64,000 nt of DNA, from contig NZ_CP035130.1 in NCBI RefSeq assembly GCF_004101785.1, forward strand, positions 620,001 through 684,000. The letters are read 5' to 3'. The position numbers were made by a program, and so were the translations under genes. The notes below the pieces were generated by a model. That model ran no database searches, had not been told where the DNA came from, and saw only the letters and a list, made by a program, of their open reading frames with translations. Source of the stretch: Gudongella oleilytica (GTDB lineage: Bacteria; Bacillota; Clostridia; Tissierellales; Tissierellaceae). Positions 1 to 64,000 of this stretch are shown here, piece after piece. The stretch's first letter is position 1. The number at the start of each line of letters is the position of its first letter.

Positions 1-843
1 TCAGATTATCAAGTACCAAAATGATTTTCTCCGCATCCGGATAACAAACGTCTGCAAGGTATTTGATTTCCTCAGCCCAGTCTACAGCGGTTCTCTGATT
101 GCGGGCGTTCACATGTCTGAAGCCGCCCAGAGGTTCTGTGAAGACGAAGATGCTGCAAGTGCCCTCTCGCACATATTCCGAATCAGTCTTCTTATCATTG
201 CCCTGGCGCATGGGAAGTGGTTCTCTTGATTCCCCAAGAAGCTGATAGGGTTTTTCGTCCATACAAACAACTGGCCTCAGTATGTTGTACGGCAATTCGT
301 AGACGTCGAGGACATCTTCCATGCAGGCTACGAATTCGGCGTTTTCTTTTGGCGGGATGCACCAGTACTTGTTTTTGTGAGGTCGCAATTCGTTTTTTTT
401 AAGGCTCGACCTATGGCATCTTTGCTAACAGGAACTTCAAGTTCAACTTTTGCTTTTTCTTCCAGCAGGCGCAGTGTCCATCTGGAATAACCTTCGGGCG
501 CTGGTCCACAAGCTATTTCAATGAGTTTGGCTTCTGCTCGACCATCCAGTTTTCGGCGGGCGTTGTCTGAGTTGACGCTTCTTCCCACTGTGAGTACGTT
601 ATCAATGCCGCCATCCACATAATACTTGATTACATTATAAACAGTCGCGTTACACACACCGATGGATTTGGCGCACTGTTCTTGCGTATACTGTTTTCCA
701 TGTGCTTCATCAAGGGCCATTAAGATTTGGCATCTGCATTTGATGGTTCGTGTAGTCGATTTCTTGCGTATGACAGATTTCAACTTGTTTAATTCTTCCT
801 CTGTTAATTTGATCACATATTTCTTTTTCCTTGCCATTTTCAT
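1..843 (-). CDS. IS630-family transposase, frameshifted and cut by the window edge
   Basis: Reverse-strand transposase of the IS630/Tc1 type. The first frame (171 codons from 843) holds the N-terminal helix-turn-helix region, including the motif CAKSIGVCNATVYNVIKYY. Protein homology continues in the -1 frame from an A8 run at 393-400, through a segment with CMDEKPYQL (first catalytic Asp) and on to KIILVLDNL (second Asp) at the window edge; the final Glu lies outside. Both halves are otherwise intact, so this looks like a programmed frameshift, known in IS630 elements, rather than decay. I could not define the terminal repeats or the TA target. The element lies directly against the truncated GntR gene at 931, which it probably interrupted. 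Confidence 0.85.
393..400 (-). other. A8 slippery run, probable -1 frameshift site in the IS630 transposase
   Basis: Eight consecutive T on the plus strand (A8 on the coding strand). In the zero frame the codons are TTA AAA AAA ACG and the reading soon stops. Slipping back one base gives TTA AAA AAA AAC GAA and opens the DDE half of the transposase. This is direct sequence observation; that the slip is used in the cell is inference from the family. Confidence 0.6.
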
Positions 844-930
844 ATCACCGCCGTTTCTTTTATTATATCACGAAACGGTAGTAATTGCAGCATTTATATA
901 CATATTAATATACTTATATATCAACGATAC

Positions 931-1584
931 ATGACACTAGTAACAAGTGGAGAACTAAAAGTTGGAGATAAATTGCCAGCTGAAAGGGTCTTAACTGAAA
1001 GGTTTGGGGTCTCTAGAGCTACTATCAGGGAAGCCATAAGCGCATTAGAAATAATGGGTTTGGTAGAAGTAAAAAGCGGATTGGGAACTTTTGTAGCTGA
1101 ATGTAAAGATACTGCTGAAGATGAGTTTTACGAACTGACAGAAAATGACGGAATCAGCCCAACTGAAATCTTTGAGGCAAGAATTATTATTGAACCGCAG
1201 CTGGCAAAGCTGGCATCTCAAAGAGCAACTCAAGAGGATTTGGATCGGTTGAAAGATGTCGTAGAAGAGACTGAAGTTTTATCAGAAAACCAAATTGAAG
1301 AATTCGAGGTTTTAGATGAGCAGTTTCATTCAATAATTGCCAATGCGGCATATAACGATGTTCTTCTAAAGTTTGCTCAAAACATAAATAAACTTAGAGG
1401 AAGCAAGTTGTGGGGAAACATGAAATACAAGAGTCTTCAAAAGGAAGGAAGAATAACAAGATATAAAGTCGAGCATAAAGCAATCTATTTAGCATTAGTA
1501 AACAGAGATTTCAACGAGGTTGAGAGCCTTACCAAAAAACATTTGATTGATATAAAGGCTGATATTTTTGATGACGTAGATTAA
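931..1584 (+). pseudogene. GntR/FadR-family transcriptional regulator, N-terminus lost
   Basis: GntR-type regulator with a winged helix (KLPAERVLTERFGVSRATIR, then IMGLVEVKSGLGTFV) followed by an all-helical FCD effector domain (residues about 75-210, with the family-typical EARIIIEPQLAKLA region). Full-length FadR-group proteins have about 20-25 residues before the GELKVGDKLP segment. Here the frame runs upstream into AT-rich sequence next to the IS630 transposase, and the ATG at 931 has no Shine-Dalgarno. I infer that the 5' end and promoter were removed by the IS. It could once have regulated the carboxylate locus that follows. The last 290 bp are repeated in inverted orientation at 11400-11688. 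Confidence 0.75.
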
Positions 1585-1587
1585 AAA
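1298..1587 (+). repeat. Left arm of long inverted repeat (GntR 3' end)
   Basis: This stretch, from AAGAATTCGAGG to GTAGATTAAAA, reappears reverse-complemented at 11400-11688. By eye there are roughly ten differences, including small indels in the distal copy. The two arms enclose about 9.8 kb containing an IS remnant and the whole sigma-54 carboxylate locus. Confidence 0.9.
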
Positions 1588-1814
1588 TATCAAATAAACC
1601 AAATAGCTTCAAAAATTAAAGGCTCTGTAAACTAAATATGAAAGATTAGCACAATGTATTCATAGAATAGCTCAAAATTGCTTCGGATTTCGCCAGGAAG
1701 ACAATAAAGGATCATCCTAGTCCAGGTCAAGGGTAAAATGAACACGCTTACGCGCGCCCTTGACCATTCCAAGGCCGCTCCTTTAAGAAACAATTAGGCG
1801 AAATCATAGAAGAA

Positions 1815-2777
1815 TCAAGCAATAAGAATATACTTTCTCTTTTGCTTCTTAGTAAGGCTTAGTCCAACAACTTGAGCTGGTGTAAGTCCACTAAGAGATG
1901 AATGTGGCCTGACAAAGTTGTAGAAGAACACAAACATGCTGATCAGATTATTTGCAGAGTCAAATGAATTAAAACCCTGTTTTGTCTTATACCAAGCTTT
2001 GAATTGATGGTGGAAAGACTCAATCAAATTGTTCGAGATATCATCCTTGAAACTCTCAACTCTGATGTGCTTGATATCAGAGTCAAACACAGACTTGGCA
2101 GGCACCTTGTAGGCGCTGTAACGGTCACTGACGATGGAAGAAACCTTTCCTATACCCTTTACAGAATTAAAGATAGTAAAGGCCTGAGCAGAGTCTCTGT
2201 AGGGTGATAGGTGAAATCCAAGGACAAAACGAGTTTCAGAATCAAAGTTCATCAAAGGCATAAGCTCCAAAGAAAGATTATTAAACAAAGGGGCAAACTT
2301 CCTGCACCAGTTGGCGATGGTAGTATGGGAAACTTTGATATTATTGGTAACCCTAAGAATCAAAGCGATATTCCTGAAGGAATTCTTTCCAAGATAAAAC
2401 ATGGAAAGAGCCGAAATAATGACATGAACAGGATATCTCATACGCTAAAAATCATTCTTACCAGCAAGCTTAGAAACAGAAGCAGGTAAGAAGGCCGAAG
2501 GTTTTACAACAAAGAAAGAGTGGTTACACTTTTTATCGCAGCACCTGAAATTGGAATAGTGCTCATGGTCATGGTGAAGAAAAGTAGCCTTGGAGCACAT
2601 AGGACAATCTGGGTACTTCCGATTGTCAGGATCCCTCTTACCGGGATTGTAAGGTGCAAATTGATGGTTACACTTACGGCAGAGATACTTTTGGAAACCG
2701 AGGTTATCTTTACCGTAACGATAGAAGGAATGATTATCGTTGCACTTTGGACAACTGATTGATACAATTTTTTGCAT
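1815..2777 (-). pseudogene. IS transposase (zinc-ribbon N-terminus plus DDE domain), inactivated
   Basis: One transposase gene read on the minus strand. The N-terminal half has CxxC zinc ribbons (SCPKCNDNH, CRKCNHQF, CPMCSKA, CCDKKCNHSF). It starts at the ATG at 2777 behind AGAAAGGA and ends at an in-frame TAG at 2442-2444. The second half resumes in the same frame immediately after that stop (RMRYPVHVI) and carries the later part of a DDE fold (SDRYSAYKVPA, NLIESFHHQFK, FYNFVRPH). The stretch between LMPLMNF and DSETRFVLG appears shortened: the segment that normally carries the first catalytic Asp is missing, consistent with a deletion between two short DSxE-coding repeats. Two independent lesions make it a dead element. 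Family assignment (IS6-like or related) is tentative. Confidence 0.75.
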
Positions 2778-2899
2778 GAGGACTTCATCCTTTCTGGGAG
2801 GTATTTGTTTTCGGCAAAAAACATTGTACCACAGAGAGTTTGGGGTCCTCAATTTTCATTTAAGTTTATAAAACGTTTAATAAAGTCTGGAGGCTATAT

Positions 2900-4777
2900 A
2901 TGAGAATTGCTTTTATATCACCTTATACCGAGTTAGGTGACTTAGTTTCTCGAATATCTAAAGAGATAGGTGTCCCTATAGACGTATTTTATGGAGCTTT
3001 TGAAGAAGGAGCGAAGCTGGGCAAAGATCTTGAAAAAATGGGCTATGACATAATAATAAGTAGGGGAGCTACTTATTCAAATATATCTGATGTTGTAAAT
3101 ATTCCAGTAGTAAACTGTGGAATATCTTCGATAGATATATTAAATTCGATCAATGAAGCCACTAAAGTGTCTAATAAAATTGGATTGGTTCTTGCGGAGC
3201 ATTCACCATATCTAAATGAACTGATCAAGGATATTTTTGATATTGAATTATTATATAAGTCACAGTACAAGAATATCAATGAAGTCAGCGAAATGGTTCA
3301 GGAGGCAGTTGATAAGGGTTCTGAAGTAATAGTTGGCGGTATTGTAACTAAGAGGATTGCTGAAAACTTAGGACTAAAAAGCATACTATTAAAAACATCT
3401 TATGAGACAGTAAAGCAGTCAATTGATAATGCAATAGAAATAATTAGTGTTTCCAGAAGACAAATGTTTCAGGCTGCGAGATTTAATAATATTTTAAATT
3501 TTTCTTATGAGGGTATAATAGGTTCCGATGCTTCAGGCATAGTAACTTTCTTCAATCCTGCTGCTGAGAAGATTCTCGGCATCAAAGCAGTTGATGTCAT
3601 AGGCAAGAAGGCAGATGAACATATACCTACAACTAAGCTATTGAGAGTACTTAAAACAGGCAAAGAAGAAGTCGGTGAGATCCAGAGATTAAATGATATA
3701 ACTATACTTACAAATAGAATTCCGATCAAGGTTAAAGGAGAAATACAAGGTGTAGTTGCTACATTTCAGGATATAAGCAAAATACAAGATTATGAGCTAA
3801 AAATAAGATCTGAGTTATATAAAAAGGGTTTGGTAGCGAAATATACATTTGATGATTATGTAGGGAAGAGTGATTCAGCTAAAAAACTCATAGCTAAGGC
3901 AAAAATTTATTCGAAATCAAGTTCTACAATTCTTATAACAGGTGAATCAGGCACTGGAAAAGAGATCATTTCTCAAGCAATACATAATAATAGTGACAGA
4001 AAGAAATATCCATTTGTAGCCGTAAACTGCTCTGCTATACCAGAAAATCTCCTTGAAAGTGAATTGTTTGGTTATGCTGAAGGTGCTTTTACAGGAGCAA
4101 AGAAGGGCGGTAAGATGGGATTGTTTGAGTTAGCTCATAAAGGAACCATTTTTCTTGATGAGATTAGTTCACTTCCAATAAGCTTGCAATCAAGGCTATT
4201 AAGAGTTCTTCAGGAGAAAGAAGTATGGCGTGTTGGATCTAACAATGTCGTTAATATCGATGTTAGAGTAATCGCTGCATCAAATGAAAACCTTGCTGAT
4301 CTTGTAGTAAAAGGAAAGTTCAGAAATGACCTTTTATTCAGGCTCAACGTTCTAAAGCTAGAGACTGTATCACTAAGAAACAAAAGGGAAGATATAAAAG
4401 AACTTTTCGAGTACTTCTCGAAAGTATTTATGGGGAAAACTATACACTTAAGTGATGAGCTGATGGATAAATTCTACTCATATAACTGGCCTGGAAATGT
4501 TAGGGAATTAAAGAATCTTGTTGAAAGGATATCGCTACTGCATGAACACATTCCGATTGAAGAGATTTGTCTAGATCATTTTAGCAGCTCAGAAAAAGAA
4601 GATAGTATCAATAACGTAGCTCAAGAAGGTTATATTTTCTTAAAAGAAGGTAATCTTAGAGATATGCAGAAAGAAATAATCAATATTCTTTATGAAAAAT
4701 ACGGCAAAAATTCAACTATTCTTTCAGACAGACTCGGAGTAAGTAGAACCACAATATGGAAAAAATTAAACAGATAA
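2900..4777 (+). CDS. PrpR-type sigma-54-dependent activator
   Basis: Bacterial enhancer-binding protein of 625 residues. Order of domains: PrpR-N sensor (about 5-185, the fold used by propionate-catabolism activators), PAS (about 195-300, [22 protein letters not shown]), AAA+ sigma-54 interaction domain (about 320-545) with Walker A GESGTGKE near residue 348, the sigma-54-contact loop GAFTGAKK near 395 and Walker B TIFLDE near 416, and a C-terminal Fis-type helix-turn-helix ending [11 protein letters not shown]. Every feature needed for activity is present. Start at 2900 follows TCTGGAGG. It sits directly upstream of a consensus -24/-12 promoter and the catabolic operon, so I infer that it activates that operon in response to a small carboxylate or acyl compound bound by the PrpR-N domain. 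Confidence 0.93.
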
Positions 4778-4785
4778 ACGTTCAT

Positions 4786-4838
4786 AAAAATAACACACGT
4801 TCATTATTATGTTAAAATAATGAACGTGTGTTATTTTT
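4786..4838. promoter_or_regulatory. 23-bp perfect inverted repeat: terminator and/or upstream activator site
   Basis: Arms 4786-4808 and 4816-4838 are perfectly complementary (core AACACACGTTCATTATT) around a 7-nt loop; the right arm ends in TTTTT. It begins 9 bp after the activator stop codon, so it can terminate that transcript. It also lies about 40-90 bp upstream of the sigma-54 -24 element, where enhancer-binding proteins bind palindromic sites. A further ACGTTCAT at 4778-4785 repeats part of the arm. Both roles are inference. Confidence 0.7.
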
Positions 4839-4874
4839 ATACTGCTTTTTTGAGCATTTTAGGCTAGAAAAATA

Positions 4875-4891
4875 TTGGCATGATAATTGCA
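4875..4891 (+). promoter_or_regulatory. Sigma-54 (-24/-12) promoter
   Basis: TTGGCAT-N5-TTGCA matches the RpoN consensus TGGCAY-N5-TTGCW exactly, with GG and GC 12 bp apart. It lies 62 bp upstream of the first structural gene and downstream of the activator gene. Confidence 0.9.
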
Positions 4892-4952
4892 AATATAACT
4901 AGTTGAAATGAGATTTATTTAAATAACATAAACAAAAGGAGGATTGAGTTAC

Positions 4953-6215
4953 ATGGGAATGACTATAACTGAAAAAATTCTTGCAAAAGCTTCAGGTAGT
5001 TCAGAGGCTAAAGCAGGAGAGATTCTATGGGTCAAAGTTGATAAAGCTATGATGGATGACATACTTGGACCAAGGGTAGAAATTGCCGAAAAAATGAAGG
5101 AACTTAATGCAGAGGTTTGGGACAAGGATAAGGTAGTAATAATTTCTGACCACTATACTCCGCCGGCAAATTCAAAACAGGCTGAAATAGTAAAGTTCAC
5201 CAGAGAATGGGCTGCAGAGAATGAGATAGACAATTACTTTGAATTTGTTGGTCCCTGTCATCAGATAATGGTTGAAAATGGATTTGCTCTTCCAGGGCAG
5301 GTTGTTGTTGGGACAGATTCTCACACTTGTATGTATGGTGCACTAGGAACTTTTTCAACAGGAATTGGTTCAACTGAAATGCTTGGTGTTTTAGTTACAG
5401 GAGAGATTTGGCTTAAGGTTCCCGAAACTATAAAAGTGGAATGGAGAGGAAAACTGGGCAAAGGAGTAATGGCAAAGGATATTGCTTTAAAAACCATAGG
5501 AGTCATAGGTCATTCAGGTGCGACATATAAGGCAGTAGAATATGTAGGAGAAACAATAAGCGACCTAAATATGGATGAGAGAATGGCTATTACTAATATG
5601 GCTGTTGAGAAAGGTGCAAAAAATGGGATTATTCCTGCTGACGATAAAACAATTAAGTATCTTGACGATAGAGACATTAGAGGTAACTATGAAGCATTTA
5701 TTAGTGACGATGATGCTGAATTCTGTGAGACTTTTGAATTTTCAGCAGATGAGTTGGAACCAGTTGTTGCTTGTCCACATGAGGTAGACAATGTAAAAAA
5801 TATTTCTGAGTTAGAAGATGTCAAGATAGATCAGGCATATATAGGTTCTTGTACAGGAGGAAGATATTATGACCTAATGATGGCAGCTGAGGTACTCAAA
5901 GGTAGAAAAGTGGCAAAAGGAGTAAGATTACTTATATCACCAGCATCGAAGGAAGTATGGGATATGTGCGCTAAAGATGGGATACTTCAGACTCTCTCAG
6001 AAGCAGGAGCTATTGTACTCGCACCAAGCTGCGGTGCTTGTTTAGGCCTGCACTCAGGCGCACTTGCACCTGGAGAAGTTTGTATATCCTCAACTAATAG
6101 GAACTTCCTTGGCAGAATGGGCAGCAAGGATTCATTTATTTATCTCGCGTCTCCTGTGTCAGTAGCGGCAGCTGCAATTGAAGGTAAGATAGTTGATCCT
6201 AGAAAATATTTATAG
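4953..6215 (+). CDS. Aconitase-superfamily hydratase, large subunit (LeuC-like)
   Basis: Large subunit of a two-subunit 4Fe-4S hydro-lyase/isomerase of the isopropylmalate-dehydratase/homoaconitase group (420 residues). Substrate and cluster motifs are visible: VVGTDSHTCMYGALGTF, IGSCTGGRYYDLM (usually GSCTNGR) and LAPSCGACLGLHSG, supplying the three cluster cysteines. The ATG at 4953 is preferred over a TTG at 4944 because the AAAGGAGG at 4935-4942 is too near the TTG. The small subunit follows at once. Relatives also act on maleate, citraconate, homoaconitate and dimethylmalate. Its position in a sigma-54 catabolic operon with a D-malate-dehydrogenase-like enzyme argues against leucine synthesis; I favour (methyl)maleate/(methyl)malate interconversion. 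Confidence 0.88.
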   Translation: MGMTITEKILAKASGSSEAKAGEILWVKVDKAMMDDILGPRVEIAEKMKELNAEVWDKDKVVIISDHYTPPANSKQAEIVKFTREWAAENEIDNYFEFVGPCHQIMVENGFALPGQVVVGTDSHTCMYGALGTFSTGIGSTEMLGVLVTGEIWLKVPETIKVEWRGKLGKGVMAKDIALKTIGVIGHSGATYKAVEYVGETISDLNMDERMAITNMAVEKGAKNGIIPADDKTIKYLDDRDIRGNYEAFISDDDAEFCETFEFSADELEPVVACPHEVDNVKNISELEDVKIDQAYIGSCTGGRYYDLMMAAEVLKGRKVAKGVRLLISPASKEVWDMCAKDGILQTLSEAGAIVLAPSCGACLGLHSGALAPGEVCISSTNRNFLGRMGSKDSFIYLASPVSVAAAAIEGKIVDPRKYL

Positions 6216-6228
6216 TAGGAGGATTATG

Positions 6229-6726
6229 ATGAGTAAGGATGCAATTAAAGGTAAGGTTTGGAAGTATGGTGACAATATTAATACTGACATTATATCTCCT
6301 CCCGCATATATGGAATTGAGTACAAAGGATGCATCAAAATACGCAATGAGTCCAATCGATCCAGATTTCGCATCGAACTTTGAGAAGGGAGACCTTTTGG
6401 TAGCTGGGCATAATTTTGGATCAGGATCCAGCAGAGAGACTGCCCCACTCACTCTTAAGTATCTTGGTGTAGATATAATAATTGCTAAGGATTTTGCAAG
6501 GATATTTTATAGAAATTGCATTAACCTTGGAATTTTAGCTCTCGAATCACCTGATACTGACGATATAGAGAAAGGAGATATATTGGAAGTCAATTATCAA
6601 AAGGGAGAAATTATAAATGTAACTAAGGATAAAAGATACAAGTGTACAATAATACCGGATCATTTGATGAGGATAATTAACGCTGGCGGATTAGTAGAAT
6701 TTCTTAAAAAAAGAAATGAAGAATAG
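6229..6726 (+). CDS. Aconitase-superfamily hydratase, small subunit (LeuD-like)
   Basis: Swivelling-domain subunit of the same hydro-lyase (165 residues, the short archaeal/LeuD2-like length). The active-site serine loop AGHNFGSGSSRETAP and the NINTDIISPPAYM segment are intact. Two consecutive ATG codons (6226, 6229) follow AGGAGG at 6217-6222; 6229 gives the better 6-nt spacing. The small subunit usually sets substrate choice in this family, through the loop near residues 25-40, so the ISPPAYMELS sequence there is the place to look for specificity. Confidence 0.87.
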   Translation: MSKDAIKGKVWKYGDNINTDIISPPAYMELSTKDASKYAMSPIDPDFASNFEKGDLLVAGHNFGSGSSRETAPLTLKYLGVDIIIAKDFARIFYRNCINLGILALESPDTDDIEKGDILEVNYQKGEIINVTKDKRYKCTIIPDHLMRIINAGGLVEFLKKRNEE

Positions 6727-6737
6727 GAGTGATAAAT

Positions 6738-7940
6738 ATGCATAATTCACATCGAGGAGCACTTTCTGGGGTGATGGTGTTAGATTTAACTAGGGTATTG
6801 GCAGGTCCTTTTTCAACTATGATGTTAGCTGACTTAGGTGCAGAGGTAATAAAAATCGAGGTTCCCGAAAAAGGAGATGACAGTAGAGCATTTGGACCTT
6901 TTAAGAATGGAGAGAGTTCGTATTACATGAATCTAAATAGAAATAAAAAGGGTATTACTCTAAATCTCAAATCTGAGAAGGGAAAAGAAATATTTATTGA
7001 GCTAATTAAAAAAGCTGATGTAGTCATGGAGAACTACAGACCAGGAACAATGGAGAAGCTTGGACTTGGCTACGAAAACCTAAAAAAAATAAATCCAGGG
7101 ATCGTATATGGTTGTGTTTCAGGGTTTGGCCATTATGGGCCATACATGGATAGAGCAGGGTATGACATAATTTCGCAAGCTATGGGTGGACTAATGAGTA
7201 CAACAGGCTGGCCTGATGGTGAACCAACTCGGACTGGTACTGCTATGGGAGACGTTCTTGCTGGATTATCCGTAACTATAGGTGTTTTGGCAGCATTAAA
7301 GCATAAAGAAAAAACTGGAGAAGGACAAAAGGTAGATGTAGCACTTGTAGATTCAGTCGTAGCAAGCATGGAAATAATAAATCAAATTTACCTGGTTGAA
7401 GGCAGAATACCTCAGAGAATTGGGAATAGATATGAATCTACCTATCCTTATGATTCATTCAAAGCATCTGATGGTAGTCTGGTAATAGCTTGCGGTAACG
7501 ACAAGCTGTGGTCTATTCTTTGTAAGATAATGAATACACCTGAATATATCACTGATGAACGATACAATACTAACGCTAAAAGAGTAGAAAAACATGTTGA
7601 TATCAAAGAAATAGTCGAAAAGTGGTCCATTACCAAGAAAGTTGATGAGATTATCGATGCTTTATTAGAAACAGGCATTCCATGTGCCCCAATCTATAAT
7701 ATCGAGCAGATAGTTAAAGACCCACATATAGCTGAAGCCAGAGAAATGTTTGTTGATATTGAGCATCCTGTTGCTGGGAAAATGAAAATAACAGGATCAC
7801 ACATAAAACTATCAGAAACAAAGCCAATTGTAAAAACACCTGCACCGCTACTTGGTCAGCACAATGAAGAGGTTCTAGCTGAGTACATGGGTTATGACAG
7901 TGAGATGGTTAATGAGCTTAAGGCTAATAGGGTTATTTAA
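6738..7940 (+). CDS. Class III (CaiB/BaiF) acyl-CoA transferase
   Basis: Family III CoA-transferase of 400 residues. N-terminal LDLTRVLAGPFSTMMLADLG and IKIEVPEKGDD bind CoA; the catalytic Asp sits in VDVALVDSV. The C-terminal part has the usual TGIPCAPI and VKDPH segments. ATG at 6738 follows TAGGAG; a GTG at 6729 lies inside that site and is rejected. Characterised relatives move CoA onto carnitine, formate, bile acids, itaconate, mesaconate and citramalate. Placed between a hydratase and an HMG-CoA-lyase-like gene, the likely job is to activate a branched hydroxy-dicarboxylate before C-C cleavage; donor and acceptor are not determinable here. Confidence 0.9.
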   Translation: MHNSHRGALSGVMVLDLTRVLAGPFSTMMLADLGAEVIKIEVPEKGDDSRAFGPFKNGESSYYMNLNRNKKGITLNLKSEKGKEIFIELIKKADVVMENYRPGTMEKLGLGYENLKKINPGIVYGCVSGFGHYGPYMDRAGYDIISQAMGGLMSTTGWPDGEPTRTGTAMGDVLAGLSVTIGVLAALKHKEKTGEGQKVDVALVDSVVASMEIINQIYLVEGRIPQRIGNRYESTYPYDSFKASDGSLVIACGNDKLWSILCKIMNTPEYITDERYNTNAKRVEKHVDIKEIVEKWSITKKVDEIIDALLETGIPCAPIYNIEQIVKDPHIAEAREMFVDIEHPVAGKMKITGSHIKLSETKPIVKTPAPLLGQHNEEVLAEYMGYDSEMVNELKANRVI

Positions 7941-7950
7941 GGAGAAAATT

Positions 7951-8853
7951 ATGAATGTTAGAGAGGTTTTAATAACAGAAGTTTGTCCCAGAGATGGGTT
8001 CCAGAACATAGATAAATTTATTGAGACTGAGACCAAGATAGAGATTGTTGATAGCTTGATCCAGGCAGGATTTAAAAAGATACAAGTTACTTCTTTTGTA
8101 AACCCAAAGGCTGTTCCTCAGATGAGAGATGCAACCGAGGTAGCAAAACACATGATTAGCAAATACCCTGACATACTTTTTACGGCTTTGGTGCCAAACC
8201 TTAAAGGTGCACAGCTTGCCAGCGATTGCGGTATAAAAGAAGTCAGCTATGTAGTTTCGGCAAGCGAGAGGCATAATCAGGAAAATGTTAGAAGAAGTAT
8301 AAGTGAATCATTCGATGAACTCAAGATAATAAAGTCGAATCTTCCACACTTAAGAGTTAAGGTTGATATAGCCACGGCTTTTGGATGCCCATTTCTCGGG
8401 GATATACCTTTAGAACAGGTTGAATTCATGATTGACAATTCGATCCAGATAGGTGCAGATGAGATTTTTCTTGCAGACACTATTGGGATAGGAAATCCGA
8501 TGCAAGTAGATAGGATGCTGAAAGTTTTAAAGGTCAAATATCCTGATTTAAGGTTTGGTTTCCATATGCATGATACCCGCGGGATGGGCCTTGCAAATAT
8601 CCTGGTAGCTTTACAAAACGGTTATGACAAGTTTGAGGCAGCAACAGGTGGACTGGGAGGGTGCCCTTTTGCTCCGGGTGCAGCTGGAAATGTAGCTACA
8701 GAAGACTTGATAAATATGCTGCACTCTATGGAAATTAGAACAGGTGTTGACTTAAATAAGCTTCTCGATACAACTAACATAATTAAGGGCAAAATTAAGC
8801 CTGAGCTAGTAAGCCATATGTCGAATGTATCAATTTGCGATACTGAGAGGTGA
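7951..8853 (+). CDS. HMG-CoA lyase-like (MvaB family) enzyme
   Basis: TIM-barrel lyase of 300 residues in the DRE-TIM superfamily. The divalent-metal and substrate motifs of HMG-CoA lyase are all present: VCPRDGFQN near the N-terminus, the FHMHDTRG histidines, and the catalytic cysteine in GGLGGCPFAPGAAGN. Start at 7951 is set by AAGGAG at 7939-7944. Known members split 3-hydroxy-3-methylglutaryl-CoA into acetoacetate and acetyl-CoA. In this operon it could act on that compound or on a related 3-hydroxyacyl-CoA such as citramalyl-CoA (giving acetyl-CoA and pyruvate). Genes on both sides are 8-10 bp away, indicating one transcript. Confidence 0.9.
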   Translation: MNVREVLITEVCPRDGFQNIDKFIETETKIEIVDSLIQAGFKKIQVTSFVNPKAVPQMRDATEVAKHMISKYPDILFTALVPNLKGAQLASDCGIKEVSYVVSASERHNQENVRRSISESFDELKIIKSNLPHLRVKVDIATAFGCPFLGDIPLEQVEFMIDNSIQIGADEIFLADTIGIGNPMQVDRMLKVLKVKYPDLRFGFHMHDTRGMGLANILVALQNGYDKFEAATGGLGGCPFAPGAAGNVATEDLINMLHSMEIRTGVDLNKLLDTTNIIKGKIKPELVSHMSNVSICDTER

Positions 8854-8861
8854 CGTGCTAA

Positions 8862-9938
8862 ATGAAAAGATATGATTTAGCTGTAATTGCTGGAGATGGA
8901 GTTGGAAAAGAAGTAATGCAGGAAGCTGTGAAGGTTTTATCAGCAATTTCTGATCTTACTGGAAATATAGACTTTAAGCTTAATTTTTATGATTATGGTT
9001 GTGAATATTATTTGAAAACTGGTGTAATGATGGAGAAGGATGGCTTGAAAAAGCTTGAGCAGCACGATGCGATCCTTCTTGGAGCAGTAGGTTATCCAAA
9101 CGTTCCAGATCATATTTCACTTAGGGATCTTCTCTTAAAAATAAGGCAGGGTTTTAATCAGTATGTAAACTTAAGGCCCATAAAACTTTTACCCCATGTA
9201 AATGGACCGTTGGCAGGGAAAGGCCCAGATGAGATAGATATGGTCTTTATAAGAGAGAATACTGAAGGTGAATACGCAGGTAGCGGAGGAATTCAATCAG
9301 TAGGTGGTGTAGATACTCTGGCAGTTCAGACAAGTATTTTCACAAGAGAAACAACTAAGAAAACTATGGAATATGCTTTCGAGTATTCCAGAAAGAGAAA
9401 CAAAGAAAAAAAGCTTACCAGCATAACAAAATCCAATGCGTTAAATCACAGCATGGTTTTTTGGGATTCATTGTTCAAAGAGATAGCTTCGGGATATGCA
9501 GATATAAGAACAGAAGAACTGCATGTAGATGCTGCATCCATGTTCTTGGTCCAGAAGCCTGAAAGATTTGATGTAGTGGTCGCTTCAAACCTATTTGGGG
9601 ATATTATGACTGATGTAGGTGCCGCACTTCAGGGTGGTTTGGGTTTCGCTGCTGGTGCAAACTTAAATCCTGAAAAGAAATTTCCTTCAATGTTTGAACC
9701 AGTTCACGGATCCGCACCTGATATTGCTGGGAAAGGAATTGCTAACCCGATAGCAATGATTTGGTCAATTAAAATGATGTTGGACTTTTTAGGACACGAA
9801 GATATAGGAGAAGCACTATTGAATTCAATAGTATACGCACTTAAAGATAAGGCAAAATTAACTCCAGATTTGGGAGGTAAAGGTACCACATCATCTGTTG
9901 GAGATATAATATGCAGGGGTTTAGTAAAAAAATTATAA
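8862..9938 (+). CDS. D-malate/tartrate dehydrogenase-like decarboxylating enzyme
   Basis: NAD-dependent beta-decarboxylating dehydrogenase of 358 residues (isocitrate/isopropylmalate dehydrogenase superfamily). The GDGVGKEV start, LLGAVGYPNVPDHISL loop, NQYVNLRPIKLLP, FIRENTEGEY and FEPVHGSAPDIAGKG motifs resemble DmlA/TtuC-type D-malate and tartrate dehydrogenases more than LeuB, particularly in PDHISL and QYVNLRP. It would oxidise and decarboxylate a 2-hydroxy acid with a beta-carboxyl, such as D-malate to pyruvate or 3-methylmalate to 2-oxobutanoate. That fits as the step after the LeuCD-like hydratase. Stop is followed by an AT-rich 94-bp gap before the carrier gene. Confidence 0.87.
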   Translation: MKRYDLAVIAGDGVGKEVMQEAVKVLSAISDLTGNIDFKLNFYDYGCEYYLKTGVMMEKDGLKKLEQHDAILLGAVGYPNVPDHISLRDLLLKIRQGFNQYVNLRPIKLLPHVNGPLAGKGPDEIDMVFIRENTEGEYAGSGGIQSVGGVDTLAVQTSIFTRETTKKTMEYAFEYSRKRNKEKKLTSITKSNALNHSMVFWDSLFKEIASGYADIRTEELHVDAASMFLVQKPERFDVVVASNLFGDIMTDVGAALQGGLGFAAGANLNPEKKFPSMFEPVHGSAPDIAGKGIANPIAMIWSIKMMLDFLGHEDIGEALLNSIVYALKDKAKLTPDLGGKGTTSSVGDIICRGLVKKL

Positions 9939-9965
9939 CAATTAATTAATATAATTTATTAAAAA

Positions 9966-9998
9966 GAGGAGGATAAGTTGCAATCAACTTGCTTTTAA
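9966..9998 (+). promoter_or_regulatory. Strong Shine-Dalgarno with a six-codon reading frame in the carrier leader
   Basis: In the gap between the dehydrogenase and the carrier, GAGGAGG at 9966-9972 precedes a TTG at 9978 that opens a six-codon frame ending TAA at 9996-9998. AAGTTG...CAACTT in the same place can pair. It may be a leader peptide, a start-site relic or chance; the true carrier start at 10033 has its own AAAGGAGAG. Confidence 0.3.
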
Positions 9999-10032
9999 TT
10001 TATATTAATCTAATTTTGAAAGGAGAGTTAAG

Positions 10033-11286
10033 ATGGGTTTAGAAGTGTTATCATTATTGTTCTTGGTAGGAGCTATTGCAATCGGTTTCTTTAGAAAGAT
10101 TAACACCGGTTTAGTAGCTATAGGTTTATCTTTGATTTTAGGTTCAATTGGGGGTGTCAGTGTTAAGGATATTACAGGTGGTTTTCCTACCAGTCTTTTT
10201 ATCACTTTGCTCGGAGTTATGTTTTTGTTCAGTATCTCTCAAGAAAATGGTACTTTAGAGTTACTAGCTAAGAAAACAGTATCTCTTGCAGGAAAGAGAA
10301 CAAACCTTATTCCAATCATAGTTTTTGTTTTTTCAACTATTCTCGCTGCAGTCGGTCCAGGAACAATACCAGTCATGTCATTGATGGCTCCATATACTTG
10401 CGCACTAGCGGCATCGATGGGGTATTCGCCTCTTTTATTAGGAGCAACTTCTGTATTGGGAGCTGCTGCTGGCGGTATATCACCAATTGCTCCTACTGGC
10501 ATACTGGGAATTTCATTAGCGGCTGATCAAGGTATTACAGGAATTGCAACACCGTATTTCATTAACTCTTTGATAGCGCAATCAGTATATTTTATAGTTA
10601 TTTATTTCGTACTTAAAGGTCATAAAATGAAGTCAGATATGGTTTTAAACTGGAGAGAGCTGCCGAAGTTTAACACTAAGCAAATGATAACCTTAGCAGG
10701 AATGGCTGCTTTAGTAATTGGAGTAATTATTTTTAAACTTAATGTAGGACTATTAGCATTTACAATTGGTGTATTTTTACTGCTATTAAAAGTATCAAAC
10801 GAAAAGAAGGTTATTGCAGGCATACCATGGAGTACTCTAATACTTGTAACTGGAGTAAATGTGCTTATGAGTGTGGTTATAAAGCTCGGTGGAATTAATT
10901 TGTTGGCAAATGGACTAGCCTCTATAATGACTCCATCGACTGCACCTAGTATTATTGGGTTAACTGCTGGTATAATGTCTTGGTTTAGTTCTACATCAGG
11001 AGTTGTAATGCCTACACTTATACCTACTGTTAATACAGTAATTGAAGCAGTGGGTGATGGGGTTTCTGCTATTGCATTAGTTTCAGCGATAACAAATACA
11101 GCTCACGTTGCTGGTACAAGTCCTATTTCGACTGGAGGTTCTTTAGGTTTAGCTTCGTATGTACAGGCATCAGGAGCTTCAGAGGAAGAGGAAAGAAAAC
11201 TGTTTGTACAGATGTTCCTTGTTGCAATAGGAGGTGTTTTTGTAGTTGCTTTAGTAGCAGGATCGGGCGTGTATACACTTTTCTAA
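10033..11286 (+). CDS. MatC/ITT-type dicarboxylate carrier
   Basis: Integral membrane protein of 417 residues with about ten hydrophobic segments arranged as two similar halves. The N-terminal half resembles the MatC_N domain of malonate/C4-dicarboxylate carriers (ion-transporter superfamily). Repeated Gly/Thr/Pro re-entrant loops are visible: AVGPGTIPVMSLMAPY in the first half and FSSTSGVVMPTLIPT plus AGTSPISTGGSLG in the second. It is the last gene of the sigma-54 locus and ends at a strong terminator, so I infer uptake of the carboxylate degraded by the upstream enzymes. Confidence 0.85.
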   Translation: MGLEVLSLLFLVGAIAIGFFRKINTGLVAIGLSLILGSIGGVSVKDITGGFPTSLFITLLGVMFLFSISQENGTLELLAKKTVSLAGKRTNLIPIIVFVFSTILAAVGPGTIPVMSLMAPYTCALAASMGYSPLLLGATSVLGAAAGGISPIAPTGILGISLAADQGITGIATPYFINSLIAQSVYFIVIYFVLKGHKMKSDMVLNWRELPKFNTKQMITLAGMAALVIGVIIFKLNVGLLAFTIGVFLLLLKVSNEKKVIAGIPWSTLILVTGVNVLMSVVIKLGGINLLANGLASIMTPSTAPSIIGLTAGIMSWFSSTSGVVMPTLIPTVNTVIEAVGDGVSAIALVSAITNTAHVAGTSPISTGGSLGLASYVQASGASEEEERKLFVQMFLVAIGGVFVVALVAGSGVYTLF

Positions 11287-11300
11287 AAACTAGTGTCGTC

Positions 11301-11346
11301 AAACCGGAGAGGAGACCATTAACAAGGTCTCCTCTCCGGTTTCTAT
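11301..11346 (+). terminator. Rho-independent terminator of the carboxylate operon
   Basis: Perfect 17-bp stem AAACCGGAGAGGAGACC (11301-11317) with its complement at 11326-11342 around an 8-nt loop, 14 bp after the carrier stop codon. The downstream T tract is short (GGTTTCTAT). Confidence 0.9.
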
Positions 11347-11399
11347 ATTACGGACTAATACCTTAATTAAATGAATAAATAGTTATTAATATTTATTGT

Positions 11400-11688
11400 T
11401 TTTTAATCTACGTCATCCAAATATCAGCCTTTATATCAATCAAATATTTTTTGGTAAGGTGTCAACCTCGTTGAAATCTCTGTTTACTAATTCTAAATAG
11501 ATTGCTTTATGCTCGACTTTATATCTTGTTATTCTTCCTTCCTTTTGAAGACTCTTGTATTTCATGTTTCCCCACAACTTGCTTCCTCTAAGTTTATTTA
11601 TGTTTTGAGCAAACTTTAGAAGAACATCGTTATATGCTGCATTGGCAATTATTGAATGAAACTGCTCATCTAAAACCTCGAATTCTTT
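11400..11688 (-). pseudogene. Inverted partial copy of the GntR regulator (FCD domain end)
   Basis: Minus-strand copy of the last 290 bp of the regulator at 931-1584. The translation contains EEFEVLDEQFHSI-like and RITRYKVEHKAIYLELV segments, then loses frame near VDTLPKNI through a one-base deletion. No HTH part is present. It abuts a histidine-kinase relic. With 1298-1587 it forms a long inverted repeat around the carboxylate locus. The divergence and indels suggest that this copy is the non-functional one. Confidence 0.9.
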
Positions 11689-11703
11689 GAACTGTGGCCG
11701 AGT

Positions 11704-12190
11704 AGTCTGCTGAAAGCAGAAAGGATGAAGATCAACCTGGTCCCCAACGTATCCCATGACCTAAAGACTCCCCTTACTTCTATCATAAGATATGTGGACG
11801 TACTATCCAGGGCGGAGGATCTGTCTCCGGTTTTCAGGGATTATGTAAGGATCCTGTCTGAAAAGTCAGAAAGGCTCAATAACAATGTTTCAGATTTGTT
11901 TGGCCTGGCCAAAAGCACCAGCGGGAACATCAGTCTTGATTTGGAGACCCTGGATCTTAAAAACTGGTGGAACAGACAGTTGTTGATATGGATGACAGCA
12001 TCAAGTCATCGGGTTTGGTGGTTAAGCGGAACCTTCCTCATGAGCCGGTTCAGGTGGTTTCAGATAGAAAGAAGCTTTACAGGGTTATTCAAAACCTCTT
12101 GGACAATGCACTTAAGTACTCCCTTGAAGGTACATGGATATTTGTAGACTTACATAAATCTGATGGTCAAGCCAGGGTTCAGGGCTTGTA
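11704..12190 (+). pseudogene. Sensor histidine kinase relic
   Basis: Fragment of a two-component kinase. Frame 1 carries the dimerisation/phospho-acceptor helix (KAERMKINLVPNVSHDLKT followed by PLTSIIRYVDVLSR). A one-base loss in an A run near 11960 shifts to a second frame with VEQTVVDMDDSI, then the ATPase N-box NLLDNALKYS, and breaks off after WIFVDLH, before the G boxes. There is no sensor or membrane part upstream, where the sequence joins the inverted GntR fragment. Family clear; product certainly non-functional. Confidence 0.8.
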
Positions 12191-12419
12191 TTATCCATCG
12201 CAGAAAGCTTTACAAATGTATGCAGAGGGAGGCTCAATATCCATATAGACGGGGATCAGTTTAAGGTAGTCTAGAAATTTTCCCTTGATGAAGTGTTGGA
12301 ATAGGGGATTTGATGAAAAACTACTAAATACGAGTGAGTTTGAGACAGCCTACAAGATATCTCAAACTCACTTTTGCATTGAATTGCATTATGATTTTTT
12401 AAAATCTATTAGACCAGAA

Positions 12420-13757
12420 TCAAGAGAACTTAATACTTCCGTCATTTTCAAGAAACAACAGCCTATATTCCTTAATAGGTCTTCCTTTTGACTCATTCTT
12501 AATATGATTTACGGTGGCAACTCCTTTTTCCACTAGCTTGTTAAGTATTCTGTTGCCAGACCTTGTTGATATTCCGAGAAGACTAGATAAGTTTTGAGAA
12601 GTATACTTATTTGATTGAATTTTTGTAGCGTGAATAATCGTTTTGTAAAGATAGGTTGGGTTGAGATCTAGTTTAGTTGCTAAGGAATCCACAAATGGGT
12701 TTGATTTGAACACTTGACCCTGGGGATTCTCACCGCCCAGACAAATTACTGAATCTATATCTTCAGCCTTGTAATAACTGTACTGCCCCCCAGATTCTTC
12801 TGATTTGGCAAAGGCTTTTTGGGCATTGACCTTTGATATCGTAGGATTCTTGCCGCTACCATAACCTACTGAAAAATCTATATCAATGTTTCTCTTGAGA
12901 AAGTTTCTGATTTCACAAGTATTAAATTGATCCGTCAGCCTCATGAGCTCCTCTATTGTTGAATGCATTTCAATTCTCTTGCTATTTGATTGAATTATAA
13001 AATCGTATGTTCCTTCCTTGATAAGGTTTAGCAGTTCTCTTTGAATAGATAGAAGTTTAATATCCATTTCCAAATTGTCCAGGTACTTGTAGGTTCCTGC
13101 TACTGGTGCGATATAAACCGTTGCCATCATGTTGCTTTCGAGTTTCATTAGTTTTATTTCGTTGATTACACTCATAAAAAGATTCATTAGATATTCCACG
13201 GGTGGGTGGATGAAATGATAATTAACCCCTTCTTTATCAAGCTCCTCTGTAAGCATTCCAAACCTTGTAATTGACAAGTCAATTTTTTTTTCTCTCCATA
13301 GTCTAAGATGGTTGTTACGGACAAATTCAACGTATTCTAATGGGTCTTCGGGGGCGTGTGCAAATACATAGGGCATATTGTCTGGCTGAAAGATGTCTTC
13401 AAATTCGTGGATATAATCCTTGTTTACAAAGTCTATGTAGACTCTGTTTGGTTCGATATGGGGGTTGTGCATAAATATTGAGAAAATCTCCTTGTAAACG
13501 TTGGCCAGATAATCGTAAATAACATAGCAAGGTTTGCCTGCGGTATCAACATTCTGTGTAAGATACTTGTGAAGCAACGTGCCTGAAAAGACAAATGCAT
13601 CAACTTCATTGAAGTTTTCAATAAAGTGGCTTATAATATCCTCGTTTTTATTTATGATCAGATATTTGATATTACATAACTTGTTAAGTCTTGACTCCAC
13701 AATCTGTAAATTGGGGATATGTGGCTGTGAAGTTATTAAACCTATGGAAACTTTCAA
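12420..13757 (-). CDS. Large divergent regulator with C-terminal winged helix, family unclear
   Basis: Protein of about 445 residues on the minus strand. The N-terminal 200 residues look like a Rossmann-type sensor (KVSIGLITSQPHIPNLQIVE start). The middle contains a region resembling a degenerate nucleotidyl-cyclase/GGDEF-like fold (DIDFSVGYGSGKNP, AFAKSEESGG). The last about 80 residues form a helix-turn-helix (TSQNLSSLLGISTRSGNRIL, then VEKGVATVNHIKNESKGRP). The TTG at 13757 is chosen because GAGGTGA at 13763-13769 is correctly spaced; an upstream ATG in the same frame has no ribosome site. It is divergent from the M20 hydrolase operon across a 160-bp promoter region and probably controls it. 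I do not recognise a named family with certainty. Confidence 0.7.
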   Translation of the reverse strand: MKVSIGLITSQPHIPNLQIVESRLNKLCNIKYLIINKNEDIISHFIENFNEVDAFVFSGTLLHKYLTQNVDTAGKPCYVIYDYLANVYKEIFSIFMHNPHIEPNRVYIDFVNKDYIHEFEDIFQPDNMPYVFAHAPEDPLEYVEFVRNNHLRLWREKKIDLSITRFGMLTEELDKEGVNYHFIHPPVEYLMNLFMSVINEIKLMKLESNMMATVYIAPVAGTYKYLDNLEMDIKLLSIQRELLNLIKEGTYDFIIQSNSKRIEMHSTIEELMRLTDQFNTCEIRNFLKRNIDIDFSVGYGSGKNPTISKVNAQKAFAKSEESGGQYSYYKAEDIDSVICLGGENPQGQVFKSNPFVDSLATKLDLNPTYLYKTIIHATKIQSNKYTSQNLSSLLGISTRSGNRILNKLVEKGVATVNHIKNESKGRPIKEYRLLFLENDGSIKFS

Positions 13758-13837
13758 GTGTATCACCTCACAAACATAATACAATAAATGACATTAAAAG
13801 GCAAAGATAATCAATGGATGCAGATGTAAATAATAGG

Positions 13838-13866
13838 TTGACTATTTAGAAAACTTCTGCTAATAT
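13838..13866 (+). promoter_or_regulatory. Sigma-70-type promoter of the M20 operon
   Basis: TTGACT (13838-13843), a 17-bp spacer and TAATAT (13861-13866), 50 bp upstream of the M20 gene start. Confidence 0.65.
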
Positions 13867-13880
13867 ATCTATAAATAGAC

Positions 13881-13900
13881 ATGACCAATAATGACCAATA
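13881..13900 (+). repeat. Perfect 10-bp direct repeat between promoter and start codon
   Basis: ATGACCAATA occurs twice without a gap at 13881-13890 and 13891-13900, followed by ATGA. Position just downstream of the -10 suggests an operator for the divergent regulator; this is inference. Confidence 0.5.
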
Positions 13901-13916
13901 ATGAAAGGGTGGTATT

Positions 13917-15128
13917 ATGCTAAAAAGCAAAAGGATAGTTGAACTTGCAAATGAAATCAGCGAAGACCTTGTAAGGGACAGGCGTTTCTTGCATCAGAAT
14001 CCTGAACTGGGCCTGGAATTACCTGTTACAGTGGGGTATGTAAGAAAGAGGCTCACAGAAATGGGCTATGATGTTCAGGACTGTGGTAAATCTGGATTGG
14101 TTGCCATTGCCGGTTCTGATCATGATGGGAAGGTTTTCCTGATAAGAGGGGACATGGACGCCCTACCTGTGAAGGAGGAAACAGACCTTGAGTTTAAGTC
14201 AGAATCTGGAAGGATGCATGCTTGTGGACACGACTTTCACACAGCAATGATGCTTGGAGCCGCAAAGATATTAAAAGAAGTAGAGGATGAAATACCCGGA
14301 AGGGTTAAATTAATGTTTCAGCCAGCGGAAGAAACCTTAATGGGAGCAAAGGATATGATTAAAGCTGGAGTGCTCGAGAACCCAAGCGTGGATGCGGCAC
14401 TTATGATTCATGTAATGACAGGTGTGCCATCACCCGAAGGGATAGTTGTGATACCTCCGGAGGGGACCTGCTCGGCGGCTTCTGATTGGTTTGAGATACA
14501 TGTTCAGGGAAAGGGTGGACATGGTGCGATGCCTAATACAACCATTGATCCCATCAACGTAGCCACTCATATTTACCAATCGCTTCAGACAATCAATTCA
14601 AGAGAAATTCCACCTTCAGAAACAGCGGTTCTCACTATAGGGATGTTCAAGGCTGGCGATACATCAAATGTTATACCTGACAAGGCTCAAATGAATGGTA
14701 CAATAAGAACCTTCAATCCTGAAATCAGAAATTTTATTAAGGAAAGAATCAAAGATATTTCTATAAATACTTCAGTAGCGTTGAGAGCAAAAGCGGATGT
14801 CAATATAATAGATGGCTGTCCTTCATTGTTGGTGGATGGGAAGCTTTCCAGGGAAGTATTTGAATCCCTGAATGAACTGTTCGATGGAGAAGGCGTTCTT
14901 AAGTGGGAAGATGTAATGGGAAATACCACGATGTCAGGATCTGAGGACTTTGCTTTTGTAAGTGAAAAGGTTCCAACCATCATGTTGGCACTTTCGGCAG
15001 GAGATTCAAACAATGGTTATGCATATCCACAACACCATCCAAAGGCAGATTTTAATGAGGCAGTATTGCCAAGAGGTGCTGCAATCTACGCTTATGCTGC
15101 AATAAAATGGCTTGAAGAGAATAAATAA
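13917..15128 (+). CDS. M20 family amidohydrolase
   Basis: Metal-dependent amidohydrolase/carboxypeptidase of 403 residues in the M20D group (hippurate, N-acyl-amino-acid and IAA-amino-acid hydrolases). Metal and catalytic residues are visible in IRGDMDALPV, MHACGHDFHTAMMLG and FQPAEETLMGAKDMI, with the distal His in PQHHPKADF. The lid/dimerisation domain contains GKGGHGAMPNTTIDPI. No signal peptide, so it is cytoplasmic. GGGTGG precedes the ATG. With two membrane proteins immediately downstream, it most likely deacylates an imported N-acyl or dipeptide-like compound. Confidence 0.92.
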   Translation: MLKSKRIVELANEISEDLVRDRRFLHQNPELGLELPVTVGYVRKRLTEMGYDVQDCGKSGLVAIAGSDHDGKVFLIRGDMDALPVKEETDLEFKSESGRMHACGHDFHTAMMLGAAKILKEVEDEIPGRVKLMFQPAEETLMGAKDMIKAGVLENPSVDAALMIHVMTGVPSPEGIVVIPPEGTCSAASDWFEIHVQGKGGHGAMPNTTIDPINVATHIYQSLQTINSREIPPSETAVLTIGMFKAGDTSNVIPDKAQMNGTIRTFNPEIRNFIKERIKDISINTSVALRAKADVNIIDGCPSLLVDGKLSREVFESLNELFDGEGVLKWEDVMGNTTMSGSEDFAFVSEKVPTIMLALSAGDSNNGYAYPQHHPKADFNEAVLPRGAAIYAYAAIKWLEENK

Positions 15129-15151
15129 AAAAACTGAAAGGAGGAAAAGCA

Positions 15152-15874
15152 TTGGGGTTTACGGAAATTTCTAACGGATCACTACTTTATACTCTGGTAA
15201 TTATTGGCCTTATATATATAACAATATATGCGTCCATATTTCTGGTTAGGAGTTACAGGAGGTCATTAGAACTGGGGATGTCAAAAAAACAAGTTAATGA
15301 TGTAATTAAATCATCCCTAGCTTTTACTGTAGTTCCTAGTATTGCAATAGTAGTTGGATTTTTCTCTTTAGCGGCTGTTTTGGGAATACCTTGGCCATGG
15401 TGGAGATTGTCTGTAATTGGTTCGGTTAGCTATGAACTGATGGCTGCGGATATGGCTGCTAAAGGCATGGAGTACTCTTCCATAGCTGCTATGGTAGAGG
15501 CAAATGACCCGACGGTTTTTGTTTCGATGATGATAGTGATGACAATTGGAATATTAGGTGGGCTTATGGTTCTTATACCTTTTGGGAAAAAGATGATGGT
15601 AGGGCTTATGGCAGCAAGAGAAAAGAAGGAAAATACTTGGGGTGTGGTAATGAACTCAAGTTTTATGCTGACACTATTAGCGGTCTTTATTCCTATAATG
15701 GTGATTTCTGATAGGATAAGTGCCTTGACACTTGGAACAAGTGCATTTATTACGGTTATACTTGGAATCATAATAAAGAAATTCAAAGTATACTGGCTAG
15801 GTAACTTCGTTTTAGCACTTACACTTATACTGGCTATGGCTACATCGGTATTCTGGCAGAGACTATTGGGGTAG
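15152..15874 (+). CDS. DUF5058-like membrane protein, putative transporter component
   Basis: Polytopic membrane protein of 240 residues with about six hydrophobic segments and a basic first cytoplasmic loop (RSYRRSLELGMSKKQVND). It resembles the DUF5058 family seen beside M20 peptidases in clostridia. The TTG at 15152 is used because AAGGAGG at 15138-15144 is 7 nt away and no ATG fits. The spacing to the M20 gene (23 bp) and to the next membrane gene (10 bp) indicates an operon. I infer that the two membrane proteins form a carrier for the hydrolase substrate; no transport mechanism can be read from the sequence. Confidence 0.65.
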   Translation: MGFTEISNGSLLYTLVIIGLIYITIYASIFLVRSYRRSLELGMSKKQVNDVIKSSLAFTVVPSIAIVVGFFSLAAVLGIPWPWWRLSVIGSVSYELMAADMAAKGMEYSSIAAMVEANDPTVFVSMMIVMTIGILGGLMVLIPFGKKMMVGLMAAREKKENTWGVVMNSSFMLTLLAVFIPIMVISDRISALTLGTSAFITVILGIIIKKFKVYWLGNFVLALTLILAMATSVFWQRLLG

Positions 15875-15884
15875 GAGGGATATA

Positions 15885-16610
15885 ATGAAAACATCTAAGG
15901 AACGAATAATACTTGATGATTATAACCAGTGGGTACATAGGTTTGGAAGGTTGGGAGCATTGGTGGCAATAATATACATGCTTTTAATTCCATTTATAAT
16001 AGGTTTCGTATATGATGCCTTTCCTCCCATTTCAGCAGTTGTAAAGGGAGGTGTGGGGTTACTGGCGCTTTTCATACCCATAACAATTTCAGAGGTAATC
16101 AGTTATACGCCGATACTTGGATCTTCAAGCTACTTGACATTTCTAACTGGAAATATTCTAAACCTCAAAATTCCTTGCGTTCTTAATGCACAAAGGATTT
16201 CCAAGACTGAGCAGAATACACCAGAAGGAGATGCAATAGCTACTGTTGCAGTCGCAGCTTCATCAATCTTAACCATGTTTGTAATAACTTTAGGTGTTCT
16301 ATTGATAGTACCTCTTAGACCGGTATTGGAAACACCGGTTGTAAGGCAGGCAACAGCGTATATTTTGCCAGCATTGTTTGGAGGGATGCTAATGGGATTA
16401 ATCGGAAAGGAACAGGGCGAATATATAATTGTAAATAAGTTATTATCAATACTTTTGCCCGTTATTTTAGTTTCTGCAGGAGCAATTTTTGGAGTTTTAA
16501 GGCCTGGACTTGAAGGGATAGCTATAATTCTTATGCTGCCTGTTACCCTTATAGGGGCAAGGATAATGTGGAAAAAAGGTATAATTAGAGTAATCAAGAA
16601 GGAACAGTAA
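15885..16610 (+). CDS. Six- to seven-span membrane protein, partner of the DUF5058-like gene
   Basis: Membrane protein of 241 residues whose hydrophobic segments include LGALVAIIYMLLIPFIIGFV and TVAVAASSILTMFVITLGVL. A conserved-looking loop between TM segments reads SYTPILGSSSYLTFLTGNILN and is rich in Ser/Thr/Gly/Asn, like a substrate path. The cytoplasmic ends are basic (MWKKGIIRVIKKEQ). It starts at an ATG behind GGAGGG and follows the previous gene by 10 bp. I do not recognise a named family. The pairing with a second small membrane protein and a hydrolase suggests a two-subunit permease. Confidence 0.6.
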   Translation: MKTSKERIILDDYNQWVHRFGRLGALVAIIYMLLIPFIIGFVYDAFPPISAVVKGGVGLLALFIPITISEVISYTPILGSSSYLTFLTGNILNLKIPCVLNAQRISKTEQNTPEGDAIATVAVAASSILTMFVITLGVLLIVPLRPVLETPVVRQATAYILPALFGGMLMGLIGKEQGEYIIVNKLLSILLPVILVSAGAIFGVLRPGLEGIAIILMLPVTLIGARIMWKKGIIRVIKKEQ

Positions 16611-16679
16611 TGTGTTATGGGAGAGTGGTCTAGGGTGCTTTATTAGGGCTGCTCTCCTTACAAATGATTGCGGCTGATG

Positions 16680-17243
16680 TCAGGGTGAGGAGGTTAAATT
16701 GGATATAGTTGCACATGACCACCTGATCTTGTTGCCATTAGTGTCCCTTTTCATCCCCCAATTGGGATGAACTCCATCATTAATGATATCCTTCTTTGGT
16801 TTGGATGCTTCAAAAGCATCGATCTTTGCTGAGCCGATGGCAACTCTTGTTCCATCAATAATTCTCATATCTTTAGCTTTGGGCACAAGCTCATGGAAAA
16901 GATCATTGAGGCATTCAGAGTTAGAGAGCTTGTCTGAAAACCTTGAGAATGTTGACTCAGGAGGTACGCTGCCGAGTACTTCAAAACCACAAGAGTACCC
17001 GAATACAGGGTCTTCATTGATTCGTTTAACCAGATGCTTGATGGTCGGTATTTTTTCAACTTGCATTGCGATCAATGCGGCTATGAGAGTTTCAGGTCTG
17101 TAGCCCTTAGGACATCTCATGAAATTTGATTTCTTAAGTTTCCTGGCAACTACAGATAGGTCGATCTGGTCTAAGATCATTTCGATCCTAGATTGTTGCT
17201 GAAATTTAATAATTTCTTCGAAGGAAATAGAGTCGTTTGTCAA
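16680..17243 (-). pseudogene. IS1182/IS5-type transposase fragment (N-terminal part)
   Basis: Minus-strand remnant covering the N-terminal DUF772-like region (GYRPETLIAALIAMQVEK, FSRFSDKL) and the first acidic motif MRIIDGTRVAIGSAK. The frame departs from the family after GMKRDTNGNKIRW and stops 17 codons later, so the rest of the DDE domain is missing. The upstream side (17244-17300) keeps the IS leader with GGATTCACTCCTGTCGAG, but no matching terminal repeat could be found at the truncated end. Confidence 0.75.
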
Positions 17244-17418
17244 ATATACATAGTAAGGGATTCACTCCTGTCGAGTTGAAATGTTTTGTTCTCACTTAAT
17301 ATATTCGACACGAATGGGGTGAAATCCTTTTTTTGCTTTAAAAAATCCTAAGATAATATTGAGATTTCAATCGTTCGATGTTTCAAATCAATATGCGATT
17401 TCCTCAATCATTTGATGC

Positions 17419-17988
17419 TTACGAAGTACTTCTATCTGAGATGTCAAATCTGTTAATTTCAATGAAATATTTGGCTGTATCTTCAGGGGTATATTTCATT
17501 CTGTTTCTAATCCACCACATCACAGTTTCAGCGAAGCTTCCAACTAGATGGTTTAAAACAAAATCAACAGGTGCATTAGTTTCAATTTCATCAAGATAAT
17601 CGGAAAACATAATCTGGAGATATTCTTTAAAATATTTCATTAGAAGTTCTCCACTCTCACTCGATAGTATGCCGATCATATTGTTCTTATTATCTTTTAG
17701 ATGATGAAGTATATGGGATAATCTCGCTTCAAGCCCATTATTTCTGCTTGAAAAGTCATGTGTTACTTCTGCCGTTAGATCGTCTAAAAATACGTGACTG
17801 AAGATATCAGTGCACATTGATTTTAATAGATCATCTTTAGTATTGAAATGTGAATAAAAAGTGCTTCGCCCAATATCCGCTTCCTCAATGATTTCCTGGA
17901 CGGTAACATTGCTGTATCGCTTTTTCTCAAGGAGATTACTAAATGCCTCAAAAATAGAATCTCTAGTTTTTCTTTGCCTTCTATCCAT
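17419..17988 (-). CDS. TetR-family regulator
   Basis: TetR repressor of 189 residues. The N-terminal three-helix DNA-binding unit is clear: RKTRDSIFEAFSNLLEKK, VTVQEIIEEADIGRSTFYSHF, TKDDLL. The ligand-binding half resembles the TetR_C_33-type group of Bacillota. The ATG at 17988 follows GGAGGG and removes a 12-residue extension without a ribosome site. It is divergent from the metal-ATPase gene, with a long imperfect palindrome between them, so it probably represses the ATPase and itself. The inducer is not evident: no Cys/His cluster typical of a metal sensor is seen. Confidence 0.88.
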   Translation of the reverse strand: MDRRQRKTRDSIFEAFSNLLEKKRYSNVTVQEIIEEADIGRSTFYSHFNTKDDLLKSMCTDIFSHVFLDDLTAEVTHDFSSRNNGLEARLSHILHHLKDNKNNMIGILSSESGELLMKYFKEYLQIMFSDYLDEIETNAPVDFVLNHLVGSFAETVMWWIRNRMKYTPEDTAKYFIEINRFDISDRSTS

Positions 17989-18085
17989 ATTGTTCCCTCC
18001 ATACAAAATCAATAAGTTGTCCAATATCTTACATAACCTCTTTTTTAGTTGTTGAAAGTCAATTAAATCATTTCTATAATTATAA

Positions 18086-18120
18086 TGGACATTATGTTCG
18101 ATATTGAATATATTGTACCA
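18086..18120. promoter_or_regulatory. 35-bp imperfect palindrome, likely TetR operator
   Basis: TGGACATTATGTTC and GAATATATTGTACCA are inverted around ATAT, with arms matching at most positions. It lies between the divergent TetR and ATPase genes, next to a TATAAT at 18081-18086. Confidence 0.65.
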
Positions 18121-18154
18121 CTACTCAAGATATAATTCAACTGGAGGTTAGACA

Positions 18155-20020
18155 ATGAAAAAATTGAATCACATTTTATCTGGAGTTCCTTTGACAATCA
18201 TAAGCGGTATATTCCTGGTTGTAAGTCTTGTATTCATGCTGAATAAAATAGATATTTTATTTGATCCAGCATGGTTTTCAGTTTTAATATCAGGGATACC
18301 TCTTTTATCTCTAGCCATTTGGAGAGTCATATACAATGAAGGGATGAGTAAAATTTCGTCTGCGTTATTAATATCCATAGCTATGATAGCAGCGATAGCA
18401 ATTGGAGATGTTTTCGCAGCGGGTGAAGTAGCTTTCATAATGGCTTTAGGTGGAATTCTAGAGGATAAGACTGCAGAAAGGTCAAAGAAAGGAATTAAGA
18501 AACTTATCGGACTTACACCTCAACAAGGGCGTGTACTCAATGAAGGTAATGAGAAAATGGTTAATGTAGAAGAAATAAGAGTGGGCGATAGACTTAGAGT
18601 TCTTCCTGGTGAAGCAATTCCAGTTGATGGAAAGATAGTCGTTGGAGCTACGTCAGTTGATCAAGCGATCATGACAGGCGAATCACTCCCTGTAGATAAA
18701 GAAGTTGGAGATAATGTATATTGCGGCACGATCAACCAATTTGGCGCAATCGATATTGAGGCGACAAACGTAGGTGAAGACAGTTCTTTACAGAAGCTTA
18801 TCCGGATGGTAAAAGATGCCGAGAACAAACAAGCTAAGATACAACGAGTAGCAGATAGATGGGCAATATGGCTTGTTCCTGCTGCATTGCTACTTGCGAT
18901 CATTACTTATTTAGTTACTGAGGATATAGTTCGTGGAGTTACAATACTTGTTGTTTTCTGTCCTTGTGCTTTAGTTTTAGCTACTCCCACAGCCATTATG
19001 GCAGCGATCGGGCAAGCTACGAAGCATGGCATCATTATTAAATCTGGGGAAGCATTAGAGAAGATGGGGAAAGTAGACACGATAGCATTTGATAAGACAG
19101 GTACATTGACACATGGGAGTCTGGAAATAAGTGATATAATACCTTTGTCAGATGATATTAGTGATGATGAACTCCTAATATTGGTAGCCTCAGCAGAGCT
19201 AAGAAGTGAGCATCCTGTAGGGAGAGCGATAGTCAAGCATGCAAAGGAAAAGAAGCTTAAATTAAAAGATTCACTTGGATTTCAAATGAGTGCAGGCAAG
19301 GGAATATTTGCCAAAGTAGAAAATAAGGATTTGCACTGTGGAAACGTTAGCTATCTTAAAGAAAACAGTATCGAGATTTCAAATAAAATAAGCAATATAC
19401 TGGATAATCTTCAAAAACAAGGGAAAGCTTCGATCTTGGCAGCGGTGGATGGGATTTGCGTAGGAGTAATAGGTCTTTCAGATGTATTGAGAAATACGGC
19501 TAATCGTATGGTAGCTGATCTAAACAGTATGGGAACTCAAACAATTCTTCTAACAGGAGACAATCATTGGACGGCAAATTATTTTGCAGAGCAAGTTGGG
19601 ATAACTTCTGTTCAGGCTGGATTACTTCCTGAAGATAAAGTGAATAATATTATTAAACTTCTCAAGGATGGTAAGTCAGTATGTATGATAGGAGATGGTG
19701 TAAACGATGCTCCTGCTCTCAAGGCTGCATCAGTAGGCGTAGCAATGGGAGCCATGGGTAGTGATATAGCTGTTGAAGCTGCTGATATAGCGCTTATGAG
19801 TGACGATATATCTAAGATACCATATTTAAAGCGTCTTTCCAATGCAACAGTTAGAACGATAAAATTCAGTATATTTTTGTCTTTGGTTATCAATTTTTTA
19901 GCTATCATAATGTCATTTTTTGGTTGGCTGACTCCAACTACAGGTGCATTAGTTCATAATGCTGGATCAATATTCGTCGTTATGATTGCAGCGATGCTTT
20001 ACGATAGGAAATTTGATTAG
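18155..20020 (+). CDS. P1B-type heavy-metal-transporting ATPase without an HMA domain
   Basis: Metal efflux ATPase of 621 residues. Catalytic order: actuator TGES near residue 172, the ion-site FCPCALVLATPTA near 267, phosphorylation DKTGTLTH near 313, the HP motif SEHPVGRAI, and hinge GDGVNDAPAL near 512. The N-terminus goes straight into TM1-2 with no CxxC metal-binding domain. The last membrane helix has HNAGS in place of the HEG motif of cobalt-type pumps or the DKG of zinc pumps, so metal choice is uncertain among Zn, Co, Cd, Fe and Mn. Start is supported by CTGGAGG. The divergent TetR gene and the palindrome suggest induced expression. Confidence 0.92.
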   Translation: MKKLNHILSGVPLTIISGIFLVVSLVFMLNKIDILFDPAWFSVLISGIPLLSLAIWRVIYNEGMSKISSALLISIAMIAAIAIGDVFAAGEVAFIMALGGILEDKTAERSKKGIKKLIGLTPQQGRVLNEGNEKMVNVEEIRVGDRLRVLPGEAIPVDGKIVVGATSVDQAIMTGESLPVDKEVGDNVYCGTINQFGAIDIEATNVGEDSSLQKLIRMVKDAENKQAKIQRVADRWAIWLVPAALLLAIITYLVTEDIVRGVTILVVFCPCALVLATPTAIMAAIGQATKHGIIIKSGEALEKMGKVDTIAFDKTGTLTHGSLEISDIIPLSDDISDDELLILVASAELRSEHPVGRAIVKHAKEKKLKLKDSLGFQMSAGKGIFAKVENKDLHCGNVSYLKENSIEISNKISNILDNLQKQGKASILAAVDGICVGVIGLSDVLRNTANRMVADLNSMGTQTILLTGDNHWTANYFAEQVGITSVQAGLLPEDKVNNIIKLLKDGKSVCMIGDGVNDAPALKAASVGVAMGAMGSDIAVEAADIALMSDDISKIPYLKRLSNATVRTIKFSIFLSLVINFLAIIMSFFGWLTPTTGALVHNAGSIFVVMIAAMLYDRKFD

Positions 20021-20053
20021 AAAGGATAAAACCAAAAAGATATACCAAAATGT

Positions 20054-20434
20054 ATGCAATTGCGCATTGGTTCACAAATCATCGCAAGTAGTGAGTTTAT
20101 GATCTATCTATGGATCCAATCATTCATAAATGAGTTTGTGGAGCAGTATCAAGGATACAACACTACTATGATTTATCCGTCACACTTACCGAGAAGTACC
20201 CAAATTTCACAAGTAATTGGTATAGCGTTGGCTCTTATTGCAATAATGATAATAAACTTTAAAAGAGAAGAAGATTCAGTAATTACCTTGAAGGCTGCAT
20301 TTGTAGGAACATTTTTGTTGGGCGGTCTTGCTGATTTTACTTCTAAGATATATCAAGTATACGGCTTAGAGAAATTTCAACCCTTGTTTTTATTATTTAC
20401 ATTTGTGTCAGCTATGGGGTACCATCCCAAATGA
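20054..20434 (+). CDS. Hypothetical small membrane protein, possibly frameshifted
   Basis: Frame of 126 residues with two likely membrane spans (VIGIALALIAIMIINF and a second around AAFVGTFLLGGLADF). No good ribosome site lies before the ATG at 20054; another ATG at 20050 opens a 13-codon frame reading MYAIAHWFTNH, which could be the real N-terminus joined by a lost base. The product resembles no family I know. It follows the ATPase gene by 33 bp and could be co-transcribed. Treat it as an uncertain or decayed gene. The 235 bp after it (20435-20669) hold nothing I can identify. Confidence 0.35.
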   Translation: MQLRIGSQIIASSEFMIYLWIQSFINEFVEQYQGYNTTMIYPSHLPRSTQISQVIGIALALIAIMIINFKREEDSVITLKAAFVGTFLLGGLADFTSKIYQVYGLEKFQPLFLLFTFVSAMGYHPK

Positions 20435-20669
20435 TTTCTCTATTTTTACTCCGATCTCTTACGACTATCCCTGCTTTTTAAGTTCAATTAAATCGTTGTT
20501 CGGGGGTCGGATCCCTCTGGGCGTACCAAGTCTAACAGCACTACAATCTATAGTAGACATTATAGAATGTGGTGCTTTATATTTTAAATGGTAGGTCCAA
20601 TATATGGCATTGATTAGCTAAAGGTGATAGAATACAGTCATATCAAAAACCTTACTAAGGAGCAGCATA

Positions 20670-21536
20670 ATGAAGAAAAACGAAGCATTTTACATACTCA
20701 TGGTCCTGGCCGGATCAGTGCTCTGGGGTACAACCGGGACCGCTCAGCATTTTGCCCCAGTCGGTACATCTCCGTTATCAATAGGAGCAGTAAGACTTGC
20801 AGTTGGAGGAACAGCCTTAACCATCCTTGCATTATCAAAGGGCGCGGTAAAGGGTAAAGAGATCTGGCTGAATCCAAATACTTACATATCTGCGGTAAGT
20901 GTAGCAGCGTACCAGCTATTCTTTTTTGCAGCTGTACTGAAGACAGGTGTTGCAATGGGTACTGTTGTAGCCATCGGGAGTGCTCCAGTTTTTGCAGGTA
21001 TATTCTCAATGGTAATGGGAAGAGAAAAGCCAGACTCCAAGTGGATCGTTGCAACTATCGTTTCAATAATAGGGTGTATTCTCCTAATAACTGGAGGGCA
21101 GGAACTTACAGCTAATGTAAGTGGCGTGTTATTGGCACTTGCCGCTGGAGCGGCATACGCCGGATACACTGCGTTCAGCAAGCAGCTTCTGGACAAGTAC
21201 TCAACATTAGCAGTTACAGGTGTAGTGTTTTTCATTGGAGCTATACTTTTATCACCGTTACTGTTTGTGTATGACTTAAGCTGGCTTAGATCAATTCAAG
21301 GAATAGGAGTAGCTCTTCACTTGGGACTCCTTGCGACAGCCATGGCCTATGTCCTTTTTACTTACGGTCTGTCAGGTATACCCTTGCATAAGGCAGTGAC
21401 ACTATCTCTTACAGAGCCTGCAACAGCATCAATGCTGGGCGTATTCCTGTTGAAGGAGCAGTTGTCGCCTATATCATGGATTGGGATAGCTCTTGTGTTT
21501 GCTGGATTGATAATTGTATCATTAAAAAGAGGATAA
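20670..21536 (+). CDS. EamA/DMT-family transporter
   Basis: Ten-span drug/metabolite transporter of 288 residues made of two EamA repeats. The first begins at LAGSVLWGTTGTAQHF, the second at GVLLALAAGAAYAGYTAFSK; each ends with the usual charged tail (MGREKPDSKW; FLLKEQLSPISW). Family members move amino acids, nucleotides or metabolites, mostly outward. AAGGAG at 20657-20662 supports the start. It is monocistronic, closed by the terminator at 21555, and no neighbour hints at a substrate. Confidence 0.9.
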   Translation: MKKNEAFYILMVLAGSVLWGTTGTAQHFAPVGTSPLSIGAVRLAVGGTALTILALSKGAVKGKEIWLNPNTYISAVSVAAYQLFFFAAVLKTGVAMGTVVAIGSAPVFAGIFSMVMGREKPDSKWIVATIVSIIGCILLITGGQELTANVSGVLLALAAGAAYAGYTAFSKQLLDKYSTLAVTGVVFFIGAILLSPLLFVYDLSWLRSIQGIGVALHLGLLATAMAYVLFTYGLSGIPLHKAVTLSLTEPATASMLGVFLLKEQLSPISWIGIALVFAGLIIVSLKRG

Positions 21537-21554
21537 AATAATCAAAAATTTACG

Positions 21555-21590
21555 AAATACCTTGTCATTCAATTGACAAGGTATTTTTTT
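21555..21590 (+). terminator. Rho-independent terminator after the EamA gene
   Basis: Stem AAATACCTTGTCA with its complement TGACAAGGTATTT around a 6-nt loop, followed by seven T. Confidence 0.92.
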
Positions 21591-21622
21591 AGCCATATAA
21601 TTATATCAACCAATAGAATATG

Positions 21623-21639
21623 ATTCCAATCAGTGGAAT
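21623..21639. promoter_or_regulatory. Palindromic operator for the IclR gene
   Basis: ATTCCA-ATCAG-TGGAAT is a perfect 6-5-6 inverted repeat 18 bp upstream of the IclR start, as expected for an autoregulated IclR-type site. Family-based inference. Confidence 0.6.
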
Positions 21640-21657
21640 TATCGGAGAGTGAAATAG

Positions 21658-22419
21658 ATGCAAAGCGTAGATAGAATATGTAAGATCATAGAAGCGGTTG
21701 TCGACTCAAGGGACGGGATAGGTGTTATAGATATAAGCGAGGCAGTTGAGTTGCCTGCAAGTACTACTCACAGGATACTCTCGTCCCTTGTTGAATTGAA
21801 CTATATGACCCAAGACAAGATAAGCAAGAAGTACACCCCTGGCAGGGTCCTGTTTTCCATATCGGGAAAGCTTGTAAGGGAAAATTCCCTGGCAGAATTG
21901 GGAAGGCCATTCCTTATGGATCTGTCTGATAAAACCGGTGAGACTGTACATTTCTGCGTGCTTGAGGATTATAAGACCTACCTTGTCGATAAAGTAAGAT
22001 CAAACAAGAATCTTACTCACACCTCAAATATGAGCTTCAGGGATGAACCCTATATCACTTCCTTTGGGAAGGTTTTACTGGCAAACATGAGTGACGATAA
22101 AATCGAAGAATACCTTGCCAGCACGACACTTTCAAGGAGGACCCAAAACACCATAACTGATAGGGAGGAGCTTCGGCTTGAATTTAAGAAAATCAAAGAT
22201 CAAGGTTATGCTATAGACAACGAGGAAGCTGAGGAAGGACTATATTGTATCGCGGCACCAATTCAAGATTCAAACGGCCTGGTTTCAGCAGCAATAAGTA
22301 TTTCTGGTCCTGCATTCAGGATAAAGGATAATTTTGATAAAAATCTCAAATTTGTATTACAGACCGCAGGAGAAATGTCAAAGGCAATTGGCTGGAAGTT
22401 AAGCAATAAAGAAAGATAA
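21658..22419 (+). CDS. IclR-family regulator
   Basis: IclR regulator of 253 residues. The N-terminal winged helix (residues about 5-65) contains VIDISEAVELPASTTHRIL; the C-terminal effector domain has TGETVHFCVLED, ITSFGKVLLAN, and the ligand-loop region DNEEAEEGLYCIAAPIQD. GGAGAG precedes the ATG. It is the first gene of a run that continues with an MFS carrier, a PanB-like enzyme and a DapA-like enzyme; family members commonly sense the substrate or an intermediate of the adjacent catabolic genes. Confidence 0.92.
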   Translation: MQSVDRICKIIEAVVDSRDGIGVIDISEAVELPASTTHRILSSLVELNYMTQDKISKKYTPGRVLFSISGKLVRENSLAELGRPFLMDLSDKTGETVHFCVLEDYKTYLVDKVRSNKNLTHTSNMSFRDEPYITSFGKVLLANMSDDKIEEYLASTTLSRRTQNTITDREELRLEFKKIKDQGYAIDNEEAEEGLYCIAAPIQDSNGLVSAAISISGPAFRIKDNFDKNLKFVLQTAGEMSKAIGWKLSNKER

Positions 22420-22464
22420 ACCTTTCTAACGTTGATTATACAATTGAACAACTGGGGGATAAAT

Positions 22465-23715
22465 ATGGCAAAAAAATACAAGGTTCTATTGATAATGGTA
22501 TTCACAATGATACTGGGGTACTTGCCTTGGTATAATTTCTCAGCAGTATCCAGCTTTATTCAGTCAGATCTTTCGCTGACCACAGCAGAAATGGGCACAA
22601 TACTTTCTGTTTTTCAGGCCGGTTATGTACTGACCGTAATATTTACAGGCTGGCTTGCTGACAGATTTGGAAGGAAAAAAATTGTTTCCATAGCAACCAT
22701 TCTTACCGGTTTATTCTCGATAATGTTCTCACTTCTTGCCAATGGATTTGAGAGCACATTATTCTTCAGAATACTAACAGGTCTAAGCGCTGGAGCGATT
22801 TATGCACCAGGGATTGCACTTCTGACCAACTGGTTTGACAAAAAGGAAAGAGGGATGGCTGTTGGTGCTTATACAGCTGCATTGACGATAGCTTATGCCG
22901 GAGGTTACTTCATTGCTTCTCCTATTGCTGCAGCCAGCGGGTGGAGATCAGGGATATTCTGGACATCAGTACCAGCCCTTATCGCAGGTTTTCTGCTGAT
23001 ACTGTTTATTGAAGAAAAACCAAAGGATACAGCGAGTCCTGCAATTCAAAAATCAAGTCATCCCTCTGAGAAGATAATAAATAAGAATTTCAAAAATACA
23101 GTAATAGCAATATCGATAATAGCCTATGCCGGACACATGTGGGAGCTTTACACCTTCTGGGGCTGGATAGGCAGTTACTTGTCATCTGTCATATATCTTG
23201 GTGGTGCGACTCAGGCAGAGGCAGTTGCAAATGGAGGAAGGATAGCAGCATACGTAATACTTCTGGGTGCTCCTTCAGTATTTATAGTTAGCTATATGTC
23301 AGATAAACTAAACAAGATAAAGCTTATTATGGCAGCCTCAATTTTCAGCATACTTGGTGAGCTTGCATTCGGTCTTATGAGCAGCATGAACCCTGCAATG
23401 GTAATAGCCATAGCTCTATGGGTAGGTTTTTGGGCCGTTGCCGATTCCGGGATATATAAGGTCATACTCACTGAATACGCTGACACGGACAAGACCGCCA
23501 CACTCCTTGGAGTGCAGTCTGCAGTCGGATTTGGTGCGACCATCATTTCTCCCTATGTATTTGGACGCGTATTGGGAAGCATCAACAAGGGTCTTTCAAT
23601 GACTATCGAATATCCCAATTGGGGATTGCCCTTCATGATAGTTGGTATAGGAGCTTTAGTATCGCCTTTGGCTATGATCTATCTTTCAAGATTCATGGGA
23701 AAAGATGCTAAATAG
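22465..23715 (+). CDS. MFS transporter
   Basis: Major facilitator of 416 residues with twelve predicted spans. The diagnostic loop between TM2 and TM3 reads GWLADRFGRKK; the long central loop lies between EEKPKDTASPAI and HPSEKI. The opening TILGYLPWYNFSAVSSFIQ resembles carriers for carboxylates or aromatic acids. ATG at 22465 follows GGGGGAT; a TTG 11 codons upstream is rejected. It lies 45 bp after the IclR gene and 153 bp before the PanB-like gene (that gap holds no gene), so it is the probable entry route for the compound handled by the two downstream aldolase-type enzymes. Confidence 0.88.
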   Translation: MAKKYKVLLIMVFTMILGYLPWYNFSAVSSFIQSDLSLTTAEMGTILSVFQAGYVLTVIFTGWLADRFGRKKIVSIATILTGLFSIMFSLLANGFESTLFFRILTGLSAGAIYAPGIALLTNWFDKKERGMAVGAYTAALTIAYAGGYFIASPIAAASGWRSGIFWTSVPALIAGFLLILFIEEKPKDTASPAIQKSSHPSEKIINKNFKNTVIAISIIAYAGHMWELYTFWGWIGSYLSSVIYLGGATQAEAVANGGRIAAYVILLGAPSVFIVSYMSDKLNKIKLIMAASIFSILGELAFGLMSSMNPAMVIAIALWVGFWAVADSGIYKVILTEYADTDKTATLLGVQSAVGFGATIISPYVFGRVLGSINKGLSMTIEYPNWGLPFMIVGIGALVSPLAMIYLSRFMGKDAK

Positions 23716-23868
23716 TATATACAATAATACGAAGTCAGCAGGTAAAATTTCGGAGGTAGGTCATCAGGATAGGCGGATCGAATAAACAAGTAAATAGAAT
23801 TGCAGCAAATACTACTGCCACAACCTATGAAAAGGTAAAGAATTTAACAATAAATAGGAGGGAAAATT

Positions 23869-24720
23869 ATGGCAAAGAAAAAGAGTATATTGGATCTTTA
23901 CAAAATGAAGGAAAACAAGGAAAAGGCAACCTGGATAACGGCTTACGACTTCCCAATGGCTTCCTTTGCTGAGCAGGCAGGAATGGATATGATTCTTGTT
24001 GGAGACTCACTTGGAATGGTAGTTCTCGGTTACAAGGGGACAGTTCCGGTAACTATGGATGACTGTATATCCCACTGCCAGGCAGTAAGAAGAGGAGCTC
24101 CCAATACCTTCGTTATCGGAGATATGCCATTCGGCTCATACCACACAACCGATGGTGAGGCAGTTGCAAATGCTGTCAGGTTCCTGAAAGAAGCAGATTG
24201 TGATGCTATAAAGCTTGAGGGTGGAGTAAGGGTTGCAAGCAGGATCAAGGCGATTGCTGATGCTGGTATTGTAGTATTTGGCCATATAGGCTTGACGCCT
24301 CAAAGTGCAGGACAATTAGGTGGTTTCAAAGCACAGGGTCTTTATGTAGACAGTGCAAGAGACTTGATAAAGGATGCACTTGCAGTACAGGAAGCTGGAG
24401 CTCTTGCCCTGTTGGTTGAGGCAGTACCACCTGAGCTAACCGAGTTCATAGCCAATAAGCTGACAATACCTGTATATTCTATAGGTGCTGGACTTCCATG
24501 CGACGGGCAGCTGATAATATGTGGAGATATGCTGGGCTTGTTCCAGGCATTCACACCTAAATTTGTTAAGAAATATGCCAATGTAGCGGAAGTTATCACA
24601 AATGCATTCAAAGAGTATGTGGATGATGTAAAGACTGGGAAATTCCCAGAAGACCAACATGTTTACCACATAAAGGACAGCATTGAAGACTTCCAGAAGT
24701 TGTTCAAGGAGTTCGAATAA
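23869..24720 (+). CDS. Ketopantoate hydroxymethyltransferase-family enzyme (PanB-like)
   Basis: TIM-barrel enzyme of 283 residues in the PanB family. All hallmarks are retained: TAYDFPMASFAEQAG, ILVGDSLGMVVLGY, IGDMPFGSY, IKLEGG, GHIGLTPQS and the catalytic Glu in VEAVPPEL. The ending PVYSIGAGLPCDGQ matches the substrate-closing loop. PanB transfers a one-carbon unit from methylene-tetrahydrofolate to 2-oxoisovalerate in pantothenate synthesis. Here there is no panC or panD, and the gene sits in an IclR-regulated transport/catabolic operon with an aldolase, so a reverse (retro-aldol) or side-specificity role is plausible. TAGGAGGG gives a strong start. Confidence 0.85.
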   Translation: MAKKKSILDLYKMKENKEKATWITAYDFPMASFAEQAGMDMILVGDSLGMVVLGYKGTVPVTMDDCISHCQAVRRGAPNTFVIGDMPFGSYHTTDGEAVANAVRFLKEADCDAIKLEGGVRVASRIKAIADAGIVVFGHIGLTPQSAGQLGGFKAQGLYVDSARDLIKDALAVQEAGALALLVEAVPPELTEFIANKLTIPVYSIGAGLPCDGQLIICGDMLGLFQAFTPKFVKKYANVAEVITNAFKEYVDDVKTGKFPEDQHVYHIKDSIEDFQKLFKEFE

Positions 24721-24753
24721 TCAATAATATAACGAGGGAATGGAGATGATGTA

Positions 24754-25671
24754 ATGAGTGAATTGTTACAACAAAGAAAAGACAAACTCTTCGGGAATCA
24801 TGTACTTACAGTAACACCGCTTCACGAGGATGGTACCATAGACGAGGAATCCACAAGAAATCTCGTAGACTACGTAATAGACAGAGGAGTTCATGGGATC
24901 CTGACTCTTGGAAGCACGGGAGAGGTTTTCGCCCTTACTGAAGCAGAAAGAATGCAATATGTAGAGATAGTTTTGGATCAAACCAAGGGCAGGGTTCCTG
25001 TTGGAGTGGGAGTAAACGACTCTTCAAGCGACAGAGCTGCAATGCTTGCGAAACATGCAGCAGAACACGGTGCAGACTATATATTCACCACAGGTCCATA
25101 CTACCATCCTCATAGACAAGATGGTATCTACAGACACATAAAGCATATAGCTGATTCAGTGCCTGAGCATCCTATAATGGTTTACGACGGAGGCGCTGGC
25201 ATCGAGATGGGATTGCCGCTTTTGAAAAAAATGGCGGACGACATGCCGAATCTTCACTGCGCTAAATTATTTGTTCCATATGCACCCAAGATCGCAGCCT
25301 ATGAGGAAGCAACAGGCGGCAAGCTTCAAGCCTGGTCAGGCCATGATCAGATGAACTACCTGATGCTGTTATATGGAGCTAAGGGAATGACATCTGCTGC
25401 AAGCAATATCCTGCCAAGAGAACAGACAGACATGTTCAATTTTATTCAGGAAGGCAAGATCGATGAAGCAAGAGAAATATTCCTGGAGAAGCTGGCAACG
25501 ATCAATTCTTTCGCGTTCCCTAATGTTCTCTCCTACATACCAGCATATAAGGCAGCACTTTACTGGATGGGAGTTATTAGGACAGACGTATGCAAGGTAG
25601 TTATGGAGCCTATCGATGAGATCCAAAGAAGAGAATTGAAAGCTACGATGAAGAGGATAGGACTGCTGTAA
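24754..25671 (+). CDS. DapA-superfamily class I aldolase/synthase
   Basis: Schiff-base TIM barrel of 305 residues in the dihydrodipicolinate-synthase/N-acetylneuraminate-lyase superfamily. The carboxylate-binding LGSTGEVFALT, the tyrosine region TTGPYYHPH and the Schiff-base lysine (HCAKLFVP, residue 171) are present. The segment that in true DHDPS reads NVPSRTG and holds the aspartate-semialdehyde-binding Arg is here YDGGAGIEMG, so lysine synthesis is unlikely. Relatives cleave or form 2-oxo acids from pyruvate. It lies 33 bp after the PanB-like gene; together they could split a branched 2-oxo acid and recycle a C1 or pyruvate unit. Substrate unknown. Confidence 0.85.
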   Translation: MSELLQQRKDKLFGNHVLTVTPLHEDGTIDEESTRNLVDYVIDRGVHGILTLGSTGEVFALTEAERMQYVEIVLDQTKGRVPVGVGVNDSSSDRAAMLAKHAAEHGADYIFTTGPYYHPHRQDGIYRHIKHIADSVPEHPIMVYDGGAGIEMGLPLLKKMADDMPNLHCAKLFVPYAPKIAAYEEATGGKLQAWSGHDQMNYLMLLYGAKGMTSAASNILPREQTDMFNFIQEGKIDEAREIFLEKLATINSFAFPNVLSYIPAYKAALYWMGVIRTDVCKVVMEPIDEIQRRELKATMKRIGLL

Positions 25672-25696
25672 TTTATCAAGTGAATGTAATTACTCT

Positions 25697-25730
25697 AAAG
25701 CTGCCTGCTTGAATTTACAGGCAGCTTTTG
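25697..25730 (+). terminator. Rho-independent terminator of the IclR operon
   Basis: AAAGCTGCCTG (25697-25707) pairs with CAGGCAGCTTT (25718-25728), followed by T residues. Confidence 0.88.
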
Positions 25731-25808
25731 TCTTGTGTTTATGTTTGAACTTAAGCCATTAGGGATATCATTTAACAACAGACTTTACTATCGAAGAGGT
25801 GATATCAA

Positions 25809-26432
25809 TTGTCTGAACAAAAAAGCAGAAGAATATTCAATTCAATTGCAGGAATATATGGCTGGTTCTACGATTATCAAAAAAGAAGCTTCATAAAAGT
25901 TATAGAAGAGGTAAAAGGAGACATTGATATTACAGCTTACAAAACAATACTCGATGTGGGGTGTGGAACTGGGGCTCTGTGCTCGGTTTTAGCCTCGAAA
26001 GACTTGGAAGTGACCGGGATCGACCCCGCAGAGAGGATGCTGCAGGTTGCCAAAGGTAAACCTGAGAATAGCAAAGTGGAATTCATTCTTGGTAGTGTCC
26101 TGGATGGTCTTTCTTTTGAAGACAACAGCTTTGACATAGCCATAGCATCTCACGTAGCCCATGGAATGAAGGAAGATTCAAGGAAGAAAATGTATATAGA
26201 GATGAGCAGAGTAGCCAGGGAGTACGTCATAATACACGATTACAATAATAAAAGGACCCCGATCACATCATTCGTGGAATGGCTTGAAGGAGGAGACTAT
26301 TTTCACTTTATCGAGCATGCTGAGCCGGAGATGAGGGACTGCATGAAGGAAATGGAGAACTGCTTCTCCGAAGTGAGAGTCATAAATATTGGTAAGAACT
26401 CAAACTGGTATGTATGCAAGCCCAACAAATGA
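25809..26432 (+). CDS. Class I SAM-dependent methyltransferase
   Basis: Methyltransferase of 207 residues with the Rossmann SAM site ILDVGCGTGALCSVL (motif I), the acidic GIDPAERML (motif II) and FDIAIASHVAHGM (post-I/IV). The N-terminal RRIFNSIAGIYGWFYDYQ resembles UbiE/Methyltransf_11 enzymes. The TTG start at 25809 is supported by GAGGTGA at 25796-25802. No substrate can be inferred: the preceding operon is terminated and the next gene has its own promoter. Confidence 0.88.
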   Translation: MSEQKSRRIFNSIAGIYGWFYDYQKRSFIKVIEEVKGDIDITAYKTILDVGCGTGALCSVLASKDLEVTGIDPAERMLQVAKGKPENSKVEFILGSVLDGLSFEDNSFDIAIASHVAHGMKEDSRKKMYIEMSRVAREYVIIHDYNNKRTPITSFVEWLEGGDYFHFIEHAEPEMRDCMKEMENCFSEVRVINIGKNSNWYVCKPNK

Positions 26433-26437
26433 CCATT

Positions 26438-26486
26438 GGTACTGGTACTAAAACATGGGGATACTTCCCATTTAGGTACCGGTACC
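26438..26486. promoter_or_regulatory. Long imperfect hairpin/palindrome overlapping the nuclease promoter
   Basis: GGTACTGGTACTAAA (26438-26452) pairs with TTTAGGTACCGGTACC (26471-26486) with one wobble and one bulge; the inner part adds TGGG/CCCA. Downstream is TATAAT at 26494-26499, so the right arm covers the expected -35 region. It may be the methyltransferase terminator, an operator, or both. The internal GGTACNGGTACC is itself repetitive. Confidence 0.6.
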
Positions 26487-26518
26487 TTTATGTTATAATC
26501 ATCCTAAGGAGGTGCGCT

Positions 26519-27586
26519 ATGAAGAAGATAAATATATTATTGACCGTCATTATGATATTATCCGTCTTGATTGGAAATATCGCCTTTGCAGCAGAGCCTA
26601 TCAAGGTATACGTAGACAACTCCAGGCTGGATATGGAAGTAATGCCCCAGATCCAAAATGGAAGGACCCTGGTCCCCCTAAGGGCAATATTTGAAGCATT
26701 AGGTGCAGAGCTAAATTGGGACCCCGGCACAAGAACTGTAACAGGAACAAAAGATGGCACAGTCGTAACTCTGACAATCGACAGTAAAATCGCATATATA
26801 AACGGAAGTGCAAAGGAGCTTGATGCCCCGGCAGTCATAGTATCAGGCAGGACAATGGTCCCCGCAAGATTCATAGCTGAAAGCCTTGGAGCACAGGTCG
26901 GCTGGGACAGTAACTCAAAAACCGTACTTGTAAACTCAGATATAAACGAGATAATGCTTTATAAAATAGTACGGATAATCGACGGTGACACATTGGTAGC
27001 ATCAAAGAACGGAGCTGAGGAAACTGTTCGCCTCATAGGGGTCGACACACCTGAGATATTCGTTAATGGTCAACAGGTCAATGACCCTCAGGCAGTCGCT
27101 GCACTTGAATATGCAAAAGCAGCCCTTACTGGAAGATATGCTGAGCTGGAGCTGGATATCGAGGAAAGGGACCAATATGGCAGGCTTCTTGCCTACATAT
27201 GGCTGGATGGGATCATGCTAAACAAGGTTCTTCTTGAAAATGGCATAGCTAGTGTTGCAACATATCCGCCGAATGTAAAATACCTGGAGGAGTTTACTGC
27301 CCTTGAGAGCATTGCGAAAGAGAAGAAGCTTGGGATCTGGGGTAACCCGCTGCCTCAGCCTTCAGAACCGGTATCAAATCTGTTTGTGATTGATAAGACA
27401 AAAGCCCTGTCAGGACCAATCGGTGATCCCGAGACGGCACAGTACAAGGGAAGCATAAAGAGCGACAAATACCATAAGCTTTACTACACCCATCCCGGAC
27501 AGATCAGCGAAGAGAACCTCATATACTTTGAAAGCCTTGATCACGCCATAATGAATGGCTACAAGCCCTGCGGCTATTGTTTTTAA
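26519..27586 (+). CDS. Secreted SNase-like nuclease with copper-amine-oxidase-N domain
   Basis: Exported protein of 355 residues: signal peptide (1-24, ends AFAA), a Cu_amine_oxidN1 stalk domain (about 25-135, NGRTLVPLRAIFEALGAEL and GRTMVPARFIAESLGAQV, a non-catalytic wall-associated module in clostridia), then a staphylococcal-nuclease domain (about 145-275) with IDGDTL, VRLIGVDTPEI and ERDQYGRLLAYIW, which keep the catalytic Arg/Glu/Arg set. The C-terminus (KLYYTHPGQISEENLIYF to GYKPCGYCF) looks like an Ada-type metal-binding module with a terminal CGYC. AAGGAGG supports the start at 26519. Role: degradation of extracellular DNA or RNA. Confidence 0.9.
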   Translation: MKKINILLTVIMILSVLIGNIAFAAEPIKVYVDNSRLDMEVMPQIQNGRTLVPLRAIFEALGAELNWDPGTRTVTGTKDGTVVTLTIDSKIAYINGSAKELDAPAVIVSGRTMVPARFIAESLGAQVGWDSNSKTVLVNSDINEIMLYKIVRIIDGDTLVASKNGAEETVRLIGVDTPEIFVNGQQVNDPQAVAALEYAKAALTGRYAELELDIEERDQYGRLLAYIWLDGIMLNKVLLENGIASVATYPPNVKYLEEFTALESIAKEKKLGIWGNPLPQPSEPVSNLFVIDKTKALSGPIGDPETAQYKGSIKSDKYHKLYYTHPGQISEENLIYFESLDHAIMNGYKPCGYCF

Positions 27587-27639
27587 GCATAATGGTCACC
27601 TATACCTATTTATAATAACGCTCATAAGGAGGGAAGTTA

Positions 27640-29289
27640 ATGACCAGGATAAAGAAGCCTTTGATCTTTGTTTTGATTATTTCAATGCTGTTGGGTAATG
27701 TCGCTATTGCAGCGGATATTTCAGCTGTTACAGTATCGACCTATCAGGAGTTAAAGAAGGCATTGGAGACGACCACAGGAAGCAATGTAACCCTTGGCGC
27801 AAATATCGTTATACCCTCGTCACTCAGGTCAGATACTGCAATAATCATAACAGGGGGAACTCACACACTGAACCTGAATGGATTTTCGATCACATATACC
27901 TACGTGAATGACGCCAGGGAAAACTCCGGAGTCCCAATTACTCAGCAGGGGAATAATATACTTACCATAAACGGTCCCGGTAAAATAACAGGCGGTTTTG
28001 TAGCCATAGAAAACACTGGTGACTCACTTTTGGTTATAAATGGAGGGGACTTTGTTGGACAAGCTGCATCAGCTTTAAGAATAATGGGTGTGACTGTTAT
28101 AAACAGCGGGACCTATACGGGAAGATTCGGCGATGTATGGCTTGAGGATGGAATATTGGTCGATAACGCCCACGCTGTAGACAAAATCAACAATCCGTTC
28201 AAGAGCAGCAACGCAGTCATAGAATATGGAACACTTACGGGCAATGCAAAGCTCCATACTCTGCTGGTAGTAAATGACCTAAAGATAGCTGAAGGCTCAT
28301 CCTTATCCCTGGAACAAAGAGGAGTCCTTGTAGTTAATGGAACTCTTACAGGTGAAAAGGGGATCATGCATAACGGTGGAATGCTTATCATAAACGGTGC
28401 AGTAGCGAATCCCGGCTACTTCAACATCGCCTTAGATATGAGTCTTAAGAGTCTTGAAGTCCCTAAGGGTACCACGGTTATGGTGATGGAGAACAACAGA
28501 CTTAGGATAGATGGGGATCTTGTGGTAAATGGAATGCTGGAGCTTAGAAGCGGCAGCCATCTCATCGTTGATGGAAATATATACAACAATGGGATGCTTC
28601 ACGTTGAAACCATAGAAAATCTAAGGCTGAATGGCAGCATTTTAGGAGAAGGAAACACAGGCGGAGGCTTGGGAGGCACATCTGGAGGACCTGGCGGTCC
28701 TGATACTGGAAGGATGGAGCGAGCCGCAAATGATCTTTATGCACTGGGTCTTTTTAAGGGGACAGGCACAGACGCCCTCGGAAGACCCAAGTTCGATCTG
28801 TTAGTGGCACCCACACGACAGGTTGCCTTGACGATGCTGGTAAGGCTCCTTGGCAAGGAGGCAGAAGCCTTGTCAAAGACCTGGGAACATCCGTTTACTG
28901 ACGTCGACCAATGGGCAGAGCCCTATGTGGGCTATGCATTCGCGAACGGCTTGACCAAGGGTGTAAGCACCGATAAATTTGGTGCCAATGACCTGGTGAC
29001 AACCTACCAATACCTGACATTTGCCTTAAGAGCTCTGGGCTATAATGATTCTGAAGGGGATTTCAGATGGGATGACCCAACACCTCTGACAAGGGAGCTC
29101 GAGCTGACATCAGATGATTACGCAGACAATAACAAAGCATTCTATAGAGGCGATATTGCAATAATATCCCACATGGCGCTGCAAAGATCAATAAAGAACG
29201 GACCCGTGCTGATGAAATACCTTATTGACTCAGGAGCCGTAAATCTTGAGGATGTTAAGGCTATAGGCCTGGATCATCTGATATATTGA
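27640..29289 (+). CDS. SLH-domain surface protein with beta-helix-like repeats
   Basis: Exported protein of 549 residues. Signal peptide 1-25 (LGNVAIAADI). Residues about 30-345 are a run of short beta-rich repeats (NGPGKITGGFVAIENTGDS, NNRLRIDGDLVVNG, SHLIVDGNIYNNG) like a right-handed beta-helix. A Gly-rich linker around residue 350 leads to two S-layer-homology modules (LYALGLFKGTG; FTDVDQWAEPYVGYAFANGL), which would anchor it to the wall polymer. No catalytic signature is recognised. AAGGAGGG precedes the start. The gap from the nuclease gene is 53 bp, so the two exported proteins may be co-expressed. Confidence 0.85.
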   Translation: MTRIKKPLIFVLIISMLLGNVAIAADISAVTVSTYQELKKALETTTGSNVTLGANIVIPSSLRSDTAIIITGGTHTLNLNGFSITYTYVNDARENSGVPITQQGNNILTINGPGKITGGFVAIENTGDSLLVINGGDFVGQAASALRIMGVTVINSGTYTGRFGDVWLEDGILVDNAHAVDKINNPFKSSNAVIEYGTLTGNAKLHTLLVVNDLKIAEGSSLSLEQRGVLVVNGTLTGEKGIMHNGGMLIINGAVANPGYFNIALDMSLKSLEVPKGTTVMVMENNRLRIDGDLVVNGMLELRSGSHLIVDGNIYNNGMLHVETIENLRLNGSILGEGNTGGGLGGTSGGPGGPDTGRMERAANDLYALGLFKGTGTDALGRPKFDLLVAPTRQVALTMLVRLLGKEAEALSKTWEHPFTDVDQWAEPYVGYAFANGLTKGVSTDKFGANDLVTTYQYLTFALRALGYNDSEGDFRWDDPTPLTRELELTSDDYADNNKAFYRGDIAIISHMALQRSIKNGPVLMKYLIDSGAVNLEDVKAIGLDHLIY

Positions 29290-29333
29290 AAATAAAGCTG
29301 ATGCTAAAACAATAGGATCGGATAAAATGAACT

Positions 29334-29356
29334 GCACTCTGGAAAGAGTGCTTTTT
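29334..29356 (+). terminator. Rho-independent terminator after the SLH gene
   Basis: GCACTCT (29334-29340), loop, AGAGTGC (29345-29351), then TTTTT. Confidence 0.85.
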
Positions 29357-29425
29357 CTATGCCCTGGATGAAAATATTTTTTTAAGTGAGCACGATACCC
29401 TGAATAAATTATGCTTTAGCATTAA

Positions 29426-29454
29426 TTTACAACATTATTGAGAAGTGATATAAT
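29426..29454 (+). promoter_or_regulatory. Sigma-70-type promoter of the Liv-type operon
   Basis: TTTACA (29426-29431), exact 17-bp spacer, TATAAT (29449-29454). The leader to the first start codon is about 60 nt. Confidence 0.75.
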
Positions 29455-29522
29455 ATCGAATTATTAATAAACTAATGCGATAATAAAGCGCAGTAAATAC
29501 ATAAAATCAAAGGAGTAGAGAC

Positions 29523-30299
29523 ATGAGCATTTTACTTGAGACCAAAGCTCTAGAGATGCATTTCAAGGGACTAAGAGCAGTAAAGGGTTTTGATTCAACG
29601 ATTGAAGAGAACAAGATATATGGTTTGATAGGCACAAACGGTGCAGGGAAAACCACTGTAATAAACATGCTTTCAGGAGTATTAAAGCCTACCTCCGGAA
29701 ATATTTTTTATATGGGCAACGACATAACAGGCATGAAGCCCCATAAGATAGCTAGGCTCGGAATACTGAGGACCTATCAGAATCTAAGGCTTTTTAAGAA
29801 AATGACTGTCATTGAGAATGTCGTTATTGGAGCACAGATCCATAGAAACTACAATAATGTTCAGGCTATTCTTCAGCTTCCGGCTTTTAAAAATGAAGAG
29901 AGAGAGTTGTATGAAAAGGCAATGGATATGCTTAAGATCATGGGAATAGATCAAATGTCTCAGCACGTATCCGGCTCACTGCCCTATGGAGCTCAAAGAA
30001 AACTTGAAATAGCCAGAATATTGGCTGCATCGCCTAAGCTGTTGCTGCTGGATGAACCGGCAGCCGGTATGAACCCCCATGAAAGTGCTGAATTGATACA
30101 TATCTTGAGAAATATCCGTAAGCAGTTCAACCTTACGATCGTATTGATAGAGCATGACATGAAGGTAGTCATGGGATTATGTGACTATATCTACGCCATG
30201 GCCTTTGGCGAGGTAATTTCCAAGGGCTTGCCTGAAGAGATCAGGAATGACCCGAAGGTTATCGAGGCATTCCTGGGGAGGGCGAGAGAGCATGCTTAA
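29523..30299 (+). CDS. Branched-chain-type ABC importer ATPase (LivG-like)
   Basis: ATP-binding subunit of 258 residues. Walker A GTNGAGKTT, a degenerate signature SGSLPYGAQRKLEIARILA, and Walker B LLLLDEPAAGMNPHE are present; the C-terminal extension (GEVISKGLPEEIRNDPKVI) is typical of LivG. First gene of a five-gene importer operon in the unusual order ATPase, ATPase, permease, permease, binding protein. AAAGGAG precedes the ATG. Family members import branched-chain amino acids, amides, urea or other polar compounds; the linked creatininase-family hydrolase suggests something other than leucine. Confidence 0.92.
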   Translation: MSILLETKALEMHFKGLRAVKGFDSTIEENKIYGLIGTNGAGKTTVINMLSGVLKPTSGNIFYMGNDITGMKPHKIARLGILRTYQNLRLFKKMTVIENVVIGAQIHRNYNNVQAILQLPAFKNEERELYEKAMDMLKIMGIDQMSQHVSGSLPYGAQRKLEIARILAASPKLLLLDEPAAGMNPHESAELIHILRNIRKQFNLTIVLIEHDMKVVMGLCDYIYAMAFGEVISKGLPEEIRNDPKVIEAFLGRAREHA

Positions 30300-31008
30300 G
30301 ATTGAGAACCTTTGCGTAAAATACGATTCCATAAGAGTGGTCCACAACGTTTCGCTGGACATAAATGACGGCGAGATCGTTGCAATGATAGGAGCAAACG
30401 GAGCTGGGAAAAGCACCATATTAAAGACCATATCAGGACTTTTGAAAGCAGAATCCGGTAAAATCACCATGGATAGCGAGGATATAACTCGTGTCGACAG
30501 TCATGTCATAGTCCAAAGAGGGATTATACAAGTACCGGAGGGCAGACAGATATTTACGAAAATGACCATAGAGGAAAATCTAAAGCTCGGAGCATTCCTG
30601 CAAAAGGATAAAGAGAAGGTTGAAAGGAATTTTGAAAGGGTACTGACGCTTTTTCCAATCCTTAAGGAGAGACTAAAGCAAACCGCAGGTACTCTTTCCG
30701 GAGGGGAGCAGCAAATGCTCGCAATAGGGAGGGCGCTTATGGGGGCTCCAAGGCTTTTACTCCTGGATGAGCCTTCAATGGGACTTTCTCCACTGATGAC
30801 TCAAAATGTATTTGATGTACTTAGACAACTTAAAAAGGACGGGATCACAATGCTTCTCGTGGAGCAAAATGCTTATGATGCTCTTGAGATATCCGACCGG
30901 ACATATATCCTTGAAACTGGAGTAATTAAGATAACTGGATGGAGCAGGGAGCTAATTGAGGACCCCGGGATCAAGAAAGCCTACCTGGGAGGTGAATACG
31001 ATGCCTGA
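30292..31008 (+). CDS. Branched-chain-type ABC importer ATPase (LivF-like)
   Basis: Second ATP-binding subunit, 238 residues: Walker A GANGAGKST, signature TLSGGEQQMLAIGRALM, Walker B LLLLDEPSMGLSP, and LivF-specific VPEGRQIF. The start at 30292 overlaps the LivG-like gene by 8 bp and uses GGGAGGG inside it; the in-frame ATG at 30247 is inside the upstream gene and rejected. The pair would form the heterodimeric motor under LivH/LivM. Confidence 0.92.
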   Translation: MLKIENLCVKYDSIRVVHNVSLDINDGEIVAMIGANGAGKSTILKTISGLLKAESGKITMDSEDITRVDSHVIVQRGIIQVPEGRQIFTKMTIEENLKLGAFLQKDKEKVERNFERVLTLFPILKERLKQTAGTLSGGEQQMLAIGRALMGAPRLLLLDEPSMGLSPLMTQNVFDVLRQLKKDGITMLLVEQNAYDALEISDRTYILETGVIKITGWSRELIEDPGIKKAYLGGEYDA

Positions 31009-31900
31009 TTTTGGATATTTTCTAAGTCAGCTGTTCAACGGCATAAAGCTTGGCAGCGTATACGCCATGGTTGCCATTGGTTACTCAATGGTTTACGGGA
31101 TACTCAGGCTGATCAATTTTGCTCACGGAGACATAATGACCGTAGGGGTCTATACCATACTGGTCCTTTTCACGACCTATGGAATGCCATTGTGGCTGAC
31201 CATAATCATTTCTGTTGCTCTCTCAATAATAGTCGGGCTAACTGCAGAAAGGGTGGCATACAGGCCATTAAGAAGCTCCGGAGAGGAAACTACACTTATA
31301 TCGTCATTGGCTGTTTCGATACTTATTCAAAACATCATTGTGATGGTTTTTTCACCTCAAAGAGTCGCATTCCACCTCCCGGACTATCTGTCAAAGCTTC
31401 ATACATTCGGGACAGTGAGATTATCGACGATGAATATCATAACCTTTGTGGCAGTTTTTGTAATACTTATTGCCCTGTCCTACATGATAAAGAATACAAG
31501 AGTTGGAATGGCTATGAGAGCATGCTCTGACAACATGAACGCAGCAAGGCTGATGGGGATCAACGTAACGACAATAATCGTCATCGCCTTTGCAATAGGC
31601 TCGGCATTGGCAGCTCTTTCAGGCCTGATGCTTGCAGGCGAATACAAGACAATAGATCCCCTGATGGGCTTTGTACCCGGACTTAAAGCATTCTGTGCAG
31701 CGGTTTTGGGAGGGATCGGAAGTCTTGGAGGAGCCGTTTTGGGAGGGTTCATTCTTGGAATCATTGAAATGCTCTTTGCAGGCTTGATGCCGACAGAGAT
31801 AACTCCCTACAGAGATGCCTTTGTTTTCCTTGTTCTCATCCTGGTCCTCCTGATAAAGCCAAATGGAATACTTGGCTCCAACGAAGGGGGGCGAAGCTGA
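31001..31900 (+). CDS. Branched-chain-type ABC importer permease (LivH-like)
   Basis: Permease of 299 residues with about eight spans. The LivH signature GSVYAMVAIGYSMVYGILRL and INFAHGD is at the N-terminus, and the coupling region RACSDNMNAARLMGINV faces the ATPases. It overlaps the LivF-like gene by 8 bp (GGGAGGTGA as ribosome site) and the LivM-like gene by 1 bp, a pattern of tight translational coupling. Confidence 0.92.
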   Translation: MPDFGYFLSQLFNGIKLGSVYAMVAIGYSMVYGILRLINFAHGDIMTVGVYTILVLFTTYGMPLWLTIIISVALSIIVGLTAERVAYRPLRSSGEETTLISSLAVSILIQNIIVMVFSPQRVAFHLPDYLSKLHTFGTVRLSTMNIITFVAVFVILIALSYMIKNTRVGMAMRACSDNMNAARLMGINVTTIIVIAFAIGSALAALSGLMLAGEYKTIDPLMGFVPGLKAFCAAVLGGIGSLGGAVLGGFILGIIEMLFAGLMPTEITPYRDAFVFLVLILVLLIKPNGILGSNEGGRS

Positions 31901-33057
31901 TGAAGCTAAAAGACAGCAATATATTCCGCCTCATCCTGTTCGTGCTTATTCCGTTGGCAGTAATCATTTACGCAGGTCTTGACAGTGGAGGATATTACGC
32001 AGGGCTTATCAATCTGGTTGGCATCAACATAATCCTGGTTGCAAGCCTGAACCTTGTAAACGGCTTCTCAGGGATGTTTTCAATGGGACATGCAGCCTTC
32101 ATGGCTATAGGGGCCTATACGTCTGCAACTCTGACCCTGAATGCAGCACAAAAGGCAACCTACATGCCTGGACTTCCCGAATGGCTTATGAACCTGGTTC
32201 TACCATTTCCTTTGGCACTTCTTGCAGGAGGTATATTCGCAGCAATAGTTGCAATACTTATAGGGTTTCCTGTATTGAGGTTCAAGGGGCATTATCTCTC
32301 AGTAGCCACTATCGGACTGATTGTAATTGTAAGGGCGGTATTGGACAACGAGGACCAGCTTACAAACGGGGCGAGGGGAGTGACTGGTCTTCCGCCGTAT
32401 GCATCTACCTGGATCATTTTTACAATCGTGATCCTGGTTTTATACCTTCTTCACAGACTTATAAACAGCGCATACGGAAGAGGACTAATAGCCATGAGGG
32501 ATGATTACGTAGCGGCGCAGACCTTGGGTGTAAATCTTACCACCAAAAAGCTGTCAGCCTTTTGCATAAGCGCATTTATTGCAGGAGTTGGAGGCGGCCT
32601 CTGGGGACATATGCAAAGTGTAATATCCGGAAAGTTTTTTTACATCGACTACAGCTTTAAAATAGTACAAACCTCCATAATTGGGGGGATGTCATCCCTT
32701 AGCGGATCAGTTGTGGGGTCTATCCTGATGACGTATATCCCGGAATTCCTGGCTCCGCTGGAGAACGGACTAAGGATATTCGGAACGAGACTACCTGAGC
32801 TATATGGAATATCAAACATCATTCTTTCGTCGTTTCTGATTGTTCTAATTATCTTCAGAAGGCAGGGAATCATGGGATATAGCGAGATAATAACTGAAAG
32901 CATATTCTCGCTTAAAACATACAAAAGCGTATTTGACAAAAGTGAATACAGGATATTCATGGAATCTCTAAAGGGCAGCATAAAAAGTATTGGCAGTATT
33001 CCGACACGAATAAGTGTCTGGATCTCAAATAAAAAAAGAAAAAAGAAGGGGGAGTAG
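31900..33057 (+). CDS. Branched-chain-type ABC importer permease (LivM-like)
   Basis: Second permease, 385 residues. The family motifs NLVNGFSGMFSMGHAAFMAIGA and the coupling helix AMRDDYVAAQTLGVNL are intact. The C-terminus has an extra charged cytoplasmic tail of about 60 residues (ending SNKKRKKKGE) beyond the last span, longer than most LivM proteins. Start overlaps the LivH-like stop (TGATG). Confidence 0.9.
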   Translation: MKLKDSNIFRLILFVLIPLAVIIYAGLDSGGYYAGLINLVGINIILVASLNLVNGFSGMFSMGHAAFMAIGAYTSATLTLNAAQKATYMPGLPEWLMNLVLPFPLALLAGGIFAAIVAILIGFPVLRFKGHYLSVATIGLIVIVRAVLDNEDQLTNGARGVTGLPPYASTWIIFTIVILVLYLLHRLINSAYGRGLIAMRDDYVAAQTLGVNLTTKKLSAFCISAFIAGVGGGLWGHMQSVISGKFFYIDYSFKIVQTSIIGGMSSLSGSVVGSILMTYIPEFLAPLENGLRIFGTRLPELYGISNIILSSFLIVLIIFRRQGIMGYSEIITESIFSLKTYKSVFDKSEYRIFMESLKGSIKSIGSIPTRISVWISNKKRKKKGE

Positions 33058-33059
33058 AA

Positions 33060-34238
33060 GTGAAAAGCAAAATGACTAAAAGAGCAGTCTCCATTTTGAT
33101 AATATTGACAATGGTACTATCAATAGCTGGCTGTGGTACAAAAGAGGAAGCCGGGGCAGAGACAATAAACGTAGGTGCCATATTCAACCTCACTGGCGGA
33201 CAGGCATCTATTGATGAGCCTTCGTACAACGGCTTCAAGCTGGCAGCAGATGAAATAAATGCTGCCGGAGGGATAAACGGCAAGATGATCAACGTAGTAT
33301 CCTATGATGGAAAAACAGAGCAAACAACCGTTGCAAGTAACGTAAAGAAGATGATCGATGTTGACAAATGCGTTGTAATCTCAGGCTTGTCAGATTCCAA
33401 CTACGCACTGGCAGCAGGAAACGTAGCCCAGGAGAAAGGTATCCCGTTCATTACATCAGGGGCAACTCTCCCGACACTGCCTGACCAGGTAGGAGATTTC
33501 GCATTCCTGGCTCCATTTGGCGACGACATCCAGGCATATGCAGCTGCAGAGTATGCAATCGATGAGCTGGGAGTAACAAAGGCATATATGCTGATCGACC
33601 AATCCATGGAGTTCACAAAGACCCTTGCATTCTTCTTTGAAGAGAGATTTGTTGAAAAGGGTGGGGAGATCGTACTTAAGGACAACTATATGAATAAGGA
33701 TCCGGATTTTTCAGCTCAAATCGACAGATTCCTTGCTAATCAAAACGGAGCAGAAATACTATTCATATCAGGCGTTCCCGACGATGCAGGTGTTGTAGTA
33801 AAGCAATTCAGAGATAAGGGCGTAACACTTCCTGTAATAAGCGGTGACGGTTTCGACACTCCACTGCTAATTGAAGTAGCTGGTCCGGCTGCAGAGGATA
33901 CTTATGTTGCAACCCATACTTCATTGGAGAACACAGACGAGAAAGTACAAAACTTCGTTAAGGCATATAACGATGCATATGGAAGAGCACCTGAAAATGC
34001 ATTTGCAGCCCTTGGCTACGATGCAATGTATCTAATAGCCGATGCTTTGGGTAGAGCAACAGATGTAACCGATCCAACAGCAATAAGAGATGCAATCGCT
34101 CAAACAAAAGGACTTGAAGTGGTCACAGGAGTAATAACCTATGAGGACGGAAGTCATGTACCAAACAAATCAGTAACCATAAATAAAGTTGAAGGCGGTA
34201 AATTCGTATTCCAGAAGGAAGTCAGCATGTCCAACTAA
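33060..34238 (+). CDS. Lipoprotein substrate-binding protein (LivK-like)
   Basis: Type I periplasmic-binding-fold lipoprotein of 392 residues. The lipobox LSIAGCG at residues about 20-26 follows a basic N-terminus, so it is membrane-anchored outside the cell. The binding fold shows IGAIFNLTGG-like first strand (NVGAIFNLTGGQA), ADEINAAGGINGK and VISGLSDSNYALAAGNVAQ, where Leu/amide-binding proteins contact the ligand backbone. GTG start at 33060 behind GGGGGAG; an ATG at 33072 is an alternative. Two bases separate it from the permease gene. The ligand cannot be assigned from motifs alone. Confidence 0.9.
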   Translation: MKSKMTKRAVSILIILTMVLSIAGCGTKEEAGAETINVGAIFNLTGGQASIDEPSYNGFKLAADEINAAGGINGKMINVVSYDGKTEQTTVASNVKKMIDVDKCVVISGLSDSNYALAAGNVAQEKGIPFITSGATLPTLPDQVGDFAFLAPFGDDIQAYAAAEYAIDELGVTKAYMLIDQSMEFTKTLAFFFEERFVEKGGEIVLKDNYMNKDPDFSAQIDRFLANQNGAEILFISGVPDDAGVVVKQFRDKGVTLPVISGDGFDTPLLIEVAGPAAEDTYVATHTSLENTDEKVQNFVKAYNDAYGRAPENAFAALGYDAMYLIADALGRATDVTDPTAIRDAIAQTKGLEVVTGVITYEDGSHVPNKSVTINKVEGGKFVFQKEVSMSN

Positions 34239-34278
34239 TACAATCAATTAAAAGCAATAAAAAGGAGATGGTCACTTA

Positions 34279-35049
34279 ATGGCTAATCACGAACTATTAA
34301 AGCTTACAGCTAATCAGGTTAAAGAAGGAGGCTATAACAAGGCGATACTTGCCATTGGATCATGCGAGGCCCATGGAAAGCACCTTGCCGAGGGAACTGA
34401 CACCATAGTTTCGTACAAGCTTTCCTGCATGATTGCAGACAAGGTAGATGGGCTGCTTGTACTTCCTCCCGTAACAGTAGGGTACAGTGCACACTATGAC
34501 ACCTTTCCATTCACAATATCCCTTGGATATGATACTGTCACACAGGTTATTTATGACATAATCGAGTCTGTTCTAAGGAATGGCGTGAACAGGATATTCC
34601 TGATGAATGGCCACGACGGAAACATCGCCCCCATGGAGATCGCTTCAAGGAAAATAAAAGAAAAGTATCCCCAGGCAAGGATAGCAGCGCTGCCTGCATG
34701 GTGGGTAACAGCAGGAGACCTGCTGCCTGAGGGGACCTTCGAGGTTTGGAACGGGCTTGGGCATGCTGGTGAAGGCGAGTCCTCGATCGCATACTACATG
34801 TTCCCTGAATGGTGCGAGAAGGAACTCGCAACCTGTGTGATCCCGGACAAGCTTCCGAAGTATGTTGAAATGAAATGGGATTTTGCAGAGATAACAAATA
34901 CTGCTCAAACCGGTGATGCAACTAAGGCAACTCCGGAAAAGGGTGAAAAAATGACAAAGGTCCTGGTAGATGCCGTAGTCGAGGCAATAAAGGACCTGGA
35001 CTCAAGGAATTGGGATTACACTTCTACAGAATCGGAAACAAAACTGTAA
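34279..35049 (+). CDS. Creatininase-family amidohydrolase
   Basis: Metal-dependent hydrolase of 256 residues. The two-metal site of creatininase is complete: EAHGKHLAEGTDT (Glu, His, Asp), NGHDGN (His) and GHAGEGESS (His/Glu). The family opens cyclic amides (creatinine) or acts on pterin/flavin precursors and on peptide-like amides (MftE). It is the last gene of the Liv-type importer operon, 40 bp after the binding protein with AAGGAG, and is followed by a terminator, so it probably hydrolyses the imported amide. True creatinine use is not supported by any creatinase or sarcosine gene nearby. Confidence 0.87.
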   Translation: MANHELLKLTANQVKEGGYNKAILAIGSCEAHGKHLAEGTDTIVSYKLSCMIADKVDGLLVLPPVTVGYSAHYDTFPFTISLGYDTVTQVIYDIIESVLRNGVNRIFLMNGHDGNIAPMEIASRKIKEKYPQARIAALPAWWVTAGDLLPEGTFEVWNGLGHAGEGESSIAYYMFPEWCEKELATCVIPDKLPKYVEMKWDFAEITNTAQTGDATKATPEKGEKMTKVLVDAVVEAIKDLDSRNWDYTSTESETKL

Positions 35050-35079
35050 ATCGATAAAGCTTCTGCATTAACTTCAATG

Positions 35080-35114
35080 ACCCAGAGCTGACATTTGTCT
35101 TCTCTGGGTTTTCT
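35080..35114 (+). terminator. Terminator after the creatininase-family gene
   Basis: ACCCAGAG (35080-35087) pairs with CTCTGGGT (35102-35109), then TTTTCT. Confidence 0.75.
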
Positions 35115-35385
35115 CTGCCCCAACTGCCGTTGGAAAACTTCTTCAGGAAGGATCGGCTGATCTTATATGGGTGGGAAGAGCAGTATTAAAGTATTCTTCC
35201 TGGGCACGGCTCCTTCGCTGTCAATGCTTGAGAACCTGTCACTGGCTTATGGAAGAGTGGCAAAGGGTGCTTTTTCATGTACTAAAGAGGAAAGAAAGGA
35301 GTTTTCTCTCGAAAAACTGATGAAATTCTACAAAAGATCAAAAGGTAATGAGTTATCTGATGACAGGTTATTATTGTCCCAGTAA
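35111..35385 (+). pseudogene. Relic of an old-yellow-enzyme type flavin oxidoreductase (3' part)
   Basis: One frame from about 35111 reads VGKLLQEGSADLIWVGRAVL followed by KYSSWAR, matching the phosphate-binding strand of NADH:flavin oxidoreductases (LLxxGxADLIxxGRAxL...W). The rest seems to continue in another frame from 35167 (ENLSLAYGRVAKGAFSCTKEE) to 35385. No start, ribosome site or N-terminal barrel is present. It is best read as a decayed 3' fragment. The rest of the gap to 35597 shows nothing else I can name. Confidence 0.45.
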
Positions 35386-35597
35386 TCGATTAAATTCATC
35401 CAGCATTAATGACATAAGCCCATAAACCTCCATTTTGTAACATTTTATCCATATTTAATTTCTCGTTTTCTATTGTAGAAGGGGTGTATTTTTGATAATA
35501 TATTTATCGGTTAGACTATTATCAATATTACCATCGGTAGAGGGATCAACACCCGAAGCCCATAAAAATACAAGCATTACGAAAGGGAGAAGTGGAT

Positions 35598-36851
35598 ATG
35601 CCAAAAAGCAGAGCAGTCAGTGCAATAATAATGATCGTGATTTCAGCTTTAGTATTGTTCGCAGGAAATTCCATGATGGGTAAGGGGATGGCAGCAGGAC
35701 TTGCAGACGGTACATATCAGGGATTAAGTGATGCAGGAATGCATCCCGGCCTAATAGTAGAGGTAGTGGTGGCGGGTGAGCAGATAACTGATGTCAAGGT
35801 TCTTTCACATGGCGAGACTCCAGGGATAAGTGATCCGGCAATAGCAGAGATGCCCGCAAACATAATCGCAGCTCAATCAACAGAAATAGATGCAGTGTCA
35901 GGGGCAACTATGACTTCAAATGCTATCAAGGAAGCAGTTGCAAACGCCCTTGCAGCAGAACCGGGATACAAGGTGCCAGTTACATATGCTGACGGAACCT
36001 ATGAAGGCTCAAGCGACGCAGGAATGCACCCTGGCCTGAAGGTTTCAGTAGTGGTAACAGATGGCAGGATCTCAGAAGTAAAGGTGATCGCTCACGAAGA
36101 GACTCCGGGAATAAGCGATCCTGCAATATCTGGTGTACCTGCAGCAATAGTTGAGTCAGGCTCACCGGCAGTTGACGTCGTATCAGGAGCTACCTATACT
36201 TCTACAGCGATCATAGAAGCAGTTCAAAATGCATTGGCATCTGAGCCTGTTGGAGCGGAAGAGCCGGCAGAGGAGCCAGCAGAAGAGATCATACCGGCTG
36301 ACAGGGTATATGTCGACGGAGTTTATGAAGGCTCAAGCGATGCAGGGATGCACCCTGGCCTTAAGGTTTCAGTTGAGATAGCAGGTGGTAAAATAGCTGC
36401 TGTTAAGGTTATAGCTCATGACGAGACACCGGGGATCAGTGATCCGGCAATCTCTGGGATGCCTCAGGCAATCGTAGCAGCCAACACTCCAAGTGTTGAC
36501 GTAGTATCAGGAGCAACCTATACATCTATGGCCATAAAAGAAGCGGTTACTCTTGCACTTGAGGGAGCAGTAGCACCTACAGTATATGTCGACGGGGTCT
36601 ATGAAGGCTCAAGTGATGCAGGAATGCACCCGGGTCTAAAGGTATCCGTTGAGGTAGTTGACGGAAAGATAGCAAGTGTTAAGGTCATCGCCCATGAGGA
36701 GACAGAAGGTATTTCAGATCCTGCTATAGCTGGAGTTCCAGCTGCCATAGTGGAAGCCAACTCACCTGAGGTAGATGGAGTATCTGGAGCGACCTACACT
36801 TCAATGGCAATCAAGGAAGCTGTAGCCCTGGCACTCCAAAACGCGAAATAA
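35598..36851 (+). CDS. Exported protein with four tandem FMN-binding domains
   Basis: Protein of 417 residues: one N-terminal membrane segment (residues about 7-24, no lipobox), then four FMN_bind domains of 90-105 residues. Each begins DGxYxGxSDAGMHPGL and ends with the flavinylation motif SGATxTS at residues 101, 196, 304 and 396, where ApbE attaches FMN to the Thr in NqrC/RnfG/PplA-type proteins. An acidic linker EEPAEEPAEE separates domains 2 and 3. Nearly identical DNA at the domain starts (36004, 36326, 36601) shows recent tandem duplication. Likely role: an outer-surface electron carrier. No apbE or membrane reductase gene is in the window. ATG at 35598 chosen over GTG at 35592. Confidence 0.88.
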   Translation: MPKSRAVSAIIMIVISALVLFAGNSMMGKGMAAGLADGTYQGLSDAGMHPGLIVEVVVAGEQITDVKVLSHGETPGISDPAIAEMPANIIAAQSTEIDAVSGATMTSNAIKEAVANALAAEPGYKVPVTYADGTYEGSSDAGMHPGLKVSVVVTDGRISEVKVIAHEETPGISDPAISGVPAAIVESGSPAVDVVSGATYTSTAIIEAVQNALASEPVGAEEPAEEPAEEIIPADRVYVDGVYEGSSDAGMHPGLKVSVEIAGGKIAAVKVIAHDETPGISDPAISGMPQAIVAANTPSVDVVSGATYTSMAIKEAVTLALEGAVAPTVYVDGVYEGSSDAGMHPGLKVSVEVVDGKIASVKVIAHEETEGISDPAIAGVPAAIVEANSPEVDGVSGATYTSMAIKEAVALALQNAK

Positions 36852-36864
36852 CATTGAAATTAAG

Positions 36865-36900
36865 CCCGGAATCGAAATATATCGGTTCCGGGTATTTATT
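36865..36900 (+). terminator. Terminator after the FMN-binding gene
   Basis: CCCGGAATCGA (36865-36875) pairs with TCGGTTCCGGG (36882-36892) with one mismatch, followed by TATTTATTT. The following leader to 37054 contains TATTCAC repeated three times but no clear promoter. Confidence 0.8.
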
Positions 36901-37054
36901 TGCCAGTTGAAGATTTTTGATTAATGTGGTTTAATATTGTTATAAAGCAGTCATACTTTATGGGACTGTAAAACGTTTTCCCCCATTATCAGCTTTTGTA
37001 TTTATCTATTCACTATTCACTGTTAACTATTCACTATCTAAAGGGAGGATTCAA

Positions 37055-38254
37055 ATGAACAAGGAAAAAATGAGCAAAATGAATTTCTCAACAAGAGCAG
37101 TACACGCAGGATACCAAAAGAACGAGTTTGGAGCATTGGCAACACCTATCTACCAAACATCAACATTCATCTTCGATTCAGCCGAGCAAGGTGGCAGAAG
37201 ATTTGCAGGGGAGGAAGAGGGATACATATACTCAAGACTTGGAAACCCAACCTGCACTCAGGTTGAAGAGAAGCTTGCAAACCTTGAGAATGCTGAAGCA
37301 GCTATAGTTATGTCTTCAGGCATGGGAGCTATTACCTCTGTCATATGGACACAGGTTGGCGGCGGAGACCACATAGTAGCAGCCAAGACTCTTTACGGAT
37401 GTACCTTCGCATTCCTTAACCACGGGATCTCAAAATTCAATGTCGAGGTAGACTTTGTTGACACATCAGATCCTGAGAATGTAAGAAAGGCAATGAAGCC
37501 TAATACAAAGCTTGTTTACCTTGAGAGCCCTGCAAACCCTAATATGAATATCTCAGACCTTGCTGAGATCGCTAAGATCGCTCATGAGGTCGAGGGCTGT
37601 ATCGTAGTTGTAGACAACACATACTGCACACCTTACCTTCAAAGACCGCTTGACCTTGGATGCGATGTAGTTGTTCACTCAGCTACTAAATATCTTAACG
37701 GCCACGGAGACGTTATTGCAGGCTTTGCAGTAGGTAAGAAGGAATTCATCGACCAGGTAAGACTGTTTGGCGTAAAAGATATGACCGGAGCTTCAATGAG
37801 CCCATTCGATGCTTGGCTTATAAACAGGGGAATGAAGACGCTTGACCTTAGAATGGAAAAGCACTGCTCAAATGCACAGGCTGTAGCTGAGTTCCTGGAA
37901 GCTCATCCTGCAGTTGATAAGGTCCTTTACCCTGGACTTAAGAGCTTCCCGCAGTATGAACTGGCTAAAAAGCAAATGATGCTTCCTGGAGCAATGATCG
38001 CCTTCGAACTTAAGGGCGGTTTCGAAGCAGGAAAGACTCTTATGAACTCCGTTGAGCTTTGCACTCTGGCAGTAAGCCTTGGAGATACTGAGACGCTTAT
38101 CCAGCATCCGGCATCAATGACCCACTCACCATATACACCTGAAGAAAGAGTAGAAGCTGGTATTTCAGAAGGTCTTGTAAGACTTTCCATAGGCCTCGAG
38201 CATGCCGATGACATAATAGCAGACCTTAAGCAGGCTCTTGATAAGACTATCTAA
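37055..38254 (+). CDS. megL: Methionine gamma-lyase
   Basis: PLP enzyme of 399 residues in the Cys/Met metabolism family. The Schiff-base lysine is in [11 protein letters not shown] and the PLP aspartate in [12 protein letters not shown]. The segment [14 protein letters not shown] carries the active-site Cys that distinguishes methionine gamma-lyase from cystathionine gamma-lyase and synthase. It would convert methionine to methanethiol, 2-oxobutanoate and ammonia in the cytoplasm, a fermentative route in amino-acid-using anaerobes. AAAGGGAGG supports the ATG. Single gene with its own terminator. The 2-oxobutanoate it makes could link to other 2-oxo-acid genes in the window, but that is speculation. 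Confidence 0.9.
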
Positions 38255-38268
38255 TTCATATCACTTAG

Positions 38269-38299
38269 CAGGATGGGATAAATTCTCATCCTGTTTTTT
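38269..38299 (+). terminator. Terminator after methionine gamma-lyase
   Basis: CAGGATG (38269-38275) pairs with CATCCTG (38287-38293), followed by TTTTTT. Confidence 0.85.
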
Positions 38300-38476
38300 A
38301 ATGTCAAATATCATGACAGATCTCTGCACCAAATTAAATAATTAACAAAGGTCTATATAAATCCTAATGAAACAAGATACGGATTCCTTCCGTCAAGCTA
38401 TCCAGCCTCGACCCAGAAACTGCTGCTTCAGGTCACCCTGGTTCAGCCAACTACAACCTATGACAGCATTTTTATA

Positions 38477-39229
38477 TTACAACTTTCCCTGAGCCCTAAG
38501 GCTATTAAGGAAATACGGCATCTGAACTCTCCACCATGTCCAGTCATGGTCCACGTCATACCCCCAGAAATCGATCCATGCAGGTACTCCTTTGCTGTCG
38601 AGGATATCCTTTAATAGCCTGGTGTCCCTTATGGTATCCTCCTCCCATTTTCCAAGCCCGGTACAGATAATTATGTTTCCGTGTCTATAAGCCTCAAGAT
38701 ATTTGAGGTCGTTAAGATTTGAAAGATAATCCACCGGTGAATTAAAGTAAACATCGGGGTCGGACAGGTTATTCCCTACAAAGAACCTTGCATCATATAA
38801 CCCGCTAAGCGCTATAACCGAATCAAACACGTCAGGATGCCTGAAATAGAAGTTTGCACTATGATAGCCTCCCATGCTGCAGCCTGTAGTCATAAAACCT
38901 CCCTGCCAGCCACTGTGAGCCCATATAAAGGGGACCAGTTCATTGACTATGTAATGATCATAAGCATTATGCATTCTTGCCATATCACCAGGCCACTTAC
39001 CCTTATTGAGCCAGCTTTCCTGATCTACACTGTCAGGAGTATAGAATCTTACGACACCCTCCTCAATAAGACTGCTGCATGCCTCTATCATTCCAAAATC
39101 CTCATATTCGTAAAAGCTGCCTCCCGATGACGGGAAAACAATAATGGGCTTACCTCCATGCCCGTAGCTCTTAAAAGGCATCATCCTGTTAAGACTGGAG
39201 CTGTAAAATTCATGATATTCAATTCTCAT
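38477..39229 (-). CDS. Esterase-family alpha/beta hydrolase
   Basis: Putative esterase of 250 residues (Esterase D/antigen 85-like group). The nucleophile elbow is GCSMGGYHSANFYF; a His near the C-terminus in YDVDHDWTWWR completes the usual triad region. There is no signal peptide. The ATG at 39229 follows GGGAGGTGG; a GTG three codons earlier overlaps that site. Relatives hydrolyse acyl or formyl esters; nothing nearby fixes the substrate. Only a decayed fragment lies upstream. Confidence 0.85.
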   Translation of the reverse strand: MRIEYHEFYSSSLNRMMPFKSYGHGGKPIIVFPSSGGSFYEYEDFGMIEACSSLIEEGVVRFYTPDSVDQESWLNKGKWPGDMARMHNAYDHYIVNELVPFIWAHSGWQGGFMTTGCSMGGYHSANFYFRHPDVFDSVIALSGLYDARFFVGNNLSDPDVYFNSPVDYLSNLNDLKYLEAYRHGNIIICTGLGKWEEDTIRDTRLLKDILDSKGVPAWIDFWGYDVDHDWTWWRVQMPYFLNSLRAQGKL

Positions 39230-39246
39230 ATCATCCACCTCCCTAA

Positions 39247-39400
39247 TCAGCTTTCAGTAAGCTCAGCCATCAACTCTCTGACTCTTGGTTCATCTTTTAC
39301 ATTGGTCAATACTACCAGATAATCTTCAGCCCTTATCACAGTATCACCATGAGGAGTAATATCAATGCCCTTTATATGAATCCATTTCTGACGCCTCGGC
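39247..39400 (-). pseudogene. TrkA-C (RCK) domain fragment, 3' end of a lost transporter gene
   Basis: Reverse-strand translation KWIHIKGIDITPHGDTVIRA followed by EDYLVVLTNVKDE and ending MAELTES-stop matches the end of TrkA-C domains that close K+ channels and ClC-type transporters. Nothing upstream continues the gene. It is a short remnant left of the esterase gene. Confidence 0.6.
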
Positions 39401-39614
39401 CTGCTTAGCCTCAAGCTGCAGCTCAAGAAGCGATTATTTGAAGCTTCCTATTATGTGTGTTTATTACTTTGTGGTAATTATTCTTTAACATTCTATCGAT
39501 CTCCTATTAGTCCATATAATTTTATCACAAATTTTTCGGATTTTCACAAAACTATTACCATTTGGGTATATATAAAAAGAAGATACAAGGGAATTTAATG
39601 AGAGGAGGTAGCTT

Positions 39615-40067
39615 ATGGACAGGATACTCGTACCGATCGACGGCTCCCCAACATCCCGGAAAGCTGCAGATATGGCGATCGATATAGCTAAAAAGTATGG
39701 CAGTGAGCTGATATTTATGACGGTTGCCAGAAGGCCTGAGATAATCGGGACAGGCAGCAGCGGATATGGTGGTGTCTACAACCAGGATATGCTGACAGAA
39801 GAGCTTCAAAAACATCAGACGAAGATACTGGATGAATTTGTCGAAAAACTGGACTTGACTGGAATCAAGACTGAAAAGAGGATAGCAGTGGGAACTCCTT
39901 CAGAAGAAATTGCAGATGCTGCTGAAGAAATGGGAGCAGACCTTATAGTAATCGGCAGAAGGGGCTATTCAAGGATAAAAAGATTCTTTGTAGGGTCGGT
40001 TTCTCAAAGAGTAGTATCAGAAGCACATTGCCCAGTACTTGTCGTCAATGACGATGCTGCAGTATAA
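39615..40067 (+). CDS. Universal stress protein (UspA family)
   Basis: UspA-type protein of 150 residues: DRILVPIDGSPTSRKAADMA at the N-terminus and the ATP-binding signature GADLIVIGRRGYSRIKRFFV-GSVSQRVV near the C-terminus (G-2x-G-9x-G-S/T), so probably the nucleotide-binding subtype. GAGAGGAGG gives a strong start. Followed by its own terminator; function is general stress/energy sensing. Confidence 0.92.
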   Translation: MDRILVPIDGSPTSRKAADMAIDIAKKYGSELIFMTVARRPEIIGTGSSGYGGVYNQDMLTEELQKHQTKILDEFVEKLDLTGIKTEKRIAVGTPSEEIADAAEEMGADLIVIGRRGYSRIKRFFVGSVSQRVVSEAHCPVLVVNDDAAV

Positions 40068-40071
40068 AATT

Positions 40072-40106
40072 TTCTCCCGGGGAAACCCGGGTCTTTCTTT
40101 TTTGTA
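40072..40106 (+). terminator. Terminator after the UspA gene
   Basis: CCCGGG-GAAA-CCCGGG hairpin with a GNRA tetraloop, then TCTTTCTTTTTT. Confidence 0.88.
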
Positions 40107-40195
40107 ACAATTCGAAGGTTCGATTAAATTTGTAAGTATTGTCTAAGGCCCAATAAACTGGTAAACTAATAACATAAGAATGGGAGGGATGTATC

Positions 40196-40546
40196 ATGGA
40201 TATAAAAAGATTTGGGAGCAACGGAAGATACTCCAGTGCTGTAGTACATAATAATGTATTATATCTGTGCGGGCAGACCTGTGATGAGGAGATCATCGAT
40301 GTTAAATTCCAGACTCAGGTCGTACTGAAGCAGATCGATGAGCTGCTTAAAAGCCATGGCTTAGATAAGGAGCATATTTTGTCAGCTACCATATACCTCA
40401 AAAACATAAAAGATTACGATGCAATGAACCAGATTTGGGATGCATGGGTAGTAGAGGGGCATGAGCCAGCAAGAGCATGTGTAGAAGCAAAGCTGGCAGA
40501 TGAATCCATTCTTGTTGAGATATCGATAATAGCAGCAGTCAGGTAA
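40196..40546 (+). CDS. RidA/YjgF-family enamine deaminase
   Basis: Small protein of 116 residues with the trimeric RidA fold: GRYSSAVVHNNVLYLCGQT, QTQVVLKQIDELLKSHGLD, SATIYLKNIKDYDAMNQIW and the terminal Arg-containing loop EPARACVEAKLADESILVEI, where the substrate carboxylate-binding Arg sits. It clears reactive enamines made by PLP enzymes, which fits an amino-acid fermenter. GGGAGGG before the ATG; own terminator. Confidence 0.9.
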   Translation: MDIKRFGSNGRYSSAVVHNNVLYLCGQTCDEEIIDVKFQTQVVLKQIDELLKSHGLDKEHILSATIYLKNIKDYDAMNQIWDAWVVEGHEPARACVEAKLADESILVEISIIAAVR

Positions 40547-40570
40547 AAGGCCTTCGAGGCCTTTTTTTAA
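40546..40570 (+). terminator. Terminator after the RidA gene
   Basis: AAAAGGCC-TTCG-AGGCCTTTTTTT: a UUCG tetraloop stem and T tract directly after the stop codon. Confidence 0.9.
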
Positions 40571-40637
40571 TGGTATTTTGCATATTTGATCAAAGCGGTG
40601 GTAGAATAATGTTATAACCAAGCCAGAGGTGTTTTAC

Positions 40638-41291
40638 ATGCGGGAGATCGACAACATGGTAGTTCAAGTTAAGGATGATGAAACAGCCCTTGAGGATTTC
40701 GTAAAATCTCAGGAGGGATTCATTATCAAAGCAGCTTCAAGAACCTCAAAGCACTATATAACGAGGAGCGACGACGAATGGTCGATTGCTCTGTCTGCAT
40801 TTGTGGAGGCTGTAGAAAAATACGACCTCGAGAAAGGCAGCTTCATGGCCTTTGCAGAGCTGTTGATAAGACGCAGACTGATAGACTGGTTCAGGATAAA
40901 TAGTCGAAATAATGAAGTTATCCATGTTGAAGATATAGAAAATGAGCCGGACACATCAAGAGAATCTGATGAGATAAAGCTGGAGATCCGGGCACTTGAA
41001 GAGGATCTTAGACTGTACGGCATATCTTTCATGGATCTGGCAGATGCGTCTCCAAAGGCACAAAAAACGAGGGATGCTTGCCGGAAGGCGATAAACTGGA
41101 TCATTGAGAATCCTTTGATTATAAATCAAATGAAAGAAAGCAATCAGCTGCCAATAAAAATTATTGAAAATAATTCAGGGGTACCCCGAAAAATTCTCGA
41201 AAGACATCGTAAATATATAATAGCAGTGGTAGAAATACTGGCCGGAGATTATCCGTGGCTAAATGAATATGTAAGGCAGGAGGGGAGGTAG
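40638..41291 (+). CDS. sigI: RNA polymerase sigma factor SigI
   Basis: Sigma-I protein of 217 residues. Region 2 shows FIIKAASRTSKHYITRSDDEWSIAL-type sequence with SAFVEAVEKYDLEKGSF and RRRLIDWFR; the C-terminal SigI domain has IIENNSGVPRKILERHRKYI. The next gene, 2 bp on, encodes the cognate RsgI anti-sigma factor, an arrangement known in Bacillus and in clostridia, where SigI/RsgI pairs respond to heat or to extracellular polysaccharide. The start follows AGAGG. Confidence 0.92.
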   Translation: MREIDNMVVQVKDDETALEDFVKSQEGFIIKAASRTSKHYITRSDDEWSIALSAFVEAVEKYDLEKGSFMAFAELLIRRRLIDWFRINSRNNEVIHVEDIENEPDTSRESDEIKLEIRALEEDLRLYGISFMDLADASPKAQKTRDACRKAINWIIENPLIINQMKESNQLPIKIIENNSGVPRKILERHRKYIIAVVEILAGDYPWLNEYVRQEGR

Positions 41292-41293
41292 TT

Positions 41294-42280
41294 ATGAAAG
41301 CAGTAATACTTGAAGTGAAAAACGGCTATGCAGCAGTGCTAAAAGATGATGGTACAGTAGTTAAGATAAAGGATGAAGACTATAAAGTAGGAGATGTTAT
41401 CAGAATGAAGGATAAGAAGCCATTATTCAACAAAAAGTGGGGTACACTGGTTGCAGCTCTACTTATATTTGCGATGGTTGGAACCGGGACTTATGTAAAT
41501 GCAGCACCGAGCTTTGATGTTTATGTAGAAGATGATGGAGATTTTGAAGTTTTATTCAAAGTAAATAAAGACGGTAAAGTGGTAGATGTATATTATGACG
41601 ATGATGATGAAGATGAAGAATTTGATGACTTGTATGGAAGCCTTGAAGACCTTAAAGGGAAAGAAATTGAAGAAGCTATTAGAGGATTTGCGTTGAAAAT
41701 AGATGAAGACTATGAAAATCTATATATTACCGCATCATCTCGTAATCAGGAAAATACAGAGGAGTTTATCAACAGAATCAGAGAGCGTATGGCTGAAGAT
41801 GAAGGCGAAGGAGATAAGGACAGAGTAAGAGAAGAGAATTCAACAAATGATGAAGTAGAGAAAGGCTATGAAAAAGGCCCTGGAAACATTGATGCTATAA
41901 CAAATGAAATAGTAAGAGAAGCCAAAGAAGAAGGCATTGCTCCTGGTAAGCTGAATATTGTCAATAAACTGCTGTTAGCTGATGATGAAAAAGTGGTTGA
42001 CTTAGAGAAAGACTATGCATTAACTGTTGAAAGAGGCCAAAGCCTAGAAGAAGCTCTTATAGTACTAGCTAAAGAAAAACCAGAAGAATTAATGAAAATA
42101 TTCACTGAATCCAGGGGCAAAGAAACCGCACCTGGACAACTAAAGAAACAGGAAGAAGTAGAAACACAAAATAGAAATATTGAACAAGATACTGAAGAGG
42201 ACCAAGAAATGAATGACAACAAACCTGAAAGCAACCCAGGCAATAAGGGTGGCAACGGTAAAGGTAATGGCAACAACTAA
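41294..42280 (+). CDS. rsgI: RsgI-type anti-sigma factor
   Basis: Membrane anti-sigma factor of 328 residues: N-terminal cytoplasmic RsgI_N domain (VILEVKNGYAAVLKDDGTVV, residues 1-50), one membrane span (about 51-72, TLVAALLIFAMVGTGTYV), an extracellular conserved PASFDVYVEDD-like region (APSFDVYVEDDGDFEVLF), then a very acidic tail (YYDDDDEDEEFDD, EDEGEGDKD) ending in GNKGGNGKGNGNN. It has no carbohydrate-binding module or hydrolase domain, so its signal differs from cellulosomal RsgI proteins. Co-transcribed with sigI and closed by a terminator at 42321. Confidence 0.9.
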   Translation: MKAVILEVKNGYAAVLKDDGTVVKIKDEDYKVGDVIRMKDKKPLFNKKWGTLVAALLIFAMVGTGTYVNAAPSFDVYVEDDGDFEVLFKVNKDGKVVDVYYDDDDEDEEFDDLYGSLEDLKGKEIEEAIRGFALKIDEDYENLYITASSRNQENTEEFINRIRERMAEDEGEGDKDRVREENSTNDEVEKGYEKGPGNIDAITNEIVREAKEEGIAPGKLNIVNKLLLADDEKVVDLEKDYALTVERGQSLEEALIVLAKEKPEELMKIFTESRGKETAPGQLKKQEEVETQNRNIEQDTEEDQEMNDNKPESNPGNKGGNGKGNGNN

Positions 42281-42320
42281 CAGCCAACAGTAAAACCCTA
42301 ATAAATGCATCACCATTAGA

Positions 42321-42360
42321 ACAAAGCCCCGCTTTCCTTGTGTCGGGGCTTTGTTTGTTT
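42321..42360 (+). terminator. Terminator of the sigI-rsgI operon
   Basis: ACAAAGCCCCG (42321-42331) pairs with CGGGGCTTTGT (42344-42354), then TTGTTT. Confidence 0.92.
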
Positions 42361-42427
42361 GACAAATTCAATATTTTTAGCTAAAGTAAGTAGTATAATT
42401 AATCAAACCAGACCAGGGGGAAAACAG

Positions 42428-43258
42428 ATGGCAGCAAGGAATGATAACAACAAAACACTAAGCATAGTGGCAGCGATATCCTATTTATTTATGATATTAA
42501 CCAATTATATGGCCAATGCTCTTCCGTTGAATGGGCTATATACGGCAGATATAACAGATAAGCTGTATCCAAATATGTTTACGCCAGCAGGATGGACTTT
42601 CTCGATCTGGGGATTCATATATTTCATGCTATTAGTATACGTATTGTATAGTCTCAACATAATAAAGGCCATTGATTCTCTAAGCGATCCACAGATACTC
42701 GATGGAACAGCAATATTGTTTACCATTTCCTCGGTTCTTAATATTGCCTGGTTGTTCGCATGGCATTATGACATGATGGTTCTTTCTGAGATATTTATGG
42801 TAGGATTATGGATTGTGTTGTTCATGATAGTATTAAATATAAAAAGAAATAAGCTGACAAGACTTCAATACATATATCTTAAGCTTCCATTCAGCATCTA
42901 TTTTGGATGGATAACAGTAGCACTTGTAGCGAACACAGTAGTAATGCTTGTAAGCCTGAATTTTGGGTTCTTCGGGATACCTGAGGTAGACTGGGTAAGG
43001 TATGTGGCTATTATTGGTGCGATATTTACAAGCATAATAGCCATCATAAACATGGACCTTGCTTTCAGCTTCGTCCCTATGTGGGGATACTTTGGGATCC
43101 TAATGAAGCATGCACTGCCGTCAGGCTATAACAATCAATATGAAACAATAATCACAACTCTTGCAATAACAATAGTCGGACTATTCCTTGTTATGCTGTT
43201 GATCCTGGGTCAGAAAAAATTCCAGGCAGGAGCTGTAAGAAGAAGGAGAATGTCGTAG
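42428..43258 (+). CDS. TspO/MBR-type tryptophan-rich membrane protein
   Basis: Membrane protein of 276 residues with about eight hydrophobic segments. The motif FTPAGWTFSIWGFIYFMLL is the signature of tryptophan-rich sensory proteins distantly related to TspO; the second half adds PFSIYFGWITVALVANT. It is longer than canonical TspO (about 155 residues), as usual for this branch. ATG at 42428 is preferred (CAGGGGG upstream); an in-frame start 30 codons earlier lies in the preceding terminator. Function in Bacillota is unestablished. The 209 bp after it hold GCGTTAA direct repeats and a CAATTGACGATTG element. Confidence 0.82.
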   Translation: MAARNDNNKTLSIVAAISYLFMILTNYMANALPLNGLYTADITDKLYPNMFTPAGWTFSIWGFIYFMLLVYVLYSLNIIKAIDSLSDPQILDGTAILFTISSVLNIAWLFAWHYDMMVLSEIFMVGLWIVLFMIVLNIKRNKLTRLQYIYLKLPFSIYFGWITVALVANTVVMLVSLNFGFFGIPEVDWVRYVAIIGAIFTSIIAIINMDLAFSFVPMWGYFGILMKHALPSGYNNQYETIITTLAITIVGLFLVMLLILGQKKFQAGAVRRRRMS

Positions 43259-43260
43259 AA

Positions 43261-43302
43261 TAAGCGTTAAGCGTTAAGAATAATTGACAATTGACGATTG
43301 AT
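43261..43302 (+). repeat. Intergenic repeat: GCGTTAA direct repeat plus CAATTGACGATTG unit
   Basis: TAAGCGTTAAGCGTTAAG is followed by AATTGACAATTGACGATTG. The latter recurs at 44243 in the same orientation and inverted at about 50926, 51410 and 52575. Confidence 0.7.
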
Positions 43303-43467
43303 ACCGATCCATCGCTTTCTGGCGGTCAAAGACCACCCTTACAAGCGCCTGCTGCATAATGCTAATCGCCTCTAGCGACAAAGTCGCAATCTGTTGATAC
43401 ATCTGAATCCGTTTGGGTATAAATAGCAAGAACGGTAGAATAACCACAACCTAAAAGGAGTGATTTA

Positions 43468-44235
43468 ATGAGCGATTTATTCGATCTTAAAGGCAAGGTA
43501 GCATTGGTAACAGGTGCATCATCAGGATTAGGCGTACAATTTGCGACAGCATTGGCAAGACAGGGAGCAGATGTAGCTCTTTTGGCAAGAAGAGTCGAGA
43601 AACTGGATGAAGTAAAGAAAGACATTGAAAAACTTGGCGTTAAGGCACTTGCAATTCAATGCGACGTGACAGACAACGCTCAGATAAGGGAAGCAGTTGC
43701 TAAGGTCAAAGAGCATTTCGGCAAGATAGACATTCTTGTAAACAATGCAGGAATAGGGGCAGGTGAGCCGGCTGAGACTCAATCAGACGAAACCTGGAAC
43801 AAGACCATAGACATCAACCTGAATGCAGTTTACTTCACAGCAAGAGAAGTAGGAAAGCTGATGGTCGAGCAAAAATATGGCAAGATCATAAACATTGGCT
43901 CGATCCACAGTGTAGTAGCTATGGCAGGACTTCCTATTTCAGCCTATGCTGCTTCAAAAGGTGCAGTAATGCAGCTTAGCAAGGCTCTTGCAAATGAGTG
44001 GGCTAAGTACAACATTACAGTAAACACAATAGGACCTGCATATTTTGAAAGCGAAATGACTGCAGGAATTGTTGGGAACGAAGGTTTTGCGCAGGTTGTA
44101 AAGACCTACTGCCCAATGGGTAGAATAGGTAAAAGAGGAGAGCTTGACGGAGCAATAGTATACTTCGCTTCAGATGCATCAAGCTACACTACCGGTCAGT
44201 ACCTTGCAGTAGACGGCGGCTGGACGGCGATATAA
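43468..44235 (+). CDS. Short-chain dehydrogenase/reductase (classical SDR)
   Basis: NAD(P)-dependent oxidoreductase of 255 residues. Cofactor motif TGASSGLG at residues about 16-23, structural NNAG at about 92, catalytic Ser (INIGSIHS), YAASKGA for Tyr/Lys, and the closing TGQYLAVDGGW. Most like gluconate 5-dehydrogenase/3-oxoacyl-ACP reductase-type SDRs; the substrate is not deducible. An Arg after the first beta-alpha unit (ARRVEKLDEV) hints at NADPH. AAAGGAG before the ATG. Confidence 0.88.
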   Translation: MSDLFDLKGKVALVTGASSGLGVQFATALARQGADVALLARRVEKLDEVKKDIEKLGVKALAIQCDVTDNAQIREAVAKVKEHFGKIDILVNNAGIGAGEPAETQSDETWNKTIDINLNAVYFTAREVGKLMVEQKYGKIINIGSIHSVVAMAGLPISAYAASKGAVMQLSKALANEWAKYNITVNTIGPAYFESEMTAGIVGNEGFAQVVKTYCPMGRIGKRGELDGAIVYFASDASSYTTGQYLAVDGGWTAI

Positions 44236-44239
44236 TACC

Positions 44240-44600
44240 AATAATTGACAATTGACGATTGACAATAAAAACCAGATCCTTCACATTGGTTCAGGATGAC
44301 AAAAATCTTATCTGTCACCCTGAGCGATTGCGAAGGATCTTTTAATTTACTAGATTAATGTGTCATCCCGACCGAAGTGGAGGGATCCCCGTCTTTTGAT
44401 ATTTTTTCTTTTGCTATCTACTACACCTACTATCTACTATCTACTTTTCCCAAGTTCATAGTCCCCAGTCCCTCAAGAGATTCCTCGACTTCGCTCGGAA
44501 TGACAGGATTCTTTAATTGTCAACTGTCAATTGTCAATTTAAACTTTCTTTCCCCAGTCCCTTGCTCCTTTCCACCTTTCCAACTTTCCTACATTCCAAC
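44240..44600. repeat. Gene-free stretch filled with composite intergenic repeats
   Basis: Contains AATTGACAATTGACGATTG (44243-44262), an imperfect palindrome GATCCTTCACATTGGTTCAG / CACCCTGAGCGATTGCGAAG GATC (44276-44341), GTCATCCCGACCGAAGTGGA GGGATCC (44362-44388), a TCGACTTCGCTCGGAATGAC unit (44488-44507) and TCAACTGTCAATTGTCAATT (44519-44538). Related units recur at 50.8-51.0, 51.28-51.45 and 52.51-52.62 kb. No gene is supported here. Confidence 0.8.
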
Positions 44601-44613
44601 GTTCCAACTTTAC

Positions 44614-45357
44614 TTACTTTTGAGATTCCTTAACTTCGCAGCGAACGCTCAGTATCTCATTTTCGATCAATTTTCTTGCCTTGACCCTGCTTTCCTCCGT
44701 ACCATCGACCCGGTACATATTTGTGATTACCTTCTTCACCTTAGTTGGCTTGTCAGAAAGGATCACTATCCTGTCTCCAAGCTCAACGGCTTCATCAAGG
44801 TCGTGAGTGACAAGTATACATGTCCTCATTTCACACGCAATTAGTTCCTTGAGAAAATCCATTGAAGCCCTTTTATTTGCAATATCAAGCGAACGGAAGG
44901 GCTCATCCATAAGAAGCATATCCGAAGGGTAGGCAAAGGCCCTAAGCATGCCTATACGCTGCTTCATCCCCCCTGAAAGTTTTTTAGGGTAATAGTTAAT
45001 GTATTCCTTAAGTCCAACCTGTTCCAGATACCTATTGACAGTCCATTCCATCTTCTCTTTATCCATCTTTCCTTTAAGCACAAAGCGGATATTATCACCT
45101 ACGGTCCTCCAGGGGATCAGCCGATCCTCCTGGAACACAAAGGAAATCTTTTCATACAGAAATCCCTCGACCTCACCGGAATCAGGCTGATCCAATCCAG
45201 ACACTATGTTAAGCAGCGTCGTCTTTCCGCAACCGGAAGGACCAAGGATAGCCGTGGTCTTGAATTCCTCAAATTCAATTGTAATATCATCAAGCACCTT
45301 AAGCTCATTGTAGCTTTTTGATATATTCCTTACAGCATACATACTGATCACATCCAT
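44614..45357 (-). CDS. ABC importer ATPase (SsuB/TauB/ThiZ-like)
   Basis: ATP-binding subunit of 247 residues: Walker A GPSGCGKTT, signature LSGGMKQRIGMLRAF, Walker B MLLMDEPFRSLD and switch His in LVTHDLDEAVELGD. This is the nitrate/sulfonate/thiamine-precursor group. Last gene of a minus-strand three-gene importer; it overlaps the permease gene by 10 bp. Confidence 0.9.
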   Translation of the reverse strand: MDVISMYAVRNISKSYNELKVLDDITIEFEEFKTTAILGPSGCGKTTLLNIVSGLDQPDSGEVEGFLYEKISFVFQEDRLIPWRTVGDNIRFVLKGKMDKEKMEWTVNRYLEQVGLKEYINYYPKKLSGGMKQRIGMLRAFAYPSDMLLMDEPFRSLDIANKRASMDFLKELIACEMRTCILVTHDLDEAVELGDRIVILSDKPTKVKKVITNMYRVDGTEESRVKARKLIENEILSVRCEVKESQK

Positions 45358-46106
45358 CCCTTATTTTCCCAGGCCGCCTTTATCCGATCCATAGATAGCT
45401 TCAGCACCCAGGACATAAGGAGAATAACTATTATCCATGCGAACACTCCGTCAGTATTGAGATAGGTCTTTTCAAGCATAAGCCTTGTTCCAACGGCAAA
45501 TTTAGGCTGAGCAAGAACCTCGCCTGCAACGACCATCTTAAGGGAGGTGCCAAGGGTAGAGGAGCTGACACGGCCTATCCCTGCAAGGATGGAGGGGAGG
45601 TAGATATCTATTGCCATAGTCCTTCGATCCACCCCAAATATATGAGCCATTTCTATTAGGTCCCCATCAACATTTACGATAGAGTTGTACACAGTCTCAT
45701 AAAGGATTGGAAACACCATGACAAAGCCTACGAATACAGGCACCAGCTGGCTGTCAAGCCATATAAGGGCAAGGATTATTATCGCCATAATGGGCACCGA
45801 GCTTAAGAATGAAAGCACAGGCTCCATAAGCTCTCTGAGAAATACACTCCATCTCGAAAGAGCCCCAAGGGCTACGGCAATAAGAAGCGATGCCAAAAAG
45901 CCTGCAATGCACCTTAAGAAGGTATAGCCCACGATATTCAAGAAATCCCTGCCTGAGACTATTAACAAAAGGCGCAACAGGGTAGACCCAACCCCAGGAA
46001 CAATGACCTCATTGTCCACAAGGAGGGAAAGGAGGACCCAACCACCCATCAGGGTGACCCAGGCAGCTGCTCTTAAACCCCTTTTACCTGTAATATAATC
46101 CTTCAT
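45348..46106 (-). CDS. ABC importer permease (SsuC-like)
   Basis: BPD_transp_1 permease of 252 residues with six spans and the EAA loop EMAHIFGVDRRTMAIDIYLPS facing the ATPase. The start at 46106 follows GGAGGA; it overlaps the end of the binding-protein gene by 23 bp. An in-frame start at 46139 lies further inside that gene and is rejected. Confidence 0.9.
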   Translation of the reverse strand: MKDYITGKRGLRAAAWVTLMGGWVLLSLLVDNEVIVPGVGSTLLRLLLIVSGRDFLNIVGYTFLRCIAGFLASLLIAVALGALSRWSVFLRELMEPVLSFLSSVPIMAIIILALIWLDSQLVPVFVGFVMVFPILYETVYNSIVNVDGDLIEMAHIFGVDRRTMAIDIYLPSILAGIGRVSSSTLGTSLKMVVAGEVLAQPKFAVGTRLMLEKTYLNTDGVFAWIIVILLMSWVLKLSMDRIKAAWENKGWM

Positions 46107-47127
46107 CCGGGAGCTTTCCTCCAATAAAGTCAGGGGCAAAATCCATTATAGCCCTGTAATATGCCTCATACTCCGCCTTAGAATCCTCAATCGGGAAGCT
46201 GCCTATGTTCATTCTCTTGATACCCGAAACTACAGCTTCTTTAGCAAGCCCAAGCTCTAATTCCTCAGAAACTGATCCAAGCTCTCCGGGGTTCTCCATA
46301 GCCCACTGGATGCTTTCCTCATAGGCCGCAAGGAAGCTCTCCACAAACTCAGGGTGTTCCTCGATAAGGCTTGTCTTTATTACAAGGCTTGCCTGAGGAT
46401 ATCCCTTTTCAACCTGCATATATTCAGCCCAGAGGGAGTTAAGATCAAATAAAATCTTTACCTTGCCTTCAGACTTTGCAATAACTCCTGAAACAGCAGG
46501 CTCGGGCAAAATTGCAAAGGTCGCCTTTCCACTCAATAGATATGGTCCTACTTCAGCTGCAGTTGCAAGATAGTTCAGAGTCAGATCTGAATCAGGCTCG
46601 ATGGCATCCTTAAGCAGCAGCATCCTGAATATGAGATCAGGTGTAAGTCCCTTTCCAAAGGTAGTGATCTCTCTGCCAACAAGCGCCCCCAAAAACGGCG
46701 CATCCTCAGTTCCAATAAGGTAAAGATTTCCCCATGTGGAGGTACCGGCTACAGTATATCCCAAATTCTTATTGTATGCAGATGCAGCGAGAGTAGAGGG
46801 GATCATTGCAATGTCAGCCTCGCCATTCATAATGGATGATGTCAGAAGATCGGTGGATCTTAAAAGGTCATACTGGATTTGGAAGGCAGAGTCAACCTGA
46901 GTATCCTCCTTCATCATCTTACCGGCAGTAAGGGCAGTAACACCCTCCATAAATGCGAATCTGATATTTATACTCTCCGCAGGCTCTTCAACAGGCTCAG
47001 GTGCGTCAGGCCCCTCACTTACCGGTGGCTCCTCAGGAGCGGGAGGGGGAGTGGATGGAGCAGCACATCCTGTAATAAGGCCAGCTGACAATAACAGTAC
47101 AAGCATAAGGCTTAAAAATCTCTTCAT
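46084..47127 (-). CDS. Lipoprotein substrate-binding protein (NMT1/THI5 or SsuA-like)
   Basis: Exported lipoprotein of 347 residues: signal with lipobox LITGCAA (residues about 17-23), Pro/Glu-rich linker (PPPAPEEPPVSEGPDAPEPV), then a type II binding fold with NGEADIAMIPSTLAASAYNK and GREITTFGKGLTPDLIF. Such proteins bind sulfonates, pyrimidine precursors or other small organics. First gene of the operon; its promoter region (TATAAT-like on the minus strand near 47161-47166) follows the hydrogenase terminator. Confidence 0.88.
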   Translation of the reverse strand: MKRFLSLMLVLLLSAGLITGCAAPSTPPPAPEEPPVSEGPDAPEPVEEPAESINIRFAFMEGVTALTAGKMMKEDTQVDSAFQIQYDLLRSTDLLTSSIMNGEADIAMIPSTLAASAYNKNLGYTVAGTSTWGNLYLIGTEDAPFLGALVGREITTFGKGLTPDLIFRMLLLKDAIEPDSDLTLNYLATAAEVGPYLLSGKATFAILPEPAVSGVIAKSEGKVKILFDLNSLWAEYMQVEKGYPQASLVIKTSLIEEHPEFVESFLAAYEESIQWAMENPGELGSVSEELELGLAKEAVVSGIKRMNIGSFPIEDSKAEYEAYYRAIMDFAPDFIGGKLPDEGLYYR

Positions 47128-47169
47128 AATTTATACACTCCAGTCAAATAATATATGTTTATTATATCA

Positions 47170-47196
47170 CAAAAGCCCCGGTCGTGGACCGAGGCT
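47170..47196 (-). terminator. Terminator of the hydrogenase operon
   Basis: On the minus strand GAGCCTCGGTC-CAC-GACCGGGGCTTTT forms a stem with one mismatch and a short T tract, 8 bp after the hydrogenase stop. Confidence 0.75.
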
Positions 47197-47203
47197 CATT
47201 GGA

Positions 47204-48940
47204 TTACTTCTTGGTGGGATCAAGCTCCCAGGCATGATGGTCAGTGTGTAAGAGCTCATGTGATTTGTGGGAAAGAGGACTTCCAAAGAATTCATCATAA
47301 ACCTTTGTGATCGATGGGTTCTCATGGGAGAATCTCAGGTTGCTGATCTGATCCAAGCCATAGAGGACCTCAGCCCTTTTCTCAGCAAGCTCCTTACCGT
47401 CCCATATAGGCTGTCCGCCGCCACCGGCGCAGCCGCCTGGGCAAGCCATTATCTCGACGAAATGATACTCTACTTCGCCTCGTCTAATGGCCTCTATCAG
47501 TCTTCTGGTGTTTCCAAGACCGCTTGCAACCGCCACCTTAAGGGTAGTGCCAGCTATGTCAAAGCTTGCTTCCTTCCAGCCCTTTCTGCCGCGTACATCC
47601 TTAAAGGCGTCCGGAGCAGGGTTCTCGCCTGTTACAAGGAAGTAGGCACTTCTTAGAGCGGCCTCCATAACTCCGCCTGTAGCTCCGAATATTACAGCAG
47701 CACCTGAACCTATTCCAAGAGGGGTATCCAGTGGCTCCTCGTCGAGGTATTTGACTGTGATATGCTCAGACCTTATAAGTCTTTCCACCTCACGGGTCGT
47801 AAGTACTACATCTACGTCTTGACCTGCACCGGCGTCGCTTAGTACAGGAACACCAGCCTCATATTTCTTTGCAGTACAAGGCATTATGGAAACGCTGAAG
47901 ATCTTTGACGGATCAACATTTAAAAGCTTGGCATAGTAGCTCTTGGCTATTGCACCAAACATCTGCTGTGGCGACTTCGCCGTTGAAAGCTGATCGACCA
48001 TATCCGGGTACTGGGTCTTTATGAATCTGATCCAGCCCGGGCAGCAGGAGGTAAACATTGGGAAGGTCTCGTTATCTGCATTCTTAAGTCTCTCAAGGAA
48101 TTCACTTCCTTCCTCCATAATAGTAAGGTCAGCAGTGAAGTTTGTATCGAAGATATAGTCAAAGCCTACTCTTCTAAGAGCTGCAGCAAGCCTTTCGACC
48201 GTCGCAAACTCCCTTGAAAGTCCAAGGCCTTCGCCCCAGGCCGCACGAACAGCAGGAGCTATTTGGACTATCGTAACCTTGTCCTTATCAGCAAGAGCTT
48301 CGAACACCTTATCGGTGTCGTCTCTTTCTCTTAGAGCTCCAACCGGACAGTGGGTTATGCACTGGCCGCAAAGGGCACAGTCGGATTCTTCGATCCTTCT
48401 GTTATGCGATACGTCTACGTTAGTTCTCGAACCGGTGTTGGCAACATCCCAAACCTTAAGGCTTTGTACATGGTCGCACACCTGGATGCATCTCATACAC
48501 TTTATACACTTCTCATAATCCCTTACAAGCGGGAAGCCTTCAGTCCAGCGGGCATGAGGCATTTCAAGCTTAAAGGGACTTTCTATTATATTCAGATCAT
48601 TTGCTATTGTCTGAAGGCTGCAGTTGCCGCTTCTAACACAAGTGGTGCAGGTCGCATCGTGCTGTGAAAGTATAAGCTCGACGTTGTTCCTTCTTGCATT
48701 TCTTACCTTGGGGCTATTGGTGTGTATTACCATGCCCTCTTCAACAGTATTGTTACAGGAGGTGACCAGTCTTTCAACTCCTTCGACCTCCACAACACAT
48801 ACTCTGCAGGCACCGATCTCGTTAAGACCCTCAAGATAGCAAAGGTTAGGGATATCGATATGGCATTTCTTAGCCGCATCCAGAATTGTAGTACCTTCCG
48901 GTACAGTGACAGCTATGTTGTTAATAACCAGATTTACCAT
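47204..48940 (-). CDS. hydA: [FeFe]-hydrogenase catalytic subunit
   Basis: Group A [FeFe]-hydrogenase of 578 residues. N-terminal 2Fe-2S domain (NLCYLEGLNEIGACRVC and TSCNN), a His/Cys 4Fe-4S site (HDATCTTCVRSGNC), two 4Fe-4S ferredoxin motifs (CIKCMRCIQVC; CALCGQCITHCPVGAL), then the H-cluster domain with TSCCPGW (P1), MPCTAKK (P2) and MACPGGCAGGGGQP (P3), and a small-subunit-like tail (FFGSPLSHKSHELLHT). All H-cluster ligands are present, so it should be active. Overlaps the upstream NuoF/GltD fusion gene by 7 bp; it likely takes electrons from NAD(P)H and ferredoxin. Confidence 0.95.
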   Translation of the reverse strand: MVNLVINNIAVTVPEGTTILDAAKKCHIDIPNLCYLEGLNEIGACRVCVVEVEGVERLVTSCNNTVEEGMVIHTNSPKVRNARRNNVELILSQHDATCTTCVRSGNCSLQTIANDLNIIESPFKLEMPHARWTEGFPLVRDYEKCIKCMRCIQVCDHVQSLKVWDVANTGSRTNVDVSHNRRIEESDCALCGQCITHCPVGALRERDDTDKVFEALADKDKVTIVQIAPAVRAAWGEGLGLSREFATVERLAAALRRVGFDYIFDTNFTADLTIMEEGSEFLERLKNADNETFPMFTSCCPGWIRFIKTQYPDMVDQLSTAKSPQQMFGAIAKSYYAKLLNVDPSKIFSVSIMPCTAKKYEAGVPVLSDAGAGQDVDVVLTTREVERLIRSEHITVKYLDEEPLDTPLGIGSGAAVIFGATGGVMEAALRSAYFLVTGENPAPDAFKDVRGRKGWKEASFDIAGTTLKVAVASGLGNTRRLIEAIRRGEVEYHFVEIMACPGGCAGGGGQPIWDGKELAEKRAEVLYGLDQISNLRFSHENPSITKVYDEFFGSPLSHKSHELLHTDHHAWELDPTKK

Positions 48941-50766
48941 CTTTCGATCCTCCCTCCCTTGAATACTCCAAAGCCGAAGTGGTCACATCTTAAGCAGCGT
49001 CTCGACTCCTGCATAGCCTCCTGGTCACTCATGCCAAGCTCGGAAAGCTCAAAGTCGTCTGACCTCTCCTCAACAGGTCTTTCCTTCATATTGACCCTGC
49101 CGCAAGGCACTCTGTCAGCTATCCTCGGCTCGGGTACTTTGACCTCCGCAACTATCTCATGATGGAAGCCAAGATAATTGTCAATATTAGCAGCTGCAAC
49201 CTTGCCAGCTGAAATCGCCTGGATTACAGTAGCAGGACCTGATATACAGTCTCCGCCCGAATACACATCAGGCATTCCAACTACACCGGCAGTATTAAGA
49301 GCATCTATAAGGCCCCTTCTTACGGGGATCCCTTCCTTCTCGAATTCCTTGGATTCAATACCCTGACCTATGGCTATTACGACAACATCGCAGGGGATCC
49401 TTACAGGAGCTTCCTTGGCATCCACAGCCTTTGGCCTCCCGCCATCGATCTGTCCTACGATCTGCGGCTGGACCCAAAGAGCAGTAACCCTGCCATCGTC
49501 ATCCGTTTCGATCCTCTTGGGACTGTAAAGCTCATAGATCTCGCAGCCCTCTGCTACTGCTGCTTCTATTTCTTCCTTCATTGCAGGCATATCAGCCTTT
49601 CTTCTTCTGTATACTATATCAGAGCTTTCTGCCCCCAGTCTTACGGCTGATCTTGCCACGTCGATCGCTACGTTTCCGCCTCCAAGAACGACCACTCTTT
49701 TTCCCTTCAGTTCAGGATAATATCCGTCGCCTGCATCACGAAGGATATCAACGGCAGAGTAAACTCCCTCGGCATCCTCGTTCTCAAGACCTATCTTCTT
49801 GTCGGTTTGAGCCCCTATAGCTATGTATATGCTGTCGAACTTTTCCTTAAGATCCATTACTGACATATCCTTACCTATAGTAACTCCAAGGTGGACCTTC
49901 ACTCCATGGGAGAGCATTGTCCCGATCTCCTGATCAAGTATCTCGCGGGGCAGACGATAGCTTGGGATCCCATAACGGAGCATTCCGCCCAGGTGTTTCT
50001 TCTGCTCATATATCTCGACCTCGTGACCCATAAGGGTAAGGTAATATGCTGCACTCAATCCGCTTGGACCTCCCCCGACGACAGCGACCTTCTTGCCGGT
50101 AAGGGGAGCCCTTTCAGGCAGCGGTATATTACCGGAATTTTCAACCGCATATCTCTTAAGACCCCTGATATTGATCGGGTCATCGACCATGTTTCTTCTG
50201 CACCTTGTCTCACAGGGATGCTCGCAAACGAATGCGCAGGTAGCAGGCATCGGGTTGTCCTTCCTGATAAGCCTTATTGCATCCTCGTTTCTGCCCTCAG
50301 CAATAAGGGCTATGTAGCCAGGAACGTCAACACCTGCAGGACACAGAGAAACGCAAGGAACTGACTGGTAGATACCGAAGTTGCAGCGGTTCCTAAGTAT
50401 ATGCTCCTCGTAGTCATCTCTGAAGCCCTCGATCCCCTTAAGGACCATGTTTGCAGCCTCATATCCGATAGCACAATCAGCTGTGTAATAAATGCTCCGG
50501 GCTGTCTTTTCAATAAAGTCGATAGTCTCCATAGTTGCCTTCCCGTCAAGCACATCTTCCAACAGATTCTCAAGCTGTCCAAGGCCTATCCTGCAGGGCA
50601 CGCACTTGCCGCAGGTCTGGGCATGGGCCATCTTCAGGAACGAGGAAGCAAGGTCGATAGGGCACAAGCCCGGTGGAGAAGCTACTATACGCCTCTCAAG
50701 ATCCTTATACATCTCCTCAACAGTGGCCTGAGCCATATCCTTGGTGATGATACTAAGTCTGCTCAA
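48934..50766 (-). CDS. NuoF C-terminal domain fused to GltD-like NAD(P)/FAD oxidoreductase
   Basis: Electron-transfer flavoprotein of 610 residues. Residues about 30-125 are the 4Fe-4S-binding end of NuoF/HydB (CGKCVPCRIGLGQLENLL, then YYTADCAIGYEA) but the FMN/NADH part is absent. Residues about 135-600 are a GltD/NfnB-type module: 4Fe-4S cysteines (SLCPAGVDVPGYI; CEHPCETRCRR), FAD GGGPSGLSAAYYL near 230, NAD(P) GGGNVAIDVARS near 368, FAD closing YSGGDCISGPATV, and a terminal RRCLRCDHFG. TTG start behind AAAGGAG. It is co-transcribed with hydA, so I infer an NAD(P)H-dependent, possibly bifurcating hydrogenase partner. Confidence 0.88.
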   Translation of the reverse strand: MSRLSIITKDMAQATVEEMYKDLERRIVASPPGLCPIDLASSFLKMAHAQTCGKCVPCRIGLGQLENLLEDVLDGKATMETIDFIEKTARSIYYTADCAIGYEAANMVLKGIEGFRDDYEEHILRNRCNFGIYQSVPCVSLCPAGVDVPGYIALIAEGRNEDAIRLIRKDNPMPATCAFVCEHPCETRCRRNMVDDPINIRGLKRYAVENSGNIPLPERAPLTGKKVAVVGGGPSGLSAAYYLTLMGHEVEIYEQKKHLGGMLRYGIPSYRLPREILDQEIGTMLSHGVKVHLGVTIGKDMSVMDLKEKFDSIYIAIGAQTDKKIGLENEDAEGVYSAVDILRDAGDGYYPELKGKRVVVLGGGNVAIDVARSAVRLGAESSDIVYRRRKADMPAMKEEIEAAVAEGCEIYELYSPKRIETDDDGRVTALWVQPQIVGQIDGGRPKAVDAKEAPVRIPCDVVVIAIGQGIESKEFEKEGIPVRRGLIDALNTAGVVGMPDVYSGGDCISGPATVIQAISAGKVAAANIDNYLGFHHEIVAEVKVPEPRIADRVPCGRVNMKERPVEERSDDFELSELGMSDQEAMQESRRCLRCDHFGFGVFKGGRIERW

Positions 50767-50799
50767 ATAAATCAGCTCCTTTCATTAGTTTAAGCGTTG

Positions 50800-51012
50800 T
50801 AGGGGCAGACGACCCTGTCTGCCCGTGAGGGATCTCTGTCCTTGTCATCCCGACCATTCTTCCCTTGTCATACCGACCAGCGTGGAGGGATCCCATTCTT
50901 TCGTCTTTGCTTTTGAATTTTCATTGTCAATCGTCAATTGTCCATTGTCAATTGCTTTGTTCCTGTCATCCTGAGCGTCAGCGAAGGATCTAATCCTTTA
51001 ATTGTGAATTGT
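50800..51012. repeat. Composite intergenic repeat, copy 1
   Basis: Two GTCAT(C/A)CCGACC units (50844 and 50867), then GTGGAGGGATCC, TCGTCTTTGCTTTTGA, then CAATCGTCAATTGTCCATTG (near 50930) and a GTCATCCTGAGCGTCAGCGA unit near 50967. The same order of parts is found at 51284-51445 and 52511-52612. The whole gap 50767-51592 contains no gene I can support. Confidence 0.8.
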
Positions 51013-51283
51013 GAATTATCTCCTGCGAACTACTTATATTCATACCGTTAAATATATAACAATATATATTTAAATAATATACCCGAATTAATCATATGTC
51101 AAGTAATATTGATAGACAATTGACGCACAAAAATGTGTAAAAATGCAAACATTAGAAACGATATATATGATGTTCACGCAAATGTCGTAATATTAAGTTA
51201 CGAAATTAACGAATAAATTCTCTCCTAAAACCGATAATGATGACAAATATATAACAATATTACAGAGTCTATGTTCATGATCT

Positions 51284-51445
51284 GTCATCTCGACCAACCT
51301 TACTCCTGTCATCCCGACCAACCTTACTCCTGTCATCCCGACCAACCTTACTCCTGTCATCCCGACCAACGTGGAGGGATCTCCGTTTTTCGTCTTTGCT
51401 TTTGATTTTTTATTGTCAATCGTCAATTGTCCATTGTCAATCGGT
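51284..51445. repeat. Composite intergenic repeat, copy 2, with four 24-bp tandem units
   Basis: GTCATCCCGACCAACCTTAC TCCT repeats with an exact 24-bp period at 51284, 51308, 51332 and 51356; the last unit runs into GTGGAGGGATC, TCGTCTTTGCTTTTGATTTT and CAATCGTCAATTGTCCATTG. Confidence 0.88.
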
Positions 51446-51591
51446 TTATCTTTTTCTACATCATACCTACTATCTCTACTCTGGAAACATATGTGACATA
51501 TGACTATATTATTATTTACATCAGTAAAGCTTGATGATAATTTAAAGTTAACAGAGCTTGGTATGGGGGTACCAGCTTTGATTATCCTGTT

Positions 51592-51650
51592 ATCGATGGA
51601 ACGCCGTATGCGATGAAAGTCGCACGTACGGTGTGGACCTTAGCGAAATC
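51592..51650 (+). other. Possible group II intron scar (RNA hairpin)
   Basis: GCCGTATGCGATGAAAGTCG followed by CACGTACGGTGTGG can fold into a stem (CCGTATGCGA with TCGCACGTACGG) that closely resembles the hairpin found before intron-encoded reverse transcriptases in bacterial group II introns. No reverse transcriptase or domain V was found nearby. An alternative is chance similarity or another structured RNA. Confidence 0.35.
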
Positions 51651-52446
51651 CGAAAGGATAGCAAGGGATGAAGAAGTAATAGTAACACTTGGAGAACCAA
51701 CAGCATTACACTATGTTAATGACTCAGGCTGGAATGCACTTACTACAGAGATAGAGATCGAAGGTGCACTCTTTAATGAGTACGCAGCAGACTCCTCCAA
51801 TTGGGACATAGACTTTGGAACATCAGGTCTGGGTCTATTGGATATGCTTGTATCTCCGGATGGTACATCCATAAGGATCAGATTTGTAAATGATCCGGCA
51901 GATGGAACGATCGAGTTCAAGCTGTTGGGAGCAGGAAACACAGAGGGCGTTGAAACAAATACAGTTACACTGGATGTTTATGAAGAAAACGACGGAGGGT
52001 ACATCTCGTCAGGAACAGATGACTGGATATACACAACTCACTCTACAGAGGCAGCATACCCAGGCTATAATGAAGAAGTAGGCATAATGAGCTGGAGAAC
52101 CAGTACGTACACAGACGACATGTTAATAAGTCTTACAACTCAGCCAATGGATCTTCCTGATTCAGATTCAATAACTATTGAATGGATGCAGGCTTGGAAT
52201 ACTGAAGGTGGATTCGATTATATCAGTGTGTACTATAAGCTGGATGAAGGCAGTTGGAATTACCTTAACGGAAATTCAGGCTATAGCGCTTGGCAAAAGA
52301 TGAGCTATGTAATACCTGTAGCCCCTGATGCTGAGACTATATCAATCAAGTGGGAGTTTACAACCGATTGGTCTATTACTAAGCCTGTTGTCGCTGTATA
52401 TATCGACAACTTGACAATTACTGTCTACGAAGCACCAGATGTATAA
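51613..52446 (+). pseudogene. Surface-protein fragment with beta-sandwich domains, 5' end replaced
   Basis: Frame of 277 residues. From about residue 22 it reads like one domain of a large extracellular protein (VTLGEPTALHYVNDSGWNAL to NTVTLDVYE), then a second Trp/Asp/Ser-rich beta-sandwich (WIYTTHSTEAAYPGYNEE; ISVYYKLDEGSWNYLNG) ending PDV. There is no signal peptide or ribosome site. The first about 20 residues are encoded by the intron-like hairpin at 51592-51650, so the start is artificial. I read it as the 3' remainder of a secreted adhesin or binding protein. No family name is assigned. Confidence 0.5.
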
Positions 52447-52471
52447 AAGCAAGTAAAAAGTCATATGTACC

Positions 52472-52507
52472 AAAAAAACTCCGGTTAACCATACTGGAGC
52501 TTTTTTT
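52472..52507 (+). terminator. Terminator after the surface-protein fragment
   Basis: AAAACTCC and GGAGCTTTTTTT flank a short loop, with a strong T tract. Confidence 0.7.
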
Positions 52508-52510
52508 GCA

Positions 52511-52612
52511 TCCAGTCATCCCGACCAACGTTTAGGGATCCTCGTTTCTCGTCTTTGCTTTTGATTTTTTAATTGTCAATCGTCAATTGTCCATTGTCAA
52601 TTGTCAATTGGT
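52511..52612. repeat. Composite intergenic repeat, copy 3
   Basis: GTCATCCCGACCAACGTTTA GGGATCC, TCGTCTTTGCTTTTGATTTT, then CAATCGTCAATTGTCCATTG and one more CAATTGTCAATTGG. Same orientation and order as copies 1 and 2. From 52613 to 52793 the sequence is C/T-rich with CCAACTAA repeated; no gene. Confidence 0.85.
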
Positions 52613-52793
52613 TTATCTTTTCCTAACTACTATTTTTCTTTCCCCTTTCCCCTTGTAGCTTTCCCTTAACTAAAGGGTATATATTTTATGTATTTAAGAT
52701 TATTACTTTTTCTTGATGTTTTCCTAACCAACTAACCAACTAACCAACTAACAAACTGACCCCTGACCCCTATTCCGAAGGAGGCTGATTCCT

Positions 52794-53426
52794 ATGCTAT
52801 TCAAAAACAGAACCGAAGCCGGCAAAAAACTGGCAGAACTGCTGTCCGATTATGCCTCCGAGGATGTCATCGTTTACGCTCTTCCCCGAGGAGGAGTGAT
52901 CCTTGGTGCTGAAATTGCAAAAGCTCTCCATGCTCCATTAGACCTTATAATAACAAAAAAAATCGGGCACCCTTCAAACCCAGAGTATGCAGTCTGCGCA
53001 TTGGCAGAGGATGGAGCACCAATATGTAATCAATCAGAGCTGGAAATGCTTGGTCACCAGTGGCTTGAGGAAGAGAAGCACAAAGCCAGAGAAGAGATCC
53101 AGCGAAGAAGAGAAGAATACGTTGGTAATACAACTCAAAAGGATATTAAAGGAAAGACAGCCATCATAGTCGATGATGGAATAGCAACAGGCCTTACAAT
53201 GATAGCCTCCATAGAAGAAATGAAGCTTCATGAACCAAAGGAGATAGTGGTTGCAATACCAATAGTTCCTTACCTAACGTCACTTAAGCTTGAAGGTATG
53301 GTAGACAAAGTAGTCTACGTAGAAGCAACCAGTGACTTCCTTGGTGCAGTAGGAGCCTACTACGAAGACTTCACTCAGGTCGACGACGATGAAGTAAAGC
53401 GTATACTTAAAGAAATCAACAATTAA
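52794..53426 (+). CDS. Phosphoribosyltransferase-family protein
   Basis: PRTase-fold protein of 210 residues. The PRPP loop AIIVDDGIATGLTM is intact; N-terminal YALPRGGVILGAEIAKALHA and KKIGHPSNPEYAVCALAEDG are typical of the standalone group often annotated as putative phosphoribosyltransferase and sometimes fused to dienelactone hydrolase. No purine/pyrimidine specificity hood is recognised, so the base is unknown. GAAGGAGG gives a good start. Own terminator downstream. Confidence 0.85.
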   Translation: MLFKNRTEAGKKLAELLSDYASEDVIVYALPRGGVILGAEIAKALHAPLDLIITKKIGHPSNPEYAVCALAEDGAPICNQSELEMLGHQWLEEEKHKAREEIQRRREEYVGNTTQKDIKGKTAIIVDDGIATGLTMIASIEEMKLHEPKEIVVAIPIVPYLTSLKLEGMVDKVVYVEATSDFLGAVGAYYEDFTQVDDDEVKRILKEINN

Positions 53427-53440
53427 ACAAATCCCGTCCC

Positions 53441-53470
53441 AAACCTTCCATTCATCGGGAAGGTTTTCTT
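53441..53470 (+). terminator. Terminator after the phosphoribosyltransferase gene
   Basis: AAACCTTCC (53441-53449) and GGAAGGTTTT (53458-53467) form a stem followed by CTTATT. Confidence 0.85.
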
Positions 53471-53537
53471 ATTGTATACCTCCAAAAATGTGTAAAATTG
53501 CTATAATATTATTAAATACACTATAGGGAGGACAGAC

Positions 53538-53897
53538 ATGTACCAAGACACATCTAAATTATTAGCATGGCAGAAGGCACATCAGTTGACACTTAAGATC
53601 TATGAGGCAACATTGAATTATCCTAAAGAAGAACTATACGGACTAACGTCCCAAATACGGAGAGCTGCAGTATCGATACCAAGTAATATTGTTGAAGGAA
53701 AAGCTAGAGGTAGTAATCTCGAGTATCGGAGATTTCTTCTCATTGCTAGGGGATCCCTCGAAGAAGTTAAATATCAACTGCTTTTGTCTAAAGATTTGTG
53801 TTATCTTGAAGAAAAAAGATATTCGGAAATTGTTAATATTGCTTTAGATGTAGGCAGATTACTAAATGGCTTGATTCAATCATTAGGCAGGAGTTGA
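53538..53897 (+). CDS. Four-helix-bundle protein (S23/IVP family), copy 1
   Basis: Protein of 119 residues of the four-helix-bundle family first seen in 23S rRNA intervening sequences. Hallmarks: LLAWQKAHQLTLKIYEAT, GLTSQIRRAAVSIPSNIVEG, LEYRRFLLIARGSLEEVKYQ and a final amphipathic helix. Free-standing here, not within rRNA. GGGAGGA before the ATG. A paralogue lies at 54707 on the other side of a winged-helix gene. The molecular function is not established; a scaffold or nucleic-acid-binding role is speculative. Confidence 0.9.
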   Translation: MYQDTSKLLAWQKAHQLTLKIYEATLNYPKEELYGLTSQIRRAAVSIPSNIVEGKARGSNLEYRRFLLIARGSLEEVKYQLLLSKDLCYLEEKRYSEIVNIALDVGRLLNGLIQSLGRS

Positions 53898-54057
53898 TCC
53901 TGTCTTTTTCATTTCATTCCAACTCTTCCAACTTTCCAACTTCATATTTATCCTAAACATTTGTCACAACTATCTCTATTTATATTGAATACCACAAGTA
54001 AATATGCTATCATAATATTGTTCAATCACCGAACGAATAAATACATAGGAGATAAAT

Positions 54058-54684
54058 ATGAGAGAAAACGGCTTTTTCCTTCCCACCCCAAAATACAAAG
54101 AACTAATGATCCTGAACTACATAGAACAAAACCCAGATACCACACAAAAAGAATTAGGCAAAGAGATTGGAGCAGCAGCTTCAATGATAAATGCTTACCT
54201 GGACGAATATGAAGCCAATGGCTATATAACCAGAGAATACATAACATCAAAGACAGTGAAGTACCACATAACCTCAAAAGGCTTAAAGAGAAAAAACTTC
54301 CTAAATATAAGCTTTATTGAACAACTAATGGATATGCATAAGCTTGCCAGAGAAGGCATAGAATTATTTTTCAGAGAACTGGAGCAAAGAGATTTCAAAA
54401 AGCTTCTACTGTATGGAGCAGGAGAGGTAGCAGAAATAATTCTTGGGGTCCTTAAATATGGCTCAGGTACTAATATTGATATAGTTGCTGTGGTAGATGA
54501 TGATCTTGAAAAAAGAGGAACAACTATCGTAGGATATCCGATAATATCTTCAGTAGATATTAAGAAGTATAAGCATGATGGGATATTTATTTCGAGCTAT
54601 ACTTATGAAGACTCAATTAAACAACAGCTGGTAAAGAAAGGTTACAACAAAGAAAAGATACTTACATTCTTTACAGAGAGTTAA
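54058..54684 (+). CDS. Winged-helix protein with C-terminal nucleotide-sugar/Rossmann domain
   Basis: Protein of 208 residues. Residues 1-75 form a MarR-like winged helix (YIEQNPDTTQKELGKEIGAA, then EANGYITREYITSKTVKYHI). Residues about 115-205 form a Rossmann-type domain (KLLLYGAGEVAEIILGVL, IVAVVDDDLEKRGTTIVGYP) like the CoA-/nucleotide-binding part of PglD-type sugar acetyltransferases. Such fusions are found at the head of surface-polysaccharide clusters, so it may sense a nucleotide sugar and regulate the cluster beginning at 57.5 kb. AGGAGA before the ATG. Confidence 0.82.
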   Translation: MRENGFFLPTPKYKELMILNYIEQNPDTTQKELGKEIGAAASMINAYLDEYEANGYITREYITSKTVKYHITSKGLKRKNFLNISFIEQLMDMHKLAREGIELFFRELEQRDFKKLLLYGAGEVAEIILGVLKYGSGTNIDIVAVVDDDLEKRGTTIVGYPIISSVDIKKYKHDGIFISSYTYEDSIKQQLVKKGYNKEKILTFFTES

Positions 54685-54706
54685 TTAATGACATAAGGGG
54701 GATGCA

Positions 54707-55072
54707 ATGTATTCTGAAACCAACAAATTACTTGTATGGAAAAGATCACACGAGCTAGTACTCAAAGTATACGAGATAACAAAAGAATTTCCTAAGGAAG
54801 AGCAATTTGGTCTAACTTCACAAATTAGAAGAGCTGCGGTCTCGATACCCAGCAACATTGTTGAAGGTAAGGCAAGGAATTCAGTTAGAGATTACTTGAG
54901 ATTCTTATTGATATCAAGAGGATCACTTGAAGAAGTGAAGTATCAGCTACTTCTTTCCAAAGACCTCAAATATATCTCAAATGATAGTTTTGAAATTACA
55001 TTCATGATAGCAGATGATGTTGGGAAATTACTTAATGGATTGATCAAGAGTTTGGAACACAAATTAAACTAA
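54707..55072 (+). CDS. Four-helix-bundle protein (S23/IVP family), copy 2
   Basis: Protein of 121 residues, paralogous to that at 53538: LLVWKRSHELVLKVYEIT, the identical core FGLTSQIRRAAVSIPSNIVE (one residue apart), RFLLISRGSLEEVKYQLLLS. The two share roughly 60 percent identity by eye, so the pair is an old rather than recent duplication. Twenty-two bases after the winged-helix gene with GGGGG as ribosome site, so probably co-transcribed with it. Confidence 0.9.
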   Translation: MYSETNKLLVWKRSHELVLKVYEITKEFPKEEQFGLTSQIRRAAVSIPSNIVEGKARNSVRDYLRFLLISRGSLEEVKYQLLLSKDLKYISNDSFEITFMIADDVGKLLNGLIKSLEHKLN

Positions 55073-55490
55073 GATTTATGGTTTTCCTAACCAACTTTCC
55101 AACAGTCCAACAGACCAACTGTATTTATCGTGTATGTCCATGTGAAGGTGTAATAGCCTTTAGCGGAACCACTTTTATATGCAATATTCACAGCCATGCT
55201 GAATTGGATGATGAAGACGAAGAGGGCGGAGATGGAAATGGGGAAGTTCCTTATTTGTAGCCGCTAGATTGGGTGTATAATACGACGTGAGTATCCTGAA
55301 AGACCAAAACCACAAGATGTAGCATAAGAGATGTCAAGAATTAAGTTTGTTATGCAAGATTTAGATCCAGGCAACTACTTGAATAATTCGATGAGTTGGA
55401 TTTTTGAGAATGAGTTATAATAAACATAGCAATAGCAGTGTAAAGAAATGTTCATGGGAACCTGAGAAACACCCAGAAAGGAGGCGCCAA
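55073..55490. other. Intergenic stretch with one copy of the CGACGTGAGTAT / ACAAGATGTAG repeat
   Basis: A 60-codon frame (55078-55260, ends GGDGNGEVPYL) has no ribosome site or recognisable relative, and I do not call it. At 55283-55294 is CGACGTGAGTAT and at 55312-55322 ACAAGATGTAG; both recur in the gene-free zone at 57.0-57.5 kb downstream of the next gene. Confidence 0.5.
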
Positions 55491-56849
55491 ATGAGTTTAC
55501 AAAAATCGATACAAAATGGTGAAGGTAAGACTATAGAGTTTAAGGTCGAGCTGCCAAATAGCAATACGTTAGCAAAAACAATCATTGCGTTTTCCAATAC
55601 TGGTGGTGGCAAGCTTATTATTGGTGTTAACGATCAAGGGGAAATCATTGGACTTGAACACGATGTCAATATTTTTGAACTGAAGGATAAAGTGGCTTCA
55701 ATCATTTATGAAACATGTTATCCAACTGTTCTTCCCGATATCTATACGACAACGATTGATGACCATTTATTGCTGATCATTGAAGTCTATCGAGGAAATC
55801 TTCTACCATACTACCTGAAAAGCAAGGGAAAGAGCGAAGGCGTTTACATTAGAGTAGGGGCAACGAATCGCAAGGCAAGTTATGAAAATATTCTTGAGCT
55901 GGAAAGACAGCGAATGAACATAAGCTTTGACCAGGAAGCAAATAGAGAGGTGGATCTTGATTCTTTAGATATTACTACATTAAAAGGTAGGTTCGCTCGG
56001 GCTGGAAAAGTGTTAGACCAAGCGGTGATGAAAAATTTTAAATTGGTTATCGAAGACAATAATACACTCTATCCATCCAATGGATTATTGATTTTACTTG
56101 GGAAACTCGAACATGTTAGGATGAAATGCAGCAGGTTCAAAGGTACTTCTATGGATGTTTTCTTGGATCGAAAAGAGTATGAGGGTGACCTTTTTTCACA
56201 ACTTGAGGATGCTGAAAATTTTATTAAAAATCACATCAAACTTAGTAGCGAAATCAAAGGCTTGCAAAGAGAAGACCAATATGAAATTCCATTAGAAGCC
56301 ATTAGAGAAAGCCTAGTCAATGCTGTTGTTCATAGAGATTATTCGAATGGCGGCAGGGATATAAAGATTGGCATTTATGATGATATAGTTAATGTTGTGT
56401 CTCCGGGTGGGTTTCCTAGTACTATCACTCAAGAGGATATTCTGGAAGGACGCTCTGAAATTCGGAATAAAGTAATTGCCAGGGTTTTTAAAGAACTAAA
56501 CTATATCGAACAGTGGGGCAGCGGCATCCGCAGAATTAAATCGAGCTGTGAAGATAGAGGCTTGAAAGAACCAGAGATTTTGGAGAAAGGTGACTTTGTG
56601 GATGTGAGCTTGTATCGGGAAGTTGCAAGCTCAACTGAAAATATTGGAAGCGGAAGCTTTCTAACCGATCAAGAGCAAAAAATCGTTGAGTTTCTCAAAG
56701 AACATGATGATATCATTAGAACTAAAGATGCAAAAATTGTTTTGAGTGTTGAGGAACGTAGAGCAAGAGAAATTCTAAAAGATTTGGTTGAAAAACAAGT
56801 CATTGATAAAAAAGGAAAAGGACCAAGTACTTTTTATAAGTTGAAATAA
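55491..56849 (+). CDS. AlbA_2/Schlafen-type ATP-binding protein
   Basis: Protein of 452 residues. N-terminal AlbA_2 (Schlafen-like) nucleic-acid domain, with GEGKTIEFKVELPNSNTLAK and FSNTGGGKLIIGVND; a central region rich in charged helices; then a GHKL-type/HATPase_c_4 domain (ALRESLVNAVVHRDYSNGG-type: PLEAIRESLVNAVVHRDYS, and NVVSPGGFPS, QWGSGIRRIKSSC); and a C-terminal winged helix (VEERRAREILKDLVEKQVID). Family members are called transcriptional regulators or defence-associated factors, without established function. ATG at 55491 follows AAAGGAGG; 29 upstream codons are rejected. Flanked on both sides by the same short repeat family. Confidence 0.85.
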   Translation: MSLQKSIQNGEGKTIEFKVELPNSNTLAKTIIAFSNTGGGKLIIGVNDQGEIIGLEHDVNIFELKDKVASIIYETCYPTVLPDIYTTTIDDHLLLIIEVYRGNLLPYYLKSKGKSEGVYIRVGATNRKASYENILELERQRMNISFDQEANREVDLDSLDITTLKGRFARAGKVLDQAVMKNFKLVIEDNNTLYPSNGLLILLGKLEHVRMKCSRFKGTSMDVFLDRKEYEGDLFSQLEDAENFIKNHIKLSSEIKGLQREDQYEIPLEAIRESLVNAVVHRDYSNGGRDIKIGIYDDIVNVVSPGGFPSTITQEDILEGRSEIRNKVIARVFKELNYIEQWGSGIRRIKSSCEDRGLKEPEILEKGDFVDVSLYREVASSTENIGSGSFLTDQEQKIVEFLKEHDDIIRTKDAKIVLSVEERRAREILKDLVEKQVIDKKGKGPSTFYKLK

Positions 56850-56857
56850 TCCGGCAG

Positions 56858-56895
56858 TACCGGATAGTGCCGGATTATACCGGATAGTGCCGGAT
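56858..56895 (+). repeat. 20-bp tandem repeat after the AlbA_2 gene
   Basis: TACCGGATAGTGCCGGAT occurs at 56858-56875 and 56878-56895 (period 20), with a related CCGGCAG just before; each unit is itself partly palindromic (CCGGAT/CCGG). Confidence 0.75.
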
Positions 56896-56942
56896 TGTTT
56901 CCGAATAAAAATGAAAAGAGCATATAATATCTATAATATCGA

Positions 56943-57456
56943 GAACAGATGTTCAAAAAAAATACACTGCATTTATTTATCCTTTCCGCATATTAATGTC
57001 AAGGTGAGTATAGTGTAAGGATGAGTAGAAATCACTAAACACAACATCTTGTGTAGAACAAATGTTCAACCACAATATATTGCATAATTTGGAATATTCT
57101 GTCAAATCGGTTTTCGACGTGAGTATGCTAATAGGATTACAAGATATAGTAGCTCAAAAATGTCGGACCACAACATGTAGTTATCGGATTCTCACAAAAG
57201 TGGAACATAAAAAACTATCGACTACCGTTGAAACTTATTGATATCAATGGTTTCAGAAAAAGGTGGTAGATGGTGGTAGATAAAAACTCACAAACTGTGA
57301 GAATTATGTATTTTCGACGTGAGTATGGTGAAAGGATAAAGAAGCTGCAAGTCAGTAATACCAGGGGTTTCAGGGATTGGTGGATAAGGGCGAATGTTAC
57401 AGAAGCATTACACGTCTAAGCATCCAATCAACACTTAGAATTATGCAAGATATAGT
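56943..57456. repeat. Gene-free zone with a dispersed short-repeat family, possible structured RNA
   Basis: GTGAGTATNNTNNNAGGAT occurs at 57004-57022, 57119-57137 and 57319-57337; the last two share TTTTCGACGTGAGTATG exactly 200 bp apart. A second motif, ACAAGATATAG or close variants, occurs at 57139, 57170 (ACAACATGTAG) and 57445. GAACARATGTTC palindromes occur at 56943 and 57056, and ATTCTCACA/TGTGAGAAT inverted arms near 57189 and 57296. No gene from 56850 to 57573. One further unit lies at 55283, upstream of the AlbA_2 gene. Confidence 0.65.
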
Positions 57457-57573
57457 GTTTGGAAAAGCGAGGCATACTACATATAGATTTTATACATAAA
57501 TTAGGAATTAGAGGTGCTAACTAGACCAGCTATTTACATAAAAGCGATGGAAGTTAAAGGGGATTGGACTTAT

Positions 57574-58188
57574 ATGATTTATAAATTTTTTAAGAGGTTA
57601 TTCGACATCACAATTTCAATGATTGGATTAATAATTACTTCTCCAATACTGATAATAACAGCAATAGTAATTAAGCTTGAATCTCCAGGACCTATCATCT
57701 TTAAACAAGAGAGATTAGGTTTGAGCGGTAAAGTTTTTAAGATTTATAAGTTTAGATCAATGTGCGTTGATGCTGAAAAAGGTGGAGTATATGAGAAAAA
57801 AGGTGACCCTAGAGTTACCAAAGTAGGGAAGTTTATACGTAAAACAAGCATAGATGAACTCCCGCAGTTTGTAAACATATTAAAAGGTGAGATGTCTCTT
57901 ATTGGTCCAAGACCAGCATTAACATATCATCCATGGCCATACAATGAGTACACAGAGGAACAAAAGAGAATGTTTCACGTTAGACCGGGAGTTACTGGTT
58001 GGGCACAGGTTAATGGGAGAAAAGAAGTTGAGTGGCCAAGACGAATTGAATTAAATGTTGAGTACGTAGATAAGATGTCGCTTTATTTTGATTTGATGAT
58101 ATTCTTCAAGACCATTTTCAAAGTATTACGAATGGAAGATAACCTCAATGTAAAAGAGACCGCATCAAAGAAAAATACTAGCGTGTAA
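57574..58188 (+). CDS. Undecaprenyl-phosphate sugar phosphotransferase (initiating)
   Basis: Bacterial sugar transferase of 204 residues (WcaJ/PglC catalytic core only). One N-terminal membrane helix (about 8-33), then FKQERLGLSGKVFKIYKFRSM, the catalytic region KVGKFIRKTSIDELPQFVNI and LIGPRPALTYH, and VRPGVTGWAQVNGR. It transfers a sugar-phosphate to undecaprenyl phosphate, starting a surface polysaccharide repeat. The ATG at 57574 gives the family-typical start (MIYKFFKRLFDI); upstream in-frame starts exist at 57514 and 57547 but no site is clearly better. First gene of the cluster that runs off the right edge. Confidence 0.9.
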   Translation: MIYKFFKRLFDITISMIGLIITSPILIITAIVIKLESPGPIIFKQERLGLSGKVFKIYKFRSMCVDAEKGGVYEKKGDPRVTKVGKFIRKTSIDELPQFVNILKGEMSLIGPRPALTYHPWPYNEYTEEQKRMFHVRPGVTGWAQVNGRKEVEWPRRIELNVEYVDKMSLYFDLMIFFKTIFKVLRMEDNLNVKETASKKNTSV

Positions 58189-58212
58189 AAATATTTGTTT
58201 GGAGGGTATTGT

Positions 58213-59040
58213 ATGGCTTTGAAGTTGATGTATATAACGAATAATGCTTATATAGCAAAAATTGCAGAGAATAGTGGGGTTGATTGGATATTTATTGACC
58301 TTGAGATAAATGGAAAAGAAGAAAGACAAGGTCATTTAGATACAGTTATATCGCGTCATCATATTGATGATGTAAAAAAAATAAAAGAAGTACTTAGCAC
58401 ATCGGAACTTTTAGTTAGAGTGAATCCAATATTTGAAGGATCTAAAGCTGAAATAGATCGAGTTATTGATGATGGGGCAGACATTGTCATGCTTCCTTTT
58501 TTTCAGTCTAAGGAAGAGGTTGCAGAATTCTCTAATTATGTAGGTGGAAGAGCAAAGACAATGCTGTTACTAGAAACTCCTGAAGCAGCAGAAAGCATAG
58601 ATGACATTTTAAGCGTTGATGGAATTGACTATATTCATATTGGACTTAATGATCTTCATCTTGGATATGGTATGAAGTTTATGTTTGAGCTTTTAGCAGA
58701 TGGCACTGTCGAAAACCTGTGTAAAAAAATTAGGGGTAGAGGCATTCCTTATGGTTTTGGAGGTATTGCTCAACTAGGGCAGGGAGATCTTCCAGCTGAA
58801 TATGTCATAGCGGAACATCACAGAATAGGTTCGTCTATGGCGATTCTTTCCAGAAGCTTCTGTAATGTGAATAAGATAAAAGGTATTGAAGAAGCTCAGG
58901 AAGTATTTGATAGAGGGGTTTCTGAAGTGCGTGAGTATGAGAAGAATTTAAAAGATAAGAGTAAAGAGTTTTTTGAAGAAAATAGAATTATTACTTGTGA
59001 AAAAATTAAAGAAATCAAGAATAGCAAAAAAACTAAGTAA
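58213..59040 (+). CDS. HpcH/HpaI-type aldolase in the polysaccharide cluster
   Basis: PEP/pyruvate-type TIM-barrel protein of 275 residues. Motifs: DWIFIDLEINGKEERQGHLD near the N-terminus, LLVRVNPI, ADIVMLPFFQSKEEVAEF and TMLLLETPEAAESIDDIL with the metal-binding Glu, then YIHIGLNDLHLGYG with the metal Asp. The family cleaves or joins pyruvate or acetyl-CoA with aldehydes. In a surface-polysaccharide cluster it may build a carboxylated or extended sugar. GGAGGG supports the start at 58213. Charged C-terminal tail (KIKEIKNSKKTK). Confidence 0.85.
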   Translation: MALKLMYITNNAYIAKIAENSGVDWIFIDLEINGKEERQGHLDTVISRHHIDDVKKIKEVLSTSELLVRVNPIFEGSKAEIDRVIDDGADIVMLPFFQSKEEVAEFSNYVGGRAKTMLLLETPEAAESIDDILSVDGIDYIHIGLNDLHLGYGMKFMFELLADGTVENLCKKIRGRGIPYGFGGIAQLGQGDLPAEYVIAEHHRIGSSMAILSRSFCNVNKIKGIEEAQEVFDRGVSEVREYEKNLKDKSKEFFEENRIITCEKIKEIKNSKKTK

Positions 59041-59097
59041 GGAATTATTTTGTTTGACCTTATTTAGTACTTTAATTAAAGAGATGGAGTTGAATTT

Positions 59098-60030
59098 ATG
59101 ATTGAATATGCAACTTTTTTAAGAGCACTTGCTGCAATTTTAATAACAAACTCTCATTATACTGGTGTTTATCCAATAGATATTCTTGCAAGTGGCGGAC
59201 TACTTGGTGATGTATTGTTTTTTGCCCTGTCAGGATTTGTATTGGTTAATATAAAAGAAAAATTCACTAGTTGGTATAAAAAGAGAATTTTAAGAATCTA
59301 TCCAAGTATTTGGATCATAACATTAATATATATAATTTTAGGGTTTTATACATTTGATAATTGGTCAGTATTTGAATATTTTATTTATCCAACTTATTAT
59401 CACTTCATAGCATCAATTGCCATACTATATATTCCGTATTATATTGTGGTAAAAAATGATTTTTTAAAGAATAGAACTCCTGTTATTATGGTTGGACTGT
59501 TCTTCACTCAATTAATTATTTACATTTTCTTCTATGACAAAACTTATTATCATATCGACACTGTCAGAGAGCCGATGATTAGATTTCTATTTTTGCAGTC
59601 TATGCTTTTAGGATTATATTTTAGAGTAAATCATTTTAAATACGTTAATCAGAAGAGATTAAGCAACTGGATTTTTTTGTTACTTCTAATGGTGGCCTAT
59701 CTTTTAACAAAAATAACTTTCTCTAGAGTTCAATACATCAGCAACTTTCAGATACTTAATCAGATAATTTTATTTGCAACATTATTTTTTGCATTTAAAT
59801 GTTTTTCAAGTATTGAGAACAAGCTAACTAAGTTACCAAGTGTTATAAAATCACCTATTGCTTTTATTGCTCAAATTACTTTACAAATATATGCGGTACA
59901 GTATGTAATCATCCCAATGTTCTCAGATATGGTATTCCCTCTAAATTGGGTAATTATTACAACTTTGATAATATTATCTGCATATCTATTATATTTAGTC
60001 AGTAATAAGTTTAGTGAATATCTTTTGTGA
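59098..60030 (+). CDS. Membrane acyltransferase (acyltransferase_3 family)
   Basis: Polytopic protein of 310 residues with about ten spans. The opening EYATFLRALAAILITNSHY matches the family (RxLA...HY; the usual H-[Y/F]), followed by LGDVLFFALSGFVL and KKRILRIYPSIWI. Such enzymes O-acetylate surface sugars at the membrane. It is short for the family (usually 330-380), but the end looks natural. AT-rich like the rest of the cluster. GAGATGGAG precedes the ATG. Confidence 0.87.
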   Translation: MIEYATFLRALAAILITNSHYTGVYPIDILASGGLLGDVLFFALSGFVLVNIKEKFTSWYKKRILRIYPSIWIITLIYIILGFYTFDNWSVFEYFIYPTYYHFIASIAILYIPYYIVVKNDFLKNRTPVIMVGLFFTQLIIYIFFYDKTYYHIDTVREPMIRFLFLQSMLLGLYFRVNHFKYVNQKRLSNWIFLLLLMVAYLLTKITFSRVQYISNFQILNQIILFATLFFAFKCFSSIENKLTKLPSVIKSPIAFIAQITLQIYAVQYVIIPMFSDMVFPLNWVIITTLIILSAYLLYLVSNKFSEYLL

Positions 60031-60079
60031 TTGACAAGTATTTTTATGAAAACTAGAACCCCAAAAGAGGTTGTTTAAT

Positions 60080-61009
60080 ATGAGATTATTACTTGCAGGT
60101 GCGTATAGATTTGGAACGGGTCAAATAAATAAATTGATAGGATTGGGTTATGAGGTTATCTTGGTTCAAGATGAAAGGGTTCCTTTGAATTTTGATGTTT
60201 CAAACATTGATGTAGTTGTTTGCAATAGTTTATTTTTATATAGCGACATTTCGCTGTTTAAAAAATTAAAGGTTATCCAGGTTACTAGTTCTGGACTAGA
60301 CAGAATACCCCTCGAGTACGCTAGAGAAAACAAAATTATTGTTCTTAATGCCAAAGGAGTCTACAGCATTCCAATGGCTGAATGGGTTATTCTAAAAATT
60401 TTAGAAATATACAAGAAAAGTAAATTTTTTTATAAAAACCAGGAAAACCAAATATGGGACAAAAGAAGAGATTTGCTTGAACTAAGAGGCAAGACAGCTT
60501 CAATAATCGGGTATGGCAATGTAGGTTGTGAAGTTGCCAAACGATTGAAAGCTTTTGATGTGAATATAGTTGGTGTAGGGAGAAATAGTATTCAATCTAA
60601 TTATGTTGATGAGTCAATAAATATTAATGAGTTAGATGTTGCATTAAAAAAATCAGACATAGTGATATTAACTTTACCATTAAATAGTAAGACAAGACAT
60701 CTGATTAATAAGAAACAATTAGATAATATGAAAGAGAATGCTGTTCTCATCAATGTTGCTCGTGGTGAGATAATTGATGAAAATGAATTAATCAAAACTT
60801 TGAACGATGGAAAACTTTTAGGGGTTGCGTTAGATGTATTCAAAGAAGAACCTTTGGGAGAAAGTCCATTATGGAATTTTGAAAATGTGATAATTACTCC
60901 TCATAATTCATTTGTTTCAGAAAATATCAATACAAGGTTATTTGATTTGATATATAAGAATATGAGCAAATTAATATTTGACTACAATGATAAGGAAGGT
61001 TCATTATGA
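60080..61009 (+). CDS. D-isomer-specific 2-hydroxyacid dehydrogenase-like protein
   Basis: NAD-dependent dehydrogenase of 309 residues. Substrate-side motif VTSSGLDRIPLEYA, cofactor GYGNVGCEVAKRLKAF near residue 145, catalytic Arg in VARGEIIDENELI, Glu in FKEEPLGESPLW and His in ITPHNSFVSE. ATG at 60080 preferred. It follows an aldolase and an acyltransferase in a polysaccharide cluster; it could reduce or oxidise the 2-oxo/2-hydroxy acid handled by the aldolase, for example to make a lactyl-type or ulosonic substituent. Overlaps the next gene by 4 bp (ATGA). Confidence 0.85.
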   Translation: MRLLLAGAYRFGTGQINKLIGLGYEVILVQDERVPLNFDVSNIDVVVCNSLFLYSDISLFKKLKVIQVTSSGLDRIPLEYARENKIIVLNAKGVYSIPMAEWVILKILEIYKKSKFFYKNQENQIWDKRRDLLELRGKTASIIGYGNVGCEVAKRLKAFDVNIVGVGRNSIQSNYVDESININELDVALKKSDIVILTLPLNSKTRHLINKKQLDNMKENAVLINVARGEIIDENELIKTLNDGKLLGVALDVFKEEPLGESPLWNFENVIITPHNSFVSENINTRLFDLIYKNMSKLIFDYNDKEGSL

Positions 61010-62259
61010 GAATATTGATGTTTAGACCAAGCCATTACCCTGAAATTGCAGGGGGAACTCATCTAGGAATTGATCTTATTGACGATATAATCAATTCGGG
61101 TCATGAAGTTGTTTTAGTGACTCCAGCACCTTGGAGAGTTTCTGAAGAGGTAAAAAATAAATATAAAGAGATGAAAACAGAAGTACAATATGATGGTAGA
61201 TTAATCATACGTAGAGTTTATGTTTCAGCTAATGAAAAATCATTAATTTCAAGAGCAATCAGAATGTTTTTGTTAACTGTTGGCATGGCGATAAGAGGCG
61301 TTAAAGAAAAAAACATTGATATAATCATGAGTCACTCAATGCCAGTCTTCATAGGACCTACGAGTGTTTTAATTAGTAGAATTAAGAAATTACCGTTACT
61401 CTATTTAGAGAGTGATGTAGTTTCAGAATCTTTAATCTCTACTGGAGTTGTAAAAAAAGGTATGAAAAGAAAATTAATGTACTCTTTTGGGAAATTTTTA
61501 GAAAAAGTATCTCTTAAAGGTAGTGACTATATTGTGACTGTGTCAAATTTATTCAAAGAACGTAACATCAGAAATGGAATATCCGAAAACAAGATAGAAG
61601 TTATTCATAATTGGATAGATACAGATAAAGTTAAACCTATCGAAAGGAATCAGAACCTTTTATTTGAAAGATTTAAACTAGATAGAAGAAAGTTTTATGT
61701 TACTTATTGTGGTAATCTTGGATTGCCTCAAAATGTTGAAATATTAATTGATGCAGCAAAAGATTTAGAACACATTGAAGATCTAGAATTTGTTATCATA
61801 GGTAATGGCGTAAGAAAGCAGTTTGTTGAAGATTATATAAGTAGATTAGATGTGAAGAATGTTAAACTATTTCCTTTGCAACCTTTGGAAGAAGTATCAT
61901 ACGTTTATAGTTTAGGAGACGTAGGGGTAGTTATTGGTAAGAGTGGTACATCAAAAAATGGATTTCCAAGTAAAACATGGACAATGATGGCTTCTGGACA
62001 GGCCATAATAAGTTGCTTCGACATAGATAGTGAATTAAGTAAAGCTGTTGAAAATGGAAATTGTGGGATTGCTCTAGAACCCGATAATTCTTTAAAACTT
62101 AAGGATGCGATTCTAACTATGTATGAAAATAAAGAATATGCATACCAGTGTGGATTGAATGCTAGGGAGTATGTAACAAAAAATAATTCAAGAAAAATGG
62201 CAACTAAGAAATATATAAATGCATTAGAAAAGATAAAGTATAAGATTGGAGAAAAATAA
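61006..62259 (+). CDS. Glycosyltransferase, GT4-type (WbuB-like)
   Basis: GT-B glycosyltransferase of 417 residues. N-terminal acceptor domain starts FRPSHYPEIAGGTHLGIDLI; C-terminal domain has YCGNLGLPQNVEILIDAAKD, FVIIGNGVRKQFVEDYI and the nucleotide-sugar loop GKSGTSKNGFPSKTWTMMAS. The last motif replaces the usual E-x7-E with SKTWTMMASG, as in WbuB/WbpH-type transferases for N-acetylated 6-deoxy sugars such as FucNAc. That agrees with the CapE-type dehydratase next to it. Confidence 0.9.
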   Translation: MRILMFRPSHYPEIAGGTHLGIDLIDDIINSGHEVVLVTPAPWRVSEEVKNKYKEMKTEVQYDGRLIIRRVYVSANEKSLISRAIRMFLLTVGMAIRGVKEKNIDIIMSHSMPVFIGPTSVLISRIKKLPLLYLESDVVSESLISTGVVKKGMKRKLMYSFGKFLEKVSLKGSDYIVTVSNLFKERNIRNGISENKIEVIHNWIDTDKVKPIERNQNLLFERFKLDRRKFYVTYCGNLGLPQNVEILIDAAKDLEHIEDLEFVIIGNGVRKQFVEDYISRLDVKNVKLFPLQPLEEVSYVYSLGDVGVVIGKSGTSKNGFPSKTWTMMASGQAIISCFDIDSELSKAVENGNCGIALEPDNSLKLKDAILTMYENKEYAYQCGLNAREYVTKNNSRKMATKKYINALEKIKYKIGEK

Positions 62260-62260
62260 T

Positions 62261-63283
62261 ATGTTTAAAAATAAAACATTACTGATTACTGGTGGAACAG
62301 GCTCTTTTGGAAATGCTGTTATGAAGAGATTCTTACATACAGATGTAAAAGAAATCCGCATTTTTTCTCGTGATGAGAAGAAACAGGATGACATGAGAAA
62401 ACTTTATAAGAATGATAAATTAAAGTTCTATATAGGCGACGTTAGAGATTTGGCTAGTGTTAAAAATGCTATGCATGGAGTTGATTATATATTCCATGCA
62501 GCTGCACTTAAGCAAGTGCCTTCATGTGAGTTCTTTCCTCTTGAAGCGGTCAAGACGAATGTAATGGGAACAGACAATGTTCTTACTGGAGCAATTGAGA
62601 TGGGCATTAAGAAGGTTATCTGTCTGTCTACAGATAAAGCTGCATACCCTATCAATGCAATGGGCATCTCAAAAGCTATGATGGAGAAGGTATTTGTAGC
62701 TAAAGCAAAGACCGTTGATCCTGATAGAACACTTATTTGTGGTACTAGATATGGTAATGTGATGGCTTCAAGAGGGTCAGTAATTCCATTGTTTATAAAT
62801 CAGATTAAGAATGGACAACCTTTGACCGTTACAGACCCTAATATGACAAGATTCTTGATGAGTTTAGAAGAAGCGGTTGAACTTGTTGTATTTGCATTTG
62901 AGAATGCTGAAGCGGGGGATATTATGGTACAAAAAGCTCCTGCATCTACAATTGGAGATTTAGCACAAGCTGTAAAAGAACTATTTAACGCTGAAAACGA
63001 GATAAGAATTATTGGTACTCGCCATGGAGAAAAGTTATACGAAACGCTTTTAACTAAGGAAGAACATATTGGGGCACAAGACATGGGCGGTTTCTATAGG
63101 GTTCCAGCAGATAAACGTGATCTTAACTATGATAAGTACTTTATCGAAGGAAATGAAGAGCTTCAACAAGTAGAAGATTACAACTCTCATAATACAGAAA
63201 GACTCAACGTGGAGCAGATTAAAGAGAAGCTGCTTAAGCTTGATTATATACAGGAAGAGTTACAAAACTGGGAGGGAAGATAA
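62261..63283 (+). CDS. UDP-GlcNAc 4,6-dehydratase/5-epimerase (CapE/WbjB type)
   Basis: Extended SDR of 340 residues. NAD motif TGGTGSFGNAV, RIFSRDEKKQDDMRK, the catalytic MGISKAMMEKVF (Met replacing the usual Tyr of YxxxK, a mark of the inverting 5-epimerising CapE/FlaA1 class) and TRYGNVMASRGSVIP. It makes the UDP-2-acetamido-2,6-dideoxy-L-arabino-hexulose precursor of L-FucNAc. ATG at 62261 follows GGAGAA; five upstream codons overlap the previous gene. Confidence 0.92.
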   Translation: MFKNKTLLITGGTGSFGNAVMKRFLHTDVKEIRIFSRDEKKQDDMRKLYKNDKLKFYIGDVRDLASVKNAMHGVDYIFHAAALKQVPSCEFFPLEAVKTNVMGTDNVLTGAIEMGIKKVICLSTDKAAYPINAMGISKAMMEKVFVAKAKTVDPDRTLICGTRYGNVMASRGSVIPLFINQIKNGQPLTVTDPNMTRFLMSLEEAVELVVFAFENAEAGDIMVQKAPASTIGDLAQAVKELFNAENEIRIIGTRHGEKLYETLLTKEEHIGAQDMGGFYRVPADKRDLNYDKYFIEGNEELQQVEDYNSHNTERLNVEQIKEKLLKLDYIQEELQNWEGR

Positions 63284-64000
63284 TGAAGGTCTTAATCCTA
63301 GGTGGAACAGGCATGGCAGGGCATACCATTTCAATCTATTTTAAAGAAGCTGGTCATGATGTAACAGCTTTTAGTAGAAGTAAAGTTGATTACTGCAACA
63401 ATGTAAATGGTGATATCACTGATTTCGAGAATCTAAAGAAGATTATCAATGAAGGTCAATATGACGCAATTATAAATGCCATTGGAATATTAAATCAAGA
63501 CGCAGAAAATCACAAATCAAATGCAGTTTTATTGAATAGTTACTTACCACATTTCCTAAGTGATACGACGAAAGATATGAAGACGAGAGTTATTCATATG
63601 AGTACGGACTGTGTTTTTTCTGGAAGGACTGGTGGTTACTCAGAGACTTCATTCAGAGATGGAGAAACCTTCTACGACAGATCAAAAGCGTTGGGGGAAT
63701 TAGAAAATAATAAGGATTTAACTTTTAGAAATTCAATCATTGGTCCAGATATGAGCGAAAGAGGAATAGGCCTTTTCAATTGGTTCATGAAGCAAGATGA
63801 TCAAATTAATGGTTTCACTAAAGCCATATGGACAGGTGTAACAACATTGACATTGGCAAAAGCAATGGAACAGGCTCTAAAAGAAAATTTAACAGGACTT
63901 TATAATCTGGTTAATAATGAAACTATAAGTAAGTACGAGTTGTTAAAGCTATTTAATAAATATATGAGAGATGGTCAAATTGAGATTCTGCCAAGTGATA
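63283..64000 (+). CDS. RmlD-like sugar-nucleotide reductase, cut by the right edge
   Basis: Frame open to the window end, 239 codons visible. NAD(P) motif LGGTGMAGHTISIYF, VIHMSTDCVFSGRTGGYSE (Ser/Thr of the active site), and the catalytic YDRSKALGE (YxxxK). The start ATG at 63283 overlaps the previous stop by 1 bp with GGGAGGG upstream. It resembles dTDP-4-dehydrorhamnose reductase (RmlD) and probably reduces the 4-keto group produced by the CapE-type enzyme. A WecB/CapG-type epimerase is expected beyond the edge. The 3' end is missing only because of the window limit. Confidence 0.87.
   Translation, partial: MKVLILGGTGMAGHTISIYFKEAGHDVTAFSRSKVDYCNNVNGDITDFENLKKIINEGQYDAIINAIGILNQDAENHKSNAVLLNSYLPHFLSDTTKDMKTRVIHMSTDCVFSGRTGGYSETSFRDGETFYDRSKALGELENNKDLTFRNSIIGPDMSERGIGLFNWFMKQDDQINGFTKAIWTGVTTLTLAKAMEQALKENLTGLYNLVNNETISKYELLKLFNKYMRDGQIEILPSD

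Follow-up and report, generated by a model that had tools for sequence, protein, structure and literature searches.

Multi-flavinylated proteins, which contain more than one FMN-binding domain, were described in 2021 by Meheust et al., who reported 2081 of them with as many as 13 sites, notably among Gram-positives (PMC8238504). They are described as common and of unclear function (PMC8238504 and PMC11334425), and beads-on-a-string models have been presented (PMC11334425). In 2023, CbFMN4, a four-domain protein with four FMN sites from a Clostridiaceae bacterium, was purified and studied together with SaFMN3, which has three sites (PMC10339131). In that report, mass measurements on recombinant SaFMN3 indicated three covalently attached FMN, the protein had one redox potential (-184 mV), and oxygen reacted with its reduced form at a rate of 1.2 per s; the mass of full-length CbFMN4 was not measurable, and full occupancy of the four domains is unproven even there. 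PplA of Listeria is another flavinylated electron-transfer protein of the envelope (PMC12052999, in part), and RnfG and NqrC contain a related FMN_bind domain with a flavinylation motif.

In the present study, we analysed a window of 64,000 nucleotides (positions 620001-684000 of a 2.36-Mb contig) and found a 417-aa open reading frame that encodes four FMN_bind modules of the FMN-bind1 type (hereafter, the array). Like the class described by Meheust et al., its product has more than one FMN-binding domain and the [ST]GA[ST] motif and is probably extracytosolic. It resembles CbFMN4 (PDB 8p2b) in its four FMN-binding domains, a putative N-terminal segment for secretion or membrane attachment, a DxxxGAT-type motif, and flexible linkers; however, the identity in the structural match is only 32% (VIA) to 43% (Foldseek). 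The array in its proposed role resembles PplA in kind, and differs from RnfG and NqrC in having four modules and in lying outside any rnf or nqr operon. It also has no linked electron-transfer gene cluster, unlike the proteins treated in the cited parts of PMC8238504 and PMC11334425. Identification as PplA (NF041941, 17.7 bits versus a cut-off of 325), RnfG (TIGR01947, 79.4 versus 102), or NqrC (TIGR01938, 38.6 versus 144) was rejected. In the literature searched (titles and the beginnings of abstracts, with supplementary tables outside the search), we found no array from this genus. The first-pass annotation had held that the flavinylated carriers known from Bacillota bear one or two such sites, which the 13 sites and the clostridial four-domain protein cited above contradict. 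The array is thus an ordinary, well-formed example of a described class, and not a new kind of system.

The gene, its modules and the predicted fold

The features are listed in Table 1. The encoded protein has a theoretical mass of 41.7 kDa and a pI of 4.3. The hairpin behind the stop codon has a calculated energy of -21.2 kcal/mol (z -4.40; none of 200 shuffles was as good), and was judged from its position and energy and not from the frequency of terminator-like sites, of which the scan found one versus 1.3 expected from shuffles, that is, no excess. No promoter-like site was found on the plus strand in the stretch scanned upstream (35050-35598). The gene may well form a transcription unit of its own. 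Its neighbours encode an amino-acid-type ABC transporter, a creatininase-like hydrolase, and a methionine gamma-lyase, and no membrane electron-transfer gene was found among the neighbouring open reading frames scanned, so that there is no operon clue to a donor or acceptor. A universal stress protein gene (Pfam) lies 2.8 kb downstream, and a protein of similar appearance by eye adjoins the array gene in two other genomes of the genus (G001 and G002); none was seen on the 6.6-kb contig of the third (G003).

Table 1. Features of the array gene and of related genes in the same genome (window, position within the 64,000 nucleotides; genome, genomic or locus coordinates)
Feature	Reference	Position	Strand	Remarks
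Putative ribosome-binding-like stretch	window	35582..35589	+	AAAGGGAG; 8 nt before ATG; read from the sequence
Array gene	window	35598-36851	+	417 aa; start ATG 35598
N-terminal hydrophobic helix	window	35598..35672	+	aa 1-25; candidate signal peptide or membrane anchor
Module 1	window	35706..35951	+	aa 37-118; predicted flavinylated Thr104, codon 35907-35909
Module 2	window	35991..36236	+	aa 132-213; predicted flavinylated Thr199, codon 36192-36194
Long acidic linker, modules 2-3	window	36237..36314	+	aa 214-239 (26 aa); net charge -7; pLDDT <50 at aa 220-233
Module 3	window	36315..36560	+	aa 240-321; predicted flavinylated Thr307, codon 36516-36518
Module 4	window	36591..36836	+	aa 332-413; predicted flavinylated Thr399, codon 36792-36794
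Intrinsic-terminator-like hairpin	window	36864..36893	+	12 nt past stop codon; 12 pairs, ATTTATTTGC tail
NADH-dependent [FeFe] hydrogenase (group A6) and NAD(P)-binding flavoprotein	window	about 47204-50766	-	flavoprotein with NuoF-type Fe-S region
apbE	genome	1969566-1970450		sole genome match, E 3.8e-60
rnfG	genome	1421901-1422479		one FMN_bind; 109.6 bits, cut-off 102
Second RnfG/NqrC-like protein	genome	cluster 1044813-1048703		96.8 bits; with RnfD and an NADH-binding NqrF-like protein
Flavocytochrome c/fumarate-reductase-like FMN_bind protein	genome	1872975-1874918
FMN_bind-rhodanese fusion	genome	260057-261250		lipobox-like start; followed by cytochrome-c-family protein and ResB (the three genes together, L013:5058-8989)
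NapH-like FMN_bind protein and FMN_bind/molybdopterin-domain-like protein	genome	1583896-1586642		side by side
Single-module FMN_bind gene	genome	L018:5276-5684 (G000:C1 near 820481)		in-frame stop at module start (by eye)

A Pfam search gave four FMN_bind (PF04205) stretches in the protein (E 3.9e-68 and 226.5 bits for the whole protein, cut-off 22), and the module boundaries in Table 1 follow a fixed register. All four modules contain SGAT-x-TS (SGATMTS once, SGATYTS three times), as had been noticed at the outset, and so each has the [ST]GA[ST]-like motif expected of multi-flavinylated FMN-bind1 proteins. The longer form D-x-x-SGAT-x-TS is present in all 17 modules of the four genus genomes, the window's included, with sequences that differ by up to 40%. 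Because every module has this motif, FMN attachment is predicted at Thr104, Thr199, Thr307, and Thr399. The first suggestion of one polypeptide with four modules for covalent FMN therefore holds as a prediction, with four intact sites in a protein that is probably exported.

Amino-acid identity among the modules of the window's gene is 65-83%, compared with more than 80% between the domains of CbFMN4 as given in PMC10339131 (in part); module 1 is the most divergent (65-66% to the others). In the DNA, the modules appear as four repeat copies of 254 nt, three of which are 64-73% identical to the reference copy. The similarity of the module starts pointed out by the first-pass annotation was confirmed: the first 41 nt of modules 2-4 are 88-90% identical versus 56-73% in the remaining sixths. 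The linkers between modules are 13, 26, and 10 aa long. In all four genus proteins, no linker is longer than the one that joins modules 2 and 3, and in three of them (not in G003) it is also the most acidic, which suggests a hinge that would divide the modules into two groups.

The AlphaFold2 model, which was built from seven alignment rows, consists of four modules, each beta-beta-beta-alpha-alpha, within which pLDDT is mostly 75-89; the model has a mean pLDDT of 77.7 and a pTM of 0.31, and packing between modules is given without confidence; the beads-on-a-string models in the available part of PMC11334425 are alike in this respect. Foldseek gave three matches at E <=0.001, namely both chains of 8p2b and 8p2a. 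The 8p2b structure (CbFMN4 domain 1) was matched with E 1.4e-13 by phmmer and E 3.9e-06 by Foldseek. In VIA-align, where each row covers a single module, in most cases module 4, the scores were Z 14.2 for 8p2b_A (rmsd 1.5 over 83 residues), 13.7 for 8p2a (SaFMN3 domain 2), and 10.5 for 3o6u. Rows for RnfG, NqrC, and IscU fall at Z 7-8, for which the tool gives a warning; sequence matches were also obtained for RnfG and NqrC, and IscU was not among them. The modules, as modelled, have the FMN-bind1 fold. From the alignment and by eye, every one of the four modules has Thr, Ile, Thr, and Thr in place of the flavin-holding Thr37, Leu40, Thr67, and Ser69 of CbFMN4, whereas its flavin-stacking Tyr11 corresponds to Met when the alignment is extrapolated by two residues.

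A hydrophobic N-terminal segment is present in all four genus proteins, with a Kyte-Doolittle maximum of 2.35 in the window's protein and of 2.35-2.73 across the four, and the model has a helix at aa 3-25, where pLDDT is only 44-60. The 417-aa protein contains no Cys, lipobox, or LPXTG, its Pfam match list includes no SLH domain, and no cell-wall anchor was found in its sequence. The protein had at first been called a surface protein, for which this hydrophobic helix is the only feature found. To judge from this segment, the protein is probably exported and perhaps anchored in the membrane.

Flavin transferase, candidate donors and other FMN_bind genes

The first-pass annotation had also noted that no ApbE or quinone/NADH reductase partner lies in the window, and had proposed a search of the rest of the genome. 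As for ApbE, this is correct: the only match in the genome is outside the window and far from the array gene. A genome devoid of ApbE had been named as grounds for discarding the first-pass reading, and this match removes that objection. As for a reductase, the window does encode an NADH-dependent [FeFe] hydrogenase and an NAD(P)-binding Fe-S flavoprotein; by their families, both look cytosolic. The genome also has two genes of the NQR2/RnfD family (RnfD/NqrB) within RNF/NQR-like clusters, each beside an RnfG-type FMN_bind protein, one of which scores above the rnfG cut-off and the other just below (Table 1). In the cluster with the lower-scoring protein, RnfE- and RnfA-like genes were named by eye only. 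The array gene is not linked to apbE or to any RNF gene in the genome. With a single apbE and the two RnfD/NqrB-family genes present elsewhere in the genome, it is plausible that the array is flavinylated and supplied with electrons in trans.

ApbE has a lipoprotein-like start with a lipobox-like VVSGC (by eye), and its gene is present in all four genus genomes. In each of them it adjoins a gene for a lipoprotein-like protein (the pair lies at L019:6480-8755, minus strand, in the window's genome). There, this protein has 368 aa, contains two repeats, each about 160 aa long and with DLVSSVT at the end, and reaches no Pfam cut-off; we infer that it fits the description of FMN-bind2 in the part of PMC11334425 referred to here.

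Genome-wide, there are 11 FMN_bind matches in eight genes, four in the array gene and one in each of the seven others. The cytochrome-c-family protein that follows the FMN_bind-rhodanese gene has Cytochrome_C7/c3 matches. The NapH-like and molybdopterin-domain-like pair lies in a cluster (L016:4282-14440, minus strand) with more molybdopterin-domain-like proteins, part of an ABC_cobalt-type transporter, and a 1311-aa SLH protein; judging from these genes, the cluster is a putative envelope redox or uptake system. The single-module gene at L018 is probably a pseudogene in the window's genome; in G001, G002, and G003, matches with similar scores have open frames of 142, 140, and 134 aa, respectively.

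Distribution and history of the array

We searched 60 genomes, including the window's own, and 50 had a match to the 417-aa protein. Full-length relatives with 65-70% identity occur in all three other members of the genus. The arrays have four modules in the window's genome and four, five, and four in G001, G002, and G003, respectively, the latter being fragmented assemblies in which short-read assembly can collapse such repeats. PF04205 was found in all 28 genomes of the family searched, and frames with at least three matches (counted by eye) in five of them, that is, in the four genus members and in G009, which has three. In 11 other genomes of the family, a gene (L053-L063) shares the array's module with 50-66% identity, but has one module each. 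All nine of these genes that were inspected by eye have a lipobox-like start. In six of the 11 loci, apbE lies within 3 kb of the one-module gene; it is absent from the L053, L057, L058, and L063 stretches, and the L062 contig ends soon after the gene.

Three loci from Lachnospiraceae/Eubacteriales (L075:3289-5789, L076:5740-8298, and L078:3077-5595) have a five-module gene followed directly by a one-module gene, and two Clostridia MAGs have pairs of multi-module genes in opposite orientation (L072:1376-5046, five and four modules; L073:4381-7419, three and four). In a three-module gene at L077:5947-6996, modules 2 and 3 do not differ in the columns kept for the tree, and the last motif is AGCT instead of SGAT.

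The module tree has 99 rows and places all 17 modules of the arrays in a single clade (98, starred), and modules 1 and modules 3 of G001 and G002 form groups with values of 98 and 96; with 81 columns for 99 rows and 40 of 95 inner branches open, only these groupings were relied on. The tree omits duplicate genes from overlapping loci, modules shorter than 65 aa (L018 and L075:6783), the modules of L054, L061, and L065, which were lost to antisense frames in the filtering of open reading frames, and the RnfG-type modules, which the module profile did not pick up. As modules 1 and 3 of G001 and G002 are orthologous, their array predates the split between these two genomes. The fifth module of G002 is nearest to the fourth of the same genome (93% amino-acid identity). 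Between G001 and G002, dN is 0.06-0.12 and dS is 0.75-1.65 in all five module pairings; the low dN relative to dS indicates purifying selection.

The likeness of the module starts had been taken as a sign of recent expansion. This could not be upheld for the window's genome: in the codons after the 19th, modules 2-4 of the window's gene are identical at synonymous sites in 52/140 comparisons (0.37), versus 0.38 expected from the codon usage of the gene, so that synonymous sites are saturated; the array is present in all four genus genomes, and the module tree agrees. In codons 1-19, the value is 32/52 (0.62), with a codon-shuffle p of 0.015 that is weak because the boundary was set at codon 19 with the DNA identities already in view; this is a hint of short-tract homogenisation, at most. 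Modules 2-4 of G003 resemble one another more closely at synonymous sites than modules from different species do; homogenisation, or a later duplication in the lineage of G003, would be expected to leave such a pattern.

Proposed role and alternatives

We consider it likely that the array is an exported multi-flavinylated FMN-bind1 protein, membrane-tethered or secreted, whose four FMN are loaded by ApbE and relay electrons from the outside of the membrane to acceptors that lie within the wall or further out. After export, the single ApbE of the genome would move FMN from FAD to the four predicted threonines, which would result in four FMN on nearly equivalent, flexibly linked domains. Electrons would enter at the outward-facing side of the membrane, where the likeliest donor may be the RnfG-type FMN of an RNF/NQR-like complex, and would be passed on to those acceptors. 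The transfer would occur more by swinging and collision of domains than along a rigid wire. A related Tissierellaceae isolate is reported to reduce indigo in its insoluble form, and perhaps iron oxide as well (PMC12501876), with which an extracellular role of the array would be compatible by analogy.

The first-pass annotation had likened the four FMN to a flavin wire. In a true wire, the modules would be packed and electrons would hop from flavin to flavin, as in multi-haem cytochromes. Four equivalent sites in a row would suit this arrangement, and transfer over longer distances has been proposed for the class (PMC8238504 and PMC11334425, each in part). However, the linkers, above all the middle one with its charge of -7 and its stretch of pLDDT below 50, the pTM of 0.31, and the lack of confident packing between domains speak against it, and the single redox potential reported for SaFMN3 would provide no downhill direction (PMC10339131, in part); we regard a true wire as unlikely. 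Quite unlikely, too, is a genus-specific adjustable flavin array, in which a module pair, a long hinge, and two or three further modules make up a length that varies (4, 4, 5, and 4), short gene-conversion tracts keep the module starts alike, and the whole serves extracellular reduction by complementing or replacing haem-based conduits across the cell wall.

The four flavins could also hold up to eight electrons, as a store for bursts or as a sink for oxygen or radicals that protects the anaerobe. The reaction of reduced SaFMN3 with oxygen and the stress protein gene downstream of the array point in this direction, but that rate is modest and the stress protein is a mere association seen in three of the four genomes, and we find such a role improbable. 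It is very improbable that the array is only partly flavinylated or that its modules are mainly binding or spacer domains: the flavin sites are predictions from sequence, and module 1 is the most divergent, yet the motif is intact in every one of the 17 modules despite their divergence.

The genus series of arrays with four, four, five, and four modules, together with the one-module proteins of related genera, constitutes a natural set of otherwise comparable proteins for relating module number to electron transfer.
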